DNA of 38,169 nt from an uncultured Pelagibacteraceae bacterium (lineage in GTDB: Bacteria; Pseudomonadota; Alphaproteobacteria; Pelagibacterales; Pelagibacteraceae): NCBI GenBank assembly GCA_902635795.1, contig CACPPH010000007.1, forward strand, positions 1-38,169. Direction: 5' to 3'. The notes under the pieces are model-generated. The model did no database searches. It was not told the DNA's origin and saw only the letters and a list, made by a program, of their open reading frames with translations. Shown here one piece after another: positions 1-38,169 of this stretch. The translations under genes were made by a program, and so were the position numbers. Positions within the stretch are counted from its first letter, which is position 1. Each line of letters opens with the position of its first letter.

Positions 1-835
1 GGGAGTGAGGGAAAAGGAGTACAAATTGAGCTTGGAAAAGATTTATTTTTAAAAGGGTTTGACGAACAACTAATTGGAGTAAAAAAAGGTGAAATTAAAT
101 CAGTTAAAGCAATTTTACCAAACAATCACCCTAAAAAAGAACTAGCAAATAAAAATACAATATTTAAATGTAAAATTCTTAATGTTAAAAAACAAATTGA
201 AAGTAAAATTGATGACAATCTTGCTAAATTGATGGGGGCTAAAAATATTACCGACTTGAGAGCGTTAATTGAAAAACAAATCTCAAGCCAATACACTCAA
301 GCTTTAAACTCTGTAACAAAAAAAAGAAATTTTAGATCAATTAGAAAAAAATCATTCGGTTGAAATACCAAAAAATTTGATTGAACAAGAAACTTCTTTA
401 ATAACAAAAAACCTAAAAACAGAAGATAAAGAAAAATATAAGAGAGACAATGAAGCGCTAGCAAAATCAAGAATTAAAATCGGATTAATTTTGAATGAAT
501 TGGGAGAAAAAAACAATTTGAAAATTTCGGATGAAGAAGTAAGTTCAGAAATAAATAAGCAGATTAAAGGAATGCCTGGACAAGAAAAAATGGTTTTGGA
601 ATATTACCAAAAAAATCCAAGTGCATATCAAAGTTTGAAAGGATCAATGTATGAAGAAAAAATTATTAATTTAATTAAATCTAAAATAAAAATTAACAAA
701 AAAGAAATCGACACTAAAGAGGCAGAGAAAATTATTTTTGAATTTAATAAGCTAAATATGGATAAGAATTCAACCGTAAAAACTAAATCTTCCGAAAAAA
801 CAAAAACTAAAACAAAAAAAATTAGTAAAAAGTAA
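1..835 (+). CDS. tig: Trigger factor, 5' end outside window, apparent +1 frameshift
   Basis: Ribosome-associated chaperone with a peptidyl-prolyl isomerase domain that meets nascent chains at the exit tunnel. The window opens inside the isomerase domain (frame 1; GFDEQLIGVKKGE matches the GFEDGI-KAGE region of the E. coli protein) and continues into the helical C-terminal chaperone domain. Frame 1 hits TGA at 361-363, but the family-like sequence continues in frame 2 (KEILDQLEKNHSVEIP, then NLIEQE) to the stop at 833-835. The switch falls at an A8 run at 318-325, where seven A would keep one frame. The C-terminus is a lysine-rich tail. There are no other stops and the sequence looks family-like on both sides, so this is either a sequencing/assembly indel, a recent mutation or slippage. 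It sits directly upstream of clpP, the usual order. Confidence 0.85.
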
Positions 836-857
836 TCAATAGTTGTATAAACCAAAT

Positions 858-1469
858 ATGAGTCGCGATTTTGAGGAAAAAATGAACAGTTTGATACCTA
901 TGGTAGTCGAGCAAACGGGTAAAGGTGAAAGAGCATATGATATTTACTCAAGACTTCTTAAAGAAAGAATAGTATTTTTAGTAGGACCAGTAAACGACGC
1001 AGTCGCATCATTGGTTACTGCTCAATTACTTTTTCTAGAATCTGAAAACCCAAATAAAGAAATAAGTTTTTATATCAATAGCCCTGGAGGTCTAGTAACT
1101 GCTGGGTTAGGAATATATGATACTATGCAATACATTAATTCTCCAGTTTCAACACTATGCATCGGGCAGGCATCTTCAATGGGATCCTTTTTACTATCAG
1201 CAGGCGAAAAAGGTAAAAGATATTCTTTGCCCAATTCAAGAATTATGGTTCATCAACCTTCAGCAGGTTTTCAAGGTCAAGCAACCGATATACAAATTCA
1301 TGCTAAAGAGATCTTATCATTAAAAGAAAGATTGAATAAAATTTATTCAAAACATACTGGGAAATCTATAAAAGAAATTTCTGACGCTTTAGAAAGAGAT
1401 TATTTTATGACAGCAGAAGAAGCTAAGAAATTTGGACTAATAGACTCGGTTGTGGAAAAAAGAAAATAA
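858..1469 (+). CDS. clpP: ATP-dependent Clp protease proteolytic subunit ClpP
   Basis: Serine protease that forms the tetradecameric chamber working with ClpX (next gene). From the ATG at 858 it has 203 residues, the normal length. The catalytic triad is visible: Ser107 in GQASSMGS, His132 in MVHQP and Asp181 in ERDYFM; the NSPGG oxyanion/strand motif is at 74-78. A TTG at 843 in the same frame would add five residues, but ATG 858 gives the usual short N-terminus leading to LIPMVVEQT, so I prefer it; no Shine-Dalgarno is visible for either. It starts 22 bases after the tig stop and probably shares the tig transcript. Confidence 0.96.
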
Positions 1470-1502
1470 AACACTACATCTAGCAATAACTACAACTTCA
1501 GC

Positions 1503-1531
1503 TTGATAAGAAAATAATAGAGTTTTATATT
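1503..1531 (+). promoter_or_regulatory. Sigma-70 type promoter for clpX
   Basis: TTGATA (1503-1508), a 17-base spacer and TATATT (1526-1531) give five of six matches to each consensus hexamer at the ideal spacing. The predicted transcript would start near 1538, about 11 bases before the clpX ATG. It lies in the 79-base clpP-clpX gap and would allow clpX-lon transcription apart from tig-clpP. In DNA this AT-rich, chance matches are common. Confidence 0.5.
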
Positions 1532-1548
1532 AATATTATTGATTCGTT

Positions 1549-2802
1549 ATGACAGATAAAAATAATAAAAACATTCTCTATTGCTCCTTTTGTGGAAAAA
1601 GCCAACATGAAGTTAGAAAATTAATTGCTGGCCCAACTGTATTTATATGCGATGAGTGTGTTGAACTCTGTATGGATATCATTAAAGAGGAAAATAAAAG
1701 CTCTTTAATAAAACATCAAGATGGAGTTCCATCTCCAAAAGAGATTTGCAATGTGCTTGATGATTATGTTATAGGACAAAAACTTGCAAAAGAAATTTTA
1801 TCAGTAGCAGTTCATAACCATTACAAAAGATTAAATCATGAAACAAAAAATTCAAAAGATGTCGAACTATCTAAATCAAATATTCTTTTAGTAGGGCCTA
1901 CTGGATGTGGAAAGACTTTGTTAGCTCAAACGTTAGCGAGAATTTTAGATGTTCCATTTACAATGGCTGATGCAACAACATTAACAGAAGCTGGATATGT
2001 TGGAGAAGATGTAGAAAATATTATTTTAAAATTACTTCAAGCAGCTGATTACAATGTTGAAAAAGCTCAAAGAGGAATAGTGTATATAGATGAAGTAGAT
2101 AAGATAAGCAGAAAATCAGAAAATCCATCAATAACAAGAGATGTTTCAGGTGAAGGAGTTCAACAGGCATTACTAAAAATAATGGAGGGAACAGTAGCAA
2201 GTGTACCGCCACAAGGTGGAAGAAAACATCCTCAACAGGAATTTTTACAAGTAGATACTACGAATATTTTATTTATTTGCGGAGGAGCATTCGCAGGATT
2301 AGAAAAGTTAATTGACAGTAGAGGCAAAGGAAGCTCCATTGGATTTGGGGCAAAAGTTAAAGATTACAAAGAACAACCACTTTCAAAAATTATGAAATTA
2401 CTTGAACCGGAGGATTTAATAAAATATGGATTAATCCCAGAATTTATTGGAAGAATGCCCATAATTGCAACTTTAGACGATCTTGATGAAAACTCTTTAG
2501 TAAAAATTCTTAAAGAGCCAAAAAATTCTTTAATTAAACAGTATAAAAGACTTTTTGAATTTGAAAATGTCGAATTAGAATTCAATGATGATGCAATTTC
2601 AGAAATAGCAAAAAAAGCTATTTCGAAAAAAACTGGCGCTAGAGGTTTAAGATCAATATTAGAAAATATATTGTTGAAAACTATGTTTGAATTACCAGAT
2701 ATGGAAGGTGTCATAAAAGTTACCGTTGACAGTTCAGCCGTTAAAGGGGCATCAGATCCCATTGTCACATATGGTAAAAAAACATCAACATCTGTAGCTT
2801 GA
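1549..2802 (+). CDS. clpX: ATP-dependent Clp protease ATP-binding subunit ClpX
   Basis: AAA+ unfoldase that recognises substrates, threads them and feeds ClpP. The 417 residues match the usual length. An N-terminal C4 zinc-binding domain has Cys12, Cys15, Cys34 and Cys37. The AAA+ module follows: Walker A GPTGCGKT at 116-123, pore loop GYVGED, Walker [10 protein letters not shown], and the IGFGA loop that docks on ClpP, then the small AAA+ subdomain with the sensor-2 GARGLRS motif. Start ATG 1549 places the zinc finger at its normal distance from the N-terminus. It lies between clpP and lon, all on the plus strand. Confidence 0.98.
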
Positions 2803-2815
2803 ATTAAATTTGCTC

Positions 2816-2846
2816 CTTGAAATTAGTTTATTAATTGTCATATTAG
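2816..2846 (+). promoter_or_regulatory. Candidate heat-shock (RpoH) or sigma-70 promoter for lon
   Basis: CTTGAA (2816-2821), 17 bases, then CATATTAG (2839-2846) resembles the alphaproteobacterial RpoH pattern CTTG-N17/18-CYTATNTNNG as I remember it, with one mismatch in the -10 part. It can also be read as a sigma-70 site (TTGAAA-18-TATTAG). Either reading puts the transcript start about at the lon ATG (2853), so the lon mRNA would be nearly leaderless. lon is a classical heat-shock gene, which favours the RpoH reading, but this is inference. Confidence 0.38.
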
Positions 2847-2852
2847 AGTTAT

Positions 2853-5240
2853 ATGAAAACTTCATACGTTAAACCTGTTTTACCTCTTAGGGATATTGTT
2901 ATTTTCCCATCTATGGTTATTCCTTTATTTGTTGGAAGAGAAAAATCTATCAAAGCTCTCCAAGAAGTAATGAAGTCTGATAAATCTATAGTGTTAGTGA
3001 CCCAAAAAAACTCAGAGATTGATGATCCCAAAAGTAAAGATTTATATCAATACGGATGTTTAAGTAAAGTTCTTCAACTTTTAAAACTTCCAGACGGGAC
3101 TGTAAAAGTTTTAGTGGAGGGAGAGAAAAGAGTAAAAATTTTAAAGTACAATGAAAATAACAATTTTTTAACAAGTGAGGTAGAGATAGTCGAAGATCAA
3201 ATATCAGGATCGATAAAAGAGCTAGAACAGTTTGCAATCGGTTTAACTAAAAAATTTGAAAAGTTGCAAATACTAAGCAAAAAAGATTTTAATGAAGGAA
3301 CAAATAACTTAAAAAATTTAAAAGATCCATCTCAAATAGCTAATAATATTTCATCAAATTTGAATATTCAAATTTTTGAAAAACAAGAATTATTAGAGAT
3401 AATTGACCTTAAGAAAAAACTAGAAAAAATTCACTCTATTATAGAGAAAGAAACTAGCATGATTTCTGTTGAAAAAAAGATTAGAGGAAGAGTTAAAAAT
3501 CAGATGGAAAAGACACAAAGAGAATATTACTTAAACGAACAATTAAAAGCTATACAAAAAGAATTAGGAGAAATAGATGAGGGTAAAGATGAGCTAACAT
3601 CCATATCTAAAGCTATCTCAGAAGCAAAAATGCCAAAATTAGCTAAAGAAAAATGTTTGTCAGAATTAAAAAAACTTAAATCAATGAGCCCAATGTCAGC
3701 TGAAGCTACAGTAGTAAGAAACTATTTAGATTGGATGACGGAGTTACCATGGTCAAATAAATCGAAAATTAATACTGACTTAAAGGATGCTCAAAAAATT
3801 TTAGATGAAGATCATTATGGTTTGGAAAAAGTGAAAGAGAGAATTATTGAATTTTTAGCTGTTCAGAAAAGAATTCAAAAAATGAAAGGCCCAATTCTTT
3901 GCCTAGTTGGGCCCCCAGGTGTTGGAAAAACCTCCCTGGGAAAATCAATTGCGAAAGCTACTAATAGAAAATTTATTAGAATATCTTTAGGCGGTATAAG
4001 AGATGAGGCTGAAATAAGAGGGCATAGAAGAACTTATATCGGATCTTTACCTGGCAAAATCATTCAAATGATGAAAAAAGCAGGCACTAAAAACCCACTA
4101 TTTCTATTAGATGAAATAGATAAAGTTGGCAATGATTATAGAGGTGATCCTTCATCAGCTTTATTAGAAGCCCTTGATCCTGAACAAAATAAAGAATTTA
4201 ATGATCATTATTTGGAGGTTGACTACGATCTATCTGATGTGATGTTTGTTACAACAGCTAATACACTTAATATTCTGCCACCACTTTTAGATAGAATGGA
4301 AGTCATAAGATTGTCCGGTTATACAGAGGATGAAAAGTTAAATATTTCTCAAAAGTTTTTAATTCCAAATCAAAGCAGAAATAATGGACTAAAGAATGAT
4401 GAATGGAAAATTAATGAAGAAATCATTAGAAAGATCATTAGACATTATACCAGGGAGTCAGGCGTAAGAAATCTTGAGAGAGAAATATCTAAAATTGCAA
4501 GAAAACTTGTTAAGAAAATTGATAATAGTGAAAAAGTAAATAATCCAATCAGTGATAAGGATTTGAAAGAATTGTTAGGGGTACAAAAATTCAATTACGG
4601 TGAAATCGAGGAAGAAAATAGAATAGGAGTTGTTACCGGTCTAGCTTGGACAGAAGTCGGAGGTGAAATTCTGAAAATAGAGTCAGCAGTAATGCCAGGT
4701 AAAGGAAAAATGCAAATTACTGGAAAGTTAGGTGATGTGATGCAAGAGTCAGTTAAAGCAGCAAAATCTTATATTAGATCTAAAAGTCTGGATTACGGTA
4801 TTATTCCACCTATTTTTGATAAAAAAGATTTTCATATTCATGTCCCAGAAGGAGCAACACCAAAAGATGGACCTTCGGCAGGGGTAGGAATGGTAACTTC
4901 TATTATTTCAGCTATTACAGAGATACCAGTAAATAAAAATGTTGCGATGACTGGTGAGATAACATTAAGAGGTCTAGTTCTGCCAATTGGCGGTTTAAAA
5001 GAGAAACTTTTGGCAGCTCACAGGGCGGGAATTAAAAAAGTTTTAATTCCAGAGGAAAATAAAAAAGATTTAATTGAAGTTCCTAAAACAATCTTAGAGT
5101 CTATGGACGTGATACCTGTTAAAACTGTAGATGACGTATTAAAAATTGCTCTTACAAAACCATTTAAAAGAGTAGAATGGGTTGATGTAGATCCAATTTC
5201 CAAAAAAGGTAAATCTAAAGAAGAGTTAAGCACACATTAA
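2853..5240 (+). CDS. lon: ATP-dependent protease Lon
   Basis: Homohexameric cytosolic AAA+ protease that degrades misfolded and regulatory proteins. The 795 residues fit LonA. Order of domains: N-terminal substrate-binding domain beginning with VLPLRDIVIFP, a coiled-coil region around 190-270 (REYYLNEQLKAIQKELGE), AAA+ module with Walker A GPPGVGKT at 353-360 and Walker B FLLDEIDK, and a C-terminal protease domain with the catalytic dyad Ser675 (in DGPSAG) and Lys718 (in GGLKEK, second Lys). ATG 2853 gives the canonical N-terminus only a few residues before VLPLRD. It follows clpX by 50 bases, and its stop lies one base from the stop of the convergent glycosyltransferase gene, so there is no room for an ordinary terminator. 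Confidence 0.98.
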   Translation: MKTSYVKPVLPLRDIVIFPSMVIPLFVGREKSIKALQEVMKSDKSIVLVTQKNSEIDDPKSKDLYQYGCLSKVLQLLKLPDGTVKVLVEGEKRVKILKYNENNNFLTSEVEIVEDQISGSIKELEQFAIGLTKKFEKLQILSKKDFNEGTNNLKNLKDPSQIANNISSNLNIQIFEKQELLEIIDLKKKLEKIHSIIEKETSMISVEKKIRGRVKNQMEKTQREYYLNEQLKAIQKELGEIDEGKDELTSISKAISEAKMPKLAKEKCLSELKKLKSMSPMSAEATVVRNYLDWMTELPWSNKSKINTDLKDAQKILDEDHYGLEKVKERIIEFLAVQKRIQKMKGPILCLVGPPGVGKTSLGKSIAKATNRKFIRISLGGIRDEAEIRGHRRTYIGSLPGKIIQMMKKAGTKNPLFLLDEIDKVGNDYRGDPSSALLEALDPEQNKEFNDHYLEVDYDLSDVMFVTTANTLNILPPLLDRMEVIRLSGYTEDEKLNISQKFLIPNQSRNNGLKNDEWKINEEIIRKIIRHYTRESGVRNLEREISKIARKLVKKIDNSEKVNNPISDKDLKELLGVQKFNYGEIEEENRIGVVTGLAWTEVGGEILKIESAVMPGKGKMQITGKLGDVMQESVKAAKSYIRSKSLDYGIIPPIFDKKDFHIHVPEGATPKDGPSAGVGMVTSIISAITEIPVNKNVAMTGEITLRGLVLPIGGLKEKLLAAHRAGIKKVLIPEENKKDLIEVPKTILESMDVIPVKTVDDVLKIALTKPFKRVEWVDVDPISKKGKSKEELSTH

Positions 5241-5241
5241 T

Positions 5242-6132
5242 CTAATCTAACCATTTTTTAAATTTTTCTTGATTTAAAGAAATATATTTTGGCAGCGATT
5301 TCATTTCTAATTTTTTTAATATTGATTTCCCTGACCATTTATATCCTCTTTGATCAACATTATGATCATACATAACTCTTTTTTCACTAATAAGTTTTTT
5401 TATATCTCCTAACTTAAGTCCGCTTTCTTCAAATTCGTAATGGTGTGCGAAATTTAATAGTTTTTTTTCTAAATCCTCAGCATCTCTTATACATGTAAAA
5501 TGCCAACCGCCGTTTTTAACATGATATAAATTTGTATATTTTTTATTTGAAAAAAAAACATCAAGACGCCATTTAGGATACTTTTTTGATTTTATATTTC
5601 TAAGCCATTGAGGAGATTTAAAATTTTTTTTTTTTACAGCTTTTGATCCAGCCCAAATAAAATCCTTGTAAAGTAAATTAAATTTGTAGTAAAACATTTG
5701 TTGTTCAAAAATTATAATATTATCTTTTATTTTACTGAATTTTAAGTTTTCAATGTTTGGAATTTCATCTAGGTCACTTACTATGATTAAATCCTCATCT
5801 TCAGAATTTTTTAGGCCTTTGTTTAAATTCTCTCTTTGAAAGTAGTCTCTAGCCATCCCATTTAAAATCATTTTATCTTTTTTAGATTTTTGAGTTTCTC
5901 TAATATTTAATTCAAAAATATTTTGAGGTTGCTTATCAACAATAATATAAATTATTTTATCCTTAAATTTTTTATATTTGTTAATGTCAAAATTAAGCTT
6001 TTTAGGGCTGCCGTTATGAGTATATGTAGCCTCAGTAATAACAAATTTTTTGACATATTTGTTTAAAGTATTTAGTCTCAAATCTAACAAAAGGTCTTCA
6101 TCATAGTACATGAAGCAATCATAAATATTCAT
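5242..6132 (-). CDS. Glycosyltransferase, family 17-like
   Basis: A 296-residue protein with the opening IYDCFMYYDED-LDLRL, followed by FVITEATYTH, typical of the GT17 family (beta-1,4-N-acetylglucosaminyltransferase-like, Pfam Glyco_transf_17). A DxD-type nucleotide-sugar/metal site lies in VSDLDEIPN (Asp120-Leu-Asp122-Glu123). No signal peptide or membrane segment is evident, so a cytoplasmic enzyme adding a sugar to a surface glycan is likely; the acceptor and donor are unknown. It is on the minus strand, divergent from the sugar epimerase/methyltransferase fusion 51 bases away and convergent with lon. A T12 run at 5624-5635 encodes in-frame lysines. This is probably an accessory gene, since it interrupts a conserved housekeeping order. 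Confidence 0.85.
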   Translation of the reverse strand: MNIYDCFMYYDEDLLLDLRLNTLNKYVKKFVITEATYTHNGSPKKLNFDINKYKKFKDKIIYIIVDKQPQNIFELNIRETQKSKKDKMILNGMARDYFQRENLNKGLKNSEDEDLIIVSDLDEIPNIENLKFSKIKDNIIIFEQQMFYYKFNLLYKDFIWAGSKAVKKKNFKSPQWLRNIKSKKYPKWRLDVFFSNKKYTNLYHVKNGGWHFTCIRDAEDLEKKLLNFAHHYEFEESGLKLGDIKKLISEKRVMYDHNVDQRGYKWSGKSILKKLEMKSLPKYISLNQEKFKKWLD

Positions 6133-6183
6133 GATATTTGAGTTATAATAAAATATAATATAAGTAAATATGAATTAACTTTT
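6133..6183. promoter_or_regulatory. Compact divergent promoter region
   Basis: These 51 bases separate the two divergently transcribed glycan genes and must hold both promoters unless they lie inside the genes. Two TATAAT hexamers on the plus strand (6144-6149 and 6154-6159) could serve the epimerase fusion, with leaders of about 20-30 bases. On the minus strand several TATA-like hexamers overlap the same bases. No clear -35 box is seen, and in a stretch almost free of G and C such hexamers carry little weight. Confidence 0.35.
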
Positions 6184-8736
6184 ATGAAAAAAAAAATCAT
6201 TATTACTGGTGGACTTGGTTATATTGGCACAGAAATATGTAAACTTTATTCAGGGGTCAGCTGGCATCACAATATTATCGTAATAGATAATAGATTCATA
6301 TCTGAAAGAGTGAGTCAAATTAGAAATTGGAATATGAAGTTTATACATGGAGATATTCTCGATAAAAATTTGGTTGAAAGTCAATTCAAGGATGCTGATA
6401 TTGTTCACCACTTAGCCGGTATAACGGATGTTCCAAGAACAAAAAGCGAGTCGTCAAATCTTAAAGATGAAAAAATAATTAAAGTTGGAGTTGAAGGTAC
6501 AAAAAATATTTTAAATGCTATATCTAATAAATGTAAGATTATTTTTCCTTCAACACATGTTGTTTTCGAGGGAATACAAGAAGTAAGAAAAGACATTAAA
6601 GAAGACGAAAACACTAAACCAGTTTTATCTTATGCGTCTTCAAAAGCAATAAACGAAAAACAATTAAAGGAGTCTGGTAAAAATTTTATAATATTAAGAC
6701 TAGGATCAGTTTATGGTTACTCTACAGATTCTATGCGTATTGATATAATGCCTAACTTATTTTCTAAAATAGCTTCTCAAGATGGTACTTTGAAATTATT
6801 TGCAGGAGGAAGACAGATAAAAAGTTTAGTTCCCTTAATAGATGTTGCAAGATGTTTTAAATTTATGGAAGAAAGAGAAGATATTAATTCAGAAATATTT
6901 AATCTAACAAAAGAAACCCTCACTGTTAAAGAGGTTGCAGAAATTTGCAAAAAATACAATCAAAAAGTTATTTTGAGGGAAACAAATGACGAAATACCAA
7001 ATTTAGGTTTTTCATTATCAAATAAAAAACTTTTAAAGGCTGGTTTTGAGTTTCTGTATAACTTAGATCAAAATATTAAAGAAATGATTACAAAATGGTC
7101 AAATCAAAAGATAATTAAAGACTTAGAATATGTTCGAAGTGGTGAAAATCTTTTTGTTGATAAAAGAGGTTCAATAAGTAACCATGAACTCACCGAACCA
7201 ATTAATCTTATAGGATTAATAGAATCTAAAAAGGGCACTATAAGAGCAAACCATTATCACCCACAACAAGAACAAAAATGTTTATTTACCAAAGGACAAA
7301 TAATTGAAGTTTTTCAGGATATTATCAATCCTAATTCTCCAAAGATTACCCAAGTTGTTAATGCTGGTCAATTATCAGTGATTAAACCTAATGTGGCTCA
7401 CACTATGGTTTTTTCTAAAGATACTACTTTTTTAAATTTAGTTAGAGGTGAAAGAGACCATGAAAATTATGGAATAACCCATACAATAAAACATATCTTT
7501 GTAGATGAAAAAGAAAAAAATTTACTATTAAAATGCTATAAATTTGAATGTAGATCTTGTGGAAATATAAATTTGAGAAGAGTGGTGTCATTAGGGTACC
7601 AACCTCTTGCGAATAATCTTTTAAATAAAAAAAATGACGAATGTGAACTTTATCCTTTAGAAGTGAATTATTGTGATAAATGTCACAATTGTCAACTTTC
7701 AGTGGCAGTTGACCCTAAGAAAATGTTTACAAATTACTTATACACTTCATCTACCTCAAAAGTCTTTAGAGATCATTTTGTTACTTCTGCAAAAAAATAT
7801 ATAAAAAGTTTTAAATTAAATAAAACAAAATCATATATAATTGATGTAGGAAGTAATGACGGTATTGCACTTAAACCCTTTTTAGATTTAGGATTTAAAA
7901 AACTATTAGGTATTGAGCCAGCTAAAAATTTAGCAAAATTAGCAAATAAGAATAAAATTAAAACATTTAATGGATTTTTGGAAAAAAAAAATTTACGGAA
8001 AATAAAAAAAAATGCAGATTTAATTCTAGCTTCGAACGTATTTGCGCATTCTGATAAATTAAAAGAAATGGCAGAATGTATGTTAGATTTAATTAGCAAT
8101 AAAGGCGTCATAATTATTGAAGTACAATATTTAATGAATACTTTAAATGATTTAACATTTGATAATATTTACCATGAACATTATAATTACTGGTCTTTAA
8201 CTTCGTTAGTAAATTTCTTCAACCAATTTGATGCGAAAATTATTAAGTCTGAACTTGTTGATACTCACGGTGGATCAATTAGGGTTTATATAAAAAAAGA
8301 TAAAAAAGCAAAAATGGAAAGCAGTGTTAGAAAAATGCTTAAAGAAGAAGAGTCCTTTGGTATCAAAAGATTTAAAACATATCAAGATTTTGGTAAAAAA
8401 GTTTATAAGTTAAGAGAAAATGTATTAAGAAACTTAAAAAAATTAAAAGATAAAAATAAACTAGTAATAGGTTATGGGGCTCCTGCTAAGGCAACCACAG
8501 CTTTAAATTTTTTTGGAATTTCAAAAGAAATAGATTTTATAGTAGAGGACAATAAACTAAAACATAATAAATTTGTTCCTGGAGTAAAGATTCCTATTAA
8601 AAGCAAATCTCAAATTAAGGATAAAAAAAATATTTTAATTGTTTTAGCTTGGAATTTTTATAAGGATATAATAAAAAAAAATTCTGAGCTTTCAGAAAAT
8701 TTTATTAATATTAAAGATTTAGAGACTAATAATTAG
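6184..8736 (+). CDS. Three-domain sugar enzyme: NAD-dependent epimerase/dehydratase + cupin + C-methyltransferase
   Basis: An 850-residue fusion. Residues 1 to about 300 are an extended short-chain dehydrogenase (nucleotide-sugar epimerase/dehydratase): Rossmann motif TGGLGYIG at 8-15 and YxxxK pair Tyr150/Lys154. Residues about 310-440 form a cupin with the metal-type histidines of NHYHP (His357, His359), recalling the C-terminal cupin of CapF-like capsule enzymes. Residues about 450-850 are a sugar C-methyltransferase of the NovU/TylCIII type: zinc site Cys456, Cys459, Cys497, Cys500 (or Cys503), SAM site DVGSNDG at 554-560, the conserved YHEH at 663-666, and the C-terminal GYGAPAKA motif at 763-769. 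It probably makes a branched (C-methylated) deoxysugar for surface glycan. The frame is open throughout. The 3' end overlaps the convergent zinc-ribbon gene by 11 bases. The exact substrate is not knowable from sequence. Confidence 0.9.
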   Translation: MKKKIIITGGLGYIGTEICKLYSGVSWHHNIIVIDNRFISERVSQIRNWNMKFIHGDILDKNLVESQFKDADIVHHLAGITDVPRTKSESSNLKDEKIIKVGVEGTKNILNAISNKCKIIFPSTHVVFEGIQEVRKDIKEDENTKPVLSYASSKAINEKQLKESGKNFIILRLGSVYGYSTDSMRIDIMPNLFSKIASQDGTLKLFAGGRQIKSLVPLIDVARCFKFMEEREDINSEIFNLTKETLTVKEVAEICKKYNQKVILRETNDEIPNLGFSLSNKKLLKAGFEFLYNLDQNIKEMITKWSNQKIIKDLEYVRSGENLFVDKRGSISNHELTEPINLIGLIESKKGTIRANHYHPQQEQKCLFTKGQIIEVFQDIINPNSPKITQVVNAGQLSVIKPNVAHTMVFSKDTTFLNLVRGERDHENYGITHTIKHIFVDEKEKNLLLKCYKFECRSCGNINLRRVVSLGYQPLANNLLNKKNDECELYPLEVNYCDKCHNCQLSVAVDPKKMFTNYLYTSSTSKVFRDHFVTSAKKYIKSFKLNKTKSYIIDVGSNDGIALKPFLDLGFKKLLGIEPAKNLAKLANKNKIKTFNGFLEKKNLRKIKKNADLILASNVFAHSDKLKEMAECMLDLISNKGVIIIEVQYLMNTLNDLTFDNIYHEHYNYWSLTSLVNFFNQFDAKIIKSELVDTHGGSIRVYIKKDKKAKMESSVRKMLKEEESFGIKRFKTYQDFGKKVYKLRENVLRNLKKLKDKNKLVIGYGAPAKATTALNFFGISKEIDFIVEDNKLKHNKFVPGVKIPIKSKSQIKDKKNILIVLAWNFYKDIIKKNSELSENFINIKDLETNN

Positions 8737-9259
8737 TGACTAAATTTTTCCATATTTCAAAAATATTTCTGATGCTTTCAAAAAAATAATTTAAATAATA
8801 TTCAGAAGCTGGTATATTTGAGATTATAAATCCTTGAGAAAAATACAAAATACGCGATAAAGCTATTACAAAGAAAATAAATACAATTAGTGAATTATAA
8901 AATCCAAAAGACACTTTCCCTTTTTCCCGTTTAGTAATTATTTTTTCAGGGTTAGCGTCACTAATTTTGATACCATGCTTTTTTGCTAAATATTCGGGTG
9001 AGTAGAGACTAATTTCTCTTACTTTTTTTGTAGCAGTTTTTTTTACTTTTTTCGGTTTTTGTATTTTTTGTTGAACTGGCTGAGGTTTTGAAAATACTTT
9101 TTGTGGTCGAGAAATTGATTGAGGGTTTTTAACTTCGCCCACAGGAAATTGTTTCCATTTATTTCCGCAAGAACCGCATTGAACCATTCTTCCAGATGGG
9201 GTAATTGCTTCGTCTGGAACAACAAATTTTTTACCGCATGAATTACAAGTTAAAATCAT
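8726..9259 (-). CDS. Zinc-ribbon (MJ0042-type) single-pass membrane protein of unknown function
   Basis: A 177-residue protein. The N-terminus is a zinc ribbon with Cys5, Cys8, Cys28 and Cys31 (CxxC...CxxC, with the ITPSGR and CGSCGNKW features of the MJ0042/zinc_ribbon_5 family seen in many alphaproteobacteria). A proline/lysine/glutamine-rich linker follows (about 45-85), then one hydrophobic segment around 121-145 (FYNSLIVFIFFVIAL) and a short C-terminal tail. The likely form is a cytoplasmic zinc ribbon tethered to the inner membrane; its function is not known. It is transcribed away from the tRNA genes, and its 3' end overlaps the end of the convergent epimerase fusion. The 100-base gap upstream carries a TATATAAAT box on the minus strand that could drive it. 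Confidence 0.85.
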   Translation of the reverse strand: MILTCNSCGKKFVVPDEAITPSGRMVQCGSCGNKWKQFPVGEVKNPQSISRPQKVFSKPQPVQQKIQKPKKVKKTATKKVREISLYSPEYLAKKHGIKISDANPEKIITKREKGKVSFGFYNSLIVFIFFVIALSRILYFSQGFIISNIPASEYYLNYFFESIRNIFEIWKNLVTNY

Positions 9260-9313
9260 ACAAAATCAATAATACTGCTATTTATATAAATTACACTAGA
9301 AATTAAATACTTT

Positions 9314-9342
9314 TTTACTTTACAAAGTTTTTATTGTATATC
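9314..9342 (+). promoter_or_regulatory. Possible promoter of the tRNA-Val/tRNA-Asp unit
   Basis: TTTACT (9314-9319), 17 bases, then TATATC (9337-9342) match four of six positions in each consensus hexamer. The predicted start lies near 9349, about ten bases ahead of the mature tRNA-Val 5' end, which suits a tRNA transcript. The match is modest, in a very AT-rich 100-base gap. Confidence 0.33.
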
Positions 9343-9359
9343 TCACTTTTATTTAATTA

Positions 9360-9435
9360 GGGCGGTTAGCTCAGTTGGTAGAGCATCTCGTTTACACCGA
9401 GAGGGTCATAGGTTCGAGTCCTTTACCGCCCACCA
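9360..9435 (+). tRNA. tRNA-Val (anticodon UAC)
   Basis: A cloverleaf folds over 76 bases with an encoded CCA. The acceptor GGGCGGT pairs with ACCGCCC, the D arm is GCTC/GAGC, the anticodon stem is TCTCG/CGAGA with loop TTTACAC giving anticodon TAC, and the T loop is TTCGAGT. The T stem (ATAGG/CCTTT) has one T-T opposition at position 50-64. It decodes GTA and, by wobble, other valine codons. It lies eight bases before tRNA-Asp and is presumably co-transcribed with it. Confidence 0.97.
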
Positions 9436-9443
9436 TTGAATAA

Positions 9444-9521
9444 GGGGGTGTAGCTCAGCTTGGTTAGAGCGCCTGCCTGTCACGCAGGAGGTCGCGGGTT
9501 CGAGTCCCGTCACTCCCGCCA
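9444..9521 (+). tRNA. tRNA-Asp (anticodon GUC)
   Basis: A 78-base cloverleaf with encoded CCA. The acceptor GGGGGTG pairs with CACTCCC (one G-T wobble), discriminator G, D arm GCTC/GAGC, anticodon stem CCTGC/GCAGG with loop CTGTCAC giving anticodon GTC, T arm GCGGG-TTCGAGT-CCCGT. It is the second gene of the tRNA pair ahead of the nuo operon, an arrangement I recall from other alphaproteobacteria. Confidence 0.98.
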
Positions 9522-9548
9522 CTAGTTGATAATGGTTTTCATCTAGTG
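9520..9548 (+). other. Hairpin immediately after tRNA-Asp
   Basis: CACTAG (9520-9525) can pair with CTAGTG (9543-9548), with a possible inner TGA/TCA pairing. It begins in the last two bases of the tRNA CCA. No T-tract follows, so it is not a classical intrinsic terminator. It may be a processing signal for the tRNA 3' trailer, a weak attenuator, or chance. Confidence 0.3.
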
Positions 9549-9618
9549 AGTTGTAAATAAACATCAATTCGTCAACATAAATGCTTCCTTCTGTCCTGTA
9601 CTCTTAGTCATTAAATGT

Positions 9619-9682
9619 TATAAAGAATAGATATTAATATAAGAATCCTCAAACTACGGTATTGAGGTAGGTATTAAATAAA
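9619..9682 (+). promoter_or_regulatory. nuo operon leader with a hairpin near the ribosome-binding site
   Basis: Two TATA-like hexamers (TATAAA 9619-9624 and TATAAG 9638-9643), without a good -35 box, could start transcription here; read-through from the tRNAs is the alternative. CCTCAA (9647-9652) pairs with TTGAGG (9662-9667) around a nine-base loop. The 3' arm contains GAGG, and a second AGGT (9669-9672) abuts the stem ten bases before the nuoA ATG, so the fold could limit ribosome access. The rest of the 161-base gap from the tRNA shows nothing else. Confidence 0.35.
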
Positions 9683-10051
9683 ATGATTTATAACTTTTTA
9701 ACAGATTACTTATCCATAATAATTTTTTTATTTATCGCTTTATTTTTAAGCATAGGTTTTATTGTAGCTAATTTTTTAGCTTCTCCTTCTAATCCTGATC
9801 CAGAAAAATTGTCAGCTTATGAATGCGGTTTTGAAGCTTTTGACGACTCAAGAATGGAGTTCGACGTTAGGTTTTATCTTGTTGCTATATTATTCATAAT
9901 TTTTGATTTGGAAATAGCATTTCTCTTCCCATGGGCAATTTCCTTAGGCAGCTTAGGATCTCTTGGTTTCTGGTCAATGATGATATTTTTAGGTGTACTT
10001 ACAGTTGGGTTTATTTACGAATGGAAAAAAGGAGCATTAGAATGGGAGTAA
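9683..10051 (+). CDS. nuoA: NADH-quinone oxidoreductase subunit A
   Basis: Small membrane subunit of respiratory complex I at the junction of the peripheral and membrane arms. The 122 residues hold three transmembrane helices (about 10-32, 66-85, 92-113). The conserved loop with [12 protein letters not shown] and [18 protein letters not shown], carrying the acidic residues of the quinone channel, is present. It is the first gene of a complete 14-gene nuo operon and overlaps the nuoB start. Confidence 0.97.
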
Positions 10052-10578
10052 AATTGGATTTAAATCCAAATAAAACAAAACAAATACCAGAGGAGTTTAA
10101 AGAGCTTGCAAAAGATTTTGCAGAGAAGGGATTTATAACTACCTCTTCAGAAAATTTAATAAATTGGGCTAGGACTGGCTCATTGCATTGGATGACTTTC
10201 GGATTAGCTTGCTGCGCAGTTGAAATGATGCAAACATCGATGCCTAGGTATGATCTAGAGAGGTTTGGGGCAGCTCCACGAGCGTCACCTAGACAATCTG
10301 ATGTGATGATTGTAGCTGGGACTTTAACAAACAAAATGGCTCCAGCGTTAAGAAAAGTTTATGATCAGATGCCAGAACCTAGATATGTTGTATCTATGGG
10401 AAGCTGTGCTAACGGGGGAGGGTATTATCACTATTCATATTCTGTTGTAAGAGGATGTGATAAAATTGTTCCAGTTGATATTTATATTCCTGGTTGCCCA
10501 CCATCTGCAGAGGCACTCCTATACGGTATTTTACAATTACAAAAAAAAATTAGAAGAGAGGGAAATTTACAAAGATAA
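10042..10578 (+). CDS. nuoB: NADH-quinone oxidoreductase subunit B
   Basis: Peripheral-arm subunit carrying [4Fe-4S] cluster N2, the last electron carrier before quinone. The cluster ligands are visible: tandem Cys57-Cys58 ([10 protein letters not shown]), Cys122 ([10 protein letters not shown]) and Cys152 ([10 protein letters not shown]). I chose ATG 10042, giving 178 residues: it overlaps the nuoA stop, has GGAG (10031-10034) at good spacing and gives the normal family length. The frame stays open further upstream to 9931, but that would translate nuoA sequence out of frame. Confidence 0.97.
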
Positions 10579-10581
10579 ATA

Positions 10582-11196
10582 ATGACAGAAAAAATTAGAA
10601 AATTAGAAAACATAATAAATTCTGAACTTTCAAGTAAAATTCAAAATTCTATAATTCAAAATGATGAGTTGTTAATTGAAATAGGCGAAAATGATTTATT
10701 AGATGTTGTACAGTTTTTAAAATCAGACGAGAAATGTAAATTCAGACAATTAATAGATATTGCTGGAGTTGATTATCCACAGGAGGAAAAACGTTTTAAA
10801 CTTGTCTACCTTTTTTTGTCTCATGAAAATAATTATCGAATTAAACTTTCAATTAAATTTGTGACTAATCAGGCTATAAACTCAATTACAAAAATATTTC
10901 CATCAGCTAATTGGATGGAAAGAGAAGTTTTTGATATGTATGGTGTAAAGTTTAAAAATCATCCTGATTTAAGAAGAATTTTGACTGATTATGGATTTAA
11001 AGGTCATCCTTTAAGAAAAGACTTTCCACTAACTGGTTTCAATGAGGTTAGATATAGTGAAAAAGATAAAAAAGTTATCTACGAGCCTGTAAAATTAGAG
11101 CAAAATTACAGAAATTTTGATTTTGAAAGCCCTTGGGAAGGAACAAAATATTTAAAAAGCATAAAAAATAAAAAAGAAGATGGTAAAAAAAACTAA
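10582..11196 (+). CDS. nuoC: NADH-quinone oxidoreductase subunit C
   Basis: The 30-kDa peripheral-arm subunit of complex I, without cofactors, packing against NuoD and NuoB. The 204 residues contain the family signature [11 protein letters not shown] followed by [13 protein letters not shown] and [12 protein letters not shown] near 112-150. It stands as a separate gene (not fused to nuoD as in E. coli), as in other alphaproteobacteria and mitochondria. It starts three bases after nuoB and overlaps nuoD by 17 bases. Confidence 0.97.
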
Positions 11197-12355
11197 ATCA
11201 CTAAATTTAAATTTTGGTCCACAACATCCTGCGGCTCACGGAGTTTTAAGACTTATATTAGAGTTAGACGGAGAGGTAGTAGAGAAAGCCGACCCTCACA
11301 TCGGTTTACTTCATAGAGGAACTGAGAAACTTATTGAACAAAAAACTTACACTCAAGCTTTACCTTATTTTGATAGATTAGATTATGTTGCACCAATGAA
11401 TCAAGAACATGCTTTTGCTCTTGCAGCCGAAAAGTTGCTAAAAATTGAGGTCCCTATACGTGCAAAATATATACGAGTAATTTTTTGTGAAATCGGTAGA
11501 ATTTTAAGCCATATTCTAAACGTTACCACGCAAGCACTGGATGTAGGAGCGTTAACACCATCTTTATGGGGATTTGAGGAGAGAGAAACTTTAATGACAT
11601 TCTATGAAAGAGCTTCAGGATCGAGATTGCATGCAAATTATTTTAGAACAGGAGGCGTCCACCAGGATATACCTCTAAAATTAGTTGATGATATTGAAAA
11701 ATTCTGCAGATCTTTCCCTAAAATTATTAATGATTTGGAGGAGTTACTTACAGATAATCGTATATTCAAACAGCGAAATGTTGAAATTGGAATTGTATCT
11801 AAGCAAGATGCACTAGATCACAGTTTTTCAGGGGTAATGCTCAGAGGCTCAGGTGTTCCTTGGGATTTAAGAAGGTCTCAACCCTATGAAATCTACAATG
11901 AATTAGATTTTAAAATTCCCGTAGGTAAAAATGGTGATTGTTACGATAGATACCTTTGTAGAATGGAAGAAATGAGAGAAAGTGTAAAAATTATTCTTCA
12001 ATGCATTGAGAAACTTCCAAAAGGCCCAGTTAAATCGATAGATGGAAAAATATCTCCTCCTAATAGGGATGATTTAAAGCAATCCATGGAAGCACTAATT
12101 CATCATTTTAAACTATTCACTGAGGGATATCGAGTTCCTAAAGGTGATGTTTATACTTCAGTGGAGGCTCCGAAAGGAGAATTTGGGGTATATTTAATTT
12201 CTGATGGAAGTAACAAGCCATATAGATGTAAAATTAGAGCTCCTGGCTTTTCACATTTACAAGCTATGGATTATTTAATCCGAGGCCATATGTTAGCAGA
12301 TGTGCCCGCTGTTTTAGGATCTTTAGATATTGTATTTGGTGAGGTAGACAGATGA
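11180..12355 (+). CDS. nuoD: NADH-quinone oxidoreductase subunit D
   Basis: The 49-kDa subunit forming the quinone-binding cavity with NuoB. The 391 residues start almost directly at the conserved [11 protein letters not shown] loop. Other signatures are [23 protein letters not shown] and the [14 protein letters not shown] region; the protein ends in the typical [12 protein letters not shown] 11180 lies inside the 3' end of nuoC, and its stop overlaps the nuoE start (ATGA), suggesting translational coupling. Confidence 0.98.
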
Positions 12356-12957
12356 GTTTAAAAAAAGTTCATGATAACCAACCAAAAGATTTTACATTCT
12401 CTAACGAGAATTTAAAAAAAGCCGAAGAAATATTAAAACGTTATCCAAAAAAAAATAAAAAAAGTGCAGTAATGCCATTTCTTTACTTAGCACAAAAGCA
12501 GAATGATAATTGGATACCATTAGCTGCTATGAAATACATAGCGAATTATTTATCTATGCCTTATATTTCTGTATATGAAGTAGCTACATTTTACACAATG
12601 TATAACTTAGCTCCTGTAGGAAGACATTTTATTCAAGTTTGTACTACAACGCCTTGCTTAATTCGTGGGGCTGATAAAATTGTTCAACTTTGCAAAGAAA
12701 AAATAGCCTCTAAAGAAAATGAAATTTCAAAAAATGGAAGCTGTTCTTGGATGGAAGTTGAGTGTTTAGGTGCTTGTGTAAGCGCCCCCATGATACAAAT
12801 TAACGATGACTATTATGAAGATCTTGATGAAAAAAGCACTAAAGAAATCTTAGACTCGCTCATTAAAGATAAACCTTTAAAACCAGGATCTTATCGAGGA
12901 CGCAAAAATACTTCTCCTGAAAAAAAAAAACTCATTAATGGAGAAAATCATGCTTAA
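12352..12957 (+). CDS. nuoE: NADH-quinone oxidoreductase subunit E
   Basis: The 24-kDa subunit with [2Fe-2S] cluster N1a. The 201 residues have the helical N-terminal part and a thioredoxin-like domain with cluster ligands Cys97 and Cys102 (CTTTPC) and Cys138 and Cys142 ([10 protein letters not shown]). A lysine-rich C-terminal tail (after about 178) is longer than in E. coli but common in alphaproteobacteria. It overlaps nuoD by four bases and nuoF by eight. Confidence 0.97.
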
Positions 12958-14281
12958 ACAAGAAAATAAGATATTTAAAAATTTATATAACGATTTCGGT
13001 TGGGAAATAGACAATGCACTAAAAAGAGAAGATTGGAAGGACACTAAAAATATAATTTCAAAAGGCAGAGAGTGGATTATAGATGAAGTTAAAACCTCTG
13101 AACTAAGAGGAAGAGGTGGCGCAGGTTTTTCTACTGGGCTTAAATGGTCATTTGCACCTAAAGAGGTTGGGTCAAGACCACATTATTTAGTTATTAATGC
13201 TGATGAGTCAGAACCTGGAACTTGCAAAGATAGAGATATTTTAAGATTTGAACCTCAAAAATTAATAGAAGGTTGTTTGATTGCAGGTTATGCAGTTAAT
13301 GCGCATACTTGTTATATATACATTAGAGGCGAGTATTCAAATGAAGGAAGAAGATTACAAGATGCTATTAATCAAGCATATGAAAAAAATTTTTTAGGAA
13401 AAAATGCATGTGGTTCTGGATGGGATTTTGATATTCATATTCACTATGGTGCTGGTGCATATATTTGTGGCGAGGAGACGGCCTTGTTAGAAAGTATCGA
13501 AGGAAATAAAGGTCAACCAAGGTTGAAACCTCCTTTTCCGGCTTTAGTAGGTTTATATGGCTGTCCAACTATTGTGAATAATGTAGAGACAATAGCAGTT
13601 GTGCCAACTATTTTAAGAAGAGGTGGTAAATGGTTCGCGTCACTTGGTAAACCCAAGAATACTGGAACAAAAATATTTTGTATATCAGGAAACGTGAACT
13701 CTCCTTGCAACGTTGAAGAAGAAATGGGGATTTCCCTTAAAGAATTAATTGAAAAACATGCTGGTGGTGTTGTAGGTGGTTGGGAAAATTTACAAGCAGT
13801 AATACCAGGTGGTTCATCTATGCCACTATTGTCTAAAAAGATATGTGATACGATAACCATGGATTTTGACTCTTTGATTAGAAATAAAAGCGGATTAGGT
13901 ACAGCAGGTATCGTTGTTATAAATAAAGATCAGGACATCGTTGCTTGTATGGCTAGAATTGCAAGATTTTACAAACATGAAAGTTGTGGACAATGTACTC
14001 CTTGTCGAGAGGGTGCAGGCTGGATGTGGAGAATTTTAGACAGAGTAGTGAAAAGAAAGGCTACTTTTAGTGATATAAATTTACTTTCAGACGTTACAAA
14101 GCAAATTGAAGGTCATACTATTTGTGCTTTTGGAGAAGGTTCTGCATGGCCGGTTCAGGGACTTTTAAGACATTTTAGAAAAGAGATTGAAAGTCGATGC
14201 AGAGAAGAACCTTTAATAAAAAAGAAAATTGATAATCCTTATTTAGTAGACCAGCATCTATTGGAGAATAAGAATGCCTAA
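12950..14281 (+). CDS. nuoF: NADH-quinone oxidoreductase subunit F
   Basis: The 51-kDa subunit binding NADH, FMN and [4Fe-4S] cluster N3: the electron entry point. With ATG 12950 it has 443 residues. The glycine-rich [13 protein letters not shown] at about 54-66 and the [13 protein letters not shown] motif bind FMN/NADH; cluster ligands are Cys346, Cys349, Cys352 (ESCGQCTPC) and Cys392 (HTICAFGEG). An in-frame ATG at 12938 would add MEKI, but GGAG at 12940-12943 sits six bases before 12950, which decides for the later start. The stop overlaps nuoG (ATGCCTAA). Confidence 0.97.
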
Positions 14282-16331
14282 AATTATAATTAATGGAAAA
14301 GAAATAGAATTTGAAAAAGGTATGACAGTCCTTCAAGCATGTGAACTTGCTGATGTTGAAATTCCAAGATTTTGCTATCATGAGAAATTGTCAATAGCTG
14401 GAAATTGTCGGATGTGCCTAGTTGAGTTAGATAAATCTCCAAAACCTATAGCATCTTGCGCGATGCCAGCAGCAGAGGGCATGAATATAAAAACAAACAC
14501 ATCTTTAGTAGAAAAAGCTAGAAAAGGTGTAATGGAATTTTTATTAGCTAATCATCCCCTTGACTGCCCTGTTTGTGATCAAGGCGGAGAATGTGATTTG
14601 CAAGATCAATCAATGTATTATGGAGTAGATAAATCCAGATTTGTTGAGAATAAAAGACAAGTAAAAGAAAAATATATGGGTCCATTAATTAAAACTCAAA
14701 TGACTAGATGCATCCACTGTACAAGATGTGTAAGATTTGCAACTGAGGTTGCAGGTGTTCCAGAAATTGGAGCTATTGGTCGAGGCGAGAACATGGAAAT
14801 TACAACCTATTTAGAGAAGGCTATGGAGTCAGAACTTTCAGCGAATGTTATTGATTTATGTCCAGTAGGAGCATTGACGTCAAAACCCTATGCTTTTGAA
14901 GCGAGACCTTGGGAACTTAAAAAAACCGAGAGTATAGATGTTACAGATGCAGTTGGATCAAATATCAGAATAGATACATATAATTGGGAAGTTAAAAGAA
15001 TACTACCAAGACTAAACAATAATATAAATGAAGAATGGATTTCTGATAAAACGAGATTTTCATGCGATGGTTTGCTTAAACAAAGACTTGATACTCCTTA
15101 CATAAAAAGAAATAACAAACTTCAAAAATCCTCTTGGGATGAAGCAATTTCGCTTTTAATAGATAAATTAAAGTCAACCGACTTAAACGAAATAGGCGGT
15201 CATATTGGAGATTTGGTAAACTTAGAAAATGCCCTAAGCTTCAAAAAATTTTTTGCGGCTTTAAAAATTAATAATTTAGAATTTAGAGAGAGAAAATATT
15301 ACATTAATCCAACTGAAAAAATCAATTATATATTTAATTCATCAATAAAAGGTATAGATGAAACAGATTTAATTCTCTTAATTGGTACCAATCCAAGACT
15401 TGAGGCAACAATGCTAAATGCTCGAATAAGAAAAGCTTTTGCTCAGAGGCGTGTACCTGTTTACTCGATTGGTGATCCTGGTGATTTAACTTATGATTAT
15501 ACTAAAATTGGAAATACTACTGATGATATTAAAAAAATTTTAAATATAGAGGGAAAATTCTCCAAAGAATTATTATCTTCAAAAAAACCAATCATAATTA
15601 TTGGTGAGTCAGCTTTAGAATTAAAAAGTGGGAAATATATAATCGAAGAATTTAAAAAGTTTTTAAAAGCAAATAATTTTATTAATAAAGACTGGAATGC
15701 TTTAAATTTTCTTCCGCAAAATGCTTCTACAGTAGGTTTGATTGATTTAAAAATTTTACCAAACAAAGAGGAAGAAAATAATTCATTTTTTGAAAAACTA
15801 AAAAAAAATAAATTTAAGTTATTGTACCTATTAGGTTCAGATAATTTAAATATTAAAAAAAATAATGAATTTATAGTTTATCAAGGAAGTCACGGTGATA
15901 GAGGTGCAGAAATTGCAGATTTAATTTTTCCTAGTGCTGCGTTTACCGAACAAACCGGACTTTATGAAAATCTTGAAGGTAGAGTTCAAGAATGTAAAAA
16001 AGCTTCTTACCCTATTGGCGAAGCATTAGAAGATTGGAAAATTTTTAATTTAATTTTAAAGAAATTAAAAAAAAACGATCATTTAATGAACTTCGAAAAT
16101 TTACGAGAAGAAGTTTTAAGTTTGATACCAAATTTTACCAAATTAAATGAATTACCTAGTTTTAAAGATATTAGAACTAGTAATCAATCTTCTTATTTTG
16201 TGAATGAGGAAGTTTTTATAAAACAATTGGATTATTTTTTTACTAACGCTATTTCAAGAGCGTCTAAAACAATGAGTGAATGTAGGCAAATAAAACAAAA
16301 TATAAAAAAAACTGGCACAGATAATATATGA
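14274..16331 (+). CDS. nuoG: NADH-quinone oxidoreductase subunit G
   Basis: The 75-kDa iron-sulfur subunit. The 685 residues begin with a ferredoxin-like domain ligating [2Fe-2S] N1b (Cys34, Cys45, Cys48, Cys62), then the His94, Cys98, Cys101, Cys107 group ([14 protein letters not shown], cluster N5) and the Cys146, Cys149, Cys152 group plus the Cys of DLCPVGAL (cluster N4). The rest is a molybdopterin-oxidoreductase-like domain without a pterin role. The lengths of the cysteine blocks match the mitochondrial/alphaproteobacterial type. The C-terminal third is lysine-rich and more divergent. It overlaps nuoH by four bases. Confidence 0.97.
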
Positions 16332-17335
16332 TCGAATATTTACAAATTTTAGGGCAAGAGATTTATAAAATTATTTTTTTACTTGTTCCTATCCTCGTAT
16401 CTGTAGCTATGATTGTTTGGCTTGATAGAAGAGTTTGGGGTTTAGTACAAAAAAGAAGAGGTCCTAATGTTGTTGGGCCTTTTGGGATTTTTCAAACATT
16501 AGCAGATGCACTAAAATATATTTTTAAAGAAATTATAATTCCTGCAAGTGCTAATAAAGTAGTTTTTATACTTGCGCCTATTGTAACCATGACATTGGCC
16601 TTGGTAGCTTGGGCTGTAATCCCGATGAGCAAAGATTTGGTTTTATCTGATATAAATGTTGGAATTTTGTATTTATTCGCAGTTTCTTCTCTAGGTGTTT
16701 ATGGAATCATAATGGGAGGATGGGCATCTAATTCAAAATACCCTTTCCTAGGAGCAATCAGATCTGCTGCACAAATGGTTTCATATGAAGTATCGATTGG
16801 AATTATAATTATAAATGTTCTTATATGCGTGGGATCATTAAACTTAAATGATATAGTCATTGCACAAACAGATCTTTGGTATGTAATACCTCTTTTTCCA
16901 ATGTTTGTAATTTTTTTTATTTCAGCCCTTGCTGAAACTAATAGACCCCCATTCGACTTACCAGAAGCTGAAGCAGAGTTAGTTGCCGGATACCAAACTG
17001 AATATTCTGGAATGATGTACGCAATGTTTTGGCTTGGAGAATATGCGAACATTCTTCTGATGTGTGCGATGGGCTCAATACTTTTTCTAGGCGGGTGGTT
17101 GCCAATTATGGATATTTATCCTCTCAATCTAATACCTGGACCTTTATGGATGATAGTAAAAATTTTATTTTTATTTTTATTATTTGCTTTAATCAAAGCT
17201 ATAGTTCCAAGATATAGATACGATCAACTTATGAGATTAGGTTGGAAAATATTCTTACCATTATCTTTAATTTATCTCGTATTAACGGCAAGTTTCTTAT
17301 TTTACTTTGACAAATTACCTAAGGTGAACATTTAA
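16328..17335 (+). CDS. nuoH: NADH-quinone oxidoreductase subunit H
   Basis: Membrane subunit (ND1 homologue) that shapes the quinone entrance. The 335 residues contain about eight transmembrane helices, the [15 protein letters not shown] loop near 43 and the highly conserved acidic loop [19 protein letters not shown] in the middle. The stop codon shares its last base with the nuoI start. Confidence 0.98.
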
Positions 17336-17820
17336 TGAATTTTAACAGGTTATTTAAGACAATATTTCTTATAGAATTTATTACTGGATTATTCATGGCT
17401 ATAAAAGAATTATTCAGAAAATCAAAAACTATAAATTATCCTTTCGAAAAAGGACCAATCAGTCCACGTATGAGGGGTGAACATGCATTAAGAAGATATC
17501 CTAACGGAGAAGAGAGATGTATAGCTTGTAAATTATGTGAAGCAGTTTGCCCAGCTCAAGCTATTACAATAGAGTCCTCTGAGAGGTCAGACGGTAGCAG
17601 AAAAACAACTCGCTATGATATTGATATGCTTAAATGTATATATTGTGGACTTTGTCAAGAATCGTGTCCAGTAGACGCCATTGTGCAAGGACCAAATTTT
17701 GAGTTTGCGACTGAAACAAGAGAGGAGCTTTATTACAACAAAGAAAAACTGTTAGAAAATGGTGATAGATGGGAGACGGTTATAGCTAAAAATATCAAGC
17801 TAGATAAACCTTACAGATAG
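17335..17820 (+). CDS. nuoI: NADH-quinone oxidoreductase subunit I
   Basis: Ferredoxin-type subunit carrying [4Fe-4S] clusters N6a and N6b, passing electrons towards N2. The 161 residues have two CxxCxxCxxxCP motifs: Cys62/65/68/72 and Cys101/104/107/111. An N-terminal amphipathic segment lies on the membrane. The alphaproteobacterial [16 protein letters not shown] sequence precedes the first cluster. nuoJ begins directly after its stop. Confidence 0.98.
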
Positions 17821-18447
17821 ATGATAGTTCACACTATTTTTTTTTATTTCTTTTCAGTAATAGCAATATTTTCCTCTTTGATGGTAATAACCTCAAGAAG
17901 TACGATCAACTCGGTTTTCTTTTTAATTTTAGATTTCATTTCAGTCGGATGTTTATTCATAATGGTTGGAGCTGAATTTCTGGGGATGATATTATTAATT
18001 GTTTACGTCGGGGCAGTAGCTGTATTGTTCTTGTTTGTTGTTATGATGCTTAATGTTGCTGAACAGAAGCAATCTTGGTTCATTGGAAAAAAATCGACTC
18101 ATATTCCTACAGGATTAATTGTAAGTGTATTGATTTTATTAGAGTTACTAGTCGTGGTTGGAGGATGGAGATACAAAGAAGATTTAATGTCAAGTAGCTC
18201 TTTGCTTATATCAAATATTTCAAACACTCATCAAATAGGGTTGGTAATGTACACCGATTATATCTTATATTTTCAAATAGCTGGTATCGTGCTTCTTTTA
18301 TCGATGATAGGAGCAATTCTTTTAACATTCAGAGAAAGGGTAGGTGTAAAAAAACAAAGTTACATTAATCAAATTTCTAGAAATCCATCAACTGCAGTTG
18401 AGCTTAAAGAAGTTAAATCTAACCAAGGAGTTAAGATAGATGATTGA
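17821..18447 (+). CDS. nuoJ: NADH-quinone oxidoreductase subunit J
   Basis: Membrane subunit (ND6 homologue). The 208 residues have five predicted transmembrane helices and the conserved [21 protein letters not shown] segment, which contains the pi-bulge helix linked to proton pumping. The C-terminal hydrophilic tail (from about 170) is typical of alphaproteobacteria. It overlaps nuoK by eight bases. Confidence 0.96.
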
Positions 18448-18751
18448 AATTGGTTTAGGACATTACTTGTCATTAGGAGCTATAATTTTTTTCTTAGGTG
18501 TTATCGGGATTTTTTTAAATAGAAAAAATGTAATAGTAATATTGATGTCTATTGAATTAATTTTATTAGCAGTGAATATAAATTTGATCTCATTTTCTAT
18601 TTTTTCGGGAGATATAGTGGGTCAAATTTTTACAATGCTTATTTTAACTGTCGCCGCAGCTGAAGCAGCAATAGGACTTGCTATAATTGTGGTTTATTAC
18701 AGAAACAGAGGTTCAATTAGAGTTGAGGATATACACGGCATGAAAGGTTAG
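18440..18751 (+). CDS. nuoK: NADH-quinone oxidoreductase subunit K
   Basis: Small membrane subunit (ND4L homologue) with three transmembrane helices in 103 residues. The conserved membrane glutamates of the proton path are seen in [11 protein letters not shown] and [13 protein letters not shown]. It sits between nuoJ and nuoL; nuoL starts on the base after its stop. Confidence 0.97.
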
Positions 18752-20659
18752 ATGGAATACGCAATACTATTTTTACCATTGGTTGGTTCACTCATAGGTT
18801 ACTTAGGTAGATCTTTAGTAAATTATTTTGCAGAAATTTCTACAAGTTTATTTGTGTGCATCTCTGCTGTTCTCTCAATTCTAGTCTTTTGGAATGGAAT
18901 TCAAAATGAAGTTTATGGAAATTACATCATTTTTGAGTGGATTAGCTCAGGAGGATTTACTGCTAACTGGTCAATTAATATCGATCCACTGAGCTCAGTT
19001 ATGTTAGTGGTGGTGACTTTTGTGTCTGCGTTAGTTCATATTTATTCAATAGGTTATATGAGTCACGATCCTCATAAACCAAGATTTATGTCATATCTAT
19101 CTCTTTTTACTTTCTCTATGTTAGCTCTAGTTGTTTCAGATAATTTTTTACAACTTTTTTTTGGGTGGGAGGGAGTAGGTTTATGCTCATATTTGCTTAT
19201 AGGTTTTTGGTATAAAAAAGAGACCGCAAACAATGCTGCGATAAAAGCATTTATTGTAAATAGAATTGGAGATTTCGGATTAGCGATTGCAATATTTTTG
19301 ATATTTTTCTTTTTCGGAAGTATTAATTTTGATGAGGTTTTCCAAGCCTCAAGTCAATTTGCAGAAAACAAAATAGAATTTTTTGGTTTTGAGTCAAATT
19401 TAATTACTTTAATATCTATTTTTCTTTTTATAGGAGCAATGGGAAAATCTGCTCAATTTTTACTTCATACTTGGTTACCAGATGCAATGGAGGGACCAAC
19501 ACCAGTTTCTGCCTTAATTCATGCTGCTACAATGGTCACAGCTGGAGTTTTTCTTGTTGTTAGATGTTCACCAATATTTGAATATTCTCAAGTGGCTTTA
19601 AACCTAGTCACGATAGTGGGAATGACAACAGCAATATTTGCTGCCTCCGTTGCATTAGTTCAAAATGATATAAAAAAAATTGTAGCTTATTCAACGTGTA
19701 GTCAATTAGGCTATATGTTTTTTGCAGCAGGTGTCGGCGCTTACAATGTTGCAATGTTTCATTTATTTACTCATGCTTTCTTCAAAGCTTTACTATTTTT
19801 GGGTGCTGGTTCTGTAATACACGCATTTAAGGATGAGCAGGATATAAGAAATATGGGTGGAGTTCGAAAAAGACTACCTTTTACTTATTTCTTTATGTTA
19901 ATAGGGACATTAGCTTTGACCGGATTTCCTTTTCTTTCAGGCTTTTATTCGAAAGATGCAATCATTGAATTTGCTTACCTTAAAAACTCTGCTTTAGGAA
20001 ACTATGCTGCTACAGTTGGAATATTTACAGCATTTTTGACATCAATTTATTCATGGAGATTATTTTTTAAAGCTTTTCATGGTCCCTATAACAACAGGAA
20101 AATTTCAATAAATGAAACCCACGAGTCACCGTATGTTATGTTGATTCCTTTAGTTTTTTTAGGATTAGGAGCAATATTTTCTGGATATATTTTTAAAAGC
20201 ACTTTTATAGGACATCACAGCAATGAATTTTGGCAAGACTCAATCTTTTTTTTAAATGAGATAAAACATGATACGATACCATTGTGGTTTTTATTAATTA
20301 CTCCAGTTTTAGTTTTAATCTCAATACCAGTATCTTTTTATTTTTATATTTTGAGTCCAAAAATTCTAGAAGATTTTAAAAAAACTAATTTACCCTTATA
20401 CAACTTTTTACTAAACAAGTGGTATATCGATGAATTATATGAAAAAGTTTTCGTTATTCCTGCCAAAAAAATAGGCTCTTTTTTTTGGAAAAAAGGAGAT
20501 GTGGGCATAATTGATAAGTTTGGCCCTGACGGTATTTCAAAACTAGTAAAAATTATTTCCAATAAAACAGGGCGTCTTCAAACAGGATTTATTTATGATT
20601 ATGCTTTTGTAATGCTTTTAGGTTTATCAATTTTATTAACTTACTTAATATTAAAATAA
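18752..20659 (+). CDS. nuoL: NADH-quinone oxidoreductase subunit L
   Basis: Distal antiporter-like proton-pumping subunit (ND5 homologue). The 635 residues have many transmembrane helices, the core FFGWEGVGLCSYLLIGFW (conserved Glu), the HTWLPDAMEGPTPVSALIHAATMV block, the following KKIVAYSTCSQLGYM lysine helix, and a C-terminal extension compatible with the long lateral helix of ND5. Two bases separate its stop region from the nuoM start. Confidence 0.98.
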   Translation: MEYAILFLPLVGSLIGYLGRSLVNYFAEISTSLFVCISAVLSILVFWNGIQNEVYGNYIIFEWISSGGFTANWSINIDPLSSVMLVVVTFVSALVHIYSIGYMSHDPHKPRFMSYLSLFTFSMLALVVSDNFLQLFFGWEGVGLCSYLLIGFWYKKETANNAAIKAFIVNRIGDFGLAIAIFLIFFFFGSINFDEVFQASSQFAENKIEFFGFESNLITLISIFLFIGAMGKSAQFLLHTWLPDAMEGPTPVSALIHAATMVTAGVFLVVRCSPIFEYSQVALNLVTIVGMTTAIFAASVALVQNDIKKIVAYSTCSQLGYMFFAAGVGAYNVAMFHLFTHAFFKALLFLGAGSVIHAFKDEQDIRNMGGVRKRLPFTYFFMLIGTLALTGFPFLSGFYSKDAIIEFAYLKNSALGNYAATVGIFTAFLTSIYSWRLFFKAFHGPYNNRKISINETHESPYVMLIPLVFLGLGAIFSGYIFKSTFIGHHSNEFWQDSIFFLNEIKHDTIPLWFLLITPVLVLISIPVSFYFYILSPKILEDFKKTNLPLYNFLLNKWYIDELYEKVFVIPAKKIGSFFWKKGDVGIIDKFGPDGISKLVKIISNKTGRLQTGFIYDYAFVMLLGLSILLTYLILK

Positions 20660-20660
20660 A

Positions 20661-22139
20661 ATGAATTTTCCAATACTATCGACTTTAATTTTTTTACCTT
20701 TAATAAGTTCTATTTTCATTCTATTATCTAAAGATAAAACAACTAATAACAGTTCAATTTATATCTCTTTATTTAGTAGTTTTGCCACTTTTTTATTATC
20801 GTTATTTTTATGGTATTCTCTAGATTTTAATACATCAGAATTTCAGTTTGTAGAAGAAAAATCTTGGATAAATAACTTTATTAAATTTAAATTAGGTATT
20901 GACGGTATCTCAATACTTTTTATTGTTTTAACAACTTTTATCACTCCAATTTGTATAATTTCTTGTGTAAACAGTATTAAAGTTAGAGTAAAAGAATTTT
21001 TAATTGCGATTTTAATACTAGAGACATTTATGATCGGTGTATTCTGTTCACTTGATCTTGTAATTTTTTACTTGTTTTTTGAAGCAGGTTTAATACCAAT
21101 GTTTTTGATTATAGGAGTTTGGGGAGGACCAAAAAGAGTTTACTCGGCCTTCAAATTCTTTTTGTTTACTTTACTTGGTTCAGTTTTGATGTTAGTGGCT
21201 ATAATTGTTATTTATTGGTTAACTGGCACAACAGATATAACTCAAATATATGAAATAAAAATACCAAAAGAGTATCAAAATCTTCTATGGCTCGCTTTCT
21301 TTAGCTCCTTTGCAGTTAAAATGCCTATGTGGCCAGTACATACTTGGCTACCGGATGCACATGTTGAAGCCCCAACAGCTGGCTCTGTTATTCTTGCTGC
21401 TATTTTATTAAAAATGGCTGGGTATGGTTTTTTAAGATTTTCAATACCTATGTTTCCAATAGCATCAGAATATTTTACACCATTAGTATATACCTTAAGT
21501 ATAATAGCAATTATTTACACATCTTTAGTTGCGCTTATGCAAGATGACATGAAAAAATTAATAGCATATTCCTCTGTAGCTCACATGGGGTATGTTACCT
21601 TAGGTATTTTTACTTTAACAAAACAAGGCATAGAAGGAAGTATCTACCAAATGATAAGTCATGGTTTAATATCAGCTGCGCTGTTCTTATGTGTGGGGGT
21701 AGTCTATGATAGGCTCCACTCTAGAATGATAAGTACTTATGGAGGACTAGTAAATTATATTCCGAAATATTCTTTTTTATTTTTAGTATTTGCTTTAGCC
21801 GCACTAGGTTTACCAGGAACCTCAGGATTTTTAGGTGAATTCCTTGTTCTAGCTGGAACATTCCAAAAAAGTTATCTTGCAGCCATGTTAGCAACTTTTG
21901 GAGTAGTCCTTGGAGCAGCATACATGCTTTGGCTTACAAAAAGGGTTATTTTTGGTGTTGCAAACAACTCAGAAATTAAAAAATTAAATGATATTAACAA
22001 ATCCGAAATTATAATGTTGGTTAGTTTAGCATTTTTAATTCTTTTTTTTGGTTTTTACCCATTACCACTAATGGAGACCTTTAATGTCTCAGTTAACGGC
22101 TTAATAAGTGATTATGAAACGGCACTTGCTTCAAATTAA
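20661..22139 (+). CDS. nuoM: NADH-quinone oxidoreductase subunit M
   Basis: Antiporter-like proton-pumping subunit (ND4 homologue). The 492 residues contain the conserved helix with FYLFFEAGLIPMFLIIGVWG, the HTWLPDAHVEAPTAGSVILA block, and KKLIAYSSVAHMGY. It is placed between nuoL and nuoN as in the standard operon. Confidence 0.98.
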   Translation: MNFPILSTLIFLPLISSIFILLSKDKTTNNSSIYISLFSSFATFLLSLFLWYSLDFNTSEFQFVEEKSWINNFIKFKLGIDGISILFIVLTTFITPICIISCVNSIKVRVKEFLIAILILETFMIGVFCSLDLVIFYLFFEAGLIPMFLIIGVWGGPKRVYSAFKFFLFTLLGSVLMLVAIIVIYWLTGTTDITQIYEIKIPKEYQNLLWLAFFSSFAVKMPMWPVHTWLPDAHVEAPTAGSVILAAILLKMAGYGFLRFSIPMFPIASEYFTPLVYTLSIIAIIYTSLVALMQDDMKKLIAYSSVAHMGYVTLGIFTLTKQGIEGSIYQMISHGLISAALFLCVGVVYDRLHSRMISTYGGLVNYIPKYSFLFLVFALAALGLPGTSGFLGEFLVLAGTFQKSYLAAMLATFGVVLGAAYMLWLTKRVIFGVANNSEIKKLNDINKSEIIMLVSLAFLILFFGFYPLPLMETFNVSVNGLISDYETALASN

Positions 22140-22141
22140 AC

Positions 22142-23560
22142 ATGATAAATAATTTTAATATAATATTACCTGAAATATTTTTATCTCTATCGGTTTTTTC
22201 TATTCTGATGATAGGAGTTTTTATTAAAAATAGTTTTAATTTGATTTTCAATCTTACTATGATGATAATTATAGTAACAATTACGATTATTCTATCAAGC
22301 CCAAGTAATAAAGAAAAGATATTTTTAGATAGTTTTATAAGAGATGCTTTCTCAAATTACTTTAAGATTTTGATTCTCTTGTCGTCATTATTTGTTCTCA
22401 ACTCTTCTAAAAAATTTATTATAGATAATAAATTAGATAAATTTGAGTATCCTATAATTATTTTATTATCAATTTTAGGTATGTTCTTCATGGTAAGTTC
22501 CAATGATTTAATACTCTTTTATTTAGGATTAGAATTACAATCATTATCGCTTTATATTCTTGCATCTATTGACAGAGACAATCTAAGATCAACAGAGTCT
22601 GGAATAAAGTACTTTGTTCTTAGTGCATTATCTTCCGGTCTGTTATTATATGGATGTTCATTACTTTATGGATTTACTGGTTCAACGAATTTTGAGGCAA
22701 TTGCAAATCAACTTAATAGAGAAAATACAGGTGCGGTATTTGCGATGGTATTCATATTAGTTGGGCTTGCATTTAAAGTTTCTGCAGTTCCATTTCATAT
22801 GTGGACACCAGATGTTTATGAAGGAGCCCCGACATCAATAACAAGTTATTTTGCAGTTGTTCCAAAAGTAGCTGGTTTAGCGTTATTGATAAAATTTATG
22901 TTTGTTCCATTTTCAAATATTTTATTAGAATGGCAAACAATAATAATTTTTATATCAATAGCTTCTATGATCCTGGGTGCTGTCGCAGCTATGGTCCAAA
23001 AAAATCTTAAAAGACTTTTAGCTTACAGCTCTATTGGCCATATTGGTTATGCACTTGCTGGTGTTGCCACTGGAGCAATATCAGGTTATCAAAGTGCAAT
23101 TGTATATATTTCAATTTATGTAATTATGAATATTGGAGCATTTTCTTGTCTTTATTTGTTAAAGAAGGATGAACAATATAAAGAGAATATTTCTGATTTA
23201 TCTGGAATTTCAAAAAAACACCCTTTATTAGCTATTTCGTTATTAATAATTTTATTTTCTTTAGCAGGAGTTCCTCCACTAGGCGGTTTCTTTGCAAAAT
23301 TTTATATTTTTGTCGCTGTCTTAGAGAAAGAAATGTACGCATTAGCGATTATTGGTTTATTAACTACTGTTATGTCTGCATTTTATTATCTGAAAATAAT
23401 TAAGACAATTTATTTTGATGACAGTATCATCACCTTTGAGTCAACTAAAAACAGAAGTGCTCAAGCTTCGATATTTGCAAGCTGTACAATTTTGATTACG
23501 TTTTTTTTATATCCTTCTTTTTTGAATAATTTAGTAAGTTTACTATTCGTTAGTCAATGA
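22142..23560 (+). CDS. nuoN: NADH-quinone oxidoreductase subunit N
   Basis: Antiporter-like proton-pumping subunit (ND2 homologue) and the last gene of the complex I set. The 472 residues contain FYLGLELQSLSLYILA (conserved Glu), VPFHMWTPDVYEGAPTSIT, and KRLLAYSSIGHIGYA. The stop overlaps the birA start by four bases (ATGA), so the downstream non-respiratory genes are probably on the same message. Confidence 0.98.
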   Translation: MINNFNIILPEIFLSLSVFSILMIGVFIKNSFNLIFNLTMMIIIVTITIILSSPSNKEKIFLDSFIRDAFSNYFKILILLSSLFVLNSSKKFIIDNKLDKFEYPIIILLSILGMFFMVSSNDLILFYLGLELQSLSLYILASIDRDNLRSTESGIKYFVLSALSSGLLLYGCSLLYGFTGSTNFEAIANQLNRENTGAVFAMVFILVGLAFKVSAVPFHMWTPDVYEGAPTSITSYFAVVPKVAGLALLIKFMFVPFSNILLEWQTIIIFISIASMILGAVAAMVQKNLKRLLAYSSIGHIGYALAGVATGAISGYQSAIVYISIYVIMNIGAFSCLYLLKKDEQYKENISDLSGISKKHPLLAISLLIILFSLAGVPPLGGFFAKFYIFVAVLEKEMYALAIIGLLTTVMSAFYYLKIIKTIYFDDSIITFESTKNRSAQASIFASCTILITFFLYPSFLNNLVSLLFVSQ

Positions 23561-24120
23561 AGATTAAAATTAAAAAGTATAAAAAAGTAAGAAGTACTAA
23601 CGATATTGCATTGAAACTTATTAAAAAAAATGTTTCAAAACCAACTTTAATTACAACTGAGAAGCAAACTAATGGAAGAGGTAGAATTGGAAAAAAATGG
23701 GTATCTAACAAGGGAAATCTTTTCATTTCTTTATTTTTTAAATTTGATCAAAAAAAAATTACTTTTAAACAATTTGCTGTTCTCAATGCTTTTTTAATTA
23801 AAAAAGTGATTTCAAAGACTGTTTCAAAAAAAATTAAAATTAAATGGCCAAACGACTTATTGTTTAACAGACTTAAGTTCTGTGGAATCTTACAAGAGGT
23901 AATTAAATTTGATGACTTTGACTACCTTATAGTTGGAATAGGGTTAAATACTAATATTGTTCCTCAAAACAAAAGCTTTAAATCGACTAGTTTAAAAAAT
24001 ATATTAAGTAAGAAAATAAACAATCAATTAATTTTAAAAAATATTCAAATTACATATGAAAAATTTCTAAAACAAATTGATAAACTATCTTTTTCAGATT
24101 TGAAACAGATATATAAATAA
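23557..24120 (+). CDS. birA: Biotin--[acetyl-CoA-carboxylase] ligase, minimal form
   Basis: Attaches biotin to the carrier protein of acetyl-CoA carboxylase (and other biotin enzymes) through biotinyl-AMP. The biotin/ATP loop GRGRIGKKW is at 40-48, and the catalytic lysine is Lys96 in KWPND (96-100), followed by CGILQE. At 187 residues it has no N-terminal DNA-binding domain (so it is not a BirA-type repressor) and also appears to lack most or all of the C-terminal SH3-like domain of about 50 residues. The stop is followed by coaX five bases later, so the short form is not a window artefact. birA-coaX-rnj after nuoN is a familiar alphaproteobacterial order. Confidence 0.93.
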   Translation: MKIKIKKYKKVRSTNDIALKLIKKNVSKPTLITTEKQTNGRGRIGKKWVSNKGNLFISLFFKFDQKKITFKQFAVLNAFLIKKVISKTVSKKIKIKWPNDLLFNRLKFCGILQEVIKFDDFDYLIVGIGLNTNIVPQNKSFKSTSLKNILSKKINNQLILKNIQITYEKFLKQIDKLSFSDLKQIYK

Positions 24121-24125
24121 TTAAA

Positions 24126-24869
24126 ATGTATTATATTATTGGAGATATAGGGAATACTTCGACAAGAATTTGTTTAATAAATAATTCAAAAATTTTCAAG
24201 TCTATAATTTTTGATACAAAAAATATTTTTTTAAAGGGGTATATAAAAAAAATTTTTAATAGATTCTTTAAAAAAAATTTAAAAAGAAAGATATTATTTT
24301 CATGTGTTGTTCCTTTAGCTTTAAAGGAAATAAAGAAAGCTCTTAAAAAAACAAATTATAAAGTTTTTGAGATTAAAAGTTTGAATTTGAAGAAATTAAT
24401 CAAAATAAACATAAGAAATATTAATCAACTCGGTTCAGATCGAATTGTAAATTCTATAGAGGGCAAAAGATTTAGAAATTGTTTAATAATTGATTTTGGA
24501 ACTGCTACAACTTTTGATATTGTTAAAAAAGGAATATATGAAGGAGGCGTTATAGCTCCTGGTGTAAAATCATCTATCAAAAATTTAAGTAAGTCCACAG
24601 CTTTACTGCCCACGTTTGATTTAAAAAACAAACAAAAAACTTATGGAAAAAATACTAAAGATGCATTAAATGCTGGATTTATCTGGGGTTATGACGGATT
24701 GATAAATAACATAATTAATAAAATAACTAAAAATTGGAAAATGAATTATAAAATAATACTAACCGGAGGATATGCAAATTTATTTAAAAAGATTATAAAA
24801 AGGAAAACTATTGTTGATCAAAATATTACTATCAAAGGAATTTCTAAAGTTTACAGGGAAGTTTTATGA
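24126..24869 (+). CDS. coaX: Type III pantothenate kinase
   Basis: Phosphorylates pantothenate, the first step of coenzyme A synthesis, in the cytosol. The 247 residues show the ASKHA-fold signatures of the CoaX family: phosphate loop DIGNT at 7-11, LGSDR at 102-106 with the catalytic Asp105, DFGTATTFD at 123-131, and GGVIAPGV. The N-terminal half is lysine-rich. The stop overlaps the rnj start by four bases. Confidence 0.95.
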   Translation: MYYIIGDIGNTSTRICLINNSKIFKSIIFDTKNIFLKGYIKKIFNRFFKKNLKRKILFSCVVPLALKEIKKALKKTNYKVFEIKSLNLKKLIKINIRNINQLGSDRIVNSIEGKRFRNCLIIDFGTATTFDIVKKGIYEGGVIAPGVKSSIKNLSKSTALLPTFDLKNKQKTYGKNTKDALNAGFIWGYDGLINNIINKITKNWKMNYKIILTGGYANLFKKIIKRKTIVDQNITIKGISKVYREVL

Positions 24870-26527
24870 GTAAAGAAGAATTGCTTTTTTGCCCTTTAGG
24901 TGGATCAGGAGAAATCGGTGGAAATATGAACTTATACGCATATGGAAAACAGGATGATCAAAAATGGATTATAGTAGATATGGGAGTATCTTTTGCTGAT
25001 GAGTCAGTACCAGGTATTGACCTTATAATGCCAGATGCAGGATTTATTATCGAAAAGAAAGATGATTTACTTGGTATTGTATTAACCCATGCGCACGAAG
25101 ATCACATAGGAGCAGTTTCCCATATATGGCCAAGTCTTAAATGTAAAATATATGCAACACCTTTTACCGCAGCACTTATTATTGAAAAATTCAAAGAAAA
25201 AAAAATTGATATTTCGTCGTTTTTAGAAATTGTGCCTTTAAACAGCAAAATTAAACTTGGAAGTTTTGAAATAGACTTTGTGACCTTAACACACTCTATT
25301 TTAGAGCCTAATGGTTTAAGCATAAAAACTCCTCTTGGAACAGTTTTACATACAGGGGACTGGAAAATTGATCCAAATCCTCTGATAGGTAGTCAAATCG
25401 ATGAAGAAAAATTAAAATCAATAGGAAACACAGGTGTATCTGCAATGATATGTGACTCCACAAATATTTTTAGCCCTGGAAGAGCAGGATCAGAGTCTGA
25501 AGTAAGGGATAGTCTTTTAAGAATTATAGAAATTAAAACAAACAGAATTCTAATTACTTCGTTCGCTTCTAATGTAGCCAGAATGGAGTCTGTTTTTTAT
25601 TGTGCGAAAAAAACTGGAAGAAATATTTGTTTAGTTGGTAGATCTATGCAAAGAATCTACAAAGCAGCACGAAAATGTGGCTATCTCAAAGGACTTATAG
25701 AGCCCTTAGAGCCTAAAGATGCAAAAAAAATAGCAAAAAATAAAATTTTATACTTAGCCACTGGTAGTCAAGGAGAGCCAATGGGAGCAATGACAAGAAT
25801 AATTAATGGTATTCATCCAGATGTGTATTTGGAAAGTGGAGATTGTGTAATTTTCTCATCTAAAATTATACCGGGTAATGAGAAAAAATTATATCATTTG
25901 CAGAACTTAATAGTAAAAAATAAGATGGAAATGATTAGTGAAGAAAACGCATTTGTTCACGTTTCTGGTCACCCTAATAGAGAAGACCTAAAAGATATGT
26001 ATAGGTGGGTAAAACCACAGTGTGTAATACCCGTTCATGGAGAACATCGTCATATGTCCGAACACGTTTTATTTGCAAAAGAAATGCAGGTGCCAAAAAC
26101 TTTATTAATTGAAAATGGGGATATAATTAGAATTCTTCCTGGAAACCAACCAGAAATTGTTGACAAGGCGCCATCGGGAAAAATTTACCTCGACGGAACC
26201 ATTAATGTTGATACAGACTCTAAATCTATTAAAGATAGAAAAAATCTTTCCGCAAATGGTTATTTGGAGATTACTTTAATCGTATCGCACAATGGAAGCA
26301 TAAAAAAACCAATTATATCCTATAAAGGTATTCCAGAAAAAAATGAGGATGATACTTTTATTTTTGATATGGAAGATGAAATAATGAATATTTGTAGAAC
26401 TTTTTCAATGGATAATAAAAAACAACAACAAAACTTAATTGAAACCTTAAAACAGAATTGTAGAAGAATAGTTAGAGAGAAAACCGGAAAAAGACCTTAT
26501 ACTAATATCAATATTGCTAGGATATAA
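24866..26527 (+). CDS. rnj: Ribonuclease J
   Basis: Metallo-beta-lactamase/beta-CASP ribonuclease (5'-3' exo- and endonuclease) for RNA maturation and decay. The 553 residues contain the zinc motif HAHEDHIG at 75-82, further histidines in HTGDWK and the CDSTN segment, the beta-CASP region, and the HVSGHPNR and PVHGEHRH motifs. RNase J is the form used by many alphaproteobacteria alongside RNase E. It shares its last base with the next gene. Confidence 0.96.
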   Translation: MSKEELLFCPLGGSGEIGGNMNLYAYGKQDDQKWIIVDMGVSFADESVPGIDLIMPDAGFIIEKKDDLLGIVLTHAHEDHIGAVSHIWPSLKCKIYATPFTAALIIEKFKEKKIDISSFLEIVPLNSKIKLGSFEIDFVTLTHSILEPNGLSIKTPLGTVLHTGDWKIDPNPLIGSQIDEEKLKSIGNTGVSAMICDSTNIFSPGRAGSESEVRDSLLRIIEIKTNRILITSFASNVARMESVFYCAKKTGRNICLVGRSMQRIYKAARKCGYLKGLIEPLEPKDAKKIAKNKILYLATGSQGEPMGAMTRIINGIHPDVYLESGDCVIFSSKIIPGNEKKLYHLQNLIVKNKMEMISEENAFVHVSGHPNREDLKDMYRWVKPQCVIPVHGEHRHMSEHVLFAKEMQVPKTLLIENGDIIRILPGNQPEIVDKAPSGKIYLDGTINVDTDSKSIKDRKNLSANGYLEITLIVSHNGSIKKPIISYKGIPEKNEDDTFIFDMEDEIMNICRTFSMDNKKQQQNLIETLKQNCRRIVREKTGKRPYTNINIARI

Positions 26528-26781
26528 TGGGAATAACAGGATCTATTATTGTTTATGTTATGATTTGGTGGATAATATTTTTTTCAGTTTTACCAGTTGG
26601 AATTCAATCAAATAAAGAAATTTTCAAGGAAAAAATTGAGGGAATGGATCCCGGAGCTCCAAAAAATCCAAAAATAGCAAAAAAATTTTTTATAACAACA
26701 TTAATTACTTCTATAATTTTCTTAGTTATATATTATCTTGTAGAGATTGATTTGTTAAATTTAAGAAGGTTTTTACAATAA
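26527..26781 (+). CDS. DUF1467 family small membrane protein
   Basis: An 84-residue protein with two hydrophobic segments (about 5-25 and 56-76) and the family pattern WWIIFFSVLPVGIQSN followed by DPGAPKNPKI. DUF1467 proteins sit between rnj and proS in many alphaproteobacteria; their role is unknown. It overlaps both neighbours by one base, so it is firmly embedded in the operon. Confidence 0.9.
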   Translation: MGITGSIIVYVMIWWIIFFSVLPVGIQSNKEIFKEKIEGMDPGAPKNPKIAKKFFITTLITSIIFLVIYYLVEIDLLNLRRFLQ

Positions 26782-28094
26782 TGTATCTTTCAAAACTATT
26801 TATTCCAATTACAAAAGATCTTCCGTCAGAGGCAAAAATTAAATCACACCAGCTAATGCTCAGAACAGGTATGATTAAACAATCTTCTGCCGGAATTTAT
26901 TCCTGGCTCCCCCTCGGTTTCAAAATAATGAAAAAAATCGAGCAAATAGTCAGAGAGGAACAAAATTTTATAGGTGCGCAAGAAATGTTAATGCCCACCA
27001 TTCAATCATCAGAAATATGGAAAGAGAGCGGCAGATATGATGATTATGGTGAAGAAATGTTGAGAATCAAGGATCGTCAAGGTAAAGAAATGCTTTATGG
27101 GCCAACAAATGAGGAGCTTATCACTGATGTTTTTAGGTCAAGTATTAAATCTTATAAATCACTTCCACAACTTCTCTACCATATTCAATGGAAGTTTAGA
27201 GACGAAATAAGACCAAGATTTGGTGTGATGAGGTGTAAAGAATTTTATATGAAAGATGCATATTCTTTTGATTTGAATGATGAGGAGGCAAAAAAATCCT
27301 ATAATAAGATGTTTTACTCATATTTAAAAACTTTTAATAGATTAGATTTAAAAGCTATACCTATGGCTGCGGATACAGGTCCAATTGGCGGAGATCTTTC
27401 TCACGAATTTGTAATTCTAGCAGAAACAGGAGAGAGCGATGTTTATGCTGATAAAAATATTTTTGAAATAGATCCTAAACAATATAAATTTGAAGATACT
27501 TCACTCCAAAAAATGAGAGAAGACTTTACAAAAATTTATGCCGTAACTGATGAAAAATATGTAAAAGAAGATTTTAATAGATACGTTAAAAAAGAAAATC
27601 AAATTGTTACTAAAGGCATTGAGGTAGGTCATATTTTTTATTTTAGTGACAAATACTCAGAGCCTATGAATTGTTTAATAGATGATAAAAGCGGAAAAAA
27701 AACATCAGTTAAAATGGGATCCTATGGTATTGGAGTTTCAAGGTTAGTAGGAGCGATTATAGAGGCGAAGTATAATAATGAAGTTATGAAATGGCCCAAA
27801 CCTATCTCACCATTTGATGTTGTAATTATACCAAACATCAGTAAAAATAATAACAAAAATCTTGAAAAAGGTGAGAAAATTTATAAGGAACTCAAAAAAC
27901 AAAATATTGACGTATTGTTAGACGATGTTGATGAAAATATGTCTAATAAATTTAAAAAGCATGACCTAATTGGAGTTCCATATCAAATAATTATCGGCTC
28001 AAAGTCTGAGGGAAATAATTTTGAATTTAAGGAATTAAATAATAAAAGTGAAATACTAGGTCTTGATAAAATTAAATCAAAAATAAAAAATTAA
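26781..28094 (+). CDS. proS: Prolyl-tRNA synthetase (short alphaproteobacterial form)
   Basis: Class II aminoacyl-tRNA synthetase charging tRNA-Pro. The 437 residues contain motif 1 in the N-terminal third, motif 2 RDEIRPRFGVMRCKEFYMKD, motif 3 GSYGIGVSRLVGAI and a C-terminal anticodon-binding domain. It lacks the roughly 180-residue editing insertion found between motifs 2 and 3 in E. coli ProS; that loss is normal for alphaproteobacteria, which can use separate trans-editing proteins. It is followed four bases later by lolC. Confidence 0.97.
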   Translation: MYLSKLFIPITKDLPSEAKIKSHQLMLRTGMIKQSSAGIYSWLPLGFKIMKKIEQIVREEQNFIGAQEMLMPTIQSSEIWKESGRYDDYGEEMLRIKDRQGKEMLYGPTNEELITDVFRSSIKSYKSLPQLLYHIQWKFRDEIRPRFGVMRCKEFYMKDAYSFDLNDEEAKKSYNKMFYSYLKTFNRLDLKAIPMAADTGPIGGDLSHEFVILAETGESDVYADKNIFEIDPKQYKFEDTSLQKMREDFTKIYAVTDEKYVKEDFNRYVKKENQIVTKGIEVGHIFYFSDKYSEPMNCLIDDKSGKKTSVKMGSYGIGVSRLVGAIIEAKYNNEVMKWPKPISPFDVVIIPNISKNNNKNLEKGEKIYKELKKQNIDVLLDDVDENMSNKFKKHDLIGVPYQIIIGSKSEGNNFEFKELNNKSEILGLDKIKSKIKN

Positions 28095-28098
28095 TACA

Positions 28099-29331
28099 TT
28101 GTTTACAAAAGCAGAGACACTTATTTCTTTCAGAAATTTAAGACCTAAAAAAAAAGAGGGTTTTTTAAAAATTATTTCAATATTTTCTTTCCTAGGAATA
28201 ATGCTCGGAGTAGCTATTTTAATCATTGTGATGTCAGTTATGAACGGTTTCAAAACTGATTTGACAAATAAAATTTTAGGTTTAAATCCCCACATCGTTA
28301 TTCAACCAAATAGTTTTAAAATTGATGATAGCTATATAAATGTTTTAAAAAAAAATTTTGATAATTTAAGTATAAGTAAATCTTATTCTGGTGAAGGCAT
28401 TATAATAAATAACAATAACGCCAAAGGTGTAATTCTAAAAGGAGTAAATAAGAAGGAAAGAAATATAATCGAGTTTTTTAAAAATTATACTACTGACGGA
28501 AATATAAAAAATTTTGAGGCAAATAGTGTTTTTATTGGATCAGAACTTTCTTATAATTTAAATTTAAAAAAAGGAGATAATATAAGTCTAATGTCATCTG
28601 CTTTTATAGCTACACCGTTAGGTAGCTTACCAAAACAGGAAAATTTTAAAGTTGCTGGAGTTTTTAGTACCGGGTTTGTTGAATTTGATCACAATATAAT
28701 TTATCTAAATATTAATGACGTGCTTTCAATTTTTGACAAAGAAAATTCAGATCAAAATATAGAAATATATTTAGAAAATCCATTAGATGCAAATTCTTAC
28801 AAAGAAGAAATTCAAAAGATAAATCAAAATTATTTTATTTATACTTGGTCTGATTTAAATAAGTCTTTATTTAGTGCATTAAAAGTAGAGAGAAACGTCA
28901 TGTTTATAATATTATCTTTGATAGTTGTTGTTGCAACATTTAATATTATATCCGGTTTAACAATATTAATAAAAAATAAAACCAAAGAAATAGCTATTCT
29001 TAAAACACTTGGTTTGAGCAATAATTCTATTAAAAAAACTTTTTTCTTAACGGGATTAACAATTGGTTTTTTCGCTACCTTAAGTGGTATTATTTTGGGA
29101 ACTCTAGTTGCAATTAATATTGAACAAATTAGAATTTTTTTATCTGTTATATTTAATTTAGAGATATTCCCATCTGATATTTATTTTTTAGAAAAACTAC
29201 CAAGTGAAATTAACGTAAGTTCAATTTTAATTATTTTTTTCATTTCATTATTAATTTCAGCGATTTCATCATACTTACCCGCAATGAAAATTTCAAAAAT
29301 GAACACTTTTAGAGCGCTTAGATATGAATAA
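28099..29331 (+). CDS. lolC: Lipoprotein-releasing system permease LolC/LolE
   Basis: Inner-membrane permease of the LolCDE ABC transporter that extracts lipoproteins for transfer to LolA. The 410 residues have one N-terminal transmembrane helix (about 28-48), a large periplasmic domain, and three C-terminal helices (about 267-290, 313-345, 373-395), the MacB/FtsX-type layout. The start is TTG (28099); the first in-frame ATG, at 28201, falls inside the first helix, so the TTG is needed. Only one permease gene precedes lolD here, so a homodimer of this protein would replace LolC plus LolE. Confidence 0.92.
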   Translation: MFTKAETLISFRNLRPKKKEGFLKIISIFSFLGIMLGVAILIIVMSVMNGFKTDLTNKILGLNPHIVIQPNSFKIDDSYINVLKKNFDNLSISKSYSGEGIIINNNNAKGVILKGVNKKERNIIEFFKNYTTDGNIKNFEANSVFIGSELSYNLNLKKGDNISLMSSAFIATPLGSLPKQENFKVAGVFSTGFVEFDHNIIYLNINDVLSIFDKENSDQNIEIYLENPLDANSYKEEIQKINQNYFIYTWSDLNKSLFSALKVERNVMFIILSLIVVVATFNIISGLTILIKNKTKEIAILKTLGLSNNSIKKTFFLTGLTIGFFATLSGIILGTLVAINIEQIRIFLSVIFNLEIFPSDIYFLEKLPSEINVSSILIIFFISLLISAISSYLPAMKISKMNTFRALRYE

Positions 29332-30013
29332 AATTTTACTAGAAACCAGTAATTTAAAAAAATGTTTTGAACATAATAGTGGTACTATCACACTTTTTGA
29401 TAACTTAAATTTAAAAGTTAGCGAAGGAGAACTTGTAGCACTTGTTGGCCCCTCGGGTTCAGGAAAATCTTCATTGCTTCATTTGTTAGCCCTTCTTGAT
29501 GAGCCAACTAAAGGAAAAATAATTTTAGAAAGAAAAGAAACAAAAAATCTCTCAGATAAACAAAAAGATTTCATAAGGAGAAAAAGTGTTTCCATCATCT
29601 TTCAAGATAATAATTTACTAACAGATTTTACAGCCAAAGAAAATGTAATGATGCCTTTAATAATAAGAGGAGAAAAAAAAAAAATTATCTCAGAAAAAGC
29701 TGAAAAAATTTTAAAACAGGTAAAGATTTTTAATAGGTCAAACCATTTTCCCAACGAACTTTCTGGAGGTGAACAACAAAGAATAGCAATCGCAAGGGCT
29801 TTAATTGCAGAAACTAAACTAATTTTAGCTGATGAGCCAACAGGTAATTTAGATTTTAAAACTTCAGAGGAAATCTTCTCACTCTTTTTGAAATTAAAAA
29901 AATTAAAAAAAACAGTTATCTTTGCAACTCATAATAGAGAACTTGCCAACAGGGCTGATTACAAGTTGTTTATTTCCCAAGGTAATATAAAACGAGTAAA
30001 TGCTCGTAGCTGA
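29324..30013 (+). CDS. lolD: Lipoprotein-releasing system ATP-binding protein LolD
   Basis: ABC ATPase powering lipoprotein release. The 229 residues have Walker A GPSGSGKS at 42-49, the LSGGEQQRIAIARAL signature near 147-161, Walker B LILADEPTGNLD, and a switch histidine in ATHNRE. It overlaps the permease gene by eight bases and dnaE by 14. An A12 run (29673-29684) encodes lysines in frame. Confidence 0.96.
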   Translation: MNKILLETSNLKKCFEHNSGTITLFDNLNLKVSEGELVALVGPSGSGKSSLLHLLALLDEPTKGKIILERKETKNLSDKQKDFIRRKSVSIIFQDNNLLTDFTAKENVMMPLIIRGEKKKIISEKAEKILKQVKIFNRSNHFPNELSGGEQQRIAIARALIAETKLILADEPTGNLDFKTSEEIFSLFLKLKKLKKTVIFATHNRELANRADYKLFISQGNIKRVNARS

Positions 30014-33000
30014 AAAAAAATTTAATAATATTAAAATTCATACTCAGTATTCTATTTGTGAAGGAGCAATCAAAATAGATGAATTAGCAGATTATTGTAA
30101 ATCTAACAAAATACCTTCTCTGGGTCTTGCAGATAGCTATAATTTATGTGGGGCATTAGAATTTTCTGAGAAGTTATCTAAAGTCGGTACCCAACCGATT
30201 ATTGGTTCTCAAATAAATCTTAAAGCTCATAATACAGTTGGAAAAATAACATTATATGCAAAATCAGAACTAGGGTACAAAAATCTTACAAAACTATCTT
30301 CTCTGAGCTATCTAAAAAATAAAGAAAACGAGGAACCCGCATGTGAAGTTGAAGACTTAATTAAAAACCACGAAGATTTAATTTTTCTAACTGGAAGCCA
30401 TAGAGATTTCTTTGGAAAACTTTTTAAAGTTAACAAATTAAAAGATATTAATGAATTAATTAATCTATTAAATGACTATTTTGAAGATCGAATTTATATT
30501 GAAATTCAAAGACATAATGAAAGTGGTGAAAAAAATTTTGAAAATTATTTATTAAATATATCAAAATCTTTAAATATTCCTATTATTGCAACCCAAGAAG
30601 TTTTTTATCTTAAAGAGGAAATGTACGAAGCTCATGACGCTTTAACATGTATAGGTGATAAAAAATTTATAGAAGATAAAAATAGATTTAAATTTAGTAA
30701 TCAACATTATTTAAAAAAAAATGAGGAATTATCAATTTTATATTCAGATATACCCGAGGCTTTAGAAAATAACTATAATTTTCATTTAAGGTTTAATTTT
30801 AAACCAAAAAAATCAAAACCTATTTTGCCATCAGTCACTAATAATCTAAGTAAAACACCAGAGGATGAATTAACCCATCTAGCTTTTGAGGGTCTTGAAA
30901 ATAGATTAAAAGATTTTGTATTTAAAAAAAACCAATTAAAGAATAAAGAAGAAATCAAGAATATATATTCTGATAGATTAAAACATGAGATAAACATAAT
31001 AAACTCAATGGATTATGCCAGTTATTTTTTAATTGTATCAGACTACATTAAATGGGCCAAAAAAAATTCTATTCCAGTAGGTCCAGGCAGAGGATCTGGT
31101 GCGGGTTCACTGGTAGCATATAGTTTAGATATTACAGATCTTGATCCAATCGAATATGACTTGATTTTTGAAAGGTTTTTAAATCCAGATAGAATTTCGA
31201 TGCCAGATTTTGATATAGATTTTTGTGAGGATAAAAGAGATCTAGTTTTTGCTTATTTAAAGGAAAAATATAAAGATGGTGTAGCTCACATTATAACATT
31301 TGGAAAGCTCAAGGCTAGGATGGTGTTGAGGGATGTAGGGAGAGTACTAGGTTTATCCTATGGACACGTTGATAGAATTTGCAAAATGGTCCCATTCGAT
31401 CCATCAAGACCTCTATCTTTGCAAGAATCTATTGACAGAGAACCCAGATTTAAAGAAGAGGTAAAGAATAACTTAAAGGTTCAAAAGTTACTTGAGTTGT
31501 CATTAAAATTAGAGGGTTTAAATAGAAATATGGCCACACATGCTGCAGGAGTTGTCATAGCAGGAGATAAATTAGCTGAACAATTTCCCCTATATATGGA
31601 CCATAGTTCAAATCTTATCTTGCCTTCTACACAATTTGATATGTATTCATCCGAGAACGCTGGATTAGTAAAATTTGATTTACTTGGTCTTAAAACATTA
31701 ACTGTAATAGATAAGACTTTAAAAAGGTTAAAGGCAAAAAATTTAAATCTTGATTTAACCAAAATTAATCAAAACGATGAAAAAGTCTTTTCTTTACTTT
31801 CAACTGGTGAAACAACAGGCTTATTTCAATTAGAGAGCGCAGGTATGAGAGAGGCCATAAAACAAATGAAACCAAACAAATTTGACGATATAATTGCCTT
31901 GGTAGCTTTATACAGACCAGGCCCGATGAGCAACATTCCAATCTATAACGATTGTAAAAATGGGTTGAAAGAACCAGACTATATACATCCAACTTTAAAA
32001 AAAATCCTTGAACCAACTTACGGAATAATTATTTATCAAGAACAGGTTATGCAAATAGCACAAACATTAGCAGGATTCACAGCAGGTGAGGCAGATATTT
32101 TAAGACGAGCAATGGGTAAGAAAAAAAAAGCAGAACTTGATAAGCAAAAAGAGAGATTTATTAATGGGGCAATTAATAATGGCATCACAAAAGATGTGGC
32201 TAACTTTGTTTTTACAAAAATCGAACCATTTGCACAATATGGTTTTAATAAAAGCCATGCAGCTGCCTACGCGCTAATTGCTTACCAAACAGCATATCTT
32301 AAAACCTATTATAAAGAAGATTTTATCGCAGCTACCATGTCAACAGAATTAACAAATTCATCAAAATTGAGAGAGTTTGTTGAAGAATTAAAAAGATTAA
32401 AAGTTGAAATTATTAGACCTTCAATTAACAAATGTTTCGCTGAATTTAAATCAATAGATGGGAAGATTTATTATGGTTTAGGTGCTATCAAAAATGTTGG
32501 TTTTGAAGCTGTAGGCAATATTATAAAAGAAAGAGAAAAAAATGGTAAATACAAATCATTTAGCGATTTTATTAATAGGGTAAATGATAAAGATGTAAAT
32601 AAACTGCAGTTAGAGGGCTTAACTAAAGCGGGAGCATTTGATGAATTTACGAAAGATAGAGGAAAAATTTTTCAGTCAATACCTAAAATTTTACAACAAA
32701 TAAAAAATGCAAATGACGAGAAAGATAGCAAACAAAGCAGTCTATTTGGTGGTAAAAGTTCTACAAGTGAGGAATTTGAGTTTTTAGACTCAAGTAATTG
32801 GACCCAAAAAGAAATTTTAATTGAGGAATTTAAATCTTTGGGATTTTATATTTCTGACCATCCATTAAATGAATATGAAGAAATTTTTAATCAATTAAAT
32901 ATTATTTCTTACGAAAATTTTTTTAATAATGAATTAAATGAAGGTTTGGTAGCAGGTACGATTATGTCAATTCAAGAAAAAAAAAGTGCTAAAGGAACAC

Positions 33001-33416
33001 CTTACGCAATTATTAAATTTAGTGACAAAAAAAGAGAATTTGAGTTGTTTCTTTTTTCAGAATTGCTAGTAAATAATAGGGAGAAATTAAAAGAGTCAGA
33101 ATCATTTATTCTTACCCTTCAAAAAGATAAAGCTACTACTGATAATACAAAAAGGAGAATTAATATAAAAAAAATAGTAAGTTTGGAGAACTTAATAAGT
33201 CAACCTTATTCTAAAGTTACGATTGAATTAAAGGATGATTTAAAGATTAATGAAATTAAAGAAATTTTATCTAAAAGTGGAAAAACAAAAATCAATTTAA
33301 TTGTAAAAAATAAAAATAAAAAAGCATATTACAGTCTCGAAAGTGACAGAAAATTTGATTTGAAGGATTTAAAGGCGTTAAAAGCTAAGGAATACGTAGC
33401 AAAAATATCAGTATAG
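30000..33416 (+). CDS. dnaE: DNA polymerase III subunit alpha
   Basis: Replicative polymerase catalytic subunit. The 1138 residues run: PHP domain (KIHTQYSICEGAI at the N-terminus), palm with the catalytic aspartates Asp403 and Asp405 (MPDFDIDF) and Asp560 (KFDLLGLKTLTVID), PGRGSGAGSLV, fingers (YQEQVMQIAQ and RRAMGKKK), helix-hairpin-helix region, and an OB-fold near 985-1060 (GLVAGTIMSIQEKKS). The length is close to other DnaE1 proteins. ATG 30000 overlaps the lolD end. It is the last gene of the long co-directional run before the rpsB leader. Confidence 0.97.
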   Translation: MLVAEKKFNNIKIHTQYSICEGAIKIDELADYCKSNKIPSLGLADSYNLCGALEFSEKLSKVGTQPIIGSQINLKAHNTVGKITLYAKSELGYKNLTKLSSLSYLKNKENEEPACEVEDLIKNHEDLIFLTGSHRDFFGKLFKVNKLKDINELINLLNDYFEDRIYIEIQRHNESGEKNFENYLLNISKSLNIPIIATQEVFYLKEEMYEAHDALTCIGDKKFIEDKNRFKFSNQHYLKKNEELSILYSDIPEALENNYNFHLRFNFKPKKSKPILPSVTNNLSKTPEDELTHLAFEGLENRLKDFVFKKNQLKNKEEIKNIYSDRLKHEINIINSMDYASYFLIVSDYIKWAKKNSIPVGPGRGSGAGSLVAYSLDITDLDPIEYDLIFERFLNPDRISMPDFDIDFCEDKRDLVFAYLKEKYKDGVAHIITFGKLKARMVLRDVGRVLGLSYGHVDRICKMVPFDPSRPLSLQESIDREPRFKEEVKNNLKVQKLLELSLKLEGLNRNMATHAAGVVIAGDKLAEQFPLYMDHSSNLILPSTQFDMYSSENAGLVKFDLLGLKTLTVIDKTLKRLKAKNLNLDLTKINQNDEKVFSLLSTGETTGLFQLESAGMREAIKQMKPNKFDDIIALVALYRPGPMSNIPIYNDCKNGLKEPDYIHPTLKKILEPTYGIIIYQEQVMQIAQTLAGFTAGEADILRRAMGKKKKAELDKQKERFINGAINNGITKDVANFVFTKIEPFAQYGFNKSHAAAYALIAYQTAYLKTYYKEDFIAATMSTELTNSSKLREFVEELKRLKVEIIRPSINKCFAEFKSIDGKIYYGLGAIKNVGFEAVGNIIKEREKNGKYKSFSDFINRVNDKDVNKLQLEGLTKAGAFDEFTKDRGKIFQSIPKILQQIKNANDEKDSKQSSLFGGKSSTSEEFEFLDSSNWTQKEILIEEFKSLGFYISDHPLNEYEEIFNQLNIISYENFFNNELNEGLVAGTIMSIQEKKSAKGTPYAIIKFSDKKREFELFLFSELLVNNREKLKESESFILTLQKDKATTDNTKRRINIKKIVSLENLISQPYSKVTIELKDDLKINEIKEILSKSGKTKINLIVKNKNKKAYYSLESDRKFDLKDLKALKAKEYVAKISV

Positions 33417-33420
33417 AGTA

Positions 33421-33448
33421 TTGATTTTTTAAAATGATTGTATATATC
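33421..33448 (+). promoter_or_regulatory. Possible promoter of rpsB-tsf
   Basis: TTGATT (33421-33426) with a 16-base spacer to TATATC (33443-33448) is a modest sigma-70 match. The predicted start near 33455 would fall just before the structured leader, which makes positional sense. The flanking ATTGAT/ATCAAT can also pair, so a weak dnaE end structure cannot be excluded. Confidence 0.33.
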
Positions 33449-33460
33449 AATGCTTAATTA

Positions 33461-33536
33461 CGCACACAGTTTCAAGGGTGGTTCCCTACCGGTCCATAAA
33501 TTTGGAATTACTGTGGTGGTTTAACCGGAAAAAAAT
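33461..33536 (+). promoter_or_regulatory. Structured 5' leader of rpsB, candidate S2 autoregulatory element
   Basis: This stretch is richer in G and C than its surroundings and packed with complementary segments. CACAGT (33465-33470) pairs with ACTGTG (33510-33515) as a closing stem. Inside it, AGGG/CCCT (33475-33478 with 33484-33487) makes a hairpin with loop TGGTT, and TCCA/TGGA (33493-33496 with 33503-33506) a second. Loop bases GGTT (33480-33483) can pair with AACC (33523-33526) next to the start codon, a possible pseudoknot; CCGGT (33489-33493) with ACCGG (33524-33528) is a competing pairing. Ribosomal protein S2 is known to regulate rpsB-tsf through its leader in gammaproteobacteria, and structured rpsB leaders have, as I recall, been proposed in Pelagibacter. 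The function here is inferred. Confidence 0.6.
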
Positions 33537-34280
33537 ATGAATGTACCAAAAGTAGATATAAAACAGCTATTAGAAGCAGGTGTTCATCTAGGGCATAAAA
33601 CTTTAAGATGGAATCCAAAGATGAAAAAGTTCATCTTCGGAGAGAAAAATTCGATTCACATTATTGATCTAACTCAAACGGTAGAATTTATTAAAAGTGC
33701 ATTAACTGAAGTACACAAAGTTATTTCAAGCGGAGGAAAATTACTTATCGTATCAACAAAAAAACAAGCCTCAGAACAAGTTAGCGAATTATCAAAAGAA
33801 ACTAACCAATACTATGTCAACTACAGATGGTTAGGCGGAATGTTAACTAATTGGAAAACAATTCAAAATTCAATTAAAAGATTAAAAAAATTAGATGACC
33901 AGTTATCAAAAGAAAATTTAGGTTTCACAAAAAAAGAAATTATAAAATTTGGCAAAGAGCGAGAAAAATTACAGCGATCACTCGGCGGTATATCTGAAAT
34001 GAAAAAACCTCCAGAATTAATCTTCATTATAGATACGAATATTGAGTCACTAGCTGTAGCAGAAGCTAAAAAATTAGGAATTCCAATTATTGCAGTCTTA
34101 GATACTAATTCAGACCCTACAGGAATAGAGTTTCCAATACCGGGAAATGATGATGCACGTAGGTCAATAAATCTTTACTGTGAGTTAATCAAAAATACAA
34201 TAAAAGATGCTGAGAAGTTTATTAAATCTCCTAAAGATTCTGAAAATAAAGAAAAGAACACAGATAAAAAAAATAAGTAA
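33537..34280 (+). CDS. rpsB: 30S ribosomal protein S2
   Basis: Small-subunit ribosomal protein, added late in assembly. The 247 residues contain [19 protein letters not shown] at the N-terminus, [12 protein letters not shown], and the [12 protein letters not shown] and [11 protein letters not shown] motifs, with a lysine-rich tail. It has no strong Shine-Dalgarno; the ATG follows an A-rich stretch directly after the structured leader. It is paired with tsf as in nearly all bacteria. Confidence 0.98.
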
Positions 34281-34297
34281 TTATCAGTAAGAAAGTA

Positions 34298-35164
34298 ATG
34301 TCAAACAAAGATATTTTAGAAAATATAAAAAAATTAAGAGAACTCACTGGTGTTGGTTTTAAAGATTGTAAGTCTGCATTAGACGAAAACAATGGTGACA
34401 TAGAAAAATCTATTGAATACTTGAGAAAGAAAGGAATTGCCAAAGCTTCAAAAAAAATGAGCAGAACAGCTTCAGAGGGTTTAGTTTTAATAAAAGAGGA
34501 CAAAGGTAAAATTTCTGTCTTAGAGATTAATAGCGAAACAGACTTTGTAGCAAAAAATAAAGATTTTATAAATTTTTGCAAAGAACTTTCAGAATTAAAT
34601 TTTTCATGTAGAGGAAAATTAGAAAAATTAAACAATTTAAAGATGAAAAATAATCAATTAGTAAAAGATAATCTTGTGAACTTAATAGCTAAAATTGGTG
34701 AGAAGATTACTATTAGAAGAGCAAAGTTTTTTGATAATGATAAAGGTCATAATTTTTTTTATGTTCACTCAGCATTAGAGAAAAATATTGGCAAAATAAT
34801 ATCAATTGTTAAATTAGAAGGTATATCTAAAGATAAAAATGATGGTTTAGGAAACAAAATTGCAATGCATATCGCTGCAAGTAATCCTTTAGCAATTGAC
34901 AAAGATGGAATTGATAAATCGATAGTAGACAAAGAATTAGAAATTATAAAAGCTGAAATAATCAATTCTGGCAAACCAGTAGATTTAGCTGATAAAATTT
35001 CAAAAGGCAAAATATCAAAATTTTTAAGCGACAATTCTCTTTTAAATCAAATTTGGATTATGGATCCTAAAAAAAAAGTAGCAGATATTTTAAAAGAAAA
35101 CTCATTCGAAAAAGAATTAAAAATTTTAGATTTCGCTAAATTCAAAGTAGGAGAGGGTGTGTAA
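34298..35164 (+). CDS. tsf: Translation elongation factor Ts
   Basis: Guanine-nucleotide exchange factor for EF-Tu. The 288 residues start with an N-terminal UBA-like domain (IKKLRELTGVGFKDCKSAL), contain the conserved SETDFVAKN that contacts EF-Tu, and the MHIAASNPLAI core motif. It follows rpsB by 17 bases. frr, not pyrH, follows three bases after its stop. Confidence 0.97.
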   Translation: MSNKDILENIKKLRELTGVGFKDCKSALDENNGDIEKSIEYLRKKGIAKASKKMSRTASEGLVLIKEDKGKISVLEINSETDFVAKNKDFINFCKELSELNFSCRGKLEKLNNLKMKNNQLVKDNLVNLIAKIGEKITIRRAKFFDNDKGHNFFYVHSALEKNIGKIISIVKLEGISKDKNDGLGNKIAMHIAASNPLAIDKDGIDKSIVDKELEIIKAEIINSGKPVDLADKISKGKISKFLSDNSLLNQIWIMDPKKKVADILKENSFEKELKILDFAKFKVGEGV

Positions 35165-35167
35165 AAT

Positions 35168-35728
35168 ATGAGCAATGAATTTAATGAAAAAAATTTCTCA
35201 ATTAAAATGGATAAAAGTATTCAGGCTTTAAAAAAAGATATTTCAACTCTCAGAACAGGAAGAGCAAATACAAATATGCTTGATACAATTAAAGTAGACG
35301 TATATGGACAATTAATGCCAATTGGCCAGTTGGCGACTGTAAGCGTTCCTGAAGCAAGATTAATTTCAATTCAGGTATGGGATAAAGCCAATATAAATTT
35401 AATTGAGGCTGCGATACAAAAATCTGAATTAGGAATAAACCCACAAACAGATGGTCAAATGATTAGGTTAAGAATTCCTGATCTTACAGAGGAAAGAAGA
35501 AAAGAGCTTATTAAGGTATTAAAAAATATGGGTGAAAAAGGTAAAGTTTCAATACGAAATATAAGAAGAGAAGCAAATGAAGAATTAAAAAAAAAACTCA
35601 AAGATAAAATAATTTCAGAAGATCAAAATAAAAATTTTGAAAAAAATATCCAAAAATTAACAGATACAAATATTGAGAATATTGAGCAAATTTTAAATGG
35701 AAAAGAAAAAGAGATAATCCAAATATGA
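35168..35728 (+). CDS. frr: Ribosome recycling factor
   Basis: Splits post-termination ribosomes together with EF-G. The 186 residues match the family length, with LRTGRANTNMLD, VYGQLMPIGQLATVSVPEAR, LRIPDLTEERRKEL, and VSIRNIRREANEELKK. The gene overlaps uppS by four bases (ATGA). In many bacteria pyrH lies between tsf and frr, but it is absent here. Confidence 0.98.
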   Translation: MSNEFNEKNFSIKMDKSIQALKKDISTLRTGRANTNMLDTIKVDVYGQLMPIGQLATVSVPEARLISIQVWDKANINLIEAAIQKSELGINPQTDGQMIRLRIPDLTEERRKELIKVLKNMGEKGKVSIRNIRREANEELKKKLKDKIISEDQNKNFEKNIQKLTDTNIENIEQILNGKEKEIIQI

Positions 35729-36393
35729 ACAAACTCAACCATATTGCCTTTATAATGGATGGCAATGGCAGGTGGGGAAAAAAAAGGAAAAGAGGAAGAA
35801 ATTTTGGTCACATAAAAGGGGTTAGCGTAGTAAAAAAAATTGTTAATCACTCAATAAAATTAAAGGTACCAATTGTTACATTTTATGTTTTCTCATCTGA
35901 AAATTGGAAAAGACCAAAAAAAGAAATTACCTTTTTATTCAAACTAATAAAAACATATTTTTCAAAAGAAATTCAAAATGTAATATCGCAAGGTATTAGA
36001 ATTAATATTTTAGGAGAAGTAAGTAAACTTTCTCTGGACTTAAGAAAAGTTCTTAAAAAAAGTGAGCTTTTAACCAAAAAAAACAAAAAAATTTTAGTTA
36101 ATTTAGCTATAAACTATGGATCAAAATATGAAATACTCAATGCAGCAAAAAAACTTAAAAATAAAAAAAACTTTAAGGAATTTGAAAAAAATTTGTATAC
36201 AAAAGATATGCCATACCCTGATATTTTAATAAGAACTGGTGGTCACAAAAGATTAAGTAATTTCATGCTATGGCAACTAGCTTATGCTGAATTATTTTTT
36301 TTAAATAAATTATGGCCAGATTTTAATGCAGTAGATTTAAGAAAAATAATAAATGATTTTAAAAAAACTACTAGAAATTTTGGAAATATATAA
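35725..36393 (+). CDS. uppS: Isoprenyl (undecaprenyl) diphosphate synthase
   Basis: cis-Prenyltransferase making the undecaprenyl diphosphate carrier for peptidoglycan and surface glycans. The 222 residues have the active-site IMDGNGRWGKKR (Asp12), the substrate region FYVFSSENWKRP, and the C-terminal PDILIRTGGHKRLSNFMLWQ and ELFF...WPDF motifs. Overlaps with frr and cdsA indicate translational coupling. Confidence 0.97.
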   Translation: MNKLNHIAFIMDGNGRWGKKRKRGRNFGHIKGVSVVKKIVNHSIKLKVPIVTFYVFSSENWKRPKKEITFLFKLIKTYFSKEIQNVISQGIRINILGEVSKLSLDLRKVLKKSELLTKKNKKILVNLAINYGSKYEILNAAKKLKNKKNFKEFEKNLYTKDMPYPDILIRTGGHKRLSNFMLWQLAYAELFFLNKLWPDFNAVDLRKIINDFKKTTRNFGNI

Positions 36394-37040
36394 TGAGTAA
36401 AAATTTTTCTAAGAGAATAAATACATCTCTTTTCTTATTTTTAGTATTATTATTAATGTTTTATTTTTTTCCCGTTTTAGTTTTTGTTTTATTGGTGTTG
36501 AGCGTTATCTCAATTTTAGAATTTATAAATATAATGAGAAAAATAAATAATAATTATTTATTGAATTTTTTTTTAATAATTTTTTTCACAATTTATATTT
36601 TTTCTTTCTGTGTAGCTTTTACCATCTTATCAAATTTTGATTTGTCAAAATTTGTTTTATTTACAATCTTATTAGGATGCGCTGCATCAGATTTAGGTGG
36701 GTATATTTTCGGAAAAACATTTAAAGGGCCAAAACTGACAAAGATAAGTCCTATGAAAACAATTTCAGGTGCAATAGGCTCTTTGATATTAACGACTATT
36801 GTAATTTCAAGTTTAATCTTTTACTTTTCAAACAATTTAAATATAAAAATTATAGCAATTAGCATTTTAATCTCTTTAGCATGTCAAACAGGTGATTTAT
36901 TTTTTTCTTATCTAAAAAGAAAAGCAAAAGTTAAAGATACAAGTAATTTTTTGCCCGGGCATGGAGGTGTTCTTGATAGGATAGACGGTATTATAGTAGG
37001 CGTTCCTGTAGGTTATGTTACGCTAATTTTTTTTAATTAA
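36393..37040 (+). CDS. cdsA: Phosphatidate cytidylyltransferase
   Basis: Makes CDP-diacylglycerol from phosphatidate and CTP, the branch point of phospholipid synthesis, in the inner membrane. The 215 residues contain about six hydrophobic segments and the CTP-transferase signature: SDLGGYIFGKTFKG, KISPMKTISGAIG, then KRKAKVKD and PGHGGVLDRIDG. It is shorter than the E. coli enzyme (about 285), mainly in the N-terminal membrane part, as expected for a streamlined genome. It shares its last base with the dxr start. Confidence 0.95.
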   Translation: MSKNFSKRINTSLFLFLVLLLMFYFFPVLVFVLLVLSVISILEFINIMRKINNNYLLNFFLIIFFTIYIFSFCVAFTILSNFDLSKFVLFTILLGCAASDLGGYIFGKTFKGPKLTKISPMKTISGAIGSLILTTIVISSLIFYFSNNLNIKIIAISILISLACQTGDLFFSYLKRKAKVKDTSNFLPGHGGVLDRIDGIIVGVPVGYVTLIFFN

Positions 37041-38169
37041 TGACTAAATTTGTATCAATCTTAGGCTCTACTGGATCTGTTGGGTTAGCAGTATTAAAAA
37101 TTTTAGATAAAGATAAGCTTATTAAAATTAATTTATTGTGTGCAAATAAAAGTTATTCTTTAATATGTTCTCAAATAAAAAAATACAAACCTAAAATATT
37201 TATAATAAATAACCATGCAATATTTAAAAAAGTAAAAAAAAGATTTAAAAAAAAAAAAACTATAATTCTTAATAATTTTAATTCTTTAAAAATAAGAAAA
37301 AAATCTGATATTACAGTTTCAGCAATTCCAGGAATAGCTGGCCTTCAGCCAACATTAAAAATGATTGCAGGGAGTAGAAAAATACTTATTGCAAATAAAG
37401 AATCTATTATTTGTGGATGGGATATATTAAATAAAGAGGCAAAAAAAAATAAAACAAAAATAATACCAATAGACTCAGAGCACTTCTCAATTATGAAACT
37501 ATTAGAGAGTAATAAATTAGAGGATATAAATAAAATTTATATTACAGCATCAGGTGGACCTTTCTTAAACTATAGCATTAATCAACTTCAAAAAATTAGA
37601 CCATCGGACGCTTTAAAACATCCTAAATGGAAAATGGGAAAAAAAGTTACAATAGACTCAGCAACACTAATGAACAAAATATTAGAGTTAATGGAAGCTC
37701 AGCTTTTATTTAATTTAGATTTAAAAAAATTAGATATCTTAATTCACCCAGAGTCACTTGTTCATGCAGTTGTGGAGTTAAGTAACGGATTATATAAATT
37801 TATCTATCATGATACTTCGATGATTATACCTCTCGCGAATGCAATATATGAGGACAAGTTAAATATTAATCATTTTTATATTAAAAAAAATAGCATAATA
37901 AAAAATCTTACTTTTCAAAAAGTAAATAAAAATATTTTTCCTATTATCAAGCTTAAAAAGAAATTAAATGAATACCCAGCAACTCCAATTATTATTAATG
38001 CAGCAAATGAAATATTAGTTGATCAATTTTTGCGAAAAAAGATACCTTTTTCGAGCATATATAAATTCATTATGGCCATTCTGAAAGATAGAAATTATAG
38101 AAAATATGCTATAAAAAGGCCTAAAAATATTAATCAAATTTTTAAAGTGGATAATTGGGCAAGGAATAG
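37040..38169 (+). CDS. dxr: 1-deoxy-D-xylulose 5-phosphate reductoisomerase, 3' end outside window
   Basis: Second step of the non-mevalonate isoprenoid pathway (DXP to MEP, NADPH-dependent), feeding uppS. Translating from ATG 37040 gives an open frame of 376 codons to the window edge with no stop, so only about the last ten residues should be missing. The NADPH loop ILGSTGSVG is at 7-15, IANKES near 117-122, metal ligands in DSEHF (Asp145, Glu147) and in TLMNKILELMEA, substrate motifs HPKWKMGKKVTIDSAT and LIHPESLVHAVVE. An A13 run (37247-37259) is in frame and encodes lysines. Its place after cdsA is the standard order. Confidence 0.95.
   Translation, partial: MTKFVSILGSTGSVGLAVLKILDKDKLIKINLLCANKSYSLICSQIKKYKPKIFIINNHAIFKKVKKRFKKKKTIILNNFNSLKIRKKSDITVSAIPGIAGLQPTLKMIAGSRKILIANKESIICGWDILNKEAKKNKTKIIPIDSEHFSIMKLLESNKLEDINKIYITASGGPFLNYSINQLQKIRPSDALKHPKWKMGKKVTIDSATLMNKILELMEAQLLFNLDLKKLDILIHPESLVHAVVELSNGLYKFIYHDTSMIIPLANAIYEDKLNINHFYIKKNSIIKNLTFQKVNKNIFPIIKLKKKLNEYPATPIIINAANEILVDQFLRKKIPFSSIYKFIMAILKDRNYRKYAIKRPKNINQIFKVDNWARN

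Follow-up and report, generated by a model that had tools for sequence, protein, structure and literature searches.

The locus raises the question of what a protein would do that carries an SDR, a cupin and a sugar C-methyltransferase in a single chain, and of whether such a chain is a genuine enzyme. The window, that is, the whole stretch of 38,169 nucleotides that was analysed, holds on its + strand a single ATG-to-stop frame of 850 aa (6184-8736), and the contig bearing this gene belongs to a draft genome that is 64.8% complete. The features of the gene and its surroundings are the following.

6184..8736, + strand: whole gene, a fusion of SDR, cupin and sugar C-methyltransferase, 850 aa (ORF, Pfam, model)
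6184..7107, + strand: extended SDR domain, aa 1-308 (Pfam Epimerase; nearest structure Cj1427, 6vo6/6vo8; conservation)
within 6184..7107, + strand: SDR motifs GGxGYIG, Asp35 (NAD type), S123-T124-H125 and Y150-x3-K154
7117..7524, + strand: cupin domain, aa 312-447 (PF14667 and CapF matched weakly in Pfam and PDB searches; modelled as beta strands; conservation)
7537..8733, + strand: sugar 3-C-methyltransferase domain, aa 452-850 (4rv9 MtmC; TcaB9 fold; MtmC and KijD1 alignments)
7549..7728, + strand: Methyltransf_13 zinc-binding subdomain, aa 456-515, with C456, C459, C497 and C500 (Pfam, alignment)
8263..8697, + strand: Methyltransf_14 C-terminal subdomain, aa 694-838 (Pfam)
5242..6132, - strand: divergently oriented gene for a GT17 glycosyltransferase of 296 aa, which usually accompanies the fusion (PF04724, E 2e-17)
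6133..6183, no strand: 51-bp intergenic spacer separating the fusion from the divergently oriented GT17 gene (coordinates)

Pfam matches above the cut-off in the window protein were Epimerase (residues 5-241, 4e-24), Methyltransf_13 (456-515, 2e-15), Methyltransf_23 (543-687, 3e-12), and Methyltransf_14 (694-838, 9e-44). Its motifs comprise G9/G12/G15 and Y150-x3-K154 in the SDR, H357-x-H359 with E363 and H406 in the cupin, and C456/C459/C497/C500, D554-x-GSNDG, and Y663-H-E-H666 in the methyltransferase. A whole-chain AlphaFold2 model made with 53 SAR11 and phage sequences reached a mean pLDDT of 88.3 and a pTM of 0.70, and another made with 28 SAR11 sequences a pLDDT of 76.5; the fold-search list of the 53-sequence model was filled by SDR and methyltransferase matches, the cupin lying outside its reach. 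Conservation was counted on the 53-row alignment of SAR11 and phage sequences with gapped rows excluded, and in each of the three parts the catalytic residues hardly vary within or between the two groups: the SDR motifs, the cupin histidines, the SAM loop, and the YHEH motif were kept in 52/52 rows (the glycines in 51/51), E363 in 50/52, and the zinc cysteines in 45 to 50 of 52 each. The earlier note had read three catalytic parts with intact motifs in one chain, and the frame, the Pfam matches, and these invariant residues bear this out, as does the full-chain prediction, with its TcaB9-like C-terminal part and Cj1427-like SDR.

The loss of zinc cysteines in some phage rows indicates that parts can decay, which would suit a two-step enzyme with one catalytically silent domain, for example a cupin that only positions the sugar. 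We consider this improbable: SDR and methyltransferase retain their catalytic residues in 52/52 rows and the cupin its ligands in 50 to 52 of 52, and within SAR11 conservation is highest in the cupin (mean 0.87; the other two parts 0.78 and 0.79). In BFVD, the model also aligned over 865 columns (E 4e-53, 21% identity) with a 743-aa 'Methyltransferase' of Klosneuvirus KNV1 (A0A1V0SJ68); eukaryotic viruses may thus have a protein of comparable multi-domain make-up.

Searches of the family genomes yielded some match at E<=1e-30 in 207/297, methyltransferase-only matches included, and, by hand count, matches over 820 residues or more in 113/297; the fusion is thus not rare. In the 134 SAR11 loci, all three parts occurred together in 121 ORFs with a length of 780 aa or more; without duplicates these amount to 97, a number that includes the window's copy. 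Two loci at the usual lon-nuo site (L123, L132) carry copies interrupted by stops or frameshifts, and four fusions (L118-L121) are truncated by contig ends. In a scan of named genomes, the best 80 of 240 homologues were all from SAR11, most of them titled Pelagibacteraceae. No full-length match was found outside the family in the order sample (197 genomes, many of Pelagibacteraceae), where matches in another family at E<=1e-60 (G310, G311, G315) covered the methyltransferase or the cupin plus methyltransferase only. The window's own genome alone matched at E<=1e-80 in the class sample (385 genomes), and a profile search of the phylum sample (398 genomes) gave 78 matches at E<=1e-40 that were whole-length in the window's own genome only; in two genomes of that sample (G784, G842), the match covered cupin and methyltransferase and was interrupted by a stop. 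Among 72,556 plasmid records, 259 matched, none of them over 80% of the query.

Split gene pairs in a few phages might be taken to indicate that separate genes had been fused by assembly or annotation. Because the parts share one frame in 97 distinct SAR11 copies (780 aa or longer) and in 41 of the 56 phage loci, this artefact is refuted and its residual probability is negligible. One locus, L116 in genome G240, was examined as the same three parts in separate genes and rejected: its SDR is an RmlB-type dehydratase and its cupin a different one, and it is therefore analogous, not ancestral.

A fusion restricted to SAR11 was likewise ruled out, by copies in phages. When the family alignment was used to search IMG/VR, 56 loci were obtained via two peptide patterns of the cupin and the methyltransferase, so that forms without these patterns are missed. 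SDR, cupin, and methyltransferase lie in one ORF in 41 of the 56, at 49-57% identity (L185 and L197 are cut by a contig end, and L194 has its frame broken near the start); five loci hold SDR-cupin only (L206 cut by a contig end), and ten hold other forms. Several loci are near-identical, and the counts therefore refer to loci, not lineages. Eight of the 41 fusion contigs exceed 100 kb. The 642-kb phage LR756502.1, the only one of seven matching phage records with most of the query, carries the fusion (53.8% identity over 98%), and 3 bp upstream of it lies a GT17 gene.

Around the fusion of one phage locus (L177), the neighbours are read as exonuclease, DnaB-like helicase, ribonucleotide reductase, and DNA polymerase, and ribonucleotide reductase and DnaB families were found among the phage neighbour proteins. 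In 46 records, which comprised the 642-kb phage and 45 of the 56 loci and included fragments, a terminase (PF03237) was present in 11 and in none of the other 35, and all genes lay on one strand in 39. Among the 120 neighbour proteins tested, of 219 listed, the families Epimerase (13), GT2 (11), FkbM (8), GT11 (7), and GT17 (7) recurred, and within loci GT17 occurred in 11/46. One phage protein of 1124 aa (L198:4995-8369) carries a C-terminal FkbM methyltransferase as a fourth part behind the triple fusion. In another locus (L207:666-3378), a ribonucleotide reductase gene is, by reading, apparently interrupted by intein- or homing-endonuclease-like frames. Pelagimyophages, which are phages of SAR11, have glycosyltransferase-rich host-recognition islands with many LPS-type genes according to the excerpted text of their description, from which the words epimerase and methyltransferase are absent (PMC7029224).

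Quick trees were made to compare the two groups. In the methyltransferase tree (84 rows), 20 SAR11 fusions formed one group (99), the phage fusions formed a neighbouring group with weak support (81) that included five separate phage methyltransferases, and a separate SAR11 methyltransferase (G200) joined the larger group on a long branch (99). In the SDR-cupin tree, the SAR11 fusions and a standalone SAR11 SDR (L122) lay on one side of a branch (99), and the two-domain phage forms were scattered. SAR11 and phage forms thus separate, and the split phage forms lie among the phage fusions; the simplest reading is one fusion origin with later splits. The parts as separate genes, which the earlier note had held against a real fusion, do occur in locus L207, where SDR-cupin and methyltransferase are neighbouring genes; this type lies among the phage fusions, and the SAR11 copies are mostly in one frame. 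The economy of a streamlined cell that the earlier note invoked agrees with the host, a member of the Pelagibacteraceae, and is not the sole account, as phages carry the fusion too.

Cj1427 was the top match of the SDR both by sequence (93 bits, next 61; 26-27% identity) and by fold (Z 35.3, next 32.9 for a GalE). An Asp at the position of Asp35 is typical of NAD-type SDRs, and it was found in 51/51 rows. The Asp-Glu pair of 4,6-dehydratases is absent, T124-H125-V126 standing in 52/52 rows of the SAR11 and phage alignment, and the SDR as an NDP-sugar 4,6-dehydratase was ruled out on this T-H-V in place of T-D-E; the fusions of genomes G228 and G232 read S-H-V, with Ser for Thr and the His kept. 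Excerpts of the Cj1427 work describe a GDP-heptose C4-dehydrogenase with tightly bound NADH that yields 4-keto GDP-heptose and is re-oxidised by alpha-ketoglutarate (PMC10680097). With a C4-dehydrogenase as nearest solved relative and Asp35 conserved, the name 'epimerase' given to this domain in the earlier note was a guess; epimerisation is more likely the task of the cupin, by analogy with CapF. A standalone SDR of 310 aa (L122:2652-3584, genome G008) shares 62% identity with the fused domain and has neither a cupin nor a methyltransferase next to it, and a 312-aa SDR of another SAR11 genome (L261, G042) has a TSNSGYGIG motif resembling that of Cj1427.

The cupin lies below the Pfam cut-off in the window protein (PF14667, E 0.0016-0.0017); among 11 family cupin segments, PF14667 was found in eight and Cupin_2 in seven at E<=0.01, the best at 3e-5. 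Residues H357, H359, E363, and H406 likely form its metal site. The cupin profile had CapF as its best PDB match, a weak one (E 0.06), and no CapF was among the SDR structure matches at E<=1e-5, which leaves a CapF orthologue unsupported. The SDR-cupin order resembles that of CapF, as the earlier note had said.

The third domain matches 4rv9 MtmC at 30% identity (E 2e-38), and in the model it superposes on TcaB9 with a Z of 50.6 and 1.8 A over 393 residues. PF08421 was found in 52 of the 53 alignment rows, and the zinc domain Methyltransf_13 with four cysteines, the SAM fold, YxEH, and Methyltransf_14, which together define the TylC3 type, are all present by sequence or model; the earlier assignment to zinc-containing TylC3-type C-methyltransferases therefore stands. 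Enzymes of this type methylate C3 of 4-keto sugars via an enolate. On another contig of the window's genome (C24), a separate sugar cluster (L134) holds a nucleotidyltransferase, an SDR, a dehydratase read as RfbG-like, and an unfused C-methyltransferase that is 33% identical to the fused one.

These relationships suggest that the protein probably turns a nucleotide sugar into a methyl-branched sugar. First, the SDR with its retained NAD would oxidise C4 of an NDP-hexose to the ketone; second, the metal cupin would epimerise C3 and/or C5 of the 4-keto sugar, any epimerisation at C3 preceding methylation because C3 is quaternary thereafter; third, the zinc/SAM domain would methylate C3 via an enolate; and fourth, the SDR would reduce C4 again to give an NDP-3-C-methyl sugar. 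That the chain is such a trifunctional synthase, its SDR both starting and ending the sequence, is our preferred reading, held tentatively at somewhat less than an even chance. An NDP-3-C-methyl sugar made via a 4-keto intermediate in one chain, whichever enzyme makes the ketone, is well on the probable side when the preferred reading is taken together with the two considered next.

The ketone might instead come from a separate 4,6-dehydratase of the GMD, RmlB or RfbG type. This would supply an NDP-4-keto-6-deoxy sugar for the cupin to epimerise and the third domain to methylate at C3, and the SDR would only reduce C4 at the end, much as in CapF, where the same order is found and, according to the excerpted source, the SDR reduces and the cupin epimerises (PMC5393024). 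Several observations agree with such a route: a GMD-like gene lies in 12/46 phage loci, which fits a dehydratase-made 4-keto-6-deoxy substrate, and GDP_Man_Dehyd accounts for 13 of the 120 neighbour proteins. Known 3-C-methyltransferases, moreover, use 4-keto-deoxy sugars. We also counted dehydratases in 24 fusion-bearing SAR11 genomes (90-98% complete). GMD (at least 47% identity) was present in 15, RmlB (at least 55%; a looser tally at E<=1e-25 gave 19) in 14, RfbG (at least 41%) in 14, and PF02719 in nine, and 20/24 carriers had at least one type. A search with PF16363 gave several matches in each of 20/20 genomes.

However, no dehydratase type is common to all 24, and none of the four types was found in G042, G228, G232, and G290 (drafts 91-93% complete), an absence that is weak because sugar islands assemble badly in drafts. 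In G228, a PF01370 search gave three proteins: besides the fusion, two that by our reading fall outside the sugar-nucleotide SDRs; in G232, the RmlB search gave a weak match (L260; 31%, motif SSSVYG), and two SDRs, L268 and L270, carry Glu in the motif; and G290 and G232 also hold other SDRs, of class not assigned (L263 and L264, respectively). Asp35, which argues for NAD as opposed to the NADPH of CapF, and a dehydrogenase as closest SDR relative also speak against a purely reductive role. We regard supply by a separate dehydratase as a real though lesser possibility.

A net oxidation was considered as well, in which the SDR would be a C4-dehydrogenase re-oxidised by alpha-ketoglutarate, as the excerpts describe for Cj1427 (PMC10680097), and an NDP-3-C-methyl-4-keto sugar would be released for reduction or amination by another enzyme. 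Forms with SDR only or SDR-cupin and no fused methyltransferase (L122, L204, L207, L208, L212) suggest that the first step may take place independently of the others. Neither a reductase nor an aminotransferase lies beside the fusion as a constant partner in the SAR11 and phage loci, which makes net oxidation unlikely, if slightly less so than a silent domain.

Returning to the preferred reading, in which the SDR starts and ends the reaction, the genes around the fusion point to where the sugar might go. In most SAR11 loci, the fusion is flanked by lon and nuoA and has a GT17 glycosyltransferase gene next to it. A GT17 homologue was present within the stretch, not necessarily adjacent, in 77 of 97 distinct SAR11 loci. 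Lon, GT17, and a Zn-ribbon gene or NuoA occurred together in 69/97; Lon with Zn-ribbon or NuoA and no GT17 in 11; none of them in seven; GT17 alone in five; and other mixtures, close to contig ends, in five. In six loci (L097, L098, L107, L108, L124, L130), GT17 is replaced by a small GT2-like gene directly upstream, recognised by a PF00535 match in L097 and by likeness in the other five. In G228 and G232, a head-to-head pair of GT17 (by likeness) and fusion is located elsewhere in the chromosome, and therefore the pair seems to move as a unit; the contig of G232 equals in length that of L102, in which blastp detects GT17. The intergenic region 6133..6183 is possibly a shared promoter region, and the GT17 enzyme is a probable user of the fusion's product. 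Downstream in the window, a Zn-ribbon (PF13717) gene on the - strand (8726-9259) is arranged tail to tail with the fusion and overlaps its end by 11 bases.

The neighbouring GT17, or GT2 in some SAR11 genomes, would then transfer the sugar to a surface glycan, and in phages the enzyme would re-dress the surface of the host or the virion. A more specific proposal is that the SDR borrows a hydride, its own NAD+ taking that of C4 and returning the same one, so that SAM would be the sole cosubstrate consumed and no 4,6-dehydratase would be needed, and that SAR11 and phages exchange the fusion with GT17 as a two-gene surface-sugar cassette. We advance this combined proposal with clear reserve, as possible and somewhat more doubtful than the preferred reading itself.

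Our results establish a real, widespread, and conserved three-part enzyme whose architecture is common to SAR11 and phages. No description of the triple fusion was found among the matches listed from open-access full text, the scope of the search, in agreement with the earlier note, which knew of no characterised example. Few cells on Earth are as abundant as those of SAR11, and their surface sugar chemistry is little known. The phage copies are probably part of a contest over surface sugars, and a conserved gene, probably for a methyl-branched sugar, that is also present in phages and often near the same type of glycosyltransferase makes this contest directly testable. If the SDR starts the reaction, the protein would be a dehydratase-free one-protein route to C-methyl sugars, useful also for synthesis; we know of no such route before.

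Each part of the chain has a counterpart in a known system. Cj1427, like the fused SDR in sequence and fold, is a single domain, and in Campylobacter, according to the excerpts consulted, the epimerase and the reductase that partner it are enzymes of their own (PMC10680097), in contrast to the three-part chain described here. CapF of Staphylococcus aureus shares an SDR followed by a cupin with HxH in one chain, although the cupins are only weakly similar. In the excerpted description its SDR uses NADPH and its cupin is a zinc epimerase (PMC5393024), whereas the fused SDR has the NAD-type Asp35; CapF lacks a methyltransferase, which the fusion adds as a third domain. TylC3, MtmC, TcaB9, and KijD1 resemble this third domain in their full fold, zinc and SAM motifs, and YxEH motif at 26-30% identity, with the same zinc cysteines and, in MtmC, YHEH, but the solved enzymes of this type are separate chains of 416-426 aa, whereas in the fusion the domain follows SDR and cupin in one chain. 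Similar in proposed chemistry is the virenose pathway of Coxiella, for a branched LPS sugar, which the excerpted source puts forward in silico only, with a dehydratase, a 3-C-methyltransferase, and an epimerase/reductase (PMC3539893); there the steps are assigned to separate proteins.
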